This document shows, in pieces, positions 1 through 52,699 of a DNA stretch of 52,699 nt. The notes beneath the pieces were generated by a model, which was not told the DNA's origin, did no database searches, and worked only from the letters and a program-made list of their open reading frames with translations. The DNA is from an uncultured Oscillospiraceae bacterium. GTDB lineage: Bacteria; Bacillota; Clostridia; Oscillospirales; Oscillospiraceae. A program made the position numbers and the translations under genes. The stretch lies in the NCBI GenBank assembly GCA_947581795.1, contig CANPVS010000016.1:1-52699 (forward strand), given 5' to 3'. Each line of letters opens with the position of its first letter. Position 1 is the first letter of the stretch.

Positions 1-1302
1 GGCCATCTCGGCGATCATCATGGAGGCGGTGACGGCGTCCTTGTCCCGGACGTAGTCGCCCATCATGTAGCCGTAGCTCTCCTCAAAGGCCATGAGGTAC
101 TTCTCCCCGGTGCCCGCGGCGGCGTAGCTGGCCAGCCGCTCGGCCATGAACTTGAAGCCGGTGAAGGTCTGGCCGTAGGCCACGCCGTTTTGCTCGCATA
201 TGGTTTGCACCATGGAGGTGGACACGATGGTGGAGAGGATCACGGGCTTTTCCGGCATGGTGTGGCTGGCCTTGCGGGCGGTGATGACGTAGTCCGCCAG
301 CAGGCAGCCCATTTGGTTGCCGGTGATGGTGTGGAACTCACCGTCCTTGCCCCTTGCCATGACGCCCACCCGGTCGGAGTCCGGGTCAGTGCCGATGATG
401 AGGTCGCTCTTCACCTTCTTGGCCAGGTCCACGGCCAGGTAGAAGCCCTCGGGGTTCTCCGGGTTGGGGCTCTCCACGGTGGGGAAGGCGCCGTCTATCA
501 CCATCTGCTCGGGCACGGGGTGGATGTGCTTCAGGCCCAGCCGCTTCAGGGCCTCGGGCACCAGGATGTGGCCCGCGCCGTGGAAGGGGGTATAGACCAC
601 CTGGAAGTCGTCCGCCACGTCCTTGACCACGGCGGGGTCGATGGCCTGACCCAGGACGTTTTCAAGGAACAGCTCGTCGGTCTCCTTGCCCAGGATCTCG
701 ATGAGGCCCTTTTCCCTGGCCTCCTCGAAGTCCATGACGGAGGGGCCGGTAAAGATGTCGATCTGGGCCATATTGGCGGCCACCACTTCCGCGTGATGGG
801 GAGGCAGCTGGGCGCCGTCGGACCAGTAGACCTTGTAGCCGTTGTAGGCCTTGGGGTTGTGGCTGGCGGTGATGTTGATGCCGGCGGTGGCGCCGTAGTG
901 CAGCACGCCGAAGCTCAGCTCCGGGGTGGGCCGCAGAGACTCGAACAGCCGCACATGGATGCCGTTGGCCGCGCACACGCAGGCCGCCTCCCGGGCGAAC
1001 TCCGGGCTGTTGATGCGGCAGTCGTGTGCGATAACGACGCCCTTGTGCCGGGCCTCGTCCCCCTCGGCCACGATCAGCGACGCGAAGGCCTGGGTGGCCC
1101 AGCGGACCACATGGATGTTCATCCGGGCCAGGCCCGCCCCCATCACGCCCCGCAGGCCGGCGGTGCCGAATTCCAGCGGGCCGCGGAAGCGGCTCTTGAT
1201 CTCGTCGTCGTTGTCGCGGATGGCGTCCAGCTCGTGCCACTCCTCGTCGGAGAGGGCCGGGCTGTCCAGCCAGCGCTCAAATTCCTTCCTGTAGTCCGTC
1301 AT
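1..1302 (-). CDS. Phosphoglucomutase/phosphomannomutase (C-terminus cut by window edge)
   Basis: Alpha-D-phosphohexomutase that interconverts hexose 1- and 6-phosphates, feeding cytoplasmic sugar-nucleotide synthesis. Only 434 residues are present; PgcA-type enzymes run to about 575, so the C-terminal phosphate-binding domain is missing. The catalytic phosphoserine is Ser147 in TASHNPKAYNG, and the metal loop DPDSDR lies near residue 305. The sugar-binding EESYG motif is close to the cut end. The start is an ATG with GGAGAA about 7 bases upstream, and it overlaps the end of the preceding gene by 26 bases, suggesting coupled expression. Choice between glucose and mannose phosphate is not resolved, but the length class fits the PgcA type. 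Confidence 0.93.
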   Translation of the reverse strand, partial: MTDYRKEFERWLDSPALSDEEWHELDAIRDNDDEIKSRFRGPLEFGTAGLRGVMGAGLARMNIHVVRWATQAFASLIVAEGDEARHKGVVIAHDCRINSPEFAREAACVCAANGIHVRLFESLRPTPELSFGVLHYGATAGINITASHNPKAYNGYKVYWSDGAQLPPHHAEVVAANMAQIDIFTGPSVMDFEEAREKGLIEILGKETDELFLENVLGQAIDPAVVKDVADDFQVVYTPFHGAGHILVPEALKRLGLKHIHPVPEQMVIDGAFPTVESPNPENPEGFYLAVDLAKKVKSDLIIGTDPDSDRVGVMARGKDGEFHTITGNQMGCLLADYVITARKASHTMPEKPVILSTIVSTSMVQTICEQNGVAYGQTFTGFKFMAERLASYAAAGTGEKYLMAFEESYGYMMGDYVRDKDAVTASMMIAEMA

Positions 1303-1591
1303 CGTCAGGTTCTCCTTTCAAAAGCTCCTGGGCTTCGGCCAGACGGCCGGCGGGGACATAGATGTCCGTGCCGTTGCCGCTGATACCGAGCATGACCTTC
1401 CCGAAGGCTCCGTCTCCGGGGTATTTTGAAACGCTGGGGACGCCGTATGCCTCCAGCATGGACCTCACCATGTCAGCCTCCATATCCAGAGGCCCGCAGT
1501 GGACCAGGAAGGCGGCCTCCTCCGGCTCGCCGGAAGGGTCCTTTGGCCACGCGTCAAATTCTTTGCCGTATCGGTGCAGTCCCCATTCCAT
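1277..1591 (-). CDS. DUF2007-type small protein
   Basis: A 104-residue soluble protein. The central part (HCGPLDMEADMVRSMLEAYG, then a short glycine-rich loop and IYVPAGRLAEAQELL) resembles the DUF2007 or putative signal-transducing fold: a ferredoxin-like domain found as small stand-alone proteins. No catalytic residues stand out and the function is unknown. The 3' end overlaps the start of the phosphohexomutase gene by 26 bases, so the two are probably translated together. The ATG has a GGAGGTGTTCCC-type site directly upstream. Confidence 0.7.
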   Translation of the reverse strand: MEWGLHRYGKEFDAWPKDPSGEPEEAAFLVHCGPLDMEADMVRSMLEAYGVPSVSKYPGDGAFGKVMLGISGNGTDIYVPAGRLAEAQELLKGEPDDDGLQEGI

Positions 1592-1611
1592 GGGAACACC
1601 TCCAAAATGTG

Positions 1612-2037
1612 TTATTTGTGATACTTTGTCCCGGCGGTGATGGTGAAGGCCCGGTAGAGCTGCTCCAGGAGCATCACCCGCGCCAGGTGGTGGGGGAAGG
1701 TCATGTCCGACATGGACAGGCGATAGTCGGCGGCCGCCTTCACACTCTCCGGAAGGCCGTCAGACCCGCCGATGAGAAAGCATATCCGGCTCACGCCCTG
1801 CCCTGCCAGCTTTTCCAGCTTCGCCGCGAGAGCGGGGCTGGACAGCTTCTCCCCCTCGATGCACAGGGCGATGACGTACGCCCCCTTGGGGATGCGGGCG
1901 GCCACGTCCCCGTCCTCGGGAAGCTCCGTGGCCTCCGCCTTGCAGTAAGCGCCCAGGCGCTTTAAGTACTCGCCGCAGGCGGCGATATAATATGGTTCCT
2001 TCAGCCGTCCCTGGCAGATGACGTTCACCCGGAGCAT
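1612..2037 (-). CDS. rlmH: 23S rRNA (pseudouridine-1915-N3)-methyltransferase RlmH
   Basis: A 141-residue SPOUT-family methyltransferase that methylates pseudouridine 1915 in helix 69 of 23S rRNA, using SAM bound in a trefoil knot. The length fits the family (about 155-160 residues) with a slightly short middle. The knot segments are visible as CFLIGGSDGLPESV and LSMSDMTFPHHLARVMLLEQ, and the protein ends in the typical YHK. An open frame runs further upstream, but the ATG at MLRVNVIC matches the family start. It overlaps the 3' end of the MBL hydrolase gene by 13 bases, which indicates coupling. In many Firmicutes rlmH also follows a walJ/yycJ-type gene. Confidence 0.96.
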   Translation of the reverse strand: MLRVNVICQGRLKEPYYIAACGEYLKRLGAYCKAEATELPEDGDVAARIPKGAYVIALCIEGEKLSSPALAAKLEKLAGQGVSRICFLIGGSDGLPESVKAAADYRLSMSDMTFPHHLARVMLLEQLYRAFTITAGTKYHK

Positions 2038-2801
2038 ACGGTCACCTCCAGCCGGCCGTATTCCGGCGCCACGTACAGGAGCGTGTCCCTGCCCTCTAAA
2101 GCCCGGCGCACCGCGCGCTCCGCCACCGAGGGCAGGTTGTTGTTTTTGGAGATGTGCCCCAGCACCAGCTTTTTCGTGCCCCGCTGGGCCAATACGGAGG
2201 CCAGCCATGTGCACTCGCTGTTGGACAGGTGCCCCCGGTCCGAGAGGATGCGGGACTTCAGGTAGGCGGGGTAGGGGCCGTGCAGGAGCATGTCCACGTC
2301 GTGGTTGGCCTCGATGAGGGCGGCGTCCGCCCGGTCGAACCACCGGAGCATGGCGTCCGTGACGCAGCCGGTGTCCGTGGCGCAGGCGAGAACAGCGCCG
2401 TCCGCCTCGAAGCGGTAGCCCACGCTGCCGCCCCGGGCGTCATGGGGCGTGGGGAAGGCGGTCACGGTCATGCAGCCCAAAGAGAGGGGCCGCTCCGGAT
2501 CTATGTCCCTTATAAGCTGCGCGGCCCCCGGACAGGACCTGCGCAGGGCGTCGGCCACCGTTCCAGGGGCAAAGACCGGCAGAGGAAACTGCCTGGTAAA
2601 GACCGGGAGCCCTGCTACATGGTCGGAGTGTTCGTGTGTGATAAAAATGCCGTCAAGCCCGGCGGGGTCCACGCCCTCGCCCTCCAGGGCGGCGCGGATG
2701 CGCTTGGCGGATATGCCGCAGTCCAGAAGGACGCTGCGGCCCCCGCCCTGTACCAGGGCGCAGTTGCCCGTGGAGCCGCTGGCGAATACGACGAGACGCA
2801 T
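2025..2801 (-). CDS. MBL-fold metallo-hydrolase, YycJ/WalJ type
   Basis: A 258-residue cytoplasmic metallo-beta-lactamase-fold hydrolase of the YycJ/WalJ group, whose members act as DNA exonucleases or are tied to WalK-WalR signalling. The metal motif is THEHSDHVAG; further ligands are the Asp of ATDTGC and the His of LGHISKNN near the C-terminus. The SGSTGNC motif close to the start is typical of the group. The ATG start lies 2 bases from the end of murA, and the end overlaps rlmH, so murA, this gene and rlmH form one operon. The exact substrate cannot be told from sequence. Confidence 0.88.
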   Translation of the reverse strand: MRLVVFASGSTGNCALVQGGGRSVLLDCGISAKRIRAALEGEGVDPAGLDGIFITHEHSDHVAGLPVFTRQFPLPVFAPGTVADALRRSCPGAAQLIRDIDPERPLSLGCMTVTAFPTPHDARGGSVGYRFEADGAVLACATDTGCVTDAMLRWFDRADAALIEANHDVDMLLHGPYPAYLKSRILSDRGHLSNSECTWLASVLAQRGTKKLVLGHISKNNNLPSVAERAVRRALEGRDTLLYVAPEYGRLEVTVCSG

Positions 2802-2803
2802 CC

Positions 2804-4111
2804 TCAGCCGGCGTTCCAGTTGGCGGGGCGGTCCTCCGGGATCTGGACGCACTGGATGTCCGCGCCCAGGGCGCGGAACTTGCCCACCAGGTCCTGATAG
2901 CCCCGCTCGATATAGGTGATGTCTTCCACCTCGGTGACGCCGCCGGCGGCGAGGCCGGCGATGACCACCGCCGCGCCGGCCCGCAGGTCGCAGGCCTTCA
3001 CCACCGCGCCGGTGAGGTGGTCCACGCCGTGGACGAAGGCGGACTGGTCCTCCACCTCGATCTGGGCGCCCATCTTTTTGAGCTCGCCCACATAGCGGAA
3101 GCGGCCGTTGGCCCAGACGCCCTCGGTCACGATGCTGTCTCCGGGGGCGCAGCAGAGCACCGCCGCCATCTGGGGCTGCATATCGGTGGGGAAGCCGGGG
3201 TAGGGCATGGTTTTCAGGTTCACTTGGTGCAGGGGGCCGTCCCGGCGGACCAGGACATAGTCGTCGCCCTCCTCCACCTCTACATTCATCTCCCGCAGCT
3301 TGCTGGAGATGCACTCCAGGTGCTTGGGGATCACGTTGGACACCCGGACCGCGCCGCCGGCGGCGGCCACCGCCGCCATGTAGGTGCCGGCCTCAATCTG
3401 GTCGGGGATAAGGGTATAGGTGCCGCCGTGGAGCTGGCTGACGCCGCGGATCTTGATGACGTCGGTGCCCGCGCCGCGCACGTCCGCGCCCATGGAGTTG
3501 AGGAAGTTGGCCAGGTCCACGATGTGGGGCTCACGGGCCACGTTCTCGATGACCGTGCGGCCCTCCGCCGTGGCGGCGGCGATCATGATGTTGATGGTGG
3601 CGCCCACGGAGACCTTATCCAGGTAGATGGTGGTGCCCTTCAGCCGGCCGTCGCCGGCGGAGGCGGTGATGAAGCCGCCGGACACGTCCATCTCCGCGCC
3701 CAGGGCCGTGAGGCCCTTGATGTGCTGGTCGATGGGGCGCAGGCCGAAGTTGCAGCCGCCGGGCATGGTGGTGCGGGCCTTGCCGAAGCGGCCCAGCATA
3801 GCGCCGATGAGGTAATAGCTGGCCCGTATCTTTCTCGTGAGGGCCCACATCCGCTCGGGGAGGATATCCATCTGCACGTGGGTGCAGTCCAGCTCCACCG
3901 TGGTGCGGTTGATCATGTTCACCTTCGCGCCCAGATAGGTGAGGATGTGCAGGAGGGTGTCGGTATCGCTGATCTCGGGCAGGTTCTCCAGACGGCATAC
4001 GCCGTGGACCATAAGGGCCGCGGGGATGATGGCCACCGCCGCGTTTTTCGCGCCGGATATCTCCACAGAGCCCCGCAGGGGCTTCCCGCCGTGAATAACG
4101 TACTTTTCCAT
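2804..4111 (-). CDS. murA: UDP-N-acetylglucosamine 1-carboxyvinyltransferase MurA
   Basis: Catalyses the first committed step of peptidoglycan synthesis, adding enolpyruvate from PEP to UDP-GlcNAc in the cytoplasm. The 435-residue length is normal for the EPSP synthase-like fold. KNAAVAIIPAALM is the N-terminal substrate motif, and the active-site Cys is Cys120 in PGGCNFGLRPID, so the enzyme should be fosfomycin-sensitive. An upstream open frame exists, but the ATG at MEKYVIHGG has GGGAG 6 bases upstream and fits the family. First gene of the murA-MBL-rlmH operon; a good sigma-A promoter lies about 125 bases upstream. Clostridia often carry two MurA copies; this may be either one. Confidence 0.97.
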   Translation of the reverse strand: MEKYVIHGGKPLRGSVEISGAKNAAVAIIPAALMVHGVCRLENLPEISDTDTLLHILTYLGAKVNMINRTTVELDCTHVQMDILPERMWALTRKIRASYYLIGAMLGRFGKARTTMPGGCNFGLRPIDQHIKGLTALGAEMDVSGGFITASAGDGRLKGTTIYLDKVSVGATINIMIAAATAEGRTVIENVAREPHIVDLANFLNSMGADVRGAGTDVIKIRGVSQLHGGTYTLIPDQIEAGTYMAAVAAAGGAVRVSNVIPKHLECISSKLREMNVEVEEGDDYVLVRRDGPLHQVNLKTMPYPGFPTDMQPQMAAVLCCAPGDSIVTEGVWANGRFRYVGELKKMGAQIEVEDQSAFVHGVDHLTGAVVKACDLRAGAAVVIAGLAAGGVTEVEDITYIERGYQDLVGKFRALGADIQCVQIPEDRPANWNAG

Positions 4112-4236
4112 AAAAACTCCCAGATATTTATATGTAAGAGATGGGAGAGCGGCAGGGCCGTCTCCGCGTTCAGTAAATGCGGTTCCCGTGTGGGTCAGCG
4201 GCCGAATGACTCCGGCCCATACTTTGCTAAGATGGT

Positions 4237-4265
4237 ATTTTAGCACAAACAGACAGGAAAATCAA
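4237..4265 (-). promoter_or_regulatory. Sigma-A promoter of the murA operon
   Basis: On the minus strand TTGATT (4265-4260) and TAAAAT (4242-4237) are separated by 17 bases, with an extended TG before the -10. The -35 overlaps the stop codon of the NUDIX gene, so murA has its own start signal just after that gene. Confidence 0.7.
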
Positions 4266-4801
4266 TTCCTGCCAAGGAAAGAAAGGGCTTTCAGCGCCCC
4301 CACCACTGTCTTTGCGTCGTGGACCGTGCCATCCATGGCCATGGCGGCCAGCTTGGAAAGCGGCATTTTCTCCACGTCCAGGAATTCGTTGGGGTCCGGA
4401 TGGGCCTGACCCTGGCGGAGCCCGGTGGCGAGGAAGAGGTACAGTTTCTCCGTGGAGATGCCCGGGGAGACGTAGATGCAGCCCAGGTCCTCCCATTTGT
4501 CCGCCTCCAGGCCCGTCTCCTCGCTCAGCTCACGCTGAGCCGCGGGCAGCGGGTCCTCACCCGTCTCCAGCTTCCCCGCCGGCAGCTCCAGCAGCTCCCG
4601 GCCGAAGGGATAGCGCCACTGGCGCACCACAAAGACGTTCCTCTCGTCGTCCACCGCCGCCACGCACACCCCGCCGGGGTGGTGGACCACCTCCCGGACG
4701 GACGTGGCCCCGTTGGGCAGGGACACGATGTCCTCCGTCAGGTCCACGACTACCCCCTGATAGGTGCTCACGCGGCGCTTTTTTGTCTCTGTATGGTCCA
4801 T
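4262..4801 (-). CDS. NUDIX hydrolase, ADP-ribose pyrophosphatase type
   Basis: A 179-residue cytoplasmic NUDIX enzyme that likely cleaves ADP-ribose or a related nucleoside diphosphate sugar to AMP and a sugar phosphate. The full NUDIX box runs from GKLETGEDP to RELSEETGL, matching G-x5-E-x7-REUxEExGU. The N-terminal half (VVRQWRYPFGRELLELPAGK) is the pattern of NudF/ADPRase-type proteins. The ATG has AGGGGGAGAT upstream. It lies ahead of murA on the same strand, but a promoter and 150 bases separate them. Substrate is inferred from family only. Confidence 0.9.
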   Translation of the reverse strand: MDHTETKKRRVSTYQGVVVDLTEDIVSLPNGATSVREVVHHPGGVCVAAVDDERNVFVVRQWRYPFGRELLELPAGKLETGEDPLPAAQRELSEETGLEADKWEDLGCIYVSPGISTEKLYLFLATGLRQGQAHPDPNEFLDVEKMPLSKLAAMAMDGTVHDAKTVVGALKALSFLGRN

Positions 4802-4963
4802 GGCGATCTCCCCCTGTTATCTCAGAACAGGTTACATAATACCACATTTTTCCCCGGAATACTACCCCTGCGCTGAAATTACCACATTTTTATTCTATGC
4901 GGGAGGGACCCATTTGGACTATAATCGTTTCATGGAACCCTGTGCATGGAGGGGATGCGGTAT

Positions 4964-5419
4964 ATGAAAACGGTACAGGCCACGGACAGGCTGGTGTCTC
5001 TCTGGGTCAGCCGGGAGGCGCCGCCCAGCCGGGAGCAGATGCTGTGCCTGGTGCGGCAGGCGCTGGCAGAGCGGGGACTGGCCCCATGGCCGGAGACGGA
5101 GGCGGAGTGCTTCGCCGCCGGAGAGGACACGCTCATCATCGCCCGGCCCGCGCGGCCCAGGCGCTGCGCCTTTTATTTTCCCGACCTGGAGGCCCTGCTG
5201 GGCGGGGCGCTGCGGTGCCCAACTGCAGCCAGCGCCCTGTATAGGTCAGGGGATGGATACATACTGGCCCTGGACCCGGAGGGCGTCTGTCCGGCGTTAT
5301 ATGAATATGGCGAGCCTTACGGGGCGGACGCCCTGTGGGAGGCCTGGGCCGGGGAGCGGGGGACCTGCCTCATCGGGGAGGACGCCCTCGCCGCCCTGGG
5401 CCGCTATTTTTCGCGCTGA
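4964..5419 (+). CDS. MecA-like adaptor protein (C-terminal domain only)
   Basis: A 151-residue protein whose second half follows the C-terminal domain of the MecA/YpbH adaptor family: CAFYFPDLEALLGGALRC, then ALYRSGDGYILAL, then LYEYGE and a closing LIGEDALAALGRYF. In Bacillus that domain binds the ClpC unfoldase and hands substrates to ClpCP. Here the family's usual N-terminal substrate-binding domain is short or absent; full MecA proteins exceed 200 residues. An earlier in-frame ATG at 4946 exists, but 4964 has GGAGGGG at ideal distance. A TATAAT lies at 4920-4925 without a clear -35. The role as a degradation adaptor is inferred. Confidence 0.65.
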   Translation: MKTVQATDRLVSLWVSREAPPSREQMLCLVRQALAERGLAPWPETEAECFAAGEDTLIIARPARPRRCAFYFPDLEALLGGALRCPTAASALYRSGDGYILALDPEGVCPALYEYGEPYGADALWEAWAGERGTCLIGEDALAALGRYFSR

Positions 5420-5479
5420 GAACGTGCTATTATGGGAAAACGCCCAATTGTGAACTTTTTTCTTTGTGGGCGGTAAGAA

Positions 5480-5508
5480 TTGCTAATCCTGGAAAAATAG
5501 TGTATAAT
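5480..5508 (+). promoter_or_regulatory. Sigma-A promoter of smpB-ppiB
   Basis: TTGCTA (5480-5485) and TATAAT (5503-5508) with a 17-base spacer, 31 bases before the smpB start codon. Confidence 0.75.
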
Positions 5509-5539
5509 ACCCCGTGAACAGACCCCGGGAGGTGAGCGG

Positions 5540-6010
5540 ATGGCGGCAAGAGGAAAGGGAACGAAGCTGATCGCGGAGAACCGGAAGGCCCGGCACGATT
5601 ACTTCATCCTGGACCGCTACGAGGCGGGCATCGAGCTCACCGGAACGGAGGTCAAGTCCATCCGCGCCGGTACTCTGAACCTGAAGGACTGCTACGCCCG
5701 CGTCAAGGACGGGGAGCTTTGGGTGAAGGGCATGCACATAAGCCCCTACAAGCAGGGGAGCTTCTTCAACGCCGACCCGGACCGGGACCGGCGCCTTCTC
5801 ATGCACAGGAGGGAGATCATCCGCCTGGGCGCGAAGGTACAGCAGGAGGGGCTGGCCCTGGTGCCTTTGAGCCTGTACTTCAAGGACAGTCTCGTGAAGG
5901 TGGAGCTGGGGCTGTGCAAGGGCAAAAAGCTCTATGACAAGCGGACCGACGCGGCGGAAAAGTCCGCCCGGCGGGAGATGGACAGGAAATTCAAGGAGGC
6001 AAACGCATGA
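5540..6010 (+). CDS. smpB: SsrA-binding protein SmpB
   Basis: Binds the tRNA-like part of tmRNA and brings it to stalled ribosomes for trans-translation. The 156-residue length is normal. Hallmarks are the N-terminal [13 protein letters not shown], the [10 protein letters not shown] strand, and the basic tail [20 protein letters not shown] that enters the decoding centre. The start ATG has GGAGGTGAGCGG upstream. Translation of ppiB begins inside its last codons (4-base ATGA overlap), and the tmRNA gene it serves lies 570 bases downstream on the same strand, so the three may be expressed together. Confidence 0.98.
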
Positions 6011-6525
6011 AAAACCCTATCGTGACGATAAAGATGCAGGACGGCGGCGTCATCAAGGCGGAGCTCTATCCTGAGATCGCGCCCAACACGGTCAACAACT
6101 TCCTGTCCCTGGTGGGCAAGGGCTTCTATAACGGCCTTATCTTCCACCGGGTCATCCCCGGCTTCATGATCCAGGGCGGCGACCCCCAGGGCAACGGCAC
6201 CGGCGGCCCCGGCTACTCCATCCCCGGCGAATTCACCGCCAACGGCTATATCAACGACCTGCGCCACACCCGGGGTGTGCTCTCCATGGCCCGGGCCATG
6301 GACCCGGACTCCGCCGGGAGCCAGTTTTTCATCATGCACGAGGACGCCCCCCATCTGGACGGTCAGTACGCCGCCTTTGGCCAGGTGCTGGAGGGCATGG
6401 ACGTGGTGGATAAGATCGCCGCCTCCAAGACCGGCTGGGGCGACAAGCCCCTGACCCCCCAGATCATGCACAAGGTCACAGCCGAGACCTTCGGCGAGAA
6501 GTATCCCGAACCGAAAAAAGCATAA
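6007..6525 (+). CDS. Peptidyl-prolyl cis-trans isomerase, cyclophilin type
   Basis: A 172-residue cytoplasmic cyclophilin that speeds proline isomerisation during folding. The catalytic Arg and substrate pocket are seen in [16 protein letters not shown], with GSQFFI and the SMARAM stretch following. There is no signal peptide, so it acts in the cytoplasm, like PpiB. The start codon overlaps the smpB stop by 4 bases, implying translational coupling. The sequence after its stop holds a GC-rich hairpin (about 6556-6577) and then ssrA. Confidence 0.96.
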
Positions 6526-6582
6526 GATAAATAGATAAGTTCGTTCTCATGCGTCGCGCGCCCGCAGGCGGGCGCGCTCCGC

Positions 6583-6944
6583 GGGGCTGCAATGGTTTCG
6601 ACGGGGGCGTGGGGGCGGAATAAGCGGGCGGATGACCCGGACATCCTTAAAACTGGGAACCTTTCAAAGTAACTGAGAACGACAACACCGTTCTGGCCGC
6701 CGCTTAAGGCAGGCCCGTCCAGCCCGGGAGCGCTGCGGCCCGGGGCCTGGGCGTCGACTAGCAGCGTCCGTGCGTGCGCAAAGCTTTGAGCGCACCATGC
6801 ATAATGAAGCTACCCGACCCGTCCTGCGTGACGGCTTGCACCGGGAAGGGGAAAGGCGCGTAAGCGCGAGATAACCGTCTGCGCCCGGAGAAGGTTCCGC
6901 TGAAGTGCTTTCGGACAGGGGTTCGATCCCCCTCAGCTCCACCA
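6583..6944 (+). ncRNA. ssrA: Transfer-messenger RNA (tmRNA)
   Basis: Rescues stalled ribosomes by acting first as alanyl-tRNA and then as a short message for a degradation tag. The 5' end GGGGCTG pairs with CAGCTCC before the 3' ACCA, and the T-arm motif GGTTCGATCCCC is present. The tag frame reads GAG AAC GAC AAC ACC GTT CTG GCC GCC GCT TAA (6675-6707), giving ENDNTVLAAA; the resume codon is inferred from the usual layout. No terminator follows: the sequence directly after CCA belongs to an inserted mobile element, and the native terminator is now at 13188-13224. Confidence 0.96.
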
Positions 6945-6945
6945 A
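6936..6945 (+). repeat. Left attachment repeat (attL core) in ssrA 3' end
   Basis: GCTCCACCAA, the last bases of tmRNA plus one. The same 10 bases occur at 13176-13185 at the other end of the element. Serine recombinases need only a 2-base shared core, so this is a full match for a crossover site. Confidence 0.8.
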
Positions 6946-7014
6946 ATGGACATTGGACGAACACCTATTATTTCAAGGGCGGCTTTGCCGTTATGGTGTG
7001 GCTCTGATGTCAAA

Positions 7015-7055
7015 CAAAAAAGCGGAGGTCAAGACTTTTAGCCTTGGCCTCCGCT
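7015..7055 (-). terminator. Rho-independent terminator of the mob operon
   Basis: A 13-base-pair stem (7021-7033 with 7043-7055) followed on the minus strand by TTTTTTG. It lies just after the small gene that ends at 7069. Confidence 0.8.
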
Positions 7056-7068
7056 TTACTATGTTCAT

Positions 7069-7236
7069 TCAGTCTCTGCCCGTCATGCCGCTGTGTTCCT
7101 CCTGCCAGCGTGCAAATTCCCTTTGCCCCTGTTCGCTGTCGTAATACTTCCGTATCTCCGGTACAAGGAACCGGGCGAAGGATTCTATCACGGACTGGGG
7201 AAGTTCAATATCATATTTTTCTCTGTCAGCGTTCAA
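7069..7236 (-). CDS. Small conserved-type protein downstream of the relaxase
   Basis: A 55-residue open frame, too short for most gene callers, that reads LNADREKYDIELPQSVIE and then a charged helix ending EFARWQEEHSGMTGRD. The likely start is a TTG that overlaps the relaxase end by 11 bases; an in-frame ATA 12 bases earlier lies closer to GGGGGAATC. The terminator follows directly, which supports its being the last gene of the mob operon. The amphipathic acidic sequence suggests a small regulator or relaxase partner, but no function is recognised. Confidence 0.55.
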   Translation of the reverse strand: MNADREKYDIELPQSVIESFARFLVPEIRKYYDSEQGQREFARWQEEHSGMTGRD

Positions 7237-8191
7237 ATTTTCCCTTATGGCGATTCCCCCTTTGTTGTTGTTTCAAAGTCTCGCGCAGTTCCGGGGGTAT
7301 GCTTTGCACAAACCGCCGGAGGCGCTCATTTTCCTTTTTCAGTTGCAAAACCTCAAACCGTCTGTCGCTCTCACCGTTCAAAGCGTCCCTTGCTTGTGCC
7401 CTTAACCCCGTGTTCTCCTGGGTCAGATAGTCGATGGTAGCTTGATATTTCTTCATCTGCCCCAAATGACTTTCCAGCCGGGAGAAGTACGGCCCTACCA
7501 TCTGCAAGATCTCGTCCCGCTTCTTCCCGGCGTTCATCCGCCCGATCTCGGACACGGCCTGTTCAATGGCCCTCTGCTGTCTGGTAAGGTCTACGGACTG
7601 TTTAAAAAGCCAGGTGGGGATATGCCTCCGCTTGGTGACAAGGGCGCTCTCACCCCGTTGGAGGACAGGAAACGCCTTGCTCATGTGGGCGTGAAATTCG
7701 TCCTGCCATTGGGAAAGCTGCGCCCGGTTGCCTAAAATCTCCTTGGCGGACAGCCGCCCGTCCTTGGTGATCGGCGTAAAGCATAAATGCAGATGAGGCG
7801 TTTTCTCGTCCATGTGTACCACGGCGGAGAAGATATTGCCCCGCCCGATCTTTTTCTCCATAAAGGCTACGGCCTCGGTGAAATAGGCTTGAATATCGCT
7901 CCTGCTCCTGCCCGCAAAAAACTCCGGGCTGGCGGTGATGAGTGTGTCCACGAACATGGTGCTGTCTTTCCGGGTCTTGCACCCCGCTGCCTTAATACGG
8001 GCGTCGATCTCCCGCCTGTATTTCTGGGTGGGCTGGATAATGTGAAAATTGTACTTGCTCCGGGTAAGGTCAATGTCGGGATTGCTGGCGTACTGCTCCT
8101 TTGTCCGCTCATGGTGCGCCTCTAACGCCCCGGCAGGCCCCGCCTTTTGCTTGGTAAAACGCAATATCGCGTGCTGTGCTTTTTCTGCCAT
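7226..8191 (-). CDS. MobV-family relaxase (plasmid mobilization protein)
   Basis: Nicks the element's transfer origin and leads the single strand into a conjugation channel. The 321-residue protein has the Mob/Pre N-terminal domain: NFHIIQPTQKY, a region ending TLITASPEFF, and the metal-binding HMDEKTPHLHL near residue 127. Motif I of the family is in the HxERxK-like HHERTKEQYAS. The C-terminus is a coiled coil (about residues 235-300). The ATG has AAGGAGGCTGG upstream. It overlaps the small downstream gene, and the small HTH-like gene ends 10 bases before it, so all three form an operon. Mobilization by a helper element is inferred. Confidence 0.9.
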   Translation of the reverse strand: MAEKAQHAILRFTKQKAGPAGALEAHHERTKEQYASNPDIDLTRSKYNFHIIQPTQKYRREIDARIKAAGCKTRKDSTMFVDTLITASPEFFAGRSRSDIQAYFTEAVAFMEKKIGRGNIFSAVVHMDEKTPHLHLCFTPITKDGRLSAKEILGNRAQLSQWQDEFHAHMSKAFPVLQRGESALVTKRRHIPTWLFKQSVDLTRQQRAIEQAVSEIGRMNAGKKRDEILQMVGPYFSRLESHLGQMKKYQATIDYLTQENTGLRAQARDALNGESDRRFEVLQLKKENERLRRFVQSIPPELRETLKQQQRGNRHKGKFER

Positions 8192-8200
8192 CCAGCCTCC

Positions 8201-8413
8201 TTACCGCTTGCGCTTGACCCACACAATGTCGTAGTCAAGCACGTCCGCCAGTTCCACCGCCTCGCCGTAACGAAGCGTGCCCCGCCGCAGCTTGCCCGAA
8301 AGATTCGGGACGCTGCGGCTCCATCCGTAATCGTCGAACAGCCTGTCCACCACCTCAGTCATGGTCATGCCGGAACGGACGATATAGGACTTGATTTCTT
8401 CTCTGATTGCCAT
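8201..8413 (-). CDS. Small helix-turn-helix-like protein, DUF6471-like
   Basis: A 70-residue protein, MAIREEIKSYIVRSGMTMTE at the start, then RLFDDYGWSRSVPNLSGKLRRG and a short basic tail WVKRKR. The pattern is that of a compact HTH domain of the DUF6471 kind, often seen beside relaxases in Clostridial elements. The ATG has GGAGG 5 bases upstream; the open frame upstream of this has no such site. It sits 10 bases before the relaxase gene, suggesting control or assistance of mobilization. The family match is by eye only. Confidence 0.65.
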   Translation of the reverse strand: MAIREEIKSYIVRSGMTMTEVVDRLFDDYGWSRSVPNLSGKLRRGTLRYGEAVELADVLDYDIVWVKRKR

Positions 8414-8713
8414 AAAAGCCTCCTTTCCATGCGTACCCCATAAGGGACCGTTTTCAATTTTGCCGTTTAGCGTGTGTTTTGCCGGGAGAATGAAAAGCCG
8501 CGCCGGGCCGTGAACGCTGTTCGCTCCACGGTGGCGCGCTGTCCGCTGAATTTTCGTTGCTGTGCCGCTCCATTTTTTGCCCCACGGCGACGCCTTGTTT
8601 CCGCAAGGGGAAAAACAAACCCCACTCCCGCAATCCATCAATCAATCAATCCATCCAACGCGCCCCGGCAGGGGCGCGAGAAAGCCACGCATACCGCCCC
8701 CGGTATGCGTGGC
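8414..8713. other. Non-coding region upstream of the mob operon, possible oriT
   Basis: About 300 bases with no supported gene. It holds CCCCATAAGGG-type dyad sequence just before the mob operon (8426-8440), an ATCA-rich short tandem repeat (8631-8655) and two hairpins (8659-8678 and 8683-8714). MobV origins usually lie directly upstream of the relaxase, so this is one of two candidate transfer origins in the element; no nick site is recognised. Confidence 0.35.
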
Positions 8714-8714
8714 T
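8683..8714 (-). terminator. Hairpin at the end of the sigma-like gene
   Basis: A perfect 13-base stem (8683-8695 with 8702-8714) starting at the stop codon of the gene above, followed on the minus strand by TTTCTC. A second stem CGCGCCCC/GGGGCGCG (8659-8678) follows. Confidence 0.55.
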
Positions 8715-9559
8715 CACTGTCCCGCCTCCTGTTCATAGCGGAGAAACCGCTTTTTTATCGCCTCTATCCGCTTAACGACCCCGCTGTGATTCTTGTACCC
8801 CAGCTTGTCCGCAATTTCGTTGTAGCCGTAGCCCTCCGCCCGCAGTTCCAGAATCGCCATGTCCTTTTCCGACAGGGTAGCCTTAAACCGCTGGCAGAAG
8901 TCCTCGCTCTCCACCTGGGCGGTGAAGTCCCCCGCCGGGTCTGGAATAGAACAGATACCGCTGTTCTCACTCTCCATGCTTTCCTCCAGCGAAACGGTCT
9001 GCACCCTCCTAGAGCGGGTGTGATACCATTTGCGGAGGAAGTCTTTTCGCACGTTGGTGTCCCATGGCATAAAGTCCTCGTCACAGGGCATTTCCCGCAC
9101 CGTGTCCAATATGGGCCGCCAGCCCTGTTCCTCGATGGTTTGTTTAACGACCTTGCCAATGGCTGCTTTTACGTCCTCCGGCTCAAAGAATGGTATCACA
9201 AAATCGGGCGGCAGATCGAATAGGGATTGCAAGCCCCAGCCCGTTTCCCGTTCTATACCCTTGGCCCAATAAGGCAGGAGAATGGACAACTGCCAGACGG
9301 GGCAATAGCCTGTGTAATGCTCAATCCAGCCGCCGAGGCCGAAAAACGGAAAGACCAGAGCGGCAACGGCGTCTACTATCTCGCTCAAAAAAGCGTCGCT
9401 TTTAATGAGTTCGCACAGTTCCGTGGAGCAAAACACATCGCTTACCCTGCGGGGAAACTTGCAGAGGGTGGGAAAGCGCAAGAGCAGGTCGCGTGGCAGG
9501 ATATAGACAAGAGGAAGATAGCGAAAGGGTGTATCAGCGGGCAGTTTTACAAGAATCAG
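8714..9559 (-). CDS. Sigma-70-like factor of the mobilizable element
   Basis: The C-terminal part is a sigma region-4-type helix-turn-helix: LSEKDMAILELRAEGYGYNE, IADKLGYKNHSGVVKRIEAI. The N-terminal 170 residues are not a recognised domain and include several hydrophobic stretches. The first common alternative start in frame is TTG at 9481, but the frame stays open upstream to a strong AAAGGAGG, which would place the start at CTG 9559 or ATT 9556; I chose 9559, giving 281 residues. It probably controls element genes. It is divergent from traX, with promoters for both between them. Confidence 0.65.
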   Translation of the reverse strand: MILVKLPADTPFRYLPLVYILPRDLLLRFPTLCKFPRRVSDVFCSTELCELIKSDAFLSEIVDAVAALVFPFFGLGGWIEHYTGYCPVWQLSILLPYWAKGIERETGWGLQSLFDLPPDFVIPFFEPEDVKAAIGKVVKQTIEEQGWRPILDTVREMPCDEDFMPWDTNVRKDFLRKWYHTRSRRVQTVSLEESMESENSGICSIPDPAGDFTAQVESEDFCQRFKATLSEKDMAILELRAEGYGYNEIADKLGYKNHSGVVKRIEAIKKRFLRYEQEAGQ

Positions 9560-9577
9560 AAACGCCTCCTTTCCGAG

Positions 9578-9607
9578 AGAATAGGCCCGTCCAATTATTC
9601 ACGTCAA
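9578..9607 (-). promoter_or_regulatory. Promoter of the sigma-like gene
   Basis: Minus strand TTGACG (9607-9602) and TATTCT (9583-9578), 18-base spacer, directly before the AAAGGAGG site. Confidence 0.5.
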
Positions 9608-9676
9608 AAGTATACACCTTTTGTTCCCACGAAGAAAGAAAAATTTTGACAAGAAAAGAAGAAAGTCATTGCTGAG

Positions 9677-9704
9677 TTGACAACAGGAGAGGATATGGTA
9701 TAAT
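9677..9704 (+). promoter_or_regulatory. Promoter of the traX-like gene
   Basis: TTGACA (9677-9682) and TATAAT (9699-9704) with a 16-base spacer, 49 bases before the start codon. Confidence 0.75.
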
Positions 9705-9753
9705 CTTGAAAGCTAAATTGTGCGACAAATCGTTGTTTCCAAGGAGGTAGCAC

Positions 9754-10677
9754 ATGGGCCATGAAATTGACATCACAAACGGCAAAACGGTTTTGACAGC
9801 GCCTAAAGGGTTATCCGCCTTTCAGCTTAAGGTCATCGCCCTGGTCATCATGACCGTCGACCATATCGGAGCGTTTGCCTTCGAGATACCTCTTGTGATG
9901 CGGAATCAGTCCTATCTGCGCGCCGTCGGGCGGCTGGCCATGCCCATCTTCCTGTTCTTGCTGGTCCAGAGCATCCGGCACACGCGGAGCAAGAGGAGGT
10001 TTATCCTACGGCTGTACTTAGCAGGGATGGGTACGGAGCTGTTCGTCACGGCCATGAACCTCCTGTTCGGAGATCGGTTCCGCTACTTCACTCCGGGGAA
10101 TATTATATTCACGTTTTTCTACACTGCCCTGTACACCGTGCTCATCGAGCGGCTGATTGAGAGCGTGAGGGAGAAGCAGTGGCGGACATTGGGACTTTGC
10201 GTGCTTGGATTGGCGCTATCCCTTGTGCCGACGGTGATTTATCTGCCGTTGTTGGATGGAGTGTATTCCCTCAATGGGTCTGATCGCATGACGTTTCTGC
10301 TGGAAGGTCTTCTGAACAGCGTGGTCCCGTCGTTCTATTTGATGGATTACGGCATCGGCGCGGTAATCCTAGGCGTTGTCATGTATTTCGCCGGGACGAA
10401 AAAGCGTCAGTGTATAGTCTATGCTGTGTTTTGTGCGCTGTGCATTGCGGGACGGATAGCGGGGAGTTTCGGCGTTGATTTTGACCGTATCCCGAGCTTC
10501 GGCTTTTTTGAAACGTTTTTCGACTATTCTCAGAACAGGATGATTTGGGCGCTGCCGTTCATGCTGCTCTATAATGGCCAGCGAGGACGGCCCTGCAAAT
10601 GGTTTTTCTATTGGTATTACCCAGTGCACCGGGAGTTGATTTGGCTATTTACTCAAGTTTTCTTCCCTCTTGGGTGA
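9754..10677 (+). CDS. TraX-family membrane protein
   Basis: A 307-residue integral membrane protein of the TraX family, named for the F-plasmid pilin N-acetylase. Family signs are IMTVDHIGAFAFEI near residue 35, the GRLAMPIFLFLL helix, and the C-terminal FFYWYYPVHRELIWLF. Roughly eight membrane segments are visible. The start ATG has AAGGAGG 7 bases upstream. It is alone in its transcript and ends in a region of strong hairpins. Mobilizable elements of gut Firmicutes often carry a TraX homologue without any pilin; whether it acylates a surface molecule here is unknown. Confidence 0.85.
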   Translation: MGHEIDITNGKTVLTAPKGLSAFQLKVIALVIMTVDHIGAFAFEIPLVMRNQSYLRAVGRLAMPIFLFLLVQSIRHTRSKRRFILRLYLAGMGTELFVTAMNLLFGDRFRYFTPGNIIFTFFYTALYTVLIERLIESVREKQWRTLGLCVLGLALSLVPTVIYLPLLDGVYSLNGSDRMTFLLEGLLNSVVPSFYLMDYGIGAVILGVVMYFAGTKKRQCIVYAVFCALCIAGRIAGSFGVDFDRIPSFGFFETFFDYSQNRMIWALPFMLLYNGQRGRPCKWFFYWYYPVHRELIWLFTQVFFPLG

Positions 10678-11275
10678 CAAATTCCCATTTGCCGGGGAGA
10701 TAGCAAAACCGGGCAGGACAGTCAACGGTCGAGATGAACGGCGCTTTGCGCCGCCGTTGACAGCCTCGCCCGGTTTTGCTTTGTGGCCCGTAAGGCGGGC
10801 AAGCCCAAGTGTGCTTGCCCGCCTTACTCCATTTCGCGGTTTTCTTTCGGCCTGTCCGTAACGTGAGGTTGGGCCGGGGGCCGTATACCTGCCGCCGCTG
10901 AATGAAAACGGACAGGCTTTCTGCTCATTCCCATTCGCAAAAATCCCGCCCGTTTTCCTGCCGTGGCAAGCGGGGGCATAAAGCACCGCCCCCGTTTGCC
11001 ACGCCAGCCGCGCCGACAGGTATAACACACTACACCTTGCAAGCAAGGTTGTGTGCCAAAGGGGTGCGCCGCCCCCTTTGGAATCCCCCTGTTTTGTGGC
11101 CCCGTGAACCACAGACCGCGCCCGCGATCTGTGTCCCGTGTCCACAAAACCCAAACAAGCCGCTTCTATCCGCCTGCCGCCGCAGGCAGATACGCGCCGC
11201 TTGTTTGGTCGGCTGCGAGCCGGGACGAGGGATAGGACGCCTTGTGATGAATCAATGTATAATTCAAATTATGGA
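10678..11275. other. Hairpin-rich non-coding region, candidate oriT
   Basis: About 600 bases without a convincing gene between traX and the XRE gene. It contains an imperfect 77-base inverted repeat (10703-10779, 12-bp outer arms), a perfect 14-bp hairpin (10791-10804 with 10813-10826) that may end traX, the interrupted palindrome 11026-11055 (CACAC and ACCTTGC arms) and a 9-bp stem 11056-11064 with 11073-11081. Dense dyads next to regulator and integrase genes are usual for transfer origins or attachment arms. Confidence 0.45.
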
Positions 11276-11304
11276 TTGACAACACAATCAATTTTTGATA
11301 TTAT
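11276..11304 (+). promoter_or_regulatory. Promoter of the XRE regulator and recombinase
   Basis: TTGACA (11276-11281) and TATTAT (11299-11304), 17-base spacer, 25 bases before the TTG start codon. Confidence 0.75.
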
Positions 11305-11328
11305 ATATCTTGATAGGAGGCGAAATGT

Positions 11329-11688
11329 TTGAGTAATGATATAGGCGCAAGATTGAGGACGCTCCGGGAGGGTATTGGACTATCGCAAGCGAAGTTCGGA
11401 AAAATTGCGGGTATTCCACAGACCACTATGCACCGATACGAAACAGGCTACTCCGCGACGCCCGTTGAAGTGTTGATTTGGTATGCGGATTATTTTGATG
11501 TATCAATGGATTATCTTTGTTGCCGCACTGATAAACCACAGGGAAAGCTATACGAATATAAGCCGAAAATCCTGGAAGAAGATAAGGATATGAGGCAGTT
11601 TGTTGAGATGTGTTTTGACCCGTCCTCGCCCATGAATGACAAGCTGAAAAAGACGATTATTGAAATGCTGGAGGGGGTGAAGAAATGA
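11329..11688 (+). CDS. XRE-family transcriptional regulator
   Basis: A 119-residue protein with an N-terminal Cro/CI helix-turn-helix (about residues 6-62): LRTLREGIGLSQAKFGKIAG, IPQTTMHRYETG, then YFDVSMDYLCCRTD. The C-terminal half is charged and may mediate dimer contacts. Translation starts at TTG 11329; the nearby ATG at 11325 is out of frame and stops after three codons. AGGAGG lies 8 bases upstream. Its stop overlaps the recombinase start by 4 bases, so it is made with the recombinase and probably represses the shared promoter, controlling excision. Confidence 0.85.
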   Translation: MSNDIGARLRTLREGIGLSQAKFGKIAGIPQTTMHRYETGYSATPVEVLIWYADYFDVSMDYLCCRTDKPQGKLYEYKPKILEEDKDMRQFVEMCFDPSSPMNDKLKKTIIEMLEGVKK

Positions 11689-13253
11689 ATGTAGTGATTT
11701 ATGCCAGGTATTCCAGCCATAGCCAGACCGAGCAATCAATAGAGGGCCAGCTTCAAACGTGCTATGAGTTTGCCAAGAATAACGGGCATATCGTGATAGG
11801 GGAATATATCGACCGGGCGCAGAGCGGCACGACGGACAGCCGGGCCGATTTCCAGCGCATGATAGCTGATAGCGACAAGCATACTTTTGAGGGCGTTCTT
11901 GTGTACCAGCTTGACCGCTTTGCCCGGAACAGATACGACAGCGCCATCAATAAGGCGAAGCTGAAAAAGAACGGTGTCCGGGTCATATCCGCAAGGGAGA
12001 ATATCAGCGACGACGCCAGCGGTATTTTGGTGGAGGGTGTATTGGAGAGTATGGCGGAATACTATTCGGCGGAGCTTTCACAGAAGATACGCCGGGGACT
12101 GGCAATCAACGCTGAGAAGTGTTTGAGCAACGGGAGCAATCCCGGCCTCGGCTATTGGGTGGACAGTGAGCGCCGTTTCCATGTTGACCCGGAGGGGGCC
12201 GCCGTTGTCCGGGAGATATTTGAGATGTACGCCAGCGGAAAGACCGTCGCGGAGATTACAAAGTATCTCAACGGGAAACAGATAAAGACCTCCCACGGAA
12301 AGGAGTTCAACAAGAACAGCTTACACCGCCTTTTGCGGAATAAACGCTATATCGGGTATTACATATACAGGGACACGGAAACGCCGGGAGGTATGCCCCG
12401 CATTATAGAGGACGAACTTTTTGAACGGGTGCAGCATATCCTTGACCGCAACAAGAAAGCCCCGGCCCGCGCCAGAGGCCGGGAGGAATATCTGCTGACA
12501 ACAAAGCTGTTTTGCGGCTACTGCCGGGAGATGATGACGGGCTACGGCGGCACCGGGAAATCCGGGACGGCATACCGCTATTATGCCTGCAAAAACGCCA
12601 AGATGAAGCGGTGTCAAAAGAAAGTTGTCAACAAGCAGAAGATTGAGGACAGGGTCGTTTTAGAGTGCCGCAAGCTGTTGACCGACAGCAATATAGAAAA
12701 GATAGCCCGCTCCGTTGCCGCCGCTTGCGAGGCAGATTACGATACCTCCGCCATCAAGCGTATCAAGGCGGCGATACAGGAGGCGGACACGGCTATTGAA
12801 AACCTCTGGAAAGCCTTGGAGCGCGGGCAGGCGGTCGATATGATCACCGAGCGCATAGAGAAGCGCCAAAAGGAGAAAGAGGACTTGCAGGCCCAGCTTG
12901 CGGTGGAGATGGGAAAACAGGTCACGTTTACCGCCCCGCAGATCAAGGCTTTTCTCTACTCGCTGAAGCGCGGGAACATCAACGACGAGAACAACCGCCG
13001 AGGGCTTGTCAATATCTTCCTCCGGGCTATTTATCTCTACGACGACAGAATGACGCTGATACTCAACGGCGGGGACAGGCCCATCACGATTGATGATATT
13101 CTGCTGGACGAGATAGAGGGACATTTTGAGGCCGCGATTTCAAGCGGCGCGGGGTGTTCGCCGTTGGTTGCGCCCGCTCCACCAATCGCCCGAGGACCAA
13201 AGGTCCTCGGGCAATTACTTTTTTGTGCTCTGGCGGAACTGGACAGAGAATGA
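11685..13253 (+). CDS. Large serine recombinase (integrase of the ssrA element)
   Basis: Integrates and excises the element by a serine-mechanism double-strand exchange. The N-terminal catalytic domain has YARYSSHSQ with Ser10 as nucleophile, YIDRAQSGTTDSRADFQRM and QLDRFARNRYD. The recombinase domain follows (about 160-270), then the zinc ribbon LFCGYCREMM ... YYACKNAKMKRC and a coiled coil (about 360-410). The 522-residue reading frame crosses the right attachment site at 13176-13185: its last 23 codons are host sequence including the tmRNA terminator. In the excised circle the frame would end after 20 different residues at the TGA in 7005-7007. Confidence 0.93.
   Translation: MNVVIYARYSSHSQTEQSIEGQLQTCYEFAKNNGHIVIGEYIDRAQSGTTDSRADFQRMIADSDKHTFEGVLVYQLDRFARNRYDSAINKAKLKKNGVRVISARENISDDASGILVEGVLESMAEYYSAELSQKIRRGLAINAEKCLSNGSNPGLGYWVDSERRFHVDPEGAAVVREIFEMYASGKTVAEITKYLNGKQIKTSHGKEFNKNSLHRLLRNKRYIGYYIYRDTETPGGMPRIIEDELFERVQHILDRNKKAPARARGREEYLLTTKLFCGYCREMMTGYGGTGKSGTAYRYYACKNAKMKRCQKKVVNKQKIEDRVVLECRKLLTDSNIEKIARSVAAACEADYDTSAIKRIKAAIQEADTAIENLWKALERGQAVDMITERIEKRQKEKEDLQAQLAVEMGKQVTFTAPQIKAFLYSLKRGNINDENNRRGLVNIFLRAIYLYDDRMTLILNGGDRPITIDDILLDEIEGHFEAAISSGAGCSPLVAPAPPIARGPKVLGQLLFCALAELDRE
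13176..13185 (+). repeat. Right attachment repeat (attR core)
   Basis: GCTCCACCAA, identical to the ssrA 3' end at 6936-6945. It lies inside the recombinase reading frame and is followed at once by the original tmRNA terminator. Confidence 0.8.
13188..13224 (+). terminator. Displaced tmRNA terminator
   Basis: A perfect 11-bp stem (13188-13198 with 13202-13212, AAA loop) followed by AATTAC and six T residues. Before insertion it stood 3 bases after the tmRNA CCA end. It now lies within the last codons of the recombinase. Confidence 0.85.
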
Positions 13254-13282
13254 GGGCCCGTAATCGGGCCCTCATTCTCTGT
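13243..13282. terminator. 18-bp perfect hairpin between convergent genes
   Basis: Arms 13243-13260 and 13265-13282 with a TAAT loop; the recombinase stop codon lies in the left arm. No T run follows, so it may be a weak terminator for either strand or an antisense block between the recombinase and the minus-strand STAS gene. Confidence 0.45.
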
Positions 13283-13318
13283 TGTCATGGGCTTTTACTG
13301 GTATCTGCCCAATAATGT

Positions 13319-14626
13319 TTACTTGACCGTCACCATGTCGGCGTAGCCCGTCTGGGCCAGGATGTCCCGGACCGTGTCGTTGACCCCGGACAGGGCCACA
13401 TGGCCGGGCTGCACCGCCTTGATCATCATCAGCAGCACACGCAGGCCCGCCGAGGAGATATAAGCAAGCGCCGACATGTCCACATGCACGTCGGTAAGGT
13501 CCATGGCCCCCGCGGCCTTCTCATAGGCGGCCAGGAACTCCGGCGCGGTGAGGGAGTCCACCCGGCCCCGCAGGGCCACGTCCATGACCCCGCCCCGGGC
13601 CTTGATGGACACGCCGAATGTGTCGCCGCCCGCGTCGGCCAGAGGCACCGCGTCCCCGTCCGTGGTGATGGTCCAGAGGCTGATGTGCTCCATGGCCTGC
13701 CGGGCCAGCTCCGTCCGTTCGCCGTCCAGGCTCCCCAGCTTCGGCATCCGCTGCGCTACGGGCGTGAGCTCCGCCTTCAGGCCGTGGGCGCGGAGAGTAT
13801 CCATCGCCGCGGCAAGCTGCTCCGGCGCTCCCTTTACGAGCATGACGTTTCCGAATTTCACGTCCGCCTCGCCGCTGAAGGTCTTTTTGGAGGCGTTCAG
13901 GGTGGACTGGGCCTTGTCTCCCGCCATGGCTTTGAGGACCGCGCCCATGTCGGCGCTCCCGTCCAGGGCGTCCACCGTCGCCTTCGCTTTGGCGAGGTCG
14001 TTCATAACCACGATGGTCATGGACATGTACACGCGGCTGACCTCCGGGTCCTGGGTGATCCATACGCCGCCGAACTCCTCCAGGATGCGCCGGATGTTGT
14101 CCAGCAGGGCGGCCAGCTCCGGATCGGTGAAGTACATCAGAAGGCCCTCGGTGGTGATGCACAGCGGCCCCTGAGCCCCCTCCAGCGCCGCCCGGAGGGA
14201 GGCGTAGTTGGTGGCGTCCACGCCGTGGTAGGCCACGTCCCGCTTCTGGCCCCGCTCGGCCAATATCTTATCCACCAGCGGGCCCATCTCCTCCGCCACC
14301 GCGGGCAGATCGCAGGCTATGTAATGTTTATCCGCGATGAAGTCCTCCAGGGCCCGGGGGGTGTAGCCGCAGGGCAGGTCCACGACGGTCTTTGCGCCGG
14401 TGGCCTGGATGAAGGCGTTCATGGACCGGTAGCGCAGCTCCAGCGTGGCGACGTTGGACTGGCCCATGGCCTTTTTCTGATCGTCGTTGTAGGTCATGCC
14501 GGCCAGGTCCAGGCCCAGCTTCTCCGCCATCATGGCGGCGTCGGCGTGGCCCGCCTGGGCCAGCTGCAACAGCGTGGCCTTGGCCGTGTTGAACACGGGA
14601 TTGGTCCGCTCTCTCAGTTCATCCAT
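13319..14626 (-). CDS. Methyltransferase-like/STAS fusion protein 1
   Basis: A 435-residue soluble protein with two domains. Residues about 55-290 resemble SAM-dependent methyltransferases of the leucine carboxyl methyltransferase/PPM type: TVVDLPCGYTPRALEDF is the motif I region, with YIACDLPAV and CITTEGLLMYF after it. Residues about 340-435 are a STAS domain (anti-sigma antagonist fold): VALRGRVDSLTAPEFL and ALAYISSAGLRVLLMMIK, where the SSAG serine is the likely phosphosite. The ATG chosen has AAGGAAG 8 bases upstream; a GTG 21 bases earlier is possible. Last gene of the phosphatase operon; the next copy upstream is a paralogue. Catalytic activity is not established. Confidence 0.7.
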   Translation of the reverse strand: MDELRERTNPVFNTAKATLLQLAQAGHADAAMMAEKLGLDLAGMTYNDDQKKAMGQSNVATLELRYRSMNAFIQATGAKTVVDLPCGYTPRALEDFIADKHYIACDLPAVAEEMGPLVDKILAERGQKRDVAYHGVDATNYASLRAALEGAQGPLCITTEGLLMYFTDPELAALLDNIRRILEEFGGVWITQDPEVSRVYMSMTIVVMNDLAKAKATVDALDGSADMGAVLKAMAGDKAQSTLNASKKTFSGEADVKFGNVMLVKGAPEQLAAAMDTLRAHGLKAELTPVAQRMPKLGSLDGERTELARQAMEHISLWTITTDGDAVPLADAGGDTFGVSIKARGGVMDVALRGRVDSLTAPEFLAAYEKAAGAMDLTDVHVDMSALAYISSAGLRVLLMMIKAVQPGHVALSGVNDTVRDILAQTGYADMVTVK

Positions 14627-14650
14627 TTTAATGTCTTCCTTTTTCACGGT

Positions 14651-14676
14651 GCGCCGCCAGCCATAGCTGGCGGCGC
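14651..14676 (-). other. Intra-operon hairpin
   Basis: An 11-bp GC-rich stem (14651-14661 with 14666-14676) between the small membrane gene and the downstream STAS gene, without a T run. It may stabilise or divide the transcript. Confidence 0.45.
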
Positions 14677-14690
14677 ATGCCTCTTCCCTC

Positions 14691-14885
14691 TTACTTTTTG
14701 CCCTTCTTGGCCAGCTCCTGCGCGGTCACGATGGTGCAGACCAGATTCGTCACAGCCAGCACATCCACCACGATGCGGGCCCACATGGGCAGCGCCTCGT
14801 TGTTGTACAACGCGACGCCCACGCCGAACAGCCCGGCCGCCGCCACGATACTGAACACTACTCTCACCTTGTCTGAAGTTGTCAT
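14691..14885 (-). CDS. Small two-helix membrane protein
   Basis: A 64-residue protein with two hydrophobic helices, VRVVFSIVAAAGLFGVGVAL and MWARIVVDVLAVTNLVCTIV, and a basic tail AKKGKK. The start used is ATG 14885 with GGGAGG upstream, rather than an upstream alternative. It lies between two paralogous methyltransferase/STAS genes on the same strand and is presumably co-transcribed with them. No family is recognised; a membrane partner of the STAS module is possible but unsupported. Confidence 0.7.
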   Translation of the reverse strand: MTTSDKVRVVFSIVAAAGLFGVGVALYNNEALPMWARIVVDVLAVTNLVCTIVTAQELAKKGKK

Positions 14886-14937
14886 TGTCTTTTTCCTCCC
14901 GTTAAAAAATATGATCAAAGGTTTTGCGCGCAAAGGT

Positions 14938-16176
14938 TTATTTCAGCGTCAGGATATCGCTGTATCCCGTTTGCTCGAAGATGGACCGGATGAGATCGCT
15001 GGCGCCGGTGACGGTCACATGGCCCGCGCCCAGGCGCTTCGCCATGATGAGCAGTACGCGAAGGCCCGCCGAGGATATGTACTCCAGGTGAGACATGTCC
15101 ACCTTGGCGTCCCTGAGGGCATGGGCGTCCGCGGCCTTCTCAAAGGCGGCCAGGAATTCCGGCGCGGTGAGGGAGTCCACCCGGCCCCGCAGGGTGAAGA
15201 CCACTTCCGGACCATCCACGTCCGTGCGCAGGGCATAGGCGCCGCTCTTTTCCGGGGCGGGCTCGCTCCAGGCCGGGTCTGGGGTGATCTCCCATACGGT
15301 CAGGTCCGCGTACAGCTTCTTCATATTCTCCCGCTGCTGGCCGCCCAGCTGGGCGAACACCTTCAGCTCGGGCATATGCTCGCCCATGGGAAGCAGTCTC
15401 GCCTTCAGGCCGTTTTCAGCCAGAAGGGCCGCGGCCTTCTCAAATCCGCCTGCCTCCCCGAGGCGCATCACAAGATCGTTGTTCCCCACCGTCACGTCCG
15501 ACTGGGCGGACAGGGTGTTGAAGGCGCTCATCATATTTCTGATGGCCTCCTCGCCCATCACGGCTCGCAGCGTACCTATAGTGCGCTTGCCTGCCTCCGG
15601 GTCCGGGGTGAGCCAGCGGCCGCCGAACTCTCTCAGCACCCGCCGCACGTTGGCGCACAGCTGCCGCACCTCCGGCTGGGTCAGGTAGGCCAGCGTCCCC
15701 TCGCTGGTGAGGCATACCGGCCCCTCCACCCCGTCCAGGGCGGAGCGCAGGGAGGCGTAGCTTGTAAAGTCCGCCGCCCGGTATTCAGCCGGCGCGGGCC
15801 GGTTTTTACCGGCCAGCAGCTTCGTGACCAGCGGGGCCATCTCGTCGATGACGATGGGCAGGTCGCAGCCGATGAAGCGCTTGTTTTCAAGGCCCTTCCA
15901 CAGGGCACGGGGCGTATAGCCGCAGCCCAGGTCCACCACGGTCTTTTCCGGTCCGGCGGCCAAAAACTGGTCCATGATCTCGTGGAAGGCGTCTACCTGC
16001 GCCATCATGCCCATGCTCAGGGCGCTTTTTTGCCCCTCCCTGAACACCTCGTCCGGTTCGATGTGCAGCTCTTTGGCCATCATGGCCGCGTCCTGGTCCC
16101 CGGCCTTCATGAGATACACCAAGGTGGACTTGGCCGCGTTAAACGCGGGGTTGGTCCTCGCTCTCAGTTCATCTAT
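14938..16176 (-). CDS. Methyltransferase-like/STAS fusion protein 2 (non-ATG start)
   Basis: Paralogue of the protein at 13319-14626 with the same order: methyltransferase-like domain (TVVDLGCGYTPRALWKG, FIGCDLPIVIDEMAPLV) then STAS domain (TLRGRVDSLTAPEFLAAF, HLEYISSAGLRVLLIMAK). Aligning both copies shows that the first copy's start region MDELRERTNP corresponds here to IDELRARTNP, read from an ATA codon at 16176. GGAGG lies 7 bases before that ATA, and no ATG, GTG or TTG is near. The next usable start, TTG 16122, would remove 18 conserved residues. An ATA (or ATC 6 bases earlier) start is therefore likely. It follows the phosphatase gene by 27 bases. Confidence 0.68.
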   Translation of the reverse strand: MDELRARTNPAFNAAKSTLVYLMKAGDQDAAMMAKELHIEPDEVFREGQKSALSMGMMAQVDAFHEIMDQFLAAGPEKTVVDLGCGYTPRALWKGLENKRFIGCDLPIVIDEMAPLVTKLLAGKNRPAPAEYRAADFTSYASLRSALDGVEGPVCLTSEGTLAYLTQPEVRQLCANVRRVLREFGGRWLTPDPEAGKRTIGTLRAVMGEEAIRNMMSAFNTLSAQSDVTVGNNDLVMRLGEAGGFEKAAALLAENGLKARLLPMGEHMPELKVFAQLGGQQRENMKKLYADLTVWEITPDPAWSEPAPEKSGAYALRTDVDGPEVVFTLRGRVDSLTAPEFLAAFEKAADAHALRDAKVDMSHLEYISSAGLRVLLIMAKRLGAGHVTVTGASDLIRSIFEQTGYSDILTLK

Positions 16177-16203
16177 CTTGATACCTCCATAGTTTTTATG
16201 ATC

Positions 16204-18345
16204 TTACGGTTTTTCCATCGGTTCTTTATACTCCAGGCAGAGCATGGTGATGTCGTCAAATTGGGGCGCGCTGCCCACGAAGGCGTCGATGTCCGCCTTC
16301 ACCGCCGGGAGAAGCACGTCCGGCGCGGCGTCCGCGTTCTTATTCAGCACCGCCTCCAGCCGCTCCATGCCGTACAGCTCGTTATTCCCGTTGGTGGCCT
16401 CCGTCACGCCGTCGGTGTACTGGAACAGCTTGTCGCCGGGCTCCATCTGCAGAGTGCCCATGCGGTACCGGGTCCCCTCCATGCCCGCCAGGACGAACCC
16501 GGCCCGTATCTTCTCCGGCGTATACTTCCCCTTCCGGCGGATGAAGGGCATCTCATGGCCGGCGTTCACGAAGTTGAACTGGCCGGTCTCCAGGTCCAGC
16601 ACACCCTCGAAGGCCGTGATGAACAGCTCCTCGCCGTTGCCCTCGCAGAGGAGGCGGTTGACCTCCATGAACACCTCGCCTAGGTCCCGGCCCGGGGTGG
16701 TGTGGTCCTTGATGAGGGTCTTGCCGATGACCATGAACAGGGCCGCGGGCACGCCCTTGCCGGACACGTCCGCCACCACCACGGCCAGGTGGCTGTCGTC
16801 CACCATGAAGAAGTCGTAGAAGTCGCCGCCCACCTCTTTGGCCGGGTTCATGGTGGCATAAATATCGAACTCCTTCCTGTCCGGGAAGGGGGGGAAGATG
16901 CAGGGCAGCATGGAGGCCTGGATGTGGGTGGCGATGTCCAGTTCCGCGCCGATGCGCTCCTTCTCCGCCGTCATGGCGGTCAGGTCGTGGATGTATTTGT
17001 CCAAAGACCCGGCCATGCCGTTGAAGGCCTCCGCCAGGTCGCCGATCTCGTCGTTTTGCCGCACGGCGGCCTGGTGGGTCAGGTCCCCGGCGCTGATGTG
17101 CTCCACATCCTCCCGCAGCTCCAGCAGGGGACCGGTGAGCCGCCGGGAGAAGGCGCCGCTCATGCCGACCACCGCCCCGATGATAACGATGAACACCGCG
17201 AGGGATATGAGCCCCGTCCGCTGGATACTGCTGTCCATGGTCTCGGCGGTGGCGCCGATGCGGGCGGTGATATCCGTGCGGATGCTCTCCGCCGGGGCCG
17301 TCACCATGTCTGCCGGCATGTGGATGGCCAGCGTCCAGCTGGCCGCGTCGATGGGGGCGTAGGCGTAATAGAGCCCGCCGGAGGTGGGCGCGACGCCCGC
17401 CTCGCCGCTCATGATGCTCTTAGCGGCCTCATAGGCGGGGCATTCCGGGTCCCGGACGTTCTCGAAGGTACCGTCGTACTCCATCTGGGGAGAGACGATG
17501 ATATATCCGGCCCCGTCCACCAAAAAGCCGTAGGAGCCCTCGCCGAAATCGATGTCCAGCACTGAGCGGGTCAGGTCCTCCACCATCATGTCCATGCACA
17601 CCACGCCGGCGAAGAGGCCATCCGCGTCATAGACGGGCGCGGCACAGGTGAGCATGAGCCCCCGGCCGAAGGTGTCCATATAGGGCACGGTGAAGATCAC
17701 GTCCCCGGCGTCCCGCGCCAACTGGTACCACACGGACTGCTCATAGCCGAAATAGTCCGGCGTCAGGTCGGAACGCTCGTCGTAATTGAGCATGAACCCG
17801 CTCTCAGTGCAGAGATAGATGGAGGCGATGTTCTCCGCGTCGCCGGTCATCACCGGCTGCCACAGGTGGACCAGGTTGGCCAGCAGGCCGATCTCCTCCT
17901 GGACGGCTGCCCGGTCCGTATCCTCGTCCCGCCATACCAGCTGCATGGTGTATGTATACTGGCTGGCCGCGTCCGGGGGCAGGACCTCCTTGGGCACGTA
18001 GGCCTCCGGCTCCTCGTAGAGCCGGTGGGCATAGAAGGCGAAATCCTTCACGTAAGACGCGTAGCGCTCCAGCTTCTCGTCCACCACGGCGGCCTCGCTC
18101 CGTACGCCCTTGTAGAGGTTCTGCTCCATCTGGTCCAGCAGGGCCTCGCCGCCGGCGGCCGCCGCGCTCTCGCCCAGGTCCCGGCTGTCCCGCTGGACCG
18201 TGTCCCGCAGGGCGAACAGGCTCCCGGCCCACAGCACGCCCGTGACCACCAGAGCCGCCACACACAGCAAGAGCACCATCCGCTGCACCTGGCGGCGGAT
18301 GGGCCTGCGCTTCCTGTTCTGTTTTTGCATATCGCTGTTCGTCAT
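16204..18345 (-). CDS. Membrane PP2C phosphatase with Cache and HAMP domains (RsbU/SpoIIE type)
   Basis: A 713-residue sensor phosphatase. An N-terminal membrane helix (MVLLLCVAALVVTGVLWAGS) is followed by an extracytoplasmic double-Cache region (about 50-375), a second helix (ISLAVFIVIIGAVVGMSG), a HAMP linker, and a SpoIIE/PP2C domain from about 475. Metal motifs are EVGGDFYDFF, VADVSGKGVPAALFM and FDDITMLCLEY. RsbU-like enzymes dephosphorylate STAS proteins in answer to a signal, and two STAS proteins follow in the same operon, so they are the likely substrates. No RsbW-type kinase is in the window. The ATG has AAAGGTGAC upstream. Confidence 0.88.
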   Translation of the reverse strand: MTNSDMQKQNRKRRPIRRQVQRMVLLLCVAALVVTGVLWAGSLFALRDTVQRDSRDLGESAAAAGGEALLDQMEQNLYKGVRSEAAVVDEKLERYASYVKDFAFYAHRLYEEPEAYVPKEVLPPDAASQYTYTMQLVWRDEDTDRAAVQEEIGLLANLVHLWQPVMTGDAENIASIYLCTESGFMLNYDERSDLTPDYFGYEQSVWYQLARDAGDVIFTVPYMDTFGRGLMLTCAAPVYDADGLFAGVVCMDMMVEDLTRSVLDIDFGEGSYGFLVDGAGYIIVSPQMEYDGTFENVRDPECPAYEAAKSIMSGEAGVAPTSGGLYYAYAPIDAASWTLAIHMPADMVTAPAESIRTDITARIGATAETMDSSIQRTGLISLAVFIVIIGAVVGMSGAFSRRLTGPLLELREDVEHISAGDLTHQAAVRQNDEIGDLAEAFNGMAGSLDKYIHDLTAMTAEKERIGAELDIATHIQASMLPCIFPPFPDRKEFDIYATMNPAKEVGGDFYDFFMVDDSHLAVVVADVSGKGVPAALFMVIGKTLIKDHTTPGRDLGEVFMEVNRLLCEGNGEELFITAFEGVLDLETGQFNFVNAGHEMPFIRRKGKYTPEKIRAGFVLAGMEGTRYRMGTLQMEPGDKLFQYTDGVTEATNGNNELYGMERLEAVLNKNADAAPDVLLPAVKADIDAFVGSAPQFDDITMLCLEYKEPMEKP

Positions 18346-18466
18346 TGAGTCACCTTTGATTTATTGAGAAATGTGTGATAAAATAACGGCTGTGACCCCG
18401 GCTCGTGCCGGAACCACACGACATGATACCACAATTTTATTCCAGGGAAAAAGGGGGGAGCGGGCC

Positions 18467-19186
18467 ATGTATGAGGTCATCATCTGCGACGACGACAACG
18501 CCTTCGCGTCGGAGCTTTCGTCTACCCTGTCCCGGTCCTTCGGGAAACGGGACGCGGCCTGCCATGTCACCTATTATCCCGAGCCTGCCCAGATGCTGTC
18601 CGCGCTGGAGCGGGGGGATCGGTGCGATCTGCTGTTCCAGGACATCCTCTTCGGGGAGGAGAAGGGCATCCGCTTCGCAAAGCTTTTGCGGGAGCGGGAC
18701 TGGGACATGGATCTGGTGCTCATGTCCAGCAGCGAGCGATACGCCGTGGCGGGCTATGACGTCCGGCCGCTCCACTATCTGCTGAAGCCCCTGCGCCAGC
18801 CCCAGCTGGAGGACGTGCTGGACCTGTTTCTGGAGCGGCACGCGCCCCACATACTGTCCATCTCCACCCCCCAGGGGATGGTGCGCCTTCCCGTGGCGGA
18901 CGTCCTCTATTTCGAGATATACAGCCACGTGGTGAGGCTCCGCCGCCGGGACGGCAGCGAGAGCTCCTGGCGGGGCACGCTCCAGGACCTGGAACCGCAG
19001 CTGCCCATCGGGCAGTTTGTCCGGGTGCACCGCAGCTATCTTGTGAATCTGGAGCACATTGCCGTGCTGGGCAGGGACGGACTGCGCCTGACCTCCGGGG
19101 ACATGGTGCCCATGGGCCGGGCCGACTACGCCGACGTCCAAATGGGACTGGCCGCCTTCGACAGGCGGCGGCATCCCTTTGTCTGA
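18467..19186 (+). CDS. LytTR-family response regulator
   Basis: A 239-residue AgrA/LytR-type regulator. The receiver domain holds the acidic pocket ICDDDN, phospho-acceptor Asp59 in LLFQDILFG, and Lys107 in YLLKPL. The LytTR DNA-binding domain (about 135-235) shows VLYFEIYSHVVRLRRRDG, the GTLQDLEPQL segment and VRVHRSYLVNLEHI. The ATG at 18467 has GGGGGGAGC upstream; an upstream frame extension is non-coding. It ends 3 bases from the convergent histidine kinase end, so the two genes are tail to tail, not an operon. It probably regulates the adjacent double-glycine peptide genes. Confidence 0.9.
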   Translation: MYEVIICDDDNAFASELSSTLSRSFGKRDAACHVTYYPEPAQMLSALERGDRCDLLFQDILFGEEKGIRFAKLLRERDWDMDLVLMSSSERYAVAGYDVRPLHYLLKPLRQPQLEDVLDLFLERHAPHILSISTPQGMVRLPVADVLYFEIYSHVVRLRRRDGSESSWRGTLQDLEPQLPIGQFVRVHRSYLVNLEHIAVLGRDGLRLTSGDMVPMGRADYADVQMGLAAFDRRRHPFV

Positions 19187-19189
19187 AGG

Positions 19190-21091
19190 TCAAAGACGCT
19201 CCAGACAGAAGTCGCTGGTCACAGAAAATCCATTCGGCGTCCGCTCCAGGAGCAGGGCGCTGTTGTATTTTTCCGCCACGGCGCGCATGGCCGCAAGGCC
19301 GTAGCCGTGGCCTTCCCGCTGCTGGGGCTCCTCTTCGTCCGGGCGGCTGTTGACGCACTGGACGCAGAGGAAATTCCCCCGCAGGTGCATATCCACCCAT
19401 ATGTACCGCCGCTGATCCGGGCCCATCCGGCGGCAGGCCTCCAGGGCGTTTTGGAGCATGTTGCTCAAAAACACGCTCAGGTCCTCGTCGGCGATGTTCA
19501 GTTCCTGGGGCACGTTCAGGTGGTGCTCCACCTGGATGCCCTGGGCGGCCGCCTGGTCCAGAAAGCTCCCGGCGATCATGTCCACCAGGATATTCTGGCA
19601 GTAGCGCCCGCCGGGCACATGGGCCAGGTCGTCGGCCACGGCGTCCACATACCGCCGGGCGCGCCCCACGTCCCCGTCGGCCAGGATGGCGGACAGGGCC
19701 AGCATGTGGTGGCGCATCTCGTGGTGCAGGGCGCGGGTGTCGTCCTCTGAGGCCAGCAGCCGCTCATACCCGGCCATGGTCTGGCGCTCCCGCTCCCGGA
19801 GCACATCCATGGTCCGGCGGGTCGCCAACGTCCGGCGGACGGCCTCCGAGATCACCACGAGCACGGCCATCCAGGAGATGACGGCGTTGAACATGCTCAC
19901 CCAGGACCAGCAGTTGCCGTCCAGCAGGCTCAGCCACAGCTCGTCCCGGAAATAGCCGACGGCGTCGCCGTCCCAGGCCCGGATCCGGTCCAGCATGTAG
20001 ACCGCCGTAAATCCGGCGGCGATGAGCCCATAGGTCAGCATGCGCTTTTTCTCCAGCCTCGTGCGCTCCTTCCACCGCAGGCCGTCCACGGCCAACGCCG
20101 CCGTCACCACGACGAGCACCGCCAGCGTCTCCGGCCCGACGAGCACCGCGATCCCCTCGGGCAGGCACAGTTCCCGCACGCTCTCGAAGACCGCCCAGGC
20201 CACCACAGCGGCGCACAGGGGCCACTTCCACCGGCTCTTCATCCGCAGGACCAGATAGAGGTACAGCGGCGCCATATACACCACGCTCACGAACCGCAGG
20301 TCCAGCCGCTCCGTCAGGATGCTGTAATACCCGACGGTGGAACTGTAGGCCTCCATCAAAAACAGCATCAGGAAGTAAAGGCATAAAAGCAGCGTCCGGC
20401 CGTCCCCGTTGCGGTTATAAGCGTCTACCAGGAACACCGCCGCCATCAGCACCGCCAAAAGCGCATAGACCGTCATAGCGGTGTTATTCCGCACCGTGGA
20501 CACGACGGAGGTCGCAATCAGCCCTGAGTCATCGTTTCCCAGATAGGGATACTCCGGCGTTCCCACCTCTCCCTCCGGGAAGTAGGTGGTGACGGCCAGT
20601 TCTTTGCCCAGATAGTCCGCGGGCAGGCTCATGCGCGTGGAGCGCACCGTCCAGTCCTGATGCTGCCGCCCGACGCGGGCCCACTGCTCTTCGCCGGGGT
20701 GGACGAAGCCGTCCCCGTCCCGGACAAGGTCCGGGAAGTCCGTGTAGAGCAGGAACCCGTCCAGGACCACCTCCACGCCGTTCTGATAACTCATCCACTC
20801 CAGCTCCGCCTGGGGGATATCTTCCGTCATGGTCCGGGTGATGCGCACGGCCCGGGTATCCTCCGGCAGCTGGAGATAGAACCCGTCCTCAAACACCGGC
20901 TCATAGGGGCGCACGCCGTCGTCCGTCAGCACCTCATAGCGCCAGCCGAAGCGCCGTTCCTCCGTGTCGCCCAGGGACAGGTCCGTCTTTTCCGTCACGC
21001 TGAGAAGGGAGAACACGACGAGTATCAGCGCCGCCACCGCCACCAGAATGGCCGCGCCGGGCAAATACCGCCGCTTGGAATCGTCTTTCAT
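19190..21091 (-). CDS. GHKL histidine kinase with 7TM sensor (7TMR-DISM-like)
   Basis: A 633-residue membrane kinase. An N-terminal helix leads to an extracytoplasmic domain (about 35-200), then seven hydrophobic segments (about 205-425), a coiled linker and the kinase core. The phospho-acceptor region is LHHEMRHHMLALSAIL; the ATP site has FLSNMLQNALEAC (N box) and GHGYGLAAMRAV (G box). The core is of the HPK10/AgrC kind that pairs with LytTR regulators; the only such regulator here is the convergent gene. It lies 66 bases after the last double-glycine peptide gene on the same strand with no clear terminator between, so it is likely co-transcribed with the peptides it may sense. Confidence 0.88.
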   Translation of the reverse strand: MKDDSKRRYLPGAAILVAVAALILVVFSLLSVTEKTDLSLGDTEERRFGWRYEVLTDDGVRPYEPVFEDGFYLQLPEDTRAVRITRTMTEDIPQAELEWMSYQNGVEVVLDGFLLYTDFPDLVRDGDGFVHPGEEQWARVGRQHQDWTVRSTRMSLPADYLGKELAVTTYFPEGEVGTPEYPYLGNDDSGLIATSVVSTVRNNTAMTVYALLAVLMAAVFLVDAYNRNGDGRTLLLCLYFLMLFLMEAYSSTVGYYSILTERLDLRFVSVVYMAPLYLYLVLRMKSRWKWPLCAAVVAWAVFESVRELCLPEGIAVLVGPETLAVLVVVTAALAVDGLRWKERTRLEKKRMLTYGLIAAGFTAVYMLDRIRAWDGDAVGYFRDELWLSLLDGNCWSWVSMFNAVISWMAVLVVISEAVRRTLATRRTMDVLRERERQTMAGYERLLASEDDTRALHHEMRHHMLALSAILADGDVGRARRYVDAVADDLAHVPGGRYCQNILVDMIAGSFLDQAAAQGIQVEHHLNVPQELNIADEDLSVFLSNMLQNALEACRRMGPDQRRYIWVDMHLRGNFLCVQCVNSRPDEEEPQQREGHGYGLAAMRAVAEKYNSALLLERTPNGFSVTSDFCLERL

Positions 21092-21157
21092 CCCTGTCCT
21101 CCCTTGCCAACTGTTCCCCCGGCCACCCCCGGGGGGATCTTTTTCTCTGCCGCCGGC

Positions 21158-21388
21158 TCACGGCCGGCGCTTGCAGCGGGTATCCACCGGACCGCATGCG
21201 GACCATTCCATCAGCAGCCGGTTATATTCCTCCGTGCACATCCCGTAATGGAGCCGGAGGTGCCTTCCGGGGCAGGTGTCGCACCGGTTGGTCCAGACGA
21301 AGTCCTCTGCCAGCGCGGCGAAGCTCTGCCCGCCCGCGCCGCCGCTGACGGCCCGCAGCTCTTCCTCACGCTGGATCTGTTCGCCCAT
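21158..21388 (-). CDS. Double-glycine-leader cysteine-rich peptide, copy 5
   Basis: A 76-residue precursor-like peptide. The leader ends EELRAVSGG at residue 17; the core starts AGGQSFAALAEDFVWTNRC and has five cysteines, beginning with C-x2-C. The VWTNRC segment aligns with the two-hydrophobic-x3-Cys pattern of the other copies, but the third Cys comes later (11 residues after the second, not 6), so this is the most divergent member. AGAGGTGG lies upstream of the ATG. Last peptide gene before the histidine kinase. A secreted signal or bacteriocin-like role is inferred from the leader type only. Confidence 0.7.
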   Translation of the reverse strand: MGEQIQREEELRAVSGGAGGQSFAALAEDFVWTNRCDTCPGRHLRLHYGMCTEEYNRLLMEWSACGPVDTRCKRRP

Positions 21389-21437
21389 TTTTCCACCTCT
21401 TATCCGTTGATCTGTCTGTTCTGCCCCGCAGCTCTTT

Positions 21438-21662
21438 TTACAGGATTTCCTTGCCCTTGGGGCACGCGACTTCCACCTCGCCGCCCGCCGCGAACTTCGG
21501 TTTCAGCTCCTCGAGATACGCCCAGCATTCAACGCTGCGGTCTCCGCAGCCAACGCAGTGCTGCATGATGAGGGGAAACACCCCGGCGGAGTCCACCTTC
21601 ACGCCGCCGCTCACGCCCTCCAGCGCGTTCATGTCCAGTTCCTTGCTGTTGATGTTGTTCAT
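21438..21662 (-). CDS. Double-glycine-leader cysteine-rich peptide, copy 4
   Basis: A 74-residue peptide. The leader MNNINSKELDMNALEGVSGG ends at residue 20 in the double glycine. The core runs VKVDSAGVFPLIMQHC and has C-x2-C-x6-C-W-A-Y, then a fourth Cys in ACPKGKEIL at the end. This is the same four-cysteine plan as copies 1-3. The leader matches class II bacteriocin and Nif11-type leaders that C39 peptidases cut after GG. The ATG has AAAGGAAAAAG upstream. It lies between copies 6 and 5 in the operon. Confidence 0.75.
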   Translation of the reverse strand: MNNINSKELDMNALEGVSGGVKVDSAGVFPLIMQHCVGCGDRSVECWAYLEELKPKFAAGGEVEVACPKGKEIL

Positions 21663-21699
21663 GGTCTTTTTCCTTTCTTTTATGTTAGTTTATTTGGTC

Positions 21700-21921
21700 T
21701 CACAGGCTGCAGGCGACGAGCCTTCCCTTCCTGACATTGAAGGTGCTCATGCACTTCCTATTGGGGCAGGTCACGGACATATCCCGGGTGCTGGCGTAGA
21801 TCACCGCGCCGCAGTTGGGGCACTTGTACGTGACGGCGCCGGTGGCCGTGGGCGAGGGGTCCGCGGGCCCGACGGCCCCGCCGGTCACATTGTCCAGTTC
21901 CATATCGTCGATCTCAAACAT
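21700..21921 (-). CDS. Double-glycine-leader peptide with zinc-ribbon core, copy 6
   Basis: A 73-residue peptide, MFEIDDMELDNVTGG then AVGPADPSPTATG and a compact ribbon KCPNCG ... TCPNRKC with a C-terminal Cys. The core differs from copies 1-4 and looks like a zinc ribbon with two C-x2-C-type knuckles. The whole start region (ribosome site, ATG and first six codons) is exactly duplicated in tandem, so a second in-frame start at 21954 would add 11 residues (MFEIDDKGETT); the inner start gives a leader length like the others. The product may be a metal-binding secreted peptide, but this is unproven. Confidence 0.68.
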   Translation of the reverse strand: MFEIDDMELDNVTGGAVGPADPSPTATGAVTYKCPNCGAVIYASTRDMSVTCPNRKCMSTFNVRKGRLVACSL

Positions 21922-21969
21922 TGTCGTTTCTCCTTTATCGTCGATCTCAAACATTGTCGTTTCTCCTTT
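21904..21969 (-). repeat. Tandem 33-base duplication of ribosome site and start codon
   Basis: Two identical 33-base copies, 21904-21936 and 21937-21969, each holding AAAGGAGAAACG, ATG and the codons for FEIDD. The unit is a multiple of three, so both starts share a frame. Confidence 0.92.
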
Positions 21970-21981
21970 TCTGTTTTATCC

Positions 21982-22213
21982 CTAGCCGACCTTAATCATT
22001 CTCGTATTGCAGTGATCAATAACGGCGCAGCACGGGCACCACGGCGCGGTGGAACCTTCGATCCTCGCCGTCGGAAAGCCACGATACTCATAGCCGCAAT
22101 TGGGGCAGCGATACAGAAACGTCCCATTGGCGGCGCCGCCGGTCACTACGTCCAGGACGTCATCCTCCAGTTCAGGGGTTACCCCCCCGCGGGGTTTTCT
22201 TCTCGTCAGTCAT
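21982..22213 (-). pseudogene. Frameshifted double-glycine-leader peptide with zinc-ribbon core, copy 7
   Basis: The ATG at 22213 reads MTDEKKTPRGGNP and stops. In the next frame the sequence continues TPELEDDVLDVVTGG, then AANGTFLYRCPNCGYEYRG, a second cluster WCPCCAVIDHC and a stop at 21982. Removing one base from the run of seven C (plus strand 22182-22188) joins the two into a complete precursor of about 76 residues. The leader end VVTGG and the CPNCG core match copy 6. Either the gene is broken, the run is misread, or the tract slips as a phase-variable switch. The start overlaps no gene; GAGG is 8-9 bases upstream. Confidence 0.7.
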
Positions 22214-22226
22214 CACGATCCATACC

Positions 22227-22415
22227 TCACTTTTTCAGCTTTTCCAGCTGTTCCTCGTCCGCGTAGACGCTCACCTCGCCGCAGACGGGGCACAGCGCCG
22301 CCTTGGGGTAGACGGCCTTCCCGCCCAGGCCCTTGCGCCGTATCACGTTGCCGCCCGAGCCGGTGAATGTGAAGCCCTCTTCCATCTCCGCGCCGCAGCG
22401 CACACATTTTCTCAT
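22227..22415 (-). CDS. Small zinc-ribbon protein within the peptide operon
   Basis: A 62-residue protein with two C-x2-C knuckles: MRKCVRCGAEMEEGF at the start and ALCPVCGEVSVYA later. This is the pattern of small DUF6487-like zinc ribbons. It has no double-glycine leader, unlike the seven genes around it, so it may act inside the cell. The ATG has AAGGAGG at good distance. It lies between peptide copies 3 and 7, with 11 to 25 bases separating it from each neighbour, so it is part of the same transcript. A role as regulator or immunity protein is only a guess. Confidence 0.75.
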   Translation of the reverse strand: MRKCVRCGAEMEEGFTFTGSGGNVIRRKGLGGKAVYPKAALCPVCGEVSVYADEEQLEKLKK

Positions 22416-22440
22416 GGCGTTTTCCTCCTTGTCCGCGTTG

Positions 22441-22677
22441 TCATTTGGGGACGATCCAGGGGCAGCCCGGCTTGTCCTTGAACACATAATACATCGCCGT
22501 CGTATCGAAGGGGTCGCCGCTGGGATAGGAACACTCCGTGTTGCATCTTGAGCAGCGGCTGCAATAGGCGTCGATAAAGGGCACGCGGAAGATCTCGGCC
22601 GCCTGGAGATCATCGGCGGATATCCCGCCGGTGATCTTTTCCAGGGTCTTCTCGTCCAGCTTCATTTCATCGTTCAT
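22441..22677 (-). CDS. Double-glycine-leader cysteine-rich peptide, copy 3
   Basis: A 78-residue peptide with the leader MNDEMKLDEKTLEKITGG ending at residue 18. The core begins ISADDLQAAEIFRVPFIDAY and holds C-x2-C-x2-C-x3-C-S-Y and a fifth Cys in GCPWIVPK. Ignoring the extra internal Cys, spacing is C-x2-C-x6-C as in copies 1 and 4. FIDAYC aligns with FITHNC of copy 1 and FFHANC of copy 2. CAGGAGAATC lies upstream of the ATG. Net charge is near neutral, unlike typical cationic bacteriocins. No known RiPP class is recognised. Confidence 0.75.
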   Translation of the reverse strand: MNDEMKLDEKTLEKITGGISADDLQAAEIFRVPFIDAYCSRCSRCNTECSYPSGDPFDTTAMYYVFKDKPGCPWIVPK

Positions 22678-22703
22678 GGTATGATTCTCCTGATTTTTGA
22701 TAT

Positions 22704-22931
22704 TTAAGGGTCAAGATATTTTCCGAAACACACCGCGTCCGGCCTGCTGCCCAGCAATTCAAAGGCATGTTCAAAACTTCCATAGACACAGTCCGCGGTC
22801 AAACGGCAGCAGAGGCAGTTGGCATGGAAAAATGTAAAAAATGGATCGTCATGCTCTTCCAGACCGCCAGATACGGCCTTCACGGTCTCGTCGCTCAGCG
22901 TCTTTTCCTCGCTCACGGGGTGCTCCTCCAT
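22704..22931 (-). CDS. Double-glycine-leader cysteine-rich peptide, copy 2
   Basis: A 75-residue peptide. The leader ends SDETVKAVSGG at residue 23. The core is LEEHDDPFFTFFHAN, then C-x-C-C-x5-C-V-Y and a last Cys in VCFGKYLDP. Spacing between the first C-x2-C pair and the next Cys is five rather than six. Its ATG comes 1 base after the copy 1 stop and has no separate strong ribosome site, so the two are translationally coupled. The acidic core and paired aromatics before the first Cys are shared with copy 1. Confidence 0.75.
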   Translation of the reverse strand: MEEHPVSEEKTLSDETVKAVSGGLEEHDDPFFTFFHANCLCCRLTADCVYGSFEHAFELLGSRPDAVCFGKYLDP

Positions 22932-22932
22932 T

Positions 22933-23157
22933 TTATTTCGGCCGATGGGGGCAGGGCGTTTTTTTGTCGTGCTTCACTTCCTCATAGACCAGGCTCGGGT
23001 CGAGGGCATAGGGACAGTCGGCGTCGGCCAGCGCGCAGCCGGGACAGTTGTGCGTGATGAAGTACGCCATAAACTCAGCGTACAGCATGGCGTCGTTCAT
23101 CGCCCCGCCGGCGACGCCCTCCAGTTCCTTTTCGTTCAGGATCTCTTTGTCGTTCAT
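22933..23157 (-). CDS. Double-glycine-leader cysteine-rich peptide, copy 1
   Basis: A 74-residue peptide and the first gene of the operon. The leader MNDKEILNEKELEGVAGG ends at residue 18 and is the closest to the textbook L-x-x-V-x-GG bacteriocin leader. The core AMNDAMLYAEFMAYFITHN is followed by C-P-G-C-A-L-A-D-A-D-C-P-Y and a final PCPHRPK, giving four cysteines. GAGGGGG lies before the ATG, and a sigma-A-type promoter is 34 bases upstream. Export would need a C39-peptidase ABC transporter, none of which is in this window. Confidence 0.78.
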   Translation of the reverse strand: MNDKEILNEKELEGVAGGAMNDAMLYAEFMAYFITHNCPGCALADADCPYALDPSLVYEEVKHDKKTPCPHRPK

Positions 23158-23190
23158 GGTGTGTTCCCCCTCAATACAATTTTACGATAC

Positions 23191-23219
23191 CATACTAACG
23201 GAATTACGGGCGGCCGTCA
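23191..23219 (-). promoter_or_regulatory. Promoter of the peptide-kinase operon
   Basis: Minus strand TTGACG (23219-23214) and TAGTAT (23196-23191) with a 17-base spacer. Upstream lies an imperfect repeat of CGAGTCG/CGATTCGAG, which could be an operator. No standard LytTR direct repeat is clear. Confidence 0.55.
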
Positions 23220-23282
23220 ACCGCTCTGTCTCGAATCGACAAAAACACGACTCGAATTGCATCCCAAAGGGGCTTTTTGGCC

Positions 23283-23310
23283 TTGCATTCGGAAAAAGAC
23301 ATGCTACAAT
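23283..23310 (+). promoter_or_regulatory. Promoter of tcdA
   Basis: TTGCAT (23283-23288) and TACAAT (23305-23310), 16-base spacer, with an extended TGC before the -10. The direct repeat GTGAGCAA follows at 23311 and 23321. Confidence 0.55.
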
Positions 23311-23353
23311 GTGAGCAAGTGTGAGCAAGATTTTGAAAAAGGAGGGGAGCGGT

Positions 23354-24091
23354 ATGCACGGACCGTTTTACAGAACGGAGATCCTCCTGGGCCCGGATGC
23401 CATGGCGGTCATGGCCCGGTCCCGTGTGGCCGTGTTCGGCGTGGGCGGCGTGGGCGGCTATGTGTGCGAGGCCCTGGCCCGCAGCGGTCTGGGGGCCTTC
23501 GACCTGGTGGACAACGACAAGGTGGACCTGTCCAACCTGAACCGGCAGATCATCGCCACCGTTGACACCCTGGGCCGGCCCAAGACGGAGGCCATGAAGG
23601 AGCGTATCCTGTCCATCAACCCCCAGGCAAAGGTGGAGACCTACCGGCGCTTCGTCCTGCCGGACAACATCGACGACTTCCCCTTTGAGAAATACGACTA
23701 TGTGGTGGACGCGGTGGACACCGTGGCGGCAAAGCTGGCCCTGGCGGTGAAGTGCGACCAGACGGGCGTCCCCATCATCAGCTCCATGGGCGCTGGGAAC
23801 AAGCTGGACCCCACCGCCTTCCGGTCCGGGGATATCTACAAGACCCGGATGGACCCCCTGGCCAGGGCCATGCGCCGGGAGCTGAAAAAGCGGGGCATCA
23901 AAAGGCTCAAGACGGTATGGTCCGAGGAGGAACCCCTCCAGCCCGAGGGGACGCCGGAGGACGGCTCCCGCCCGGCCCCCGGCAGCGTGGCCTTCGTCCC
24001 CTCCGTGGCGGGGCTCATCATCGCCGGCGAGGTGGTAAAAGACCTGACGGAAAAAGCAAAAGAAAAGGAAAAAGAAAAAGAGGATAGCTGA
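23354..24091 (+). CDS. tcdA: tRNA threonylcarbamoyladenosine dehydratase TcdA
   Basis: An E1-like enzyme that uses ATP to cyclise t6A37 in tRNA to ct6A in the cytoplasm. The 245-residue protein has the N-terminal FYRTEILLGPDAM, the nucleotide loop VAVFGVGGVGGYVCEALARS, LVDNDKVDLSNLNRQI, and the GSVAFVPSVAGLIIAGEVVK end typical of the TcdA/CsdL group. The ATG at 23354 has AGGAGGGGAGC upstream. The C-terminus ends in an unusual Lys/Glu-only tail (KAKEKEKEKEDS). It is divergent from the peptide operon and followed by a strong hairpin, so it is a single-gene unit. Confidence 0.93.
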   Translation: MHGPFYRTEILLGPDAMAVMARSRVAVFGVGGVGGYVCEALARSGLGAFDLVDNDKVDLSNLNRQIIATVDTLGRPKTEAMKERILSINPQAKVETYRRFVLPDNIDDFPFEKYDYVVDAVDTVAAKLALAVKCDQTGVPIISSMGAGNKLDPTAFRSGDIYKTRMDPLARAMRRELKKRGIKRLKTVWSEEEPLQPEGTPEDGSRPAPGSVAFVPSVAGLIIAGEVVKDLTEKAKEKEKEKEDS

Positions 24092-24094
24092 CCA

Positions 24095-24139
24095 TTCGTC
24101 CCTCCCTCCGGAGCGCCAACGCCCGGAGGGAGGGACGAA
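24095..24139 (+). terminator. Strong hairpin after tcdA
   Basis: A perfect 17-bp stem (24095-24111 with 24123-24139) with an 11-base loop, 4 bases after the tcdA stop codon. A-rich rather than T-rich sequence follows, so termination on the plus strand is plausible but not classical. Confidence 0.6.
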
Positions 24140-24160
24140 ACACATAAAAACACATTTTTA

Positions 24161-24189
24161 TTGCGAAGGAAAAACCTGTATGGTATAAT
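24161..24189 (+). promoter_or_regulatory. Promoter of the solute-binding protein/Cache-MscS operon
   Basis: TTGCGA (24161-24166) and TATAAT (24184-24189) with a 17-base spacer and a TGG before the -10. The 5' leader is about 90 bases. Confidence 0.75.
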
Positions 24190-24282
24190 ATAGTTTGGTG
24201 TATACTGTGGCGGTATTGTGACGTGCAGCCGCCCGTGGTCAATATTGTTGTTTATGTCTTTCAGGGAAGGACGGTCGGAAAG

Positions 24283-25038
24283 ATGAAGAAGAACCGTATA
24301 GTGCCGCTGCTCTTGCTGGCCGCGCTGGCCGTGGGGCTGTTCCCCGGCGGGCGGGCTCTGGCGGCGGAGACCACGCTGACGGTGGGCGTTCGGGACGACA
24401 TCGTGAATTTCAGCTACCTGAACGAGACCACCGGGAAATACTACGGGCTGGAGATAGACCTGGCCCGGGAGCTGGGCAAACGCCTGGGCCGGGAGGACGT
24501 GCAGTTCGTCACCGTGACCCCGGCCACCCGCCGGGAGACGCTGGAGAGCGGCCAGGTGGACTGCCTCATCGCCTGCTACTCCATCACCGACGCGCGCAAA
24601 GAGGTGTTCGACTTCTCCGAGCCCTATTATCACGATGACACCGTGTTCATGGTCCAGCGCTCCTCCCTGTTCACCGCCCCGGAGGACCTTGCGGGCATGA
24701 CCGTGGGCGTGCTGGCCGGGTCCAACGCCGGGGAACTGGTGACCGCCGCCATGGAGGCCATCGACCCGGATAAGGGCGTGAAGCTCCGGGAGGGCGAGGA
24801 CTACCAGGCGCTGTCCGACGACCTGGAGCGGGGCGCGGTGGACGCGGTGTGCATGGACGGCTGCATCGCCCAGGCGTACATGAACGAGGACCGGCTCTAC
24901 CTGCCCGGGTCCCTGGCCGCGCAGTATTACGGCGTGGCCACGCAGAAGGATTCCAAGCTGAGCGGCCAGGTGGCCAAGGCCATAGAGGACATGCTCGCCG
25001 ACGGCACGGTGGACGCGCTCGTCGACAAGTGGGACTGA
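24283..25038 (+). CDS. Extracellular solute-binding protein, amino-acid type (family 3)
   Basis: A 251-residue secreted binding protein. A Sec signal peptide (KKNRIVPLLLLAALAVGLFP, cut near ALAAE) lacks a lipobox Cys, so the mature form would be free or held by a partner. The SBP_bac_3 fold is seen in LTVGVRDDIVNFSYL, YYGLEIDLARELGKRLG, and CYSITDARKEVFDFSEPYY. It lacks any ABC permease or ATPase neighbour; instead a Cache-MscS channel begins 10 bases after its stop. That points to sensing rather than import. The ATG has GGTCGGAAAG upstream, a modest site. Confidence 0.87.
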   Translation: MKKNRIVPLLLLAALAVGLFPGGRALAAETTLTVGVRDDIVNFSYLNETTGKYYGLEIDLARELGKRLGREDVQFVTVTPATRRETLESGQVDCLIACYSITDARKEVFDFSEPYYHDDTVFMVQRSSLFTAPEDLAGMTVGVLAGSNAGELVTAAMEAIDPDKGVKLREGEDYQALSDDLERGAVDAVCMDGCIAQAYMNEDRLYLPGSLAAQYYGVATQKDSKLSGQVAKAIEDMLADGTVDALVDKWD

Positions 25039-25048
25039 GGGGGCTGCC

Positions 25049-28000
25049 ATGGATAAGCTGAAGAAAAAAACGATCGCCGCGGTGCTCGTCGCGGCGCTGT
25101 GCCTGTTGCTGCTGGGCGGGTACCTGGTGCTCATGCAGAACCACCTGTCGGTGGAGCAGCAGCGCCAGGATACGGAGCAGAAGATGGTCCAGCTCCGGGA
25201 GCTCATCGCCTCCTCCGAGCTGGCCGCCGACCAGGTCCGCCAGACCTATGACGACATCTATAAGTCCAAAGCCATGAGCCTGGCCTTCCTCATCCGGCAG
25301 AAGGTGGACCCGGAGCTGAACCGGCCCATCATGGAGACTTACCGGAAGCTTTTGGACGTGGACAACGTGTTCGTCCTGGACAAGAGCGGCATTATCATCT
25401 ATCAGGCCCGGCCCGCGGGCGTGGACTTCACCCGTGCCAGGTTCAACCAGCTCCGGACCGTGTTCCGCGACGCCGACCCCTCCGACGCGTTCCAGGTGGA
25501 CATCGGCGACACCCATCTGCGCTATTACGGCGCCTGGGTCACTCCCTATGTCATGGCGGTGGTGGCCCAGGACCCGGCGGAGCTGAACGAGATGGTGGCC
25601 GATACCGCCTCCTGGGAGAGCATGCTGGGGGGCGTGTCGGTGGGCCTGAACGGCTATGCCTTCGCCGTCTCCGCTAAGGACTATACGTTCCTCTATCACC
25701 CTGATGAGGCCCTGATCGGCCTGGACGCGCTGGACGCGGGGATAAACGTGGAAGACCTGGACGACGGCAACTGCGCCTGGATGACCGTGAACGGGGAGGA
25801 CCTCTATTGCGGCGTGGTCCGCGCGGACGACGCCTATGTCCTGTGCGCCGTGAGCCGGGGGGAGATAAACTCCGCCAACGCCATCACTGTCATCATCGTA
25901 CTGTTTGTGTTCTTCACCGTCATCACCCTGGTGGTCCTGTACGCCATCCTCCTGCTGCGGGAGGAGCGGCGCGCCGGCTCCGCCGGGGGAGACTGGAAGA
26001 CCATGGGCTCCTGGCGGTTCAACAAAAAGGTGGGCCGGAAGATTGCCACCGTGTCCGTCGTCGGACTGGCGGCTATCCTGGTCATCTCCTATTACATGCA
26101 GACCCTGTTCTCCATGTCCCGGGCCTCCGTCGCCAACGCCCAGCGCCTGGAGGAGATCGACACAGAGCTGGAGCGCAACAGCCGGAAGGTGGACCAGCTC
26201 ACCGCCCGCTACGACAAGAGCTATATAAGCAAGGGCCAGGTAGCCGCCTATATCCTGAACCAGCGGCCCGACCTGCTGACCCGGGACGCCGTGACCCGCA
26301 TGAGCCGGGCCCTGGGCGTGGAGTACACCTACGTCTTTGACAAGAACGGGGACCTTCTGGTCACCGACTCCCCCTACACCGGATTCACCCTCAGCGACGA
26401 CCCCAGCGAGCAGTCCTACGCCTTCCGCTCCCTGCTGCAGGGCGTGCCCTACCTGGTCCAGGAGGCCAGGCAGGACGACGTGGGCGTCTATCGCCAGTAT
26501 GTGGGCGTGACCATCCGGGACGAGGCGGACAACGCCAACGGCTTCGTGCAGATCTCCGTGCTGCCGGAGCTTCTGGAAGGCGCCGTGGAGCAGATGGGCC
26601 TGGACACCATCCTGCAGAACGTCCATGTGGGCGTCAATGGCTTTGCCTTCGCCGTGGACCGGGACACCAGGAACTTCATCTACTATCCCGACGAGCGCTA
26701 TATCGGCCGCAGCGCCCTGGACCAGGGCATGGAGGAGGCCCAGTTCCAGGACGGGGACAGCGGCTATGTGAAGCTGGGCCTGGACAAGTACTACGCCGCC
26801 GCCATGGAGACGGACGACGCGTTCATCTATGTGGCCCGGCCGGCGGCGGAGCTTTCCGGCGACCGGGTGCTCATCAGCCTGTCCTCCGTGGGGGCCAGCA
26901 TGCTGTGCCTGGCTCTGGTGTGGCTGCTGCTCTGCTTTGAGCGGACCGGCGCGGCCGCAGAGGGCGCGGCGGGCAAAAAGGCCGCTGCCAGCGGTAAGAG
27001 GGCCCGGATGGTGGACGTGGTCATGCCCGACGGCTCGGTGAAGAAGACCGAGAGCGCCTTCAGCCGGTGGAGCAACGAGACCATGGGCTGGGGCGAGATG
27101 ACGCCGGAACAGAAAACGACCATGGTGATGAAGCTGCTGCTGGGCGTGCTGGCGGCGTTCATCGTGCTGGCCGTGGCCAACAAGGACTCCGCCTTCACCT
27201 CCACCAGCGTGTTCCGCTACGTCCTGGGCGGCACCTGGACCCGGGGCGTGAACGTGTTCGCCATCACCGCCAACATCATGATCCTGTGTGTGGTGAGCGT
27301 AGTGAGCATGCTCCTGCGGTTCCTTTTGAAGCTCCTGAGCCGGAGCATGAACGCCCGGGGCGAGACGGTGGTGCGCCTCATCAACAACCTGGTGAAATAC
27401 GTGTCCGTGATCGTGGCGCTGTACTTCTGCTTCGCCATGTTCGGCGTGGACACCGCCACCCTGCTGGCCTCCGCCGGTATTTTGAGCCTGGTCATCGGCC
27501 TGGGCGCCCAGGACCTGGTGAAGGACATTGTGGCGGGCCTGTTCATCATCTTCGAGGGCGAGTTCCGGGTGGGCGACATCGTCACCATCGGGGACTGGCG
27601 CGGCACGGTGGTGGAGATTGGCGTGCGCACCACCAAGATCGAGGAGCCCGGCAAGAACATCAAGATCATCAACAACAGCGCTATCTCCAACGTCATCAAC
27701 ATGACCCGGAAGGAGTCCTTCGCTGCCTGCGATATCGGCATCGAGTACGGCGAGAGCCTGGAGCGGGTGGAGGCCATCCTGAAGGAGGAGCTTCCCAACG
27801 TGCGCAAGCACCTGCCCAAGATCACCGACGGCCCCTTCTACAAAGGCGTGGCCGAGCTGGGCGACTCCGGCGTGATCATCAAGATCGTGGCCCAGTGTGC
27901 CGAGGGCGACCGCATCCAGATGGTCAGGGACCTGAACCGGGAGATGAAGCTCATCTTCGACAAGCACAAGATCAACGTGCCCTTCCCGCAGGTGGTGGTC

Positions 28001-28114
28001 AACCAGCCGGTGGAGTTTTTGGAGGCCACCGAGTGGCAGAAGCGCCAGGCGGAGAAATTCGCCAAGGAGCAGGAAGAGCTCAGCAAAAACATAGAGACCA
28101 CATTCCCGAACTGA
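25049..28114 (+). CDS. Double-Cache sensor fused to an MscS-type channel
   Basis: A 1021-residue membrane protein. In order: TM helix (8-30), a first extracytoplasmic Cache-like region (about 35-275), two TM helices, a second Cache-like region (about 355-615, with the repeated V-N-G-F/Y-A-F-A-V motif seen in both), another TM, a cytoplasmic linker, then several TM helices and an MscS domain. The pore helix is LLASAGILSLVIGLGAQDLV, followed by DIVAGLFIIFEGEFRVGDIV and the beta domain. MscS channels release solutes under tension; here ligand binding outside may gate or tune it. The upstream binding protein is a likely partner. Family domains are clear, the combined function is inference. Confidence 0.85.
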   Translation: MDKLKKKTIAAVLVAALCLLLLGGYLVLMQNHLSVEQQRQDTEQKMVQLRELIASSELAADQVRQTYDDIYKSKAMSLAFLIRQKVDPELNRPIMETYRKLLDVDNVFVLDKSGIIIYQARPAGVDFTRARFNQLRTVFRDADPSDAFQVDIGDTHLRYYGAWVTPYVMAVVAQDPAELNEMVADTASWESMLGGVSVGLNGYAFAVSAKDYTFLYHPDEALIGLDALDAGINVEDLDDGNCAWMTVNGEDLYCGVVRADDAYVLCAVSRGEINSANAITVIIVLFVFFTVITLVVLYAILLLREERRAGSAGGDWKTMGSWRFNKKVGRKIATVSVVGLAAILVISYYMQTLFSMSRASVANAQRLEEIDTELERNSRKVDQLTARYDKSYISKGQVAAYILNQRPDLLTRDAVTRMSRALGVEYTYVFDKNGDLLVTDSPYTGFTLSDDPSEQSYAFRSLLQGVPYLVQEARQDDVGVYRQYVGVTIRDEADNANGFVQISVLPELLEGAVEQMGLDTILQNVHVGVNGFAFAVDRDTRNFIYYPDERYIGRSALDQGMEEAQFQDGDSGYVKLGLDKYYAAAMETDDAFIYVARPAAELSGDRVLISLSSVGASMLCLALVWLLLCFERTGAAAEGAAGKKAAASGKRARMVDVVMPDGSVKKTESAFSRWSNETMGWGEMTPEQKTTMVMKLLLGVLAAFIVLAVANKDSAFTSTSVFRYVLGGTWTRGVNVFAITANIMILCVVSVVSMLLRFLLKLLSRSMNARGETVVRLINNLVKYVSVIVALYFCFAMFGVDTATLLASAGILSLVIGLGAQDLVKDIVAGLFIIFEGEFRVGDIVTIGDWRGTVVEIGVRTTKIEEPGKNIKIINNSAISNVINMTRKESFAACDIGIEYGESLERVEAILKEELPNVRKHLPKITDGPFYKGVAELGDSGVIIKIVAQCAEGDRIQMVRDLNREMKLIFDKHKINVPFPQVVVNQPVEFLEATEWQKRQAEKFAKEQEELSKNIETTFPN

Positions 28115-28224
28115 CTGCATAAATACATATCGCAGGAAAGGAGGGTGAGCGAATCTCCGCGCCGCCCCGGTGGGGCGTACAGGATAAATCGAAAAAACTC
28201 TTTTTGAAAAGAAAGGAACAACCA

Positions 28225-28626
28225 ATGAAAGCACCCAATACACTTCTGAAAGTCATCAGCATTCTCTTCGTCATCCTTGGCATCGTCGGCATCGTGCTCG
28301 CCCTGCTGGTCGCCATCCTGGGCGGCGCCATCCTGGCCTCCATCACGGAGAACCTGGGCTTCGGCGTGGCCGTGGGCGGCGTCATAACGGTCATACTCGT
28401 CGGCGAGGGCGTGTTCGACCTGGTGGCCGGCATCCTGGGCCTGAAGGGCAAGATCACCGCCTGCAAGGTGCTGGGCTTCATCATCCTCATCGGCTCCGTG
28501 CTGGGCGCGCTCCTGAACATCTCCCTCTTTGACAGCGCCCTCAGCATCATCATCACCGTGGCTGTCACCCTGATCCTGCCCGTGCTGTATCTCGTGGGCG
28601 CCTTCAAGGGCCTGGCGGACGCGTAA
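28225..28626 (+). CDS. Small four-helix membrane protein
   Basis: A 133-residue hydrophobic protein with four predicted helices: VISILFVILGIVGIVLALLV, the glycine-rich GFGVAVGGVITVILVGEGVF, LGFIILIGSVLGALLNISLF and IIITVAVTLILPVLYLVGAF. The ATG at 28225 has AAAGGAACAACC upstream; an earlier TTG frame extension is unlikely. It follows the channel gene by 110 bases and precedes the LURP-one gene by 35, so a shared transcript is possible. No family is recognised and no functional residues stand out. Confidence 0.72.
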   Translation: MKAPNTLLKVISILFVILGIVGIVLALLVAILGGAILASITENLGFGVAVGGVITVILVGEGVFDLVAGILGLKGKITACKVLGFIILIGSVLGALLNISLFDSALSIIITVAVTLILPVLYLVGAFKGLADA

Positions 28627-28661
28627 GCGGGCCGTAACATCTATTTCAAGGAGGGAACGCT

Positions 28662-29219
28662 ATGCTTCTGCACGCCAAGAGCAAGATGCTCTCCATCCAC
28701 AAAAAGATGGAGATCATGAACGAGGCCGACGAGGTCATGTACACGGTGGAGAGCAAAGCCATCTCTATCCATGACACCACCTATGTCCGCAATGCCGCGG
28801 GCGAGCCCATCGCCACCATCACCCATAAGCCCATCTCCCTGCACGAGACCCATATCATCGAGTTCGCCGACGGCGAGCAGGTGGAGGTCCGCACGGAGTG
28901 GTTCCACGTGATGAAGGACGTCATTGATCTGGAGGGCCTGGGCTGGCAGCTGCGGGGCGACGTGCTCCAGCACAACTACGAGTTCGTCAACCAGCTGGGG
29001 GCCGTCCTGGCCCGGACCCACCAGAAGTGGGTGTCCCTGCACGACGTGTACTATATCGACGTGCTGGACGAGAGCCAGCTGGACCGGATCGTGGCCATCT
29101 ACGTGGCCCTGGAGCGCATCATCCGGGAGCGGGAGATCCGCCGGGAGAACGAGTCCTCCGCGGCCGCGATGGGCGGCGCCGCCGCCATGAACAACGGCGG
29201 CAACAACGGCAATCCGTAA
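28662..29219 (+). CDS. LURP-one-related protein
   Basis: A 185-residue soluble protein of the LURP-one-related (Tubby-like barrel) family. The repeated strands MLSIHKKMEIMNEADEVMYT, AISIHDTTYVRN, PISLHETHIIEF and WVSLHDVYYIDV show the barrel hairpins. The C-terminal tail SSAAAMGGAAAMNNGGNNG is low-complexity and disordered. The family's role in bacteria is unknown; a link to membrane lipids has been suggested from the Tubby-like fold. AAGGAGGG lies upstream of the ATG, and a terminator follows. Confidence 0.82.
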   Translation: MLLHAKSKMLSIHKKMEIMNEADEVMYTVESKAISIHDTTYVRNAAGEPIATITHKPISLHETHIIEFADGEQVEVRTEWFHVMKDVIDLEGLGWQLRGDVLQHNYEFVNQLGAVLARTHQKWVSLHDVYYIDVLDESQLDRIVAIYVALERIIREREIRRENESSAAAMGGAAAMNNGGNNGNP

Positions 29220-29230
29220 ACAGGAAAAGA

Positions 29231-29258
29231 GCCCCGCGTCAAGGCGGGGCCCTTTCTT
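29231..29258 (+). terminator. Terminator after the LURP-one gene
   Basis: A 7-bp GC stem (GCCCCGC 29231-29237 with GCGGGGC 29244-29250) followed by CCTTTCTT. Confidence 0.7.
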
Positions 29259-29282
29259 GAAAAAAGAGAAGGAGAACTAAAA

Positions 29283-29984
29283 ATGAACAGTATGAAAAAG
29301 TATGTGGCCGAGTTCATCGGCACCTGCGTACTGGTGGTCATGGGCTGCGGCACCGCCATGCTGGTGGGCTGCGACGCGGCCGCCGGCGGCGGGTACATCC
29401 TGACCGCCCTGGCCTTCGGCCTGGTCATCGTGGGCATGGCCTACTGCGTGGGCAACGTGTCCGGCTGCCACATCAACCCGGCGGTGAGCCTGGGCGTTCT
29501 GATGAGCGGCGGCATGAGCGGCAAGGACTTCATCGGCTACATAATCAGCCAGTGCCTGGGCGCCCTGGCCGGCGCGGGCATCCTGGCCGCCATCTTCAAC
29601 CTGGGCGGCGTCACCGACATGACCGGCGGCTTTGGCACCAACAGTCTGGGCGGCGTGGGCGGCAGCGCCGCGGCGGGCATGCTGGTGGAGGTGGTCCTGA
29701 CCTTCATCTTCGTGCTCACCATCCTGGGCGTCACCGACAGCAAGGCCGGCCACGGCTCCTTTGGCGGCCTGGTCATCGGCCTGACCCTGACCCTGGTCCA
29801 CATCCTGGGCATCGGCCTCACCGGCACCTCCGTGAACCCCGCCCGCAGCTTCGGCCCCGCCGTGGTGGCCGCCATCACAGGCAACAGCGCTCCCATGGGC
29901 TGCCTGTGGGTGTTCATCGTGGGACCCTTTGTGGGCGCCGCTCTGGCCGCCCTGGTCTACAAGTTCATCGCCAGCGACAAGTAA
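29283..29984 (+). CDS. Aquaporin (MIP family)
   Basis: A 233-residue channel for water or small neutral solutes in the cytoplasmic membrane. Both hemipore motifs are intact: HINPAVSLG after the second helix and SVNPARSFGP after the fifth, the latter with the aquaporin-type Arg of the selectivity filter. Six helices are visible and the length matches AqpZ-type water channels rather than glycerol facilitators, which are longer. GAGAAGGAGAAC lies before the ATG. A strong terminator follows its stop. Confidence 0.93.
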   Translation: MNSMKKYVAEFIGTCVLVVMGCGTAMLVGCDAAAGGGYILTALAFGLVIVGMAYCVGNVSGCHINPAVSLGVLMSGGMSGKDFIGYIISQCLGALAGAGILAAIFNLGGVTDMTGGFGTNSLGGVGGSAAAGMLVEVVLTFIFVLTILGVTDSKAGHGSFGGLVIGLTLTLVHILGIGLTGTSVNPARSFGPAVVAAITGNSAPMGCLWVFIVGPFVGAALAALVYKFIASDK

Positions 29985-29990
29985 AAAAGA

Positions 29991-30021
29991 AACGGGAACG
30001 GCCCGGCGGGCCGTTCCCGTT
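29991..30021. terminator. Hairpin between convergent aquaporin and PH-domain genes
   Basis: A perfect 14-bp stem (29991-30004 with 30008-30021). The left side is preceded by AAAAAAG, giving T residues on the minus strand, so it may serve the PH-domain gene as well. Confidence 0.7.
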
Positions 30022-30037
30022 ACAATGTGATCGCTGT

Positions 30038-30574
30038 TCAGCGCCGGGACCGCTCCGCGGTCCGGTAGGCCCTCACAATGGCGTGGGCCAGGGCCTGGGT
30101 ATGCCGCCGGTCCGCTTCCGTCTGGGCCAGCTCCAGCTGGCGGGTCAGCGCGTCCCGGAACTTCACCGCGGAGGGGATATAGGGGAATTCAAACTGGCTG
30201 CCCGCGGTGGTGATGGTGACCGTTCCCCGGCCTGTGAGCCGCCCCAGAGGGGTCTGCTCCACGTACACGCCGCCCACCCGGTCCAGGGGCACGTCCAGCG
30301 TCTTGGTCACCAGGATGCCCGCCTCGCCGTAGATGCGCTTGTCGGTGAGCATCAGGTAGGTGGCCAGCCGGGGGGCGAAGAACCGCACGCCCCAGAGGCC
30401 GAAGGCCACCATGATCAGCCGGACCACCAGGGTGTCCTCCCCGTGGGCCTGGATGGTGTGCCACAGGGCGATATAGCCCGCCAGCACCAACGCCGGCAGG
30501 ATGAAGCTGGTCCACCGGGACTTGGCCATCAATATGAGCTTTTCGCCCTCGGCCAGCTCGCTTTTTCGTGCCAT
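30038..30574 (-). CDS. Membrane protein with bacterial PH domain
   Basis: A 178-residue protein with two N-terminal helices (TSFILPALVLAGYIALWH and LVVRLIMVAFGLWGVRFF) and a YdbT/bPH2-type pleckstrin-like domain: TYLMLTDKRIYGEAGILVTK, TLDVPLDRVGGVYVEQT, GTVTITTAG. A C-terminal amphipathic helix follows. Such proteins sit in the membrane with the domain in the cytoplasm; their role is poorly known. The start ATG has GGAGG 5 bases upstream. Convergent with the aquaporin gene. Confidence 0.82.
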   Translation of the reverse strand: MARKSELAEGEKLILMAKSRWTSFILPALVLAGYIALWHTIQAHGEDTLVVRLIMVAFGLWGVRFFAPRLATYLMLTDKRIYGEAGILVTKTLDVPLDRVGGVYVEQTPLGRLTGRGTVTITTAGSQFEFPYIPSAVKFRDALTRQLELAQTEADRRHTQALAHAIVRAYRTAERSRR

Positions 30575-30694
30575 TCGTGTTTACCTCCGATGAAACGGAT
30601 GTATCATTACTTTGTATAATTCTATGATAGCAAGACGCGGACGGTTTTTCAAGCCGTTGCTTGCCCGAATGCCAAACTTACGTGGAGGCTCTCT

Positions 30695-31579
30695 ATGCGT
30701 CGTTCCGGTCCCAAAAATTTGCCTGTCATCGTCGTGACCGTACTGGCCACGGCCGTTGCCGTTGCTATGGGGGCGCTCCTGTGGGTGAGCACGGGCTTTG
30801 CCTCCGCGAGGCCGACTCCCACGGCGGCCCCCCGCAACACCGCCTCTCCGGCGTTCACACTGCCGCCCACCGCGGCCCCCACGGCTTCGCCGTCTCCCAC
30901 GCCAAAGCCGACGCCTGAACCGACCGCCACGCCGGAGCCCACGCCGGTTCCCGTGGAGCTGGGCGAGACGGAGGACGCGGGCCAGGAGTACATCGACAAG
31001 ATGGTGTTTTTGGGGGACAGCACCACCTATTGGCTGGCGGGGTATAATGTGCTCCCCTTCACCCAGGTGTGGACGGACTCCATCGGCACCATGAGCCTCT
31101 TTAACTGGGAGATAGACCCTATCAACTACTATGACCCGGCCAGTCCCACCGCGCCGGTGAGCCTCTTTATCCCCGACTGCGCCGCCCGGCGGCAGCCGGA
31201 ATACCTGGTCATCACCCTGGGCCTCAACGGCATCGCGTTTTTGGATGAACAGGAGTTCAGGGACTACTACCTGGATATGCTGGACGCCATCATGGCCGCC
31301 AGCCCCGACACCAAGATCATCTGCCAGTCCATCTTCCCGGTGATCGACAGCCGGGTCCCCAAGGGCATCAGCAACGAGAAGATCAACGCCGCCAACAAAT
31401 GGATCTATTCCATGGCGGAGGAAAAAGGACTCCGGTATCTCAACGCCCACGACGTTCTCATGGACGAGAACGGCCAGCTCCGGCTGGATTACACCGACGA
31501 CACCGCCATGGGCATCCACATGAATACCACCGGCCTCAACGCCATGCTCATGAACATCCGCACCCACGCGTGGCAGTGA
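30695..31579 (+). CDS. Secreted SGNH/GDSL hydrolase
   Basis: A 294-residue surface or secreted esterase-like protein. An N-terminal helix (LPVIVVTVLATAVAVAMGAL) anchors or exports it, followed by a Pro/Thr/Ser-rich stalk (about 40-88). The SGNH domain has the nucleophile block MVFLGDSTTYWL, an Asn block in ITLGLNGIAFL, and the catalytic His in GIHMNTTGLN. The likely substrate is an O-acetyl or acyl group on a cell-surface glycan; this is from family knowledge only. A weak GGAGGC site precedes the ATG, and a terminator follows. Confidence 0.85.
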   Translation: MRRSGPKNLPVIVVTVLATAVAVAMGALLWVSTGFASARPTPTAAPRNTASPAFTLPPTAAPTASPSPTPKPTPEPTATPEPTPVPVELGETEDAGQEYIDKMVFLGDSTTYWLAGYNVLPFTQVWTDSIGTMSLFNWEIDPINYYDPASPTAPVSLFIPDCAARRQPEYLVITLGLNGIAFLDEQEFRDYYLDMLDAIMAASPDTKIICQSIFPVIDSRVPKGISNEKINAANKWIYSMAEEKGLRYLNAHDVLMDENGQLRLDYTDDTAMGIHMNTTGLNAMLMNIRTHAWQ

Positions 31580-31599
31580 GCGAAAAACAGTCTATCCAA

Positions 31600-31624
31600 G
31601 CCTCCGGCTCCGCCGGAGGCTTTT
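31600..31624. terminator. Terminator between convergent SGNH and MATE genes
   Basis: A 9-bp stem (GCCTCCGGC 31600-31608 with GCCGGAGGC 31612-31620) followed by TTTT on the plus strand. Confidence 0.72.
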
Positions 31625-32942
31625 ACCGTATCTGGGGATACACCGCCCGGCGGAAGTAGATCCCCGCCACGATGAGCATGGCGGTCCAGCCGGCGGCGCA
31701 GGCGTAGGCGATGCCCGTGATGCCGAGATTTCCCAGGAGCAGCCACGTCACCAGCACCCGGACGGATATCTGCGTCAGGGTCAGGGCCAGGGTGATCTTC
31801 ATGTGCTTCATGCCCCGGAAAAAGCCCTGCACGCCGTTGGTGAGCGCCGGGAGCCAATAGAAAAAGGCCATGACCCGGAAGTACTGGGAGCCCTCGGCCA
31901 GTGTGGCCGCCTCGGTGGAAAAGAGGCCCAGCATGGGCCGGTGGAGCCACAAAATGACGATGCAGATAAACACGAAGTAGCCTAGCTCCAGCATGAGACC
32001 CTTTATGAGCCCCTGCCGGACCCGGTCCCTCCGGCCGGCCCCGTCGTTCTGGGCGGTGAAGGTGGTCATGGCGTTGGCCACGCTCCGCTCCGGCACCAGG
32101 GCGAAGTCCTCAATCTTCCCCACGGCGTTGAAGGCCGCCATGGTGCTGACCCCCAGGGTGTTCACCATGCCCTGGATGAAGAGCTTCCCCAAAGGCTGGC
32201 TGCACTGCTGCAGGGCCGTGGCCGCGCCGTAGCGGACCGTTTGGGCCACCAGAGCCCGGTCCGGCCGCAGGTCCCCCCGGTCCAGGCGGAGAAGCTCCAC
32301 CTTCCTGCAGGTGTAAACCACGCATGCCCCGGCGGAGGCCATGGCGGCCAGGACCGTGGCCAGGGCTGCCCCGGTCACACCCCAGTGGAACCCCGACACG
32401 AACAGGATATCCAGAAGGCCGTTCATCACACAGGACGCCGCGAGGAAAGCGGTGGGCGTCCGGGCGTCGCCGATGCTGCGAAGCGCGGCGGCGTAGATGT
32501 TATATAGGCACGTGAAAGGCATGCCCAGAAAGATGACGCGCATGTACCGCAAGGCGTCGGGCAGCACCTCGCCCGGCACCCGCATGAGGCCGAAAATGGG
32601 GCGGGCAAGGCAGAGGCCCAACACTAAAATAGCCCCGGACAGGCCCATCCCCAGGGCCAGCATGGCGGCCAGCTCCTTTTTGAGCCGCCCATAGTCCTTT
32701 GCCCCGAAGGCGTTGCTCATCAGGACCCCCGCGCCGATGCAAAGGCCGGTGATGCCCAGAATGAGAAGGTTCATCACCGGGTCCGCCGTGCCCACGGCGG
32801 CCAGGGCCCCGTCCCCGGCGAAGCGGCCCACGATCATGCTGTCCACGGCATTATAGGTGAGCTGAAAGAGGTTTCCCAGCACCAGCGGCACGGTGAAGGA
32901 GAGGATGTTTTTCGCCACGCCGCCTTTTACCATGTCCCGCAT
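31623..32942 (-). CDS. MATE-family efflux transporter
   Basis: A 439-residue, 12-helix transporter of the multidrug and toxic compound extrusion family, using a cation gradient to export drugs or metabolites. Both halves carry the MATE pattern: FTVPLVLGNLFQLTYNAVDS with the VGRFAG loop, and the paired segment ALQQCSQPLGKLFIQGMVNT in the second half. The ATG has AAAGGAGGCGGG upstream. Single-gene unit, convergent with the SGNH hydrolase gene. The substrate cannot be predicted. Confidence 0.93.
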   Translation of the reverse strand: MRDMVKGGVAKNILSFTVPLVLGNLFQLTYNAVDSMIVGRFAGDGALAAVGTADPVMNLLILGITGLCIGAGVLMSNAFGAKDYGRLKKELAAMLALGMGLSGAILVLGLCLARPIFGLMRVPGEVLPDALRYMRVIFLGMPFTCLYNIYAAALRSIGDARTPTAFLAASCVMNGLLDILFVSGFHWGVTGAALATVLAAMASAGACVVYTCRKVELLRLDRGDLRPDRALVAQTVRYGAATALQQCSQPLGKLFIQGMVNTLGVSTMAAFNAVGKIEDFALVPERSVANAMTTFTAQNDGAGRRDRVRQGLIKGLMLELGYFVFICIVILWLHRPMLGLFSTEAATLAEGSQYFRVMAFFYWLPALTNGVQGFFRGMKHMKITLALTLTQISVRVLVTWLLLGNLGITGIAYACAAGWTAMLIVAGIYFRRAVYPQIR

Positions 32943-33078
32943 CGCGCCCGCCTCCTTTCAACCTTTTCCCCACCATTATATTCTTTTGCACAGGAAAATC
33001 AATAAAGCCCGGAACGTCTTGCATTCCGGGGCCGGGTATGGTATACCGTACAGAGCGAAAAGGGGAGGGGTCCCTTCT

Positions 33079-33798
33079 ATGACATATCTGATCGTTCTGC
33101 TGGCCAGCACCGCCGGATGCGTGCTCAATACGGTGTGCGGCTTCGGCTTCGGGGTGCTGGGGATGATCTTCATGCCCTACGCCCTGGGCTCGGCGGTCCA
33201 CGCCGCGTCCGCCATCAACATGGTCACCTTCGTCCAGTCCACCATCCTGGCCGTCCGCTACCGGAAGCACATCCGCTGGAAGCTGCTGGCGGCGCCCATG
33301 GCGGCGTACCTGGTGGCCAGCTTTCTCGCCGTGCGGGTGGCCGTGGGGATGGACAACGGCCTTTTGAAGCGAGTGCTGGGGGCGTTTCTGCTGATCCTGA
33401 GCGGGTACTTTATTTTCGCGGCCAAGCATATCCGTCTGAAGGCCAACACGAAAAACGGCCTTCTCGCCGGGGCCTTGGGAGGGGTCATGAGCGGCCTGTT
33501 CGCCACCGGCGGCCCGCCCGCCAGCCTCTACTTCTCCGCCACCACGGAGACGAAGGAGGAGTATCTGGCCACCATCCAGGCCTATTTCAGCGTCTCCAAT
33601 TTCTATGTGATCGCCGTGCGGTTTTTAAACGGCGCCATCGACGGGGACGTGCTCCGGGCCTTTGTGGTGGCCCTGGGGGGCCTGGTGCTGGGAAATGTTC
33701 TGGGCCTTTATGTGTTCAAACGGGTGGACGTGGATTTCATCCGCAAGGCCATTTATGTGATGATGGCGGTGTCCGGCGCGGCCATGATGGTATTCTGA
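33079..33798 (+). CDS. TauE/SafE family sulfite or organic-anion exporter
   Basis: A 239-residue membrane protein of the TSUP family. Eight hydrophobic segments form two repeats; each opens with the family sign, here STAGCVLNTVCGFGFGVLGM and GALGGVMSGLFATGGPPASL. Members move sulfite, sulfoacetate or similar anions outward. The start ATG has GGGGAGGGG 10 bases upstream. It is divergent from the MATE gene; the two start regions are about 135 bases apart. It ends just before the AT-rich restriction-modification island. Confidence 0.88.
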   Translation: MTYLIVLLASTAGCVLNTVCGFGFGVLGMIFMPYALGSAVHAASAINMVTFVQSTILAVRYRKHIRWKLLAAPMAAYLVASFLAVRVAVGMDNGLLKRVLGAFLLILSGYFIFAAKHIRLKANTKNGLLAGALGGVMSGLFATGGPPASLYFSATTETKEEYLATIQAYFSVSNFYVIAVRFLNGAIDGDVLRAFVVALGGLVLGNVLGLYVFKRVDVDFIRKAIYVMMAVSGAAMMVF

Positions 33799-34041
33799 GG
33801 CAAGGAAAAGTCCACGGCTTTTGGGGATTCAACGTAGGGATTTACAAAAACAAGTAAATTTAAGCTGACAACCTTCAAGCGAGGCAAGAGAAAAGCGACC
33901 ATGTAAGAGTAGAAATGCTCCTGCATGGCCGTTTTCTTTATGCCCAAATTGAACAATAATCGGCATGTATATTTGTCCATATTATTTTTTCCTTTCCGGA
34001 GATCCGTCCAATAGAAAATTGACGATTCTTTGTAACGCTAC
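33799..34041. other. Non-coding junction before the restriction-modification island
   Basis: About 240 bases where GC content falls sharply. No gene is supported. A short minus-strand open frame (33753-33980) has no ribosome site. This is the likely left edge of the horizontally acquired segment. Confidence 0.5.
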
Positions 34042-34070
34042 TTGAAATTTGAATATACATATGGTATATT
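34042..34070 (+). promoter_or_regulatory. Promoter of the DNA methyltransferase gene
   Basis: TTGAAA (34042-34047) and TATATT (34065-34070) with a 17-base spacer. Confidence 0.65.
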
Positions 34071-34120
34071 ATCAAGAGCAATCAAGAAGCCTCATGAACT
34101 GTCTTGAAGGAGGCCCCATA

Positions 34121-35461
34121 ATGAATTGGGAACAGTTAAATGATAATACAATCCAAGATTATATTGATTCTGCCAGCTATGATGCGAAAGAAAAATATAA
34201 TTGTGATTACTTAGATGTTAGTGAAACCATATCAGAATTAGCCTATTTAACACATGATTATTTTCGTTATTACGGAAAGTTTCCGTCAAAAGTCGCGAAG
34301 TATATTATTGACTACGTTCAAGGTAAAGGCGTAATCTCTCCGCAAACCGACTTTATTTTTGATAATTATAATGGCTCCGGAACTTCGCTTGTTGAAGCAA
34401 AAATTGCTGGCTATTCTTCCGGAGGCATAGACATTAATCCTTTTGGAGTTTTGGCCTCGAATGTAAAAACTAATAATCTTGACGATAAGCAACTGCAATT
34501 ACGCTTTTGCGAACTTATGGGAAAGATAAAAGCATCAGATTCCCCCGACATGCAGCAAACATTTTTTTCTTTTGAAGGCATTAGTGAAGCAGATGCTTCT
34601 GGGATCAGAGATGTTAATAAACAAGTATATCTTGACTTTCCGGATATAGATAAATGGTTTGATGTCGACGTAATCCGAGAGTTGTCAACAATTAAATATT
34701 ACTTACTTCAGATGCCGCATGACGAGTATAGGGAATTCTTTCTTCTTGCTTTTTTCTCCATTATTCGGCGTGTTTCAAAGGCCCATGACGCAGAGGTGCG
34801 GCCTCATGTAAATCCTAAGAAAAAGAAACGAAATGCATATGAGGCGTATGAAAAGAAACTGATTGAAATGATTTCCACAATGAATTCGTGGAATCAAGTT
34901 ACAGCTAAAACCGTTGAATCACATGCTTCAATCTGTGATAATAGCGACAGCGCAAGAGTTTCTGGACAGATAGCTACTCTTAAAAACAGTTATCACAAGG
35001 AAATGGGACTGGTCATTTCTCATCCGCCATATCTTAATTGCTTTGATTATATTCCGGTATATAGATTGAAGTTTTTGTGGGCATTTGGATTTGAGGAAAT
35101 ATACGGACAATTGTCATATCAAGAAATTAAGAGCGAAGAAATACGGTCTTACCCAGCCTCAAATGACGCCTTTGTCAATAATTACTTCCGACATAACATT
35201 GATGCATACAAGGCGATTTATGATAACTTAAAGGCGGGTGGCTATTGTTGTGTGGTTATGGGAGACTGCACAATTAATAAAGAACTCTTTTCTGTTCATA
35301 AAATGCTCGTTAAAGCTATGGAAAGTATTGGCTTTACGGTGGATAAAATCACTTATCGAAGTACGGCATATGGAATGGGGCGCTACGCTTATAAGCACAG
35401 AGCCGATTATAATGACAAAGACGGAGGAAAACAGGACGCAATCATGTTTTTCAAAAAGTGA
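34121..35461 (+). CDS. DNA methyltransferase of a type II restriction-modification system
   Basis: A 446-residue SAM-dependent DNA methylase that protects the host from the adjacent endonuclease. The SAM loop is FDNYNGSGTSLVEA (residues 80-93) and the catalytic motif is SHPPY (300-304), typical of amino-methylating N4-cytosine or N6-adenine enzymes. Motif I lies before the catalytic motif with a long middle region, so the order is alpha-like, not the beta order usual for SPPY enzymes. GAAGGAGG precedes the ATG at 34121. Codon use is AT-rich, unlike the flanks. Target sequence is unknown. Confidence 0.85.
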   Translation: MNWEQLNDNTIQDYIDSASYDAKEKYNCDYLDVSETISELAYLTHDYFRYYGKFPSKVAKYIIDYVQGKGVISPQTDFIFDNYNGSGTSLVEAKIAGYSSGGIDINPFGVLASNVKTNNLDDKQLQLRFCELMGKIKASDSPDMQQTFFSFEGISEADASGIRDVNKQVYLDFPDIDKWFDVDVIRELSTIKYYLLQMPHDEYREFFLLAFFSIIRRVSKAHDAEVRPHVNPKKKKRNAYEAYEKKLIEMISTMNSWNQVTAKTVESHASICDNSDSARVSGQIATLKNSYHKEMGLVISHPPYLNCFDYIPVYRLKFLWAFGFEEIYGQLSYQEIKSEEIRSYPASNDAFVNNYFRHNIDAYKAIYDNLKAGGYCCVVMGDCTINKELFSVHKMLVKAMESIGFTVDKITYRSTAYGMGRYAYKHRADYNDKDGGKQDAIMFFKK

Positions 35462-35465
35462 GAAT

Positions 35466-35493
35466 AAGTGCAGCCAATTTCGCGGCTGCACTT
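35466..35493. terminator. Bidirectional terminator between methylase and endonuclease
   Basis: A perfect 10-bp stem (35466-35475 with 35484-35493) between the two convergent stop codons, with short T-rich flanks on both sides. Confidence 0.7.
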
Positions 35494-35496
35494 ACT

Positions 35497-36594
35497 TTAT
35501 ATGCGGGTAACTACAAGTTTGTTGTTCTGATAGTCGAATTTAACATATGATTCTAAAGCAATATCATAAAAGATATGATTATCAAAAAATGTGAAGACAT
35601 GCTCAATTGCTTCTTTAACATCAGCTTCTTTAGCATAATTGTTCTTACTAATCTTATCAAGCATCTGGCGAATACCGAATTTTTCCTCGAACACCTCAAA
35701 TGCTTTAATAACTATAGCATCCGGAACTATAATGTTATGGTCGATACAAGTTTTTATCACGTTTCGCGATTTTTCTTCCCAATGTGAAAACTCGCATATC
35801 ACATGAAGAAAATTCATGTTACGGTCATCATCGGATAATTCTTCTTTCCCCCAACATCCATCTATCTTTTTTCGTAGATCCATAGCAACCAGAGAGGCTT
35901 GCTTTGCTTTTTCGATTGTCTGTGGTCCTGTTAAGCAATTATATAAAGAAAATTGACAAATTCCATCTGATATTTTATCGAGCTTTATTGTTTTACAGAT
36001 ACGAATAATCCCGGGGATCTCATCCAGCATATTGCCATTGGGAGTCGTATGTAAAATGTTTTGATTTTCGTCAACTATTATCTTAATATTTCCATCAACA
36101 GAAATGATAATCTCATATACATCTGAATTCTTGGAATTTGTCAAACGTATAGTGGCAGAATGATCATCATGTGATAAAAGTGTAATAGTTTGAACAATTT
36201 GCGCATCCATCCAGCGGCCATTAAAATCAAGTGTAAAGGATTCCGTGTCATGCAGTTTTCTTAAGCAAGCCTGCCCTTTACCGGCGGTTGTTTCCTCCAC
36301 CCCTACACATTTACATTCGACCGCTCCAAACAAACCCTCTTTATGTTGCAGATCATTGTAAAATCCAAATTCAACCTTGTGACCTGCTGTAGTAAAGCCT
36401 TCGAGTTTTCCCTCGGTATCCAAACGTCTCAGCAGCTCTGGGCACTTATAAACTCCGCCCATGGTAATAATTTCCAACATATCACCTATTTTCCTGCCAA
36501 TCTGATGCCCTTTCAGATTATATGCAGCAATGCATTTATACACGTTTGTAATATAGGTGAAATCCCTCAGTTCCTGACTAATATCGTATATCAT
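35497..36594 (-). CDS. Type II restriction endonuclease (candidate)
   Basis: A 365-residue protein that I take as the nuclease partner of the methylase. A possible PD-(D/E)xK active site is Asp81, then Glu93 and Lys95 in GAVECKCVGVE, followed by Thr/Lys-rich ETTAGKGQ. No target-specific family is recognised. The ATG at 36594 (MIYDISQELRDF) has AAGGAGAAAG upstream; a TTG 24 bases earlier is less likely. It starts 10 bases after the controller gene, as in many systems where a C protein delays nuclease expression. AT-rich like the methylase. The nuclease assignment rests largely on context. Confidence 0.7.
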   Translation of the reverse strand: MIYDISQELRDFTYITNVYKCIAAYNLKGHQIGRKIGDMLEIITMGGVYKCPELLRRLDTEGKLEGFTTAGHKVEFGFYNDLQHKEGLFGAVECKCVGVEETTAGKGQACLRKLHDTESFTLDFNGRWMDAQIVQTITLLSHDDHSATIRLTNSKNSDVYEIIISVDGNIKIIVDENQNILHTTPNGNMLDEIPGIIRICKTIKLDKISDGICQFSLYNCLTGPQTIEKAKQASLVAMDLRKKIDGCWGKEELSDDDRNMNFLHVICEFSHWEEKSRNVIKTCIDHNIIVPDAIVIKAFEVFEEKFGIRQMLDKISKNNYAKEADVKEAIEHVFTFFDNHIFYDIALESYVKFDYQNNKLVVTRI

Positions 36595-36604
36595 ATCTTT
36601 CTCC

Positions 36605-36811
36605 TTATAGTTTTTCAAATAACTCGCTGAGCGTTACATCCAGCCCGTCAGCAATTTTCTTTATGTTGCAGATTGCAATGTTCCGCCTGCCGGCCTCTAC
36701 GGATGCAAAGTAGGTTCTGTCCATGCCTATTTTCAGCGCGAACTTTTCTTGGCTCATCCCGGTTTTCCGGCGCAGTTCACGTATTCGTTTGCCTAAGTCT
36801 TCAGTAATCAT
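36605..36811 (-). CDS. Restriction-modification controller (C) protein
   Basis: A 68-residue Cro/CI-type regulator, the size of known C proteins. The helix-turn-helix runs IRELRRKTGMSQEKFALKIG, MDRTYFASVEAGRRNI and ends in KKIADGLDVTLSELFEKL. C proteins activate their own gene and the nuclease after entry into a new host, giving the methylase time to act. Its stop is 10 bases from the endonuclease start. The ATG has GGAGGTG upstream, and a sigma-A promoter lies 22 bases before. A C-box could not be placed with confidence. Confidence 0.87.
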   Translation of the reverse strand: MITEDLGKRIRELRRKTGMSQEKFALKIGMDRTYFASVEAGRRNIAICNIKKIADGLDVTLSELFEKL

Positions 36812-36832
36812 AGAGATACACCTCCATATTGT

Positions 36833-36861
36833 ATTATATAAGTAAACGGAGTTTGAGGCAA
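36833..36861 (-). promoter_or_regulatory. Promoter of the controller-endonuclease operon
   Basis: Minus strand TTGCCT (36861-36856) and TATAAT (36838-36833), 17-base spacer. Confidence 0.65.
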
Positions 36862-36940
36862 CGGATTATAAGCAACAAAAAGGAAGCCGAAGCAAATTTT
36901 ACACTTCAGACATGAATATCCGGTCGGGAAGGAGGAACAC

Positions 36941-37110
36941 CTGAATACACGACGGTCTTGTACAGACAGCGACAGGGTCGCGGCCCTGTACTGCCGCCTT
37001 TCAAGGGACGATGAATTACAGGGGGGACAGCAACAGTATCTGAAACCAGAAAGCCATCCTCCAGAAGTATGCGGAGGACAACGGATTCACCAACACCGCC
37101 TTTTTGGGCG
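36941..37110 (+). pseudogene. Remnant of a large serine recombinase
   Basis: From a CTG after GGAGGAACAC the frame reads LNTRRSCTDSDRVAALYCRL, then SRDDELQGGQQQ, which is the N-terminal catalytic region of TnpX-like recombinases. A one-base shift then gives NQKAILQKYAEDNGFTNTAF. The rest is missing. This is a decayed transposon end beside the restriction-modification genes and suggests how they arrived. Confidence 0.75.
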
Positions 37111-37203
37111 CGGACTTTTTTGCAAAAATTTCGCCGTCCGGTGAAAAATCCGGGCACCCTCGCGGATATTGTCAGTGAAAAGCTTTTCGAGAGGAAACGG
37201 AAC

Positions 37204-37686
37204 ATGTTCACAAGAGAGCAGTTCACATCCCTGGCACAAAAGCATATGGACATGATCTTCCGGCTGGCCTACAGCTACCTGCGCAGTCGGGAGGAGGCGG
37301 ACGATGTGACGCAGAACGTGCTGCTGGCCCTGTGGCGCACCGACAAGGCGTTTGAAAGCGGCGAGCACGTGAAGGCGTGGCTCATCCGGGTGACGGTGAA
37401 CGAGTGCAAAAAGATATTGCGCTCCCCCTGGCGGAAGCGGGAGGACCTGGCGGGATATGAGAACACCCTGGTGTTCCAGACCGACCGGGACCGGGATCTG
37501 TACGAGGCTATCATGGCTCTGGATTTGAAATACCGGGCCGTCATCGTCCTATATTACTACGAGGGCTATTCCATTGCCGAGATCGGGCATTTGCTGGGCA
37601 TACCCAACCCCACGGTGGGCACCCGGCTGGCCCGGGCCAGGGAGAGGCTGAAAAACATGCTGACGGAGGCGAAAAGCGATGAATGA
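37204..37686 (+). CDS. ECF-type RNA polymerase sigma factor
   Basis: A 160-residue sigma-70 family factor with only regions 2 and 4. Region 2 is IFRLAYSYLRSREEADDVTQ, NVLLALWRTDKAF; region 4 is ALDLKYRAVIVLYYYEGYSI, AEIGHLLGIPNPTVGTRLAR. It would direct RNA polymerase to a small stress or envelope regulon. The ATG at 37204 has GAGAGGAAACGG upstream; the frame is open upstream but that part is out of family. It overlaps the next gene by 8 bases, and that gene looks like its membrane anti-sigma. Confidence 0.92.
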   Translation: MFTREQFTSLAQKHMDMIFRLAYSYLRSREEADDVTQNVLLALWRTDKAFESGEHVKAWLIRVTVNECKKILRSPWRKREDLAGYENTLVFQTDRDRDLYEAIMALDLKYRAVIVLYYYEGYSIAEIGHLLGIPNPTVGTRLARARERLKNMLTEAKSDE

Positions 37687-38896
37687 AAGGCAGTCCATCC
37701 GCAGGGCCCTGGCGCCCCTGCACGCCTCCCCGGATACCCTGGAGGAGGTATTGGTTATGATCGACAGAGAAAAAGCGGAAAAGTATGGGAAGAAGGCGGG
37801 CCGCAGCGCCCTGCGGGGCGCGCTGGTGGCGGCCATCCTGGTCGCGGCCCTGTCCGTCACGGTCTACGCCGTGGGGGAGTACACGGGATTTTTCGACACC
37901 GTGTTCGGCAACGAGGCCATCCAAAGCAAAGACCCGGAGCACGTGGAGCTCACCGACGAGGAGGGCAGCGTGGTGATAGAATATGTCGTGCCCGGTCAGG
38001 AGCGGACGCCGGTGGACCCGGAGGCGGCGGAGGAGCTGGTAGGCGGCGAGACGGCCAGCGTGGGCCAGTCCGTGACCGTTCAGGGCGTGACCTTCACCGT
38101 GGAGAACATCGTCATGGACGCCAACGGCATGGGCGTGCTCACCTACACCATGGAGGACCCCAACGGCTTCCCCGGCACGGAATTCACCGAGGATGGCGGC
38201 ATGCTGAATCAGGACCCGAATATGGTCGGCTCCCTGCGGAGCGCCACGCTGTACTTCGCGGATGAGAACGGCGAGAGAATACACTTCCTGGACGAGCGTA
38301 GCTTCGTGGCGGCAGGGGGCACCGACACCCGAAAGACGGTGGCCATGTACTTCGCGGCCATGGGGGGCATGGAGGAGGCCAAAAACCTGAAGCTGACCTT
38401 CTGCGTCGTCAAGGAGCACGACCCGGACGCCACGCTGGCCGCCGATGTGCTGGCCGAGGGCGGCGTGATATTCCCCCTGTCTACAGCAGTGCCCGTCACG
38501 CCTCTCTCCGGCCCGGAGGGCTGGAGCGCAAGCATCTCCCCGGTGGGGATGCAGATCGTGCCCCCGGAGGGGAACCCCTACAGGCAGAACTACTATTTCA
38601 ACGACGTGGTCATCCACATGACCGACGGCAGCGAGTACGTGCTGAAGCAGAGCGAGCCCTATATGGATAATTCCATCGTGGGCTGCTACGGCGAGGACTT
38701 TCTCATGAACGATACGTTCAACCGGCTCATCGACCCGGGGCAAGTGGAGAGCGTCACCGCCGTGGGCCACGGCAGCGGCTATCAGGACGAGAGTGGCCGG
38801 CCCGTGCCCTATAAGGAGGCCTGGATCGACGGCAACACCCTTCAGGACGGCCTGACCCCGCTGAACGTGGACCTGGATCTGACCTTCACCAAGTAA
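37679..38896 (+). CDS. Membrane anti-sigma-type protein (DUF4179-like)
   Basis: A 405-residue protein with a short cytoplasmic N-terminus (about 1-42, RRALAPLHASPDTLEEVLVM), one membrane helix (ALRGALVAAILVAALSVTVYAV) and a large extracytoplasmic region. That layout, and position directly after an ECF sigma gene with an 8-base overlap, fits the DUF4179 group, which bind and inhibit the sigma factor until a signal is received outside. No classical zinc anti-sigma motif is present. A perfect terminator follows. The signal is unknown. Confidence 0.8.
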   Translation: MNERQSIRRALAPLHASPDTLEEVLVMIDREKAEKYGKKAGRSALRGALVAAILVAALSVTVYAVGEYTGFFDTVFGNEAIQSKDPEHVELTDEEGSVVIEYVVPGQERTPVDPEAAEELVGGETASVGQSVTVQGVTFTVENIVMDANGMGVLTYTMEDPNGFPGTEFTEDGGMLNQDPNMVGSLRSATLYFADENGERIHFLDERSFVAAGGTDTRKTVAMYFAAMGGMEEAKNLKLTFCVVKEHDPDATLAADVLAEGGVIFPLSTAVPVTPLSGPEGWSASISPVGMQIVPPEGNPYRQNYYFNDVVIHMTDGSEYVLKQSEPYMDNSIVGCYGEDFLMNDTFNRLIDPGQVESVTAVGHGSGYQDESGRPVPYKEAWIDGNTLQDGLTPLNVDLDLTFTK

Positions 38897-38910
38897 CGCT
38901 CGACATGGTA

Positions 38911-38944
38911 AAACCGCCCTGCATCAGACGATGCAGGGCGGTTT
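38911..38944 (+). terminator. Terminator of the sigma/anti-sigma operon
   Basis: A perfect 14-bp stem (38911-38924 with 38931-38944) ending in GTTTGTCT. Confidence 0.8.
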
Positions 38945-38957
38945 GTCTGTGCTTGCG

Positions 38958-39716
38958 TCAGCCGCGGTCGATGTAGACGATCTCCATGTCATTGTGTATT
39001 CTGGGCAGATGGGTGGTGTTGCCCAGGCCCCGGCTGATGATCTGCCGGCTGTCCACCACGCCGCCGGTGAGCTTGGGGAAAAAGCCCTGGCCCGGGGCGT
39101 AGACGCCCCGCCACTGCTTCGCGCACAGGTCGTAGAACCGCCACTGCCCGCCGTGGGCGTGGCCGGAAAGAGCCAGCTCTACGGACCGCGGGATGAGGCG
39201 GATGTACTCAGGGTGGTGCATGAGCAGGATGTGGTAGCCCTCACCGGCGGCGAATCCCTCCAGCCAGCCGGTATCCGGGTCCGGGCTCCGGACCATGCGC
39301 TCCGTGGCGCCGTACTGTTGATAGGCGGTATAGTATCCCGAGGACAGCCCGCCGACGACCAGCCGCGTCCCGCCTATATCCGCTGTGACATAGCTGTTGT
39401 CCAAAAGCGTGGCGCCGGTGGCGCGGATGCTCTTCAGGTCATCCGGAGAGAGGTACGCCTCGTGATTTCCCAGGGATATAAAGGTGGGGGCGAGGCCGGC
39501 GCAGCCGGTCAGCAGCTCTGTTACGTTCCTGCTTCCCTCCACGCGGACGCCAGGCCGGGGTTTCAGCCCGGGCACGAAGTCGCCGGCCAGCGCGATGAGA
39601 CCGGGGGCGTGTTGGCGAAGGGACGCGAGCAGCGGCGCCGGGTCCGCGCCGTGGGTATCCGTCAGCAGCGCGGCATGGACGGGAAAGCCCGTTATTTTAT
39701 AGTGGGTCTCGGTCAT
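38958..39716 (-). CDS. Metallophosphoesterase (YkuE-like)
   Basis: A 252-residue calcineurin-like phosphoesterase. Metal ligands are seen in LLTDTHG, ALAGDFVPG, SLGNHEAYLS, LLMHHPEYI and LSGHAHGGQWRF, in the usual order. The C-terminal GVVDSRQIISRGLGNT is typical of the YkuE/UDP-2,3-diacylglucosamine pyrophosphatase-like subgroup. It lacks a clear signal peptide, though the N-terminus has a hydrophobic stretch. The ATG has GGAGGCCTTGCC upstream. It ends close to the sigma operon terminator. Natural substrate unknown. Confidence 0.88.
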   Translation of the reverse strand: MTETHYKITGFPVHAALLTDTHGADPAPLLASLRQHAPGLIALAGDFVPGLKPRPGVRVEGSRNVTELLTGCAGLAPTFISLGNHEAYLSPDDLKSIRATGATLLDNSYVTADIGGTRLVVGGLSSGYYTAYQQYGATERMVRSPDPDTGWLEGFAAGEGYHILLMHHPEYIRLIPRSVELALSGHAHGGQWRFYDLCAKQWRGVYAPGQGFFPKLTGGVVDSRQIISRGLGNTTHLPRIHNDMEIVYIDRG

Positions 39717-39842
39717 GGCAAGGCCTCCGGAGAAAATACGATGTCAAAGGAAGCGGTGGGATCCGACCTGCGCTGCGGCGCAGGTTCCCCATTCTGGGGC
39801 TCCCGCGAAAGCCCGGCGAAGCGGGTTTTGCGGGAAAAAGGA

Positions 39843-39905
39843 AGAAGAGCTTTGACCGATGAGGGGGCCTGGCTTGCCAGGGCCTCGAATCTTCAAAGCT
39901 CTTCT
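39843..39905 (-). terminator. Terminator of the interrupted tRNA-Ser gene
   Basis: A long hairpin with 13-bp perfect outer arms (39843-39855 with 39893-39905) and an inner GC stem, followed on the minus strand by TTCCTTTTTC. It lies just after the tRNA 3' end. Confidence 0.7.
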
Positions 39906-39909
39906 GACG

Positions 39910-39965
39910 TGGCGGAAGCGGTGGGATTCGAACCCACGAGACCTTGCGGTCTACCTGATTTCGAG
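39910..39965 (-). pseudogene. 3' fragment of a tRNA-Ser (CGA) gene, attachment site
   Basis: Read on the minus strand it gives CTCGAAATCAGG (anticodon loop with CGA), a long variable arm GACC-GCAA-GGTC, T arm GTGGG-TTCGAAT-CCCAC, acceptor CGCTTCC, G and CCA. The 5' half of the tRNA is absent: sequence above 39965 does not pair with the anticodon stem or acceptor. This is the displaced 3' end left by an element that integrated into tRNA-Ser; the complete gene should lie beyond the window at the far end of that element. Confidence 0.82.
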
Positions 39966-39988
39966 AAAGGAGATTACGAGGAAAACGC

Positions 39989-40069
39989 GATATATCCTCA
40001 TATATCTTCATATCCGCTCATGCCAAAATGCCCGTAAAAACAAGAAAATGATATATCTTCATATATCGC
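39989..40069. repeat. Direct repeats next to the tRNA attachment site
   Basis: TATATCTTCATAT occurs at 40001-40013 and 40052-40064, with related GATATATCCTCATATATC at 39989-40006. Such repeats beside the core site are usually integrase arm-binding sites. Confidence 0.6.
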
Positions 40070-40212
40070 TATGCAACTTCATATTCGATGCTTGGGAGAG
40101 GATTTCAACAATTTCACACCACGATAACATGAAGCTACAAGTGGTGACATGGCTTCGATAAGGTCATAGAGAGTATAACATACTATATGATTACTGTCCA
40201 CAGAAAGAGGGT

Positions 40213-40238
40213 GCTGCGGGGAGAAAGCTCCCCGCAGC
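40213..40238 (-). terminator. Terminator of the integrase operon
   Basis: A perfect 11-bp stem (40213-40223 with 40228-40238) followed on the minus strand by ACCCTCTTTC, 25 bases after the integrase stop. Confidence 0.7.
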
Positions 40239-40263
40239 TGGCTGTTGAATGATGCGCCGGGGT

Positions 40264-41541
40264 TCATCTGGCATCATCGCGGCTCCTTGCTTTCTTTATT
40301 GCAAGGCGTTCTGCCTCCCGTGGAAAAACAGCATTGTGGTAGGTCTTTAGGACGATGCTCATTCGCGGGGCTCTTACCTCTACATATTTGGCAGTTACAT
40401 CGGGCATATTGGTGGATATTCCAAGGGCGGTGCTTACGCCCTTCAGAGTGTGGCCCAAGATTTCCCCAACAGTATAGAAGTCACCTGTCAGCTCGTGCAT
40501 ATTTGTAGCTGCTGTGTGCCGCAGGTCGTGAAATCTGATATGGGGCATGTCGTTGTGTCTCAAAAATTGAGGGAATTGAGTGGAGAGGTGGTCAGGCCGT
40601 AGCGGGCTTCCATCTGCTTTTGCGACAACGAGATCGTTGTCATAGTATGGTTGGCCGGCAAGCATTGTGAGCTCTTTCTGGCGGGTTTGTAATTGTTTCT
40701 GGCGGATGAAATAGGGCAAGGTCACATCTGTGATGGGAATAGTACGATCATGTGATTTGGTCGGAGCCATTTCCTCTACGACCTTTGTGCCAGGGGCAAG
40801 CCCGAAGGGAAGCTGCTCCACAATGGCAATGGTTTTGTTCTTCAAGTCGATATTCTGCCAGCGAAGTCCAAGAACTTCACCGCGGCGGAGGCCGTATAAT
40901 CCGCTTAATACCACGGGCATTTCCCATTCCCCGTTGGCGCATAAGCTCAACAGCTTCTGCACTTGCTCAATGGTATAAGGGGGCGGTGTCTTTGCGCTTT
41001 TTCCGAACTTTGTCATAATATTACGCGCCGGATTCCTTTCAATGTAGTGATACTTTATTGCGCCTTCCAGAGCAACGCTCAAGATACGCTGAGCATATCG
41101 GCAGGTGCTGGTGGCTAACCTCTTATTCGACATCTCTTTGAGCATGGCATCAATGTTTTCGGATGTCAGGCTCCGCAGAGGAATATGCCCGATAGAGGGG
41201 TTTATATGGGTCGTAATCATACCCTTATAACTGGAGAATGTGCTGGGGCGAAGATTGGCTTTTCCGTATGTTTCAAGCCAGAAAGAAAGATAGTCTTTGA
41301 GAAGCGTCTTGGCCTGCGTCTGAGAGATGGGGACGTATGAGGGGTTCAGCAACTTGTTACGCATTTCTGCCTCGTGCTGAATGGCTGCTTTTTTGGTCGG
41401 GAATCCGCGCTTTGCGTAGGTTTTCCTTTTCCCGTCTGGTGCCTTGTAGGAGATAAAGACATCATAGACCGTTCCAGGGCGGTCGGTGACAATTCCTTCT
41501 TCTGTCCTCTTATGCTTGACTTGGCGGGGTGAAATGGCCAT
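40264..41541 (-). CDS. Tyrosine recombinase (integrase)
   Basis: A 425-residue phage/ICE-type integrase that recombines the island with tRNA-Ser. The N-terminal arm-binding part has AKRGFPTKKAAIQHEAEMRN; the core-binding SAM-like domain runs about 80-170. Catalytic residues lie in GLRRGEVLGLRW, HDLRHTAATNMHEL and LGHT, with the nucleophile Tyr probably in AKYVEV. The ATG overlaps the last base of the excisionase stop (TAATG), a normal int-xis coupling. Repeats likely to be its arm sites lie between it and the tRNA fragment. Confidence 0.95.
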   Translation of the reverse strand: MAISPRQVKHKRTEEGIVTDRPGTVYDVFISYKAPDGKRKTYAKRGFPTKKAAIQHEAEMRNKLLNPSYVPISQTQAKTLLKDYLSFWLETYGKANLRPSTFSSYKGMITTHINPSIGHIPLRSLTSENIDAMLKEMSNKRLATSTCRYAQRILSVALEGAIKYHYIERNPARNIMTKFGKSAKTPPPYTIEQVQKLLSLCANGEWEMPVVLSGLYGLRRGEVLGLRWQNIDLKNKTIAIVEQLPFGLAPGTKVVEEMAPTKSHDRTIPITDVTLPYFIRQKQLQTRQKELTMLAGQPYYDNDLVVAKADGSPLRPDHLSTQFPQFLRHNDMPHIRFHDLRHTAATNMHELTGDFYTVGEILGHTLKGVSTALGISTNMPDVTAKYVEVRAPRMSIVLKTYHNAVFPREAERLAIKKARSRDDAR

Positions 41542-41783
41542 TACATTGCCTCCTTTGCATCAGCGAGCTTTGGCCGCGTACAGTTTCTTTGATACCAGTC
41601 CAATACGGCCCGCTCAGTCAATAGGTATCGCGTTCCTATTTTGATATATTCGATTTCTTGGTTTTGGATCAGCTCTCTTAATTTGCAAATCCCAATGCCG
41701 GAGATCTCGCTCATTTGGTCTACGGTTTTAAAAAGCGGGGTGATTTGTGTGCTGGCAGGAGCGGGCCTCCTTGTTCTGGCCAT
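41541..41783 (-). CDS. Excisionase / DNA-binding protein
   Basis: An 80-residue winged-helix protein of the excisionase kind: TVDQMSEISGIGICKLRELI, then IEYIKIGTRYLLTERAVLDW. Such proteins bend attachment-site DNA to favour excision by the integrase. It overlaps the integrase start by 1 base and begins 2 bases before the toxin-like gene's stop, so the three form one operon with expression starting at the toxin gene. Its ATG has only a weak AAAGAGA-type site. Confidence 0.85.
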   Translation of the reverse strand: MARTRRPAPASTQITPLFKTVDQMSEISGIGICKLRELIQNQEIEYIKIGTRYLLTERAVLDWYQRNCTRPKLADAKEAM

Positions 41784-41785
41784 AA

Positions 41786-42340
41786 TTAAATCTGCCCCCT
41801 CTCTTTTGGAGTGAGCAGATAATCATATCCCAATCGTATGCCGCAGAACATACAAGGCTCTTTAATAAGCTGAGATGGATTGGCTCTACGGATATGGTAG
41901 GCGTTAGCTCGCCGATATGAATCCAGGCATTTCCCGCACAGTGTCATTGAGATCTGTTCGGGAGGTGCCGTTTTCTTTGACTGCGGTTCTTCTATTAGGT
42001 CGATGCTGACCGCCAGGGCATGATCCATGCCGGCGATGTGTTCTTCGCTCAAATGCCCGATGTAACCATCCAAGCGGCTCTTGTCGATGGTGCGGAGCTG
42101 TTCCAGAAGAATAATAGACGGGATTTCTAAGCCGTCCTCTCCGTTGAGATAGTAGTGTGTCGGCAGATGGGGTTTCATATCTGCCTTGCTGGTGATAGCT
42201 GCCACGATCACAGTCGGGCTATATTTGTTGCCCACATTGTTCTGTATGATGACGACGGGGCGATACCCCTCCTGTTCGGAGCCGACGCCTTTCTGGAGGT
42301 CGGCATAGTATATGTCGCCTCGCAAATATGTCCGTTCCAT
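41786..42340 (-). CDS. MazF/PemK-type toxin with C-terminal cysteine domain
   Basis: A 184-residue protein. Residues 1-120 are a MazF-like endoribonuclease fold: YLRGDIYYADLQKG, GYRPVVIIQNNVGN, VIVAAITSK, SIILLEQLRTIDKSRLDGYI. The tail (about 135-184) adds two cysteine pairs, C-G-K-C and C-M-F-C, likely a zinc site absent from standard MazF proteins of about 115 residues. No antitoxin gene is adjacent; the next gene is the excisionase. In integrative elements such stand-alone MazF-like genes are common before xis-int. GGGAGG lies 8 bases upstream of the ATG. Confidence 0.83.
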   Translation of the reverse strand: MERTYLRGDIYYADLQKGVGSEQEGYRPVVIIQNNVGNKYSPTVIVAAITSKADMKPHLPTHYYLNGEDGLEIPSIILLEQLRTIDKSRLDGYIGHLSEEHIAGMDHALAVSIDLIEEPQSKKTAPPEQISMTLCGKCLDSYRRANAYHIRRANPSQLIKEPCMFCGIRLGYDYLLTPKERGQI

Positions 42341-42906
42341 TCTTTTTGACCTCCCGAAAAGAAATAAAGCGGGGAATCCCGCCTATGTAGAGGCCAAGCA
42401 AGTTTACATAACTGTTGGAGAGATGTTGTAATCTCTAATGCTGTTGTTCACCTGCTTGGCCAATATGGGGAGGCGATCCAATTTGTCCTCGACGCCCCGG
42501 ATCACCGATGGGAAGTCATCAGACGGCTGGCGGCTTCAGCTCCACGGGCATCTCACCCTCGCGTGGGTCTCACGCGACCGCCCCCATTGCCTGTGACGGT
42601 TCTGAACTTGCCAGGCTCGGATTGCCGCCGACTGTGGCTGGACGGGAGTATCATTGTCCCCGTTGCTGGTCGTTGCCGCGCCGGGAGCCGCCCGGCGCTC
42701 ATAGCAGGCTGGGATCGCTCTCTGTCGTTTGGCAGGTCATGGCGCAGCCGCTAAAGTGGCTCATGCTCATCACAATAGCAACGGGAATGTGTCTGATGAA
42801 TGGGTATGCGGTTGTCAAGGCACCCCATTCACCGCAGCAGCGGAGAACGGGTGGAGGAGAAGTACCCCTCCACCTGTTTCCTAACTCAAAGGGCAAAACA
42901 CAGGGT
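42341..42906. other. Non-coding, hairpin-rich region (possible structured RNA)
   Basis: About 565 bases with no supported gene on either strand. Visible stems include TCGCGTG/CACGCGA (about 42569-42589), GCCGGGAGCCGCCCGGC (about 42680-42696) and a GGTGGAG hairpin near 42850-42872 that may terminate the sigma gene. The order sigma gene, structured stretch, then MazF-xis-int suggests a leader RNA for that operon. Confidence 0.4.
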
Positions 42907-43413
42907 CTAACTCAAAAATTTTTTTATTTTTTCCAAAGCGGCGTAGATTGACTCTTGTACTGTCTGATATTTGCACCCCTCCATGTCTGCAATCTGTTTG
43001 TATGTCATACCTCCGAAGTAGTAGAGGACCAGCCGGGTGCGCTGCGTTTGTGGCAGATGGGCAATAGCCTCTCGCAGCTTCTTGCTTTGGATTCGGTAAG
43101 ATACGATGTCCTCAACCGTATCTGGCTTATGGAGCGCCCGCGCGTTCAGCGTTGCCTCCGTCAGCTCTGAGTGTTCATAGTGGTTGTCCACCTCGTTGAG
43201 AAAGGAGAGGTCATCCAACTCAAAGCGGTCAAACGTGGCGAACAGTTCCTGGCTGATCTCCAGACGGATATTCCTGCCCTGCCCATCTATGAACGATATG
43301 TAATAGTGTGACATAGAAGCCGTATCTACCATTTCAGAGAGTGTGTATGGATTATCTTCTGCCTTGCGCCTCTTGGGGCGGGGCTTATCGTTATTTGGAT
43401 GGCGGCCATCCAT
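42907..43413 (-). CDS. Sigma-70 family factor of the island
   Basis: A 168-residue protein with a C-terminal region-4 helix-turn-helix: HLPQTQRTRLVLYYFGGMTY, KQIADMEGCKYQTVQESIYA. The N-terminal half has a charged start (RPKRRKAEDNPYTLSEMVDT) and a conserved segment YYISFIDGQGRNIRLEIS seen in integrative-element sigma-like proteins. The ATG at 43413 has CAGGAGG upstream; a longer open frame upstream lacks such a site. It probably controls excision or transfer genes of the island, as in ICE-encoded sigma-like regulators. Confidence 0.8.
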   Translation of the reverse strand: MDGRHPNNDKPRPKRRKAEDNPYTLSEMVDTASMSHYYISFIDGQGRNIRLEISQELFATFDRFELDDLSFLNEVDNHYEHSELTEATLNARALHKPDTVEDIVSYRIQSKKLREAIAHLPQTQRTRLVLYYFGGMTYKQIADMEGCKYQTVQESIYAALEKIKKFLS

Positions 43414-43907
43414 TACTATTCCTCCTGTCAGTCTGAATTTTGGGGAAAATTCAGACCGGCAGGGCGGGCCGCAGCAGCCGATGGAGCCGACATGGTTCGT
43501 GCGGATTCGACAAAGATAAACGCCGAACACTCCAAAGAAGTATTCGGCGGTCTTATTGAAATCGGATGTATAGGTGCGGAATAATCGGCTAAATCTTGCC
43601 GATTTATGTGTGGAATATGCCGCTGCTATGCCGTGGCTTTTTTTGATTATCACCTGCCCAACAGGTCACGCAGCGCGTAGGGCCATAAAAATTTGCCATA
43701 GCTGTACTCCCCAAAACGACAGCTATGGCATAGTTAGGTATACGAATACATCCGCAGAGCCGCCGTTTTTTTTAACGGCCCTTCGGCGCGTGTTAAAAAA
43801 GCTATTTCAAGCACATAATCTGCAAGATATTGCGGATTTAATCGGAACGATAGGGTTATAGAAGCCTTGTTCCCGGTAAGATAAAATGGGGACGAGGTGA
43901 AAGGGTA
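43414..43907. other. Non-coding region between divergent sigma and XRE genes
   Basis: About 490 bases with no gene supported. It holds a hairpin around CGCCGAA/TTCGGCG (about 43521-43549) and a perfect 11-bp stem GCCATAGCTGT/ACAGCTATGGC (43695-43705 with 43719-43729), a good operator or attenuator candidate for either divergent gene. Confidence 0.45.
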
Positions 43908-44273
43908 ATGCCGGATGAACGACTTATTACGCTTGGGAGGGGACTACGGGAGGCCCGCAAAAGGCGCGGCCTTTCACAAGAGTATCTATCTGAATTGACC
44001 GGCGTATCCACGCGGCATATCGGAGGCATTGAGAACGCGGAAATCAATCCTTCCTTTGAGGTGCTGGCCACCTTGCTGGATTCTTTAGGGGTAAGCTATG
44101 ACAGCATCCTTCATCCAGCCACGGATCGGCAGCAGCGGGAGATTCAGGAGATCACCGATTTGTATATGACTGGTTCTAAAGAAGAGCAGAAAGTGCTGTT
44201 GGCGACGATTCGCGCCTTGGGGCGCGAATTGCGGGAAATGGAAAGCTGCCCCGGCAAAAAAGAAATGGAATGA
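43908..44273 (+). CDS. XRE-family transcriptional regulator
   Basis: A 121-residue protein with an N-terminal Cro/CI domain (about 10-65): LREARKRRGLSQEYLSELTG, VSTRHIGGIENAEINPSFEV, LLDSLGVSYDSIL. The C-terminal part is a charged helix likely used for dimerisation. It is divergent from the sigma factor and likely represses it or itself. GGTGAAAGGG precedes the ATG. A terminator follows directly. AT/GC balance is intermediate between the island and host. Confidence 0.85.
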   Translation: MPDERLITLGRGLREARKRRGLSQEYLSELTGVSTRHIGGIENAEINPSFEVLATLLDSLGVSYDSILHPATDRQQREIQEITDLYMTGSKEEQKVLLATIRALGRELREMESCPGKKEME

Positions 44274-44277
44274 AAGA

Positions 44278-44308
44278 TACCCGCCTGCGTCAGAGCCGCA
44301 GGCGGGTA
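44278..44308 (+). terminator. Terminator of the XRE gene
   Basis: A perfect 11-bp stem (44278-44288 with 44298-44308) followed by CTTCTAT. Confidence 0.72.
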
Positions 44309-44473
44309 CTTCTATGGGGTCGCCAGCGGCTTGTCCATGTCAGTTTGTCGTATAGGAAGATGTAAACAAAATGCAAGAAACGAAACTTTTTGTAATCAAC
44401 AGGCGCTTTATTTGCTCCGCCCTCCCATGCAGGAGAACGGAGCATTATTAGTTCTTTTCCGCCCCAAACAGTA

Positions 44474-45568
44474 TTATTTTCCTGCGAATAAGGCACCCAT
44501 AATGATATATGGACACAACAATAGTGAAATCAACCGTGTGGGGAGCGTCAACGCGAAAGTGGACGCCGTTCCTGAGTTCAGCCCGACAAGAGCCGCAATG
44601 AGGTAATGGGCAGCTATGCCAATGCCCGCGCCGAGAAGGGAGAGATATATGCCCCGGAGGACAGCTATGCCCCGGATGGCGGCGTTGCTCATCCCAGCCC
44701 AGCGAAGGACATCATCCCGGCATCGTGTCTCCTCCCGGCATAGTGCCGCACCAGTCCGGCGTGTCATGCCAGCGCAAAGGAACCCCGCCGCTCCCAGGAT
44801 TGCCAGATATACCGCCTCTCTGGTTTGGGCGTCCCACTTCTCCTGCCGGGCGCTGTCCCGGTCCGCAACCTCATAGCCCAGGTCCGTGATGGCCTTGGAA
44901 ACATCCTCGGCGGCACCAATGTTCGTTATCCGTACCCGTGCCCCTGTGAAGCCCGCAGCCTGCCCCTGGCTTTGCAGGAGCGTTTTTGCTATGTCCAGGC
45001 CGATGTAGGCGGCAGGGCCGTCGCCCTCAAACAGTCCGCTCACCCTGGCAGAAATGATGCTGCTGCCCATATCCAGGGAGAAATCCGCCCCCAGCCAGTC
45101 AATGTCCGGCATATAGCTGGCAGAACGCTTCGTCTTGTCGGTGGGGTCCGTGAACGACTGTGCCGCTGCCTCGCTGAGCGTGATCCAGGGCATAGCGCCG
45201 CCCGCCGGAAACAGCTCTCCCGTGGTATAGGCCAAATCACCCAGGTATTCCCCATCTACTCCCACAAGGGTCAGGCCCGCGCTGTATTTCCCGCTGGAGG
45301 CGGTGACGGGCACTTCCACGATACCCGTGGCGTCCAGCACGTTGTCTATGGCCCGAAAATCCTGGACGGACTGCTCCGTAATGGACAGGTAGCTGGGCGC
45401 GGTCACAGAGAGCTCGCAGGGCGCGGCCTTCTCGCTATGAATGGCCGCGAGGATCGCGCCGGAGAAGCACATGGCTGTGACTGCGGCTGCCGTAAAGAGG
45501 ACGGATGCCGCCTCATAGCCTCGGCGCAGCCCATGCCCGGCCAGGGCCAGATAGTCCATAAGCCTCAT
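44474..45568 (-). CDS. FtsX-like permease
   Basis: A 364-residue membrane protein with the FtsX/MacB-type layout: one helix near the start (AASVLFTAAAVTAMCFSGAI), a large extracytoplasmic region (about 45-255), and three C-terminal helices (AVYLAILGAAGFLCAGM, AVLRGIYLSLLGAGIGIA, RLISLLLCPYIIMGALF). The ATG lies within the stop of the preceding gene (ATGA), so the two are coupled. It would work with an ABC ATPase from the same cluster. Whether it exports a lipid, peptide or regulates a hydrolase is unknown. Confidence 0.75.
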   Translation of the reverse strand: MRLMDYLALAGHGLRRGYEAASVLFTAAAVTAMCFSGAILAAIHSEKAAPCELSVTAPSYLSITEQSVQDFRAIDNVLDATGIVEVPVTASSGKYSAGLTLVGVDGEYLGDLAYTTGELFPAGGAMPWITLSEAAAQSFTDPTDKTKRSASYMPDIDWLGADFSLDMGSSIISARVSGLFEGDGPAAYIGLDIAKTLLQSQGQAAGFTGARVRITNIGAAEDVSKAITDLGYEVADRDSARQEKWDAQTREAVYLAILGAAGFLCAGMTRRTGAALCREETRCRDDVLRWAGMSNAAIRGIAVLRGIYLSLLGAGIGIAAHYLIAALVGLNSGTASTFALTLPTRLISLLLCPYIIMGALFAGK

Positions 45569-47184
45569 CGCTTTGCGTGACGGGAGACCGGCGTGGTCTG
45601 CTTCCGCAGAGCCACAATGAGGGCGACAAGGACGATAGCAAGCGCCCCCAGCGCCACGAATATCCACCACTGAGCGGCCTGGCGCTGTTCCTTTTCCGCT
45701 TCCTCCTGTTCCTGGATCGGATTTTTCGTGGCAATCACCAACTCCTTGATATTGGTGGTCGTTTTTATTTCTTCTATGTATTCCTCTCCGCTGGTGTCCT
45801 CATAGATCAAGCGGGCGACGCCGGAGGTATATCCATACCGTTCATCGCCGTCCTTCATCCCGGCAAACACGTTCAGCGTTTGGGTCGCGGAGGTCCCCGC
45901 CTCCATATTGCCTATAAAGGCGTTGCCGGAGGGGGAAAGGCCGGGCACGTCCAGCTCCACCCGTGCGTTGTATATCTCTGCCCGGCCCAGGTTCATCACC
46001 TGGAAAGAGAGCTGCACCGTTTCCCCGGCACCGATGTCGCTGGGCATGGTAAAGGGAGACAGCTCCACATCCACCGGCTGGGCCACCGCCACCGTGACCG
46101 AGCCGGAGGATGTCATGCTCATGGCCTGGTCGTCGTCGAAGTCCATGGCGAGGTTGATGTCGTACCGCTGGGCGGGGGTGTCCCGGTCCGTGCCATATTT
46201 CAGTTCCAGTTCGGTCGTTCCCCCTGCGGCCAGATCCCCCAGGAAGATGGTGCTGGTGTCGTTTTTGAGGACGAGATTCTTGCTCTCGCTGGACACGGTG
46301 ACGAGCATATTCTGCACGTCCCCTTCGGAGCTTGTGTTCTTCAGCGTGACCGTCACGGTGAAATCCTCCCCGGCCATGATTGGGTCCTTGCTCACCTTAT
46401 ACTTGCTCACCAGAATACGGGGGTCGGACACGGGTGCCTCCGTAGGAGATACACCGCCACCGCCACCGCCGCCGTAGACCGGCGTGGCGGTGGTTTCATT
46501 TTTTCCATCGGTGATATTGACGTAGCAGTTGTAGCTTTGAATGACCGCTCCGCCGTTTTCATCTTCTGCCTGGATGTCCAGGCTGATGGGATAGGTGCCG
46601 TTTTTACGATCAGAGCGGAGGGGAAAGTCGAAGCGGATAAGATAGGAGCGGACAGTCTGGATGACCTCGCCCTCTATGCCCGTGACGTTCACGGGATTGT
46701 CCGCCAGGGAGAAGGTCTTTTGGTAGTTCCGAAACTGGATGGGCGAGCTGGCCGCGTCCCCAAAGTTGGGAGTGACGGTGATACGGTCGCCCCAAAGGGG
46801 CCCGGTGGCTACCAGGGGCACCACAAGCGTCACCGTTCCGTCCGACACCTGGGGCACATAGCCGTCCTTGTAGGCCCGGTCCATACCCTCGTATATGTTG
46901 GCGTCGTCGATCTGAAGCTGCACGATCTGGCCCGTAGGAGCGATAGGCTCCGTGGGCGCAGGCGTGGCGGGCTCCGTGGGCTCCTCCGTGACAGGCACCT
47001 CCGGCGTGGGCGTGGCCTCCGGGGGCATGGTCGGCTCCGCCGCCATGTCCGGCAAAAGGGGGGATTCCGTCACAGCCGGTATATCCTCGCCCGTTGGCTC
47101 CCCCTCCGCCGCCCACGCCGTTGTCGGCAGCGAGGCCGCCAGCAGGAGCAGCGCCAGCAGACTGGCCATCTGTCTTTTCATCAT
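45565..47184 (-). CDS. COG1361-like surface protein with C-terminal anchor
   Basis: A 539-residue exported protein. A signal peptide (MASLLALLLLAASLPTTAWA) is followed by a Pro/Thr-rich stretch (about 45-85), immunoglobulin-like repeats of the COG1361/S-layer or NEW3 type (about 255-480, for example DPIMAGEDFTVTVTLKNTS and GAGETVQLSFQVMNLG), and a C-terminal helix (WWIFVALGALAIVLVALIVA) with a basic tail. Such proteins are found beside MacB-type ABC permeases. It overlaps the FtsX-like gene by 4 bases and starts 10 bases after the degenerate ATPase. A poly-glycine run (YGGGGGGGV) joins the two halves. Confidence 0.78.
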   Translation of the reverse strand: MMKRQMASLLALLLLAASLPTTAWAAEGEPTGEDIPAVTESPLLPDMAAEPTMPPEATPTPEVPVTEEPTEPATPAPTEPIAPTGQIVQLQIDDANIYEGMDRAYKDGYVPQVSDGTVTLVVPLVATGPLWGDRITVTPNFGDAASSPIQFRNYQKTFSLADNPVNVTGIEGEVIQTVRSYLIRFDFPLRSDRKNGTYPISLDIQAEDENGGAVIQSYNCYVNITDGKNETTATPVYGGGGGGGVSPTEAPVSDPRILVSKYKVSKDPIMAGEDFTVTVTLKNTSSEGDVQNMLVTVSSESKNLVLKNDTSTIFLGDLAAGGTTELELKYGTDRDTPAQRYDINLAMDFDDDQAMSMTSSGSVTVAVAQPVDVELSPFTMPSDIGAGETVQLSFQVMNLGRAEIYNARVELDVPGLSPSGNAFIGNMEAGTSATQTLNVFAGMKDGDERYGYTSGVARLIYEDTSGEEYIEEIKTTTNIKELVIATKNPIQEQEEAEKEQRQAAQWWIFVALGALAIVLVALIVALRKQTTPVSRHAKR

Positions 47185-47194
47185 TCTTTCTCTC

Positions 47195-47776
47195 CTATAT
47201 GTGGATGGTCTTGTCGGCAGGAATGATACCGCTCCCGCAGAAAAGAACCGCCGATCCGTCTTTTTCCCAGCGATCCGTGAGGGCGTCCACGAAGCGTTCA
47301 GTTTCCTTTTCGTCCAGCATGGATGTGGGCTCGGTGAGAATGAGAAGGGCCGGCTTTTTCACCAGCGCCCGCGCCAATGCCGCCAGCCGCTGTTCGCCCA
47401 AGGACAGGCTTTTGGGATATGTATGGGCGGCGTAGTCCAAACCCACGCTCTCCAGGGCGTCCATGGCGGCGTCCCGCCGCTCCCATTTTGTCACGCCATC
47501 CGCCATGAGAGTCAAGGCCGTGTTATCCAGTACGGTCATGCTTTTCCAGAAACCAGGCTCCGGGGCCATATAGCCCACTTGACCGTCCAGCGCGGCCTCG
47601 CCGCTGTCCGGCTCCCGGAGGCCGCCTATGATCTCCGCAAGAGCCTCAAACCGGGGGCGCTCCGTGATAACGCGGACCCTCTCACCAGGAAATATAGTCA
47701 GGTCCATGGGCGGCAGAAGCGCCCGGCCCGTCCCGTCATAGGCAGATATGTTTTGCAAGGTCAATATCGGCTCCAT
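47195..47776 (-). CDS. Degenerate ABC transporter ATPase-like protein
   Basis: A 193-residue protein with the ABC nucleotide-domain layout but without working motifs. Where the Walker A loop should be it reads FPGERVRVITERPRFEAL, with no GxxGxGKST. The signature is SLGEQRLAALARALV, close to normal, and the Walker B Asp is replaced: LLILTEPTSMLDE. It therefore should not bind ATP normally. The upstream neighbour (1-base overlap) is an intact ATPase with which it may form an uneven dimer. An upstream frame extension exists, but ATG 47776 fits the domain start. Confidence 0.78.
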   Translation of the reverse strand: MEPILTLQNISAYDGTGRALLPPMDLTIFPGERVRVITERPRFEALAEIIGGLREPDSGEAALDGQVGYMAPEPGFWKSMTVLDNTALTLMADGVTKWERRDAAMDALESVGLDYAAHTYPKSLSLGEQRLAALARALVKKPALLILTEPTSMLDEKETERFVDALTDRWEKDGSAVLFCGSGIIPADKTIHI

Positions 47777-48420
47777 CACTTCACCATGGTCATGACGCCC
47801 GCATCCATCTCGCATACGGTGTCGCACAGCTCGTCGATGTCCATCTGGTTATGGCTGGCAAGGATGATGGTCTTGCCCTGTTCCCGCAGGCTCTTGATGA
47901 CCTGGCGCATATCCGCCACGCCGTTTTTGTCCAGGCCGTTGAAGGGCTCGTCCAGAATGAGCAGAGATGGATTTTCCATGATGGCCTGGGCGATGCCCAG
48001 CCGCTGGCGCATACCCAGGGAGTATTTGCCCACGGGCTTTTTACTGTCCGGGTCCAGACCCACCCGCTCTATCGTCCGGCGTATGCCCTCCCGGTCCACC
48101 CGCCGCCGCAGCGAGGCCAGCAGTTCCAGGTTCTTTATCCCCGTGAGGTTCGGCAGAAAGCCCGGTGTCTCGATGATGATGCCGGTGTCGTCGGGAAAGT
48201 CCATGTCCCGGCCCACCTGTCTGCCCCGGACCAGGATGCGTCCCCTGGTGGGTGGGAGAAAGCCGCAGATGCACTTCATCAGCACCGTCTTGCCGCTGCC
48301 GTTGTTGCCCACGATGCCATGGACGCGGCCCGCCTCAAATTCCCGGCTGACCTCCCGCAAAACCTGCGTGTCCCCAAAGGTCTTGGACACGCTTTGTACG
48401 CTGATGGCGCTGGCGCCCAT
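47776..48420 (-). CDS. ABC transporter ATP-binding protein
   Basis: A 214-residue ATPase with all motifs: Walker A GNNGSGKT, Q loop in DTGIIIETPGFLPNLTG, signature KYSLGMRQRLGIAQAI, Walker B LLILDEPFNGLD and the H-loop His in ASHNQMDID. The layout matches ATPases of bacitracin/lantibiotic self-protection or ABC-2 exporters. It lies 3 bases after the permease and overlaps the degenerate ATPase by 1. It likely powers the two ABC-2-type permeases upstream. Confidence 0.92.
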   Translation of the reverse strand: MGASAISVQSVSKTFGDTQVLREVSREFEAGRVHGIVGNNGSGKTVLMKCICGFLPPTRGRILVRGRQVGRDMDFPDDTGIIIETPGFLPNLTGIKNLELLASLRRRVDREGIRRTIERVGLDPDSKKPVGKYSLGMRQRLGIAQAIMENPSLLILDEPFNGLDKNGVADMRQVIKSLREQGKTIILASHNQMDIDELCDTVCEMDAGVMTMVK

Positions 48421-48423
48421 GGG

Positions 48424-49320
48424 CTATCCCTCCGTTCCCGTGAATACAAAGTTATATCTGCGAATGGCGGCGAGGGCCAGGATATACCCCAGCAGCATGA
48501 GCCCGCCGAAGATGGCGAAGGACTGCCACAGCCGGGGCAGCAGATCATAGCCGAAGTTGTGCATATGGTATGTCGCTTGATTGAGGGGCGACAGCCACCC
48601 CACCGCCACGTTTGCCTTGTAAAAAAGCTCGTCGGGCAGCTGCATCACCGTCTGGATGGTGTCAGGCTTTAAGAGCAGGCCGAACACGCTGAACGCAAAG
48701 CCGCTGACGATGCCCGCCGCGCCGCCCCGCGTGAGGTTGAACACCAGCATGATGAACACCATCACCACGGAATAGCACAGCATGAGGCCGAAGATGGTCC
48801 CCATGCACCGATAGGGAAAGCTCATTTCCAGGGTCTTGACCAGCGCCGGGAGCGCGATCTCCTCCCCTGCGCCGGAGTAGCCCAGGATGGCCGCCGTCTC
48901 GCTCCACACGTCGCCTATGTAGGATTGGCGGACGCTGACCGCGATGGTGGACGCCAGCACGAACAGGAGAAACAACGCCGTCGCCAGCACCGTATAGACA
49001 AGCTGGCCCGTGATCCACTTGGCGCGGTCTATACGCATGAGGAAAAAGGGCGTCCCGGAGGACAGAAAGGGCATATCCGAGAAAAGCAGTATGAGCAGCA
49101 GGGATATGAGCAATATGGAGTTGCTGTCCCCGAATGTCCAGATAAAGGGCTCGGCCAGCTGCATGGTGGTCTTGTGAGCCACGGCGAAGTTCACCGCCTT
49201 ATCGCTCAAAAGGAAACTCAAAATAAACGCCAGGGCAAAGGTCACGGCGATGCGCGGATTCCTGCGCCACTGGCGGAAGTCGTATGCCGCCACGGTCATG
49301 ATCTGTCTAAACGCTCTCAC
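48424..49320 (-). CDS. ABC-2-type permease, subunit 2
   Basis: A 298-residue membrane protein with six hydrophobic segments (for example AVTFALAFILSFLLSDKAV, ILLISLLLILLFSDMPFL, MGTIFGLMLCYSVVMVFIML, FGGLMLLGYILALAAI). The start is GTG 49320, overlapping the stop of the upstream permease by 3 bases (GTGA); ATG 49299 would also give the first helix. It is the partner of the permease before it and of the ATPase 3 bases later. The exported substrate is unknown. Confidence 0.78.
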   Translation of the reverse strand: MRAFRQIMTVAAYDFRQWRRNPRIAVTFALAFILSFLLSDKAVNFAVAHKTTMQLAEPFIWTFGDSNSILLISLLLILLFSDMPFLSSGTPFFLMRIDRAKWITGQLVYTVLATALFLLFVLASTIAVSVRQSYIGDVWSETAAILGYSGAGEEIALPALVKTLEMSFPYRCMGTIFGLMLCYSVVMVFIMLVFNLTRGGAAGIVSGFAFSVFGLLLKPDTIQTVMQLPDELFYKANVAVGWLSPLNQATYHMHNFGYDLLPRLWQSFAIFGGLMLLGYILALAAIRRYNFVFTGTEG

Positions 49321-50081
49321 AGCCCCCGCACCCTCTTTCTCACCGCGGCCCCGAAGCACAGGACCGTTCCGGCGATCAGCTCCAATATAACCAGCGCCGG
49401 GCCCCACCGTCCCATGGCCCATTCCTCGCCGGGGGAAAGCCACGCCTTGGGGTAGACCACATAGAGCGAGGTGAAATACCGCTCACAGAGGATGATAAGC
49501 ACATAGTAGAAGATGAACGGCGCGGCGTAGGCTATGTATTTGCTCTCCATGAGGGTGCTCATGGTCATGCCGAACAGGGACCAGAATCCCCCGGACAGGA
49601 ATATAAGTCCGCAGTTGCGAAGAAGGGTCATGGTATATGCCGGGTCCGGCACGTCCGGGTCCAGCGGCCCCTCCAGGGGCGTGAACAGCGCCGCGGAGAC
49701 GCCATAGGCCAGCCACAGGCCAAGCACGACGACAAGACCGCCAGAGAGCAGGCATCCCGCCGCTTTGCCCAGGATATAGCCCCGATTGCTGGTGCGGGAT
49801 ATGTAGAGCTTTAAAAAGTTCGTTTTTACATCATCCACATAGCTGGCGGCGTAGGGCAGGGCGCAGACGATGGGCAGGCAGATGGTGATGGCGTCACCGC
49901 CTAAAGCCGTTAATATAAAGTTCCCATGGTATCCGTAAGCTAGAGCCTTGTCCGAGCGAAACGCATCGGCCATGGTGCCAGCGGAGGATAGAAACAGCAG
50001 CGCCGTGATAAACACCGTGCCCAGCAGGAAGCGGAGCGAAAAAACGCTTTGACGTATGCAGGAACGTATAGTGGTACTCAT
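49317..50081 (-). CDS. ABC-2-type permease, subunit 1
   Basis: A 254-residue membrane protein with about six hydrophobic segments: FLLGTVFITALLFLSSAGT near the start, ITICLPIVCALPYAAS, CLLSGGLVVVLGLWLAYGV, and ALVILELIAGTVLCFGA near the end. It overlaps the next permease and forms the first gene of a six-gene run ending in the FtsX-like gene. The ATG at MSTTIRS is used; an overlapping ATG in another frame starts 16 bases earlier, but its frame does not match the permease. A hairpin separates it from the small gene upstream. Confidence 0.75.
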   Translation of the reverse strand: MSTTIRSCIRQSVFSLRFLLGTVFITALLFLSSAGTMADAFRSDKALAYGYHGNFILTALGGDAITICLPIVCALPYAASYVDDVKTNFLKLYISRTSNRGYILGKAAGCLLSGGLVVVLGLWLAYGVSAALFTPLEGPLDPDVPDPAYTMTLLRNCGLIFLSGGFWSLFGMTMSTLMESKYIAYAAPFIFYYVLIILCERYFTSLYVVYPKAWLSPGEEWAMGRWGPALVILELIAGTVLCFGAAVRKRVRGL

Positions 50082-50105
50082 CTTTTGAATTGCTCATGTT
50101 AGTGA

Positions 50106-50138
50106 CACCCCCTGACTTCAGGAAAGAGACAGGGGGTG
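50106..50138 (-). terminator. Hairpin between the small peptide gene and the ABC operon
   Basis: A perfect 9-bp stem, CACCCCCTG (50106-50114) with CAGGGGGTG (50130-50138), about 25 bases before the permease start. Without a T run, it may act as an attenuator. Confidence 0.5.
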
Positions 50139-50173
50139 AAGATAGCAGGAAGGACAGTTGCAAAGTGTAGTTG

Positions 50174-50359
50174 TTACTTTGCACCAGAAAAACGTATATC
50201 ATGGATTCCTTCTTGGGCATCCGCTAAAACAACTTTCAGTTTCTCAAGAACACTAGCAGGGACCGAAATGGCCAGGGCTTTCTTGAGCTTTGTGTCCAAT
50301 ACTTTCTCTTGATGCAGAGAATGGGAATAGCCAGGATTTTTCTTTTTTGCTTTTGCCAT
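50174..50359 (-). CDS. Small basic protein upstream of the ABC operon
   Basis: A 61-residue protein, MAKAKKKNPGYSHSLHQEKV at the start, then a long amphipathic stretch LDTKLKKALAISVPASVLEK and a short end IHDIRFSGAK. The ATG at 50359 has AGAGGTGATAAAA upstream; the earlier open frame has no such site. It starts 14 bases after the hydrolase stop and comes before the ABC transporter genes, so it could be cargo or a regulator of that transporter, but nothing in it proves this. No double-glycine motif or cysteines. Confidence 0.6.
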   Translation of the reverse strand: MAKAKKKNPGYSHSLHQEKVLDTKLKKALAISVPASVLEKLKVVLADAQEGIHDIRFSGAK

Positions 50360-50373
50360 TTTTATCACCTCTG

Positions 50374-51234
50374 TCAATATATGTAGCTGATGTAGGGGCA
50401 CTCCAGCCAGCCGGTCCAAGGACGGTCAGCCACCTTTGTTTTCACGACCCCTCCTTCATGGGAGATGGCTTCGATAGCATATCCGCCGCCTATATAAACA
50501 CCAATATGACCTTTGGTGGAATAGACCAGTATGCCTGGTTCATCTGGCAGAGTGCTGATGTCGCCTTTTACGCTGGCAGCGTTCCACATACCGTCTGTCC
50601 CGGTATCTACCATGCCGTTTGTGCTGTACTCAATAGAATTGGTCAGCGGATCATACCAACCGTAGCTTTTAATAAGGCCAGCACAATCCACGACCCTTCG
50701 GTCCATCCATTTCTGCCGGATTATATCTACATATTCATTCAGATCATCTGGATACTGTGCGATTCGGTCAGCCAGCAGATTCTCTGTCAGAACATAACCG
50801 AAGGTCCCCCAAACATAGCCCCACTGGTTCCTCCAGGCCATTTTTGCCCACTCGACCAGATCGTGATTGTTTTTTGTCGAGGGATCAATAAAGCTGCTTG
50901 TGTCTATATCGTTGGAGGTTTCCGTCCCATACTCTACCTGGACGAATTGGCCTTCTTTCCATTCCAGCCAGCTATACGGAGACGGTTCCGTCGGCCCGGG
51001 AGTAGCTATATCTGTTACTGTATTGATTGCTGGTGCTTCTGTGCTGATAGGTTCTGCTATCGGTATGCTTTCCGTGACTTTTTGCTCGGAAGTCTGTGCC
51101 TTATGCTCTAGGGCATCTTCGGCTTTCATAAGCAAAATAGTAGTGCAGATAAGCAATAGCAGTACAACTATCAGCCGCAGTTCATTCCTGACCCTCCTTT
51201 TGAGCCGGCGGACTGTGGCTTCTGATTTTGTCAT
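50374..51234 (-). CDS. NlpC/P60-like cell-wall hydrolase
   Basis: A 286-residue extracytoplasmic protein. An N-terminal helix (LRLIVVLLLLICTTILLMKA) anchors it, followed by a Thr/Ser/Pro-rich linker (about 45-85). The C-terminal domain is a CHAP/NlpC-type cysteine peptidase: catalytic Cys in RRVVDCAGLIKSYGWY and His in GHIGVYIGGGYAIEA. It would cut peptidoglycan peptides or act as an amidase outside the cell. GC content is lower than the ABC genes nearby. It starts 9 bases before the end of the next large gene, so they are coupled. Confidence 0.82.
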   Translation of the reverse strand: MTKSEATVRRLKRRVRNELRLIVVLLLLICTTILLMKAEDALEHKAQTSEQKVTESIPIAEPISTEAPAINTVTDIATPGPTEPSPYSWLEWKEGQFVQVEYGTETSNDIDTSSFIDPSTKNNHDLVEWAKMAWRNQWGYVWGTFGYVLTENLLADRIAQYPDDLNEYVDIIRQKWMDRRVVDCAGLIKSYGWYDPLTNSIEYSTNGMVDTGTDGMWNAASVKGDISTLPDEPGILVYSTKGHIGVYIGGGYAIEAISHEGGVVKTKVADRPWTGWLECPYISYIY

Positions 51235-51243
51235 GGTTTTATA

Positions 51244-52683
51244 TCAGTAGCCCATATCCCGGTTGATGATACTGCCGTCTATGGCGTTGACCGTCAGGAG
51301 ACTTGCGTAGGGATCGTCCTTTGTGTTCCCGTTTTCGTCTGTGACGGCGCCAAAGAAATCCCACACGGGTACGAGGATGCCGGACCCGTCCTTGTCCTGT
51401 TCCGCGATGCGGGTATAGCCTAGACGAATCTGATTTATTGTGACTGTCTGTTTCAAACCATCGTTGTTGACAAGGTACATTTTCTCAAAAACCGCCATCA
51501 CGTCGTCAAAGCTCAGCAAGGCGGAGTCCGACGTCACGGTGTCCCCGATGGTATAGGGGGCCTCCCAGTGCATACCCACGATACCGCTGTCGTTCACGAA
51601 AAAGGCCAGCGTCTCATAGCGCCAGGGTTCGTTATACACCGTCGCGTCCGTCATCATATCGCCGGTGGCGGAGGTGTAGGTGATGGGCAGACCGCCGAAA
51701 CTGCGGGTGTACAGCACGACCCAAAAATCCCGCTCCGGCTGCTGCTCGTATCCCTTTCGGGCGGCGTAAAACGCCATATTTTCGATGCCAAGCTTTTCCA
51801 CCAGAGGGTCAGTCATTGCACGGGCATCATCGGCAGAAATGGTCAATCCGGGCAGCTCGCGGCCGGTCACGTCCGCGTACTGGATGGAGGAGGAACCGAG
51901 GAGGATATAGCCCTCCTTGACGGCACTGTTTCGGTCGTAGAGCGCACGGGAGGCGCCAAGGCTTGTGGTATTATTCTGTATCTGGAGCGACTCGTAGCCG
52001 TATTGCTCCGAAACGCCGGTGCCGTATATGAGAGACATCCCGCCCCATTCCTCTTCCTCTACGAACTGGCCGGATATGGGTGCCTGCTCGTTTTCCTCTG
52101 GGGCGCTCGTGTACTCCTCCTGGAGCCGGTCGATGCTCTGCTGCATCCACTGCTCCCAGGTGGCCACATTTCCGTCCTCATCCAGGTAATTCATGCCCTC
52201 GTCATCCTCTGTAGGGCCGGCGGCCAGTTGCTGCTTGGCCTTCAGAATCTGCTCCATGATGGCGTCCTTCGTTGCCGGGGCGTAGGGGTCGTAGAGCGTC
52301 GAATGGACGAGGGAATCCATTAACACATCCGCCTGGGCCTGGGTGATGGACCCGTCGGTCACACGGATGATGGCCGCCGAATCCGCTTCCGGCGCTATAA
52401 CCTCGGCATCAACTGTAACATTGATCGAGCCGTCCGTACTTGCAAAAGTGTTCTGATATTTATATGAGGCGGAAGAATTATTCCCTCCGGCACTTTGCTC
52501 CTGCGCGGTGGTTTCCGACGACTGTGTTTCCGGCGTCAGACCGACGCGATCCGATACGCTGCCGGTTTCGGCTTCCGTATAGTCCTGTGCTTTCTCAATG
52601 AGGGCGTCGTTGTTCTTTCCTACTATTACAATAAAAGTTGGACAGGGAAGCCGGGCAGCCAGTCCGGCTTCCACCCATCTCAT
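51244..52683 (-). CDS. Large extracytoplasmic-type protein, DUF6034-like
   Basis: A 479-residue acidic protein lying upstream of the hydrolase and ending 9 bases from its start. It has an acidic, Ser/Thr-rich N-terminal part (NNDALIEKAQDYTEAETGS) and a C-terminal region of beta-rich segments (GMHWEAPYTIGDTVTSD, VPVWDFFGAVTDENGN, VNAIDGSIINRDMGY) as in DUF6034-like lipoproteins. The expected signal and lipobox (a Cys directly before GKNND) is missing; instead the start is MRWVEAGLAARLPCPTFIV. The N-terminus may be altered or the real start may lie beyond the window. No function is recognised. Confidence 0.6.
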   Translation of the reverse strand: MRWVEAGLAARLPCPTFIVIVGKNNDALIEKAQDYTEAETGSVSDRVGLTPETQSSETTAQEQSAGGNNSSASYKYQNTFASTDGSINVTVDAEVIAPEADSAAIIRVTDGSITQAQADVLMDSLVHSTLYDPYAPATKDAIMEQILKAKQQLAAGPTEDDEGMNYLDEDGNVATWEQWMQQSIDRLQEEYTSAPEENEQAPISGQFVEEEEWGGMSLIYGTGVSEQYGYESLQIQNNTTSLGASRALYDRNSAVKEGYILLGSSSIQYADVTGRELPGLTISADDARAMTDPLVEKLGIENMAFYAARKGYEQQPERDFWVVLYTRSFGGLPITYTSATGDMMTDATVYNEPWRYETLAFFVNDSGIVGMHWEAPYTIGDTVTSDSALLSFDDVMAVFEKMYLVNNDGLKQTVTINQIRLGYTRIAEQDKDGSGILVPVWDFFGAVTDENGNTKDDPYASLLTVNAIDGSIINRDMGY

Positions 52684-52699
52684 GCCTAAGCTACAATGA

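Follow-up and report, generated by a model that had tools for sequence, protein, structure and literature searches.

Bacteriocins, pheromones and modified peptides are all known to leave the cell behind a double-glycine (GG) leader, and the regulators of the pln regulon of Lactobacillus plantarum are of the LytTR type. Among the closest described systems, each taken here from the accessible text of the paper, the NHLP/Nif11 precursors and their NHLM exporters (Haft, Basu and Mitchell 2010, PMC2887384) come near to ours in that the exporter models score over cut-off, paralogous precursors carry a GG leader, and Nif11-type leaders also occur in our genome. LahT and LahA of Lachnospiraceae C6A11 display the same V-4/L-7/L-12/GG recognition, in which the three hydrophobic leader residues fill a hydrophobic groove of a C39 peptidase that is tolerant of diverse cores (PMC6363468). 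LytTR systems feature 9-bp tandem repeats with an 11-13-bp spacer just upstream of the -35 element (PMC6193735), and the pln regulon, like our locus, has two 9-bp tandem repeats with a 12-bp spacer directly before it (PMC2714321), while EbfG1-4 and PteB of Synechococcus elongatus share with our system several small GG-motif proteins and a transporter with a peptidase domain, and serve in a role other than killing (PMC4997328). LysW and other zinc ribbons are also counted among the closest known systems, and no description of double-glycine zinc ribbons was found in the accessible papers, of which PMC9200625 contains both 'zinc ribbon' and 'double-glycine'.

The window (the whole stretch of 52,699 nucleotides analysed) is contig C16 of a 2.29 Mb draft genome of a gut bacterium (62 contigs, 84% complete). 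With rather more confidence than doubt, we read its peptide cluster as part of an arsenal of Cys4 mini-proteins that is regulated, mobile and secreted by a known export route, the export, the zinc binding and the regulation being predicted.

Peptide genes, their leader and a candidate exporter

The seven leader-core pairs that the earlier note had placed on one strand all lie on the minus strand of 21158-23157, six as intact open reading frames (ORFs) and one frameshifted, and the eighth small zinc-ribbon gene without leader that it had listed is likewise present, with a Zn_Ribbon_1 match (E=6e-5, 23.1 bits) below the cut-off of 25 (Table 1). ORF 21982-22146 covers the core (CPNCG) of the frameshifted type B copy; the frame is broken in a G run near 22182-22188, which separates the leader from it. 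All six GG-leader ORFs of the window belong to the cluster and have at least four Cys; when the window was resampled 60 times with a first-order Markov model, the mean was 0.1 GG-leader ORFs (maximum 1), and 0.03 with at least four Cys. The spacing Cx2C-x5/6-C-x-[YA] is found in copies 1-3 and in the 21438 copy, in line with the C-x2-C-x5-6-C-x-Y pattern previously proposed for most of five copies; the 21158 copy deviates from it. A short N-terminal duplication in the 21700 peptide holds two in-frame starts.

Table 1. Coordinates of the peptide genes, promoter elements and neighbouring regulatory genes in the window
Feature	Position	Strand	Basis or remark
Copy 1: leader ..EGVAGG, type A core, Cys 38, 41, 48, 69	22933..23157	-	ORF list; structure model
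Copy 2: leader ..KAVSGG, type A core	22704..22931	-	ORF list
Copy 3: leader ..EKITGG, type A core CxxCxxCxxxC	22441..22677	-	ORF list
Small zinc-ribbon ORF without leader, inside peptide cluster	22227..22415	-	Zn_Ribbon_1
Type B peptide, CPNCG..CPCC, leader ..DVVTGG, frameshifted	21982..22230	-	ORF list; intact in G032
Type B peptide, leader ..DNVTGG, CPNCG..CPNRKC	21700..21954	-	ORF list; structure model
Type A peptide, leader ..EGVSGG, core LIMQHC	21438..21662	-	ORF list
Copy-7-type peptide, leader ..RAVSGG, FVWTNRC..CKRRP, divergent type A	21158..21388	-	Adjoins histidine kinase
Operator and -35 start: TGCA-ATTCGAGTC-N12-ATTCGAGAC-N7-TTGA	23217..23261	-	26-bp heart 23232-23257; matrix match 74.3 bits
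Probable -10 TAGTAT, 18 nt after TTGAC	23192..23197	-	Read from sequence
Histidine kinase, GHKL ATPase; membrane segments by eye	19190..21091	-	HATPase_c_5 E=1.6e-9
LytTR response regulator, convergent with kinase	18371..19186	+	LytTR E=6.9e-15; Response_reg
dCache-HAMP-SpoIIE phosphatase	16204..18345	-	Domain matches
Methyltransferase (LCM)-STAS fusion 1	14938..16122	-	Domain matches; homologues beside double-glycine peptides elsewhere
Methyltransferase (LCM, below cut-off)-STAS fusion 2	13319..14647	-	Domain matches

Peptides were sought with the pattern [LIVMFA]xx[LIVM][STAC]GG and an acidic-leader filter (at least 3 D/E), those outside them being uncounted. On this basis, 15 stretches of the genome (246.5 kb including the window, mostly picked by peptide-profile match) hold at least 46 GG ORFs that do not overlap. 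They lie on 11 contigs, and 38 of them have four or more Cys; six are in the window, its broken copy being left uncounted. A profile of the five cysteine-rich copies gave 30 matches in this genome at E<=0.01. Across 21 peptide pairs from several clusters of the near relatives G000 and G032 (for 26 of the 47 own peptides the three stretches of G032 that were compared gave no partner, which is not evidence of absence), identity was 97.5% in the cores and 89.7% in the leaders, with a core dN/dS of 0.44, values consistent with constraint on the peptide frames. The dS was higher in the leader (0.150) than in the core (0.028), which suggests that paralogues may exchange leaders. The 21438 copy also has a partner in G032, with VNGG, which falls outside the pairing pattern.

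Among 171 leaders of cores with at least four Cys, position -12 was V, I, L, M or F in 93%, while the other non-selected positions from -5 to -15 were hydrophobic in at most 16%; the search pattern itself imposes hydrophobic residues at -4 and -7, but not at -12. Cys accounted for 5 of 4430 leader residues. The leaders of the window peptides fit the C39-peptidase rule, from which we infer cleavage and export by an NHLM-type exporter. Such an exporter, which the earlier note had proposed to look for in the same genome, is encoded on contig C12, where the single Peptidase_C39 match of the genome lies, rather than in the window. Its ABC1 protein, which carries the C39 peptidase, scored 952 bits against TIGR03796 (cut-off 853.3) and its ABC2 protein 731.4 bits against TIGR03797 (cut-off 709.4); the HlyD-like subunit (158 aa) reached 42 bits against a TIGR03794 cut-off of 156, over the first 49 of 421 positions only, and a full NHLM HlyD subunit by this model was not found in the genome, G032 and G416 being similar. 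Four further GG peptides adjoin this exporter. The Nif11-type leader model TIGR03798 gave no match to the window peptides at E<=1; two peptides of cluster C26 passed it (33.2 and 33.9 bits; cut-off 32.3) and one C12 peptide failed.

The profile scan of Oscillospiraceae proposed in the earlier note does find further clusters, beyond the set on 11 contigs of our own genome. At E<=1e-4 the type A profile matched 5 of the 300 family genomes whose completeness is 80% or more, four being of our genus and the fifth match having stops, and 3 of 394 order genomes, namely our own, G416 and one leader-only match. Across 35 genus genomes, peptide matches occurred in 10 of the 13 with ABC1 over cut-off compared to 4 of the 22 without it (P = 0.0011; matches at E<=1e-4, with G013, G015, G020 and G021 excluded at best E values of 0.004-0.009, those of G015, G020 and G021 lying in frames of ~340 residues). 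A C39 domain was found in none of the 14 genomes searched among those 22. Against the proposed export, peptide matches without a C39 domain found were seen in G011, G016, G022 and G029 (78-93% complete), and the exporter without a peptide-profile match in G007, G009 and G014. G022 carries an ABC2 fragment at a contig end. All 14 named loci came from metagenome-assembled genomes (MAGs) whose names contain 'Lapin', which suggests a rabbit host; one of these MAGs is labelled Gemmiger.

Cysteine-rich cores

The loci together yielded 207 distinct cores, 137 of them non-redundant, of which 108 had at least four Cys (72 with four, 30 with five, 5 with six and 1 with eight), 20 had none and 9 had one to three. 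No window peptide matched Pfam or NCBIfam over cut-off. The type A structure model was a two-helix Cys4 arrangement; type A cores had no match among PDB sequences below E=0.5, and no structural match was found for the model (one chain compared). They have no clear relative, and metal binding by them is predicted. Cores resembling copy 3, as judged by eye, occur in G011, G026 and G027. Type B cores carry two Cys knuckles (CxxC or close variants), and CPxCG knuckles are those of metal-binding ribbons; their Pfam zinc-ribbon matches fell below cut-off, the core columns of the type B profile matched ordinary zinc ribbons elsewhere, and the likeness to zinc ribbons was evident in sequence and weak in the structure model. 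Type B cores are zinc-ribbon-like, with predicted zinc binding. The earlier note had called its CPNCG cores zinc-ribbon-like, which these comparisons support, as the analysis supports its reading as a whole; the system extends beyond the genes it listed, to the at least 46 ORFs on 11 contigs, a shared operator and a regulatory module. It had also considered that a match to a zinc-finger family might reduce the leader to chance, the peptides then being cytoplasmic zinc-finger proteins. The type B cores do match ordinary ribbons, yet the leader is common to 171 different cores, with a hydrophobic -12 that was not selected for and 0.1 ORFs expected per window. This explanation is therefore extremely improbable, and the leader can be taken, as first proposed, for a genuine double-glycine leader with the features of a C39 substrate.

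Small secreted peptides are often disulfide-bonded, and four Cys could form two disulfides, so that the cores might be disulfide-bonded secreted peptides instead of zinc proteins. We regard this as somewhat unlikely, given that five-Cys cores are the second commonest (30/137), that cores with two (1) or six Cys (5) are rare, and that type B resembles zinc ribbons. It is decidedly unlikely that the peptides are unmodified class II bacteriocins, that is, membrane-active killing peptides with a double-glycine leader: the leader, the exporter type, the GHKL/LytTR pair and the tandem-repeat promoter all resemble pln-type regulons, and a leader-only ComC model gave weak matches, at E 0.0032 for the best, to 17 of the 45 type A members, but the own-genome cores with at least four Cys were hydrophilic (mean net charge 0.05, range -7 to 11; GRAVY -0.46; best 15-residue window 1.4), and bacteriocin models stayed below cut-off for the window peptides (Bacteriocin_IIc 14 against 27.1, ComC 15 against 20.4 and TIGR01847 12.2-12.7 against 15.7 bits). 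In a search for immunity genes, locus L088 showed no further ORF of at least 45 residues beyond its 13 peptides; no additional ORF stood among the peptides of L088 or L052, and other clusters do have small unassigned ORFs.

Operator, regulatory genes and a module in another family

The operator before copy 1 consists of 9-bp repeats with a 12-bp spacer, 7 bp upstream of TTGAC, and was the single match in the window at up to 3 mismatches (0 in 100 shuffles). Its 26-bp heart occurred at 5, 6 and 8 sites in the own-genome loci at up to 3, 4 and 5 mismatches, respectively (0 in five Markov resamples each), and the consensus reads ATTCGAGTC-12-ATTCGGGAC with 7 bp to TTGAC and 7 of 9 repeat positions identical, a 16-bp period scoring at least as well. 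A 45-column matrix from 22 sites, own-genome sites included, located ten own sites (C16, C35, C3, two on C62, two on C8, C40, C1 and C31), nine of which precede GG-peptide ORFs. Own-genome groups with 'KLDDETL'-like leaders had the operator in 8 of 10 cases (absent at C7 and at a C40 group 86 bp from the contig end), compared to 0 of 9 for 'EEL'-like ('EELADEAL'-type) groups on C12, C26 and C33. In other genomes it stands before methyltransferase-STAS genes followed by peptides (L089, L091, L093, L125), before genes with signal-peptide-like starts (L067, L126, L127) and before various further genes (L086, L092, L117); against the proposed control, no site was found in the peptide clusters retrieved for G019, G023 (L065, L066) and bin43 (L088), and in the retrieved loci none precedes the genes for the kinase, the regulator or the exporter.

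The tenth site, on C31, precedes a radical-SAM/SPASM-like gene followed by Cys-rich GG peptides of its own, which bears on the possibility that the peptides are RiPP precursors whose Cys are crosslinked by an enzyme such as a radical SAM protein. The accessible text of PMC2887384 describes ABC exporters and modifying enzymes alongside the NHLP/Nif11 precursors, and the two Nif11-type leaders of C26 and the operator that C31 shares with the window point the same way. Against it, the window peptides have no modifying enzyme of this kind beside them, the 84% complete genome gave no LanC-like or YcaO match, and CPxCG knuckles are typical of metal-binding ribbons, so we hold crosslinked precursors to be quite improbable and retain metal-holding cores as the preferred reading.

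The window LytTR regulator is the natural candidate for the operator because it and the GHKL kinase are encoded beside the peptides, and we infer that it may act there; the repeats fail the published LytTR consensus, differing from the ACCxCTTAx-like and TACGTTAAT repeats in the accessible text of PMC6193735 and PMC2714321. The copy-7-type peptide is conserved, with 19 positions invariant across eight sequences (of which two pairs are nearly identical), and stands next to the kinase in six of eight loci (window, L064, L067, L069/L070, L088 and L127; kinases at least 60% identical, L116 with a 53% partial kinase left out), the exceptions being L124 and L129 (no intact ORF). It is a candidate pheromone or inducer. 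That the peptides are mainly signals for the GHKL kinase is nonetheless unlikely, since one such kinase would face about 40 diverse cores and the G416 kinase is adjoined by a peptide of a different type.

In G416, a genome of another family, the adjoining stretches L124 and L125 form one locus with eleven GG peptides, kinase, regulator, STAS protein, SpoIIE phosphatase, HlyD-like protein, ABC1, ABC2, methyltransferase-STAS protein and another peptide. Identity to our own proteins was 76% for kinase and regulator, 78% for the HlyD-like protein, 86% for SpoIIE and ABC2, 90% for STAS, 89% for ABC1 (first 507 residues) and 67% for methyltransferase-STAS 1 (80% for a second copy on C1). MurA of G416 was 57% identical to ours, compared to 85-99% in five genomes of the genus. 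Because the module is mostly 76-90% identical and MurA 57%, the peptide-regulation-export module has probably moved between families, which would tie the regulatory genes of the window to the C12 exporter.

Proposed explanation and comparison with known systems

We propose that the window cluster is one group in a genome-wide set of precursor peptides, whose short leader (..L-x4-L-x2-V-[STA]-GG) would be recognised by the C12 NHLM-type C39 ABC exporter, cut after GG, and the core exported. The freed cores would be hydrophilic mini-proteins of 40-60 residues, folded round one metal ion, most likely Zn2+, by four Cys. Transcription would be switched on via the tandem-repeat operator, probably by the neighbouring kinase and LytTR regulator, with SpoIIE/STAS partner switching as a putative second control and the 21158 peptide as a possible inducer. 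Neighbouring bacteria would be the most likely target of the peptide cocktail, through either antagonism or signalling, and this is the weakest step of the proposal. Tentatively, and as slightly less than an even bet, we suggest that zinc ribbons and a new kind of Cys4 mini-fold have been turned into extracellular effectors, with intracellular-type ribbons placed behind an export leader, diversified to about 40 per genome and released as a regulated cocktail via one NHLM exporter, in a module moving between families of gut Clostridia. If so, this export route would have a new sort of cargo, a repertoire of dozens of mini-proteins that are secreted and probably hold zinc, many of them sharing one operator. 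Such a repertoire could also supply small, stable scaffolds and allow a test of how gut bacteria assemble combinatorial secreted arsenals; the operator and the one-locus module of G416 open regulation and export to direct tests.

As far as the accessible text of each source goes, the system differs from NHLP/Nif11 (PMC2887384) in its short leaders (~18-26 residues), its Cys4 mini-protein cores and its lack of a LanC-like or YcaO match. LahA (PMC6363468) has Nif11-type leaders and is discussed among RiPP precursors, whereas the window peptides have no adjoining enzyme. EbfG1-4 and PteB are needed for biofilm formation, and the abstract of PMC4997328 mentions neither a Cys4 core nor a zinc ribbon. 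Compared to the pln regulon (PMC2714321), our operator has a different repeat sequence, the cargo is not bacteriocin-like, the SpoIIE/STAS proteins are additional, and the peptide groups are spread over many contigs.

Leader and core divergence in the peptide clusters

Between the window's own genome (G000) and its near relative G032, synonymous divergence (dS) across 21 gene pairs was higher in the leaders (0.150) than in the cores (0.028), as if leaders had been swapped among paralogues. Among the type B (zinc-ribbon-like) peptides, one window ORF carries two in-frame starts (MFEIDDKGETTMFEIDDMEL) arising from a short N-terminal duplication, and its G032 counterpart begins at the second. G032 also encodes an additional type B peptide, absent from the matching window point (21955-21981), which would represent a gain or loss inside the cluster.

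Features discussed, with coordinates
Feature	Location	Remark
Mobilisation-type relaxase	window 7226-8191	by eye
Serine recombinase	window 11685-13253	by eye
Type B ORF, two starts	window 21700-21954	
Extra type B peptide	L064:9654-9857	G032
ECF-like sigma factor	L058:3391-3864 (C26)	by eye
Radical-SAM/SPASM-like gene, Cys-rich double-glycine peptides	L063:413-2673 (G000:C31)	best NCBIfam matches below cut-off
Double-glycine ORF, no Cys	L112:2145-2444 (G007:C52)	adjoins exporter; genome without type A match
Zinc-ribbon-like cores with leader	L134:1477-1743; L142:1495-1773	two other genera of the order

Operator-linked and neighbouring genes

The C31 radical-SAM/SPASM-like gene, followed by its Cys-rich peptides, shares the tandem-repeat operator with the window peptides; this gene and its own peptides probably form a RiPP operon within a common regulon. 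On C26, the ECF-like sigma factor gene lies amid operator-less 'EELADEAL'-leader peptides. The window's apparent relaxase and recombinase genes probably mark an integrated mobile element.

Exporter neighbourhoods and wider distribution

At two loci (L002 and L122), the exporter operon adjoins STAS-APH, SpoIIE-HATPase, GH3-type ligase, MATE transporter and STAS genes, the HATPase_c_2 match of the MATE transporter being weak and below cut-off. L069 (G025:C8) holds, within 20 kb, two distinct NHLM-like exporter sets, whose ABC1 proteins are 87% and 51% identical to the C12 ABC1. Since the Cys-free ORF lies beside an exporter in a genome without a type A match, the exporter family is predicted to carry additional kinds of cargo. 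The pairing of leader and zinc-ribbon-like core appears to extend beyond the genus: of the L134 and L142 cores, one is preceded by a short leader and one, by eye, by an apparent Nif11-type leader.
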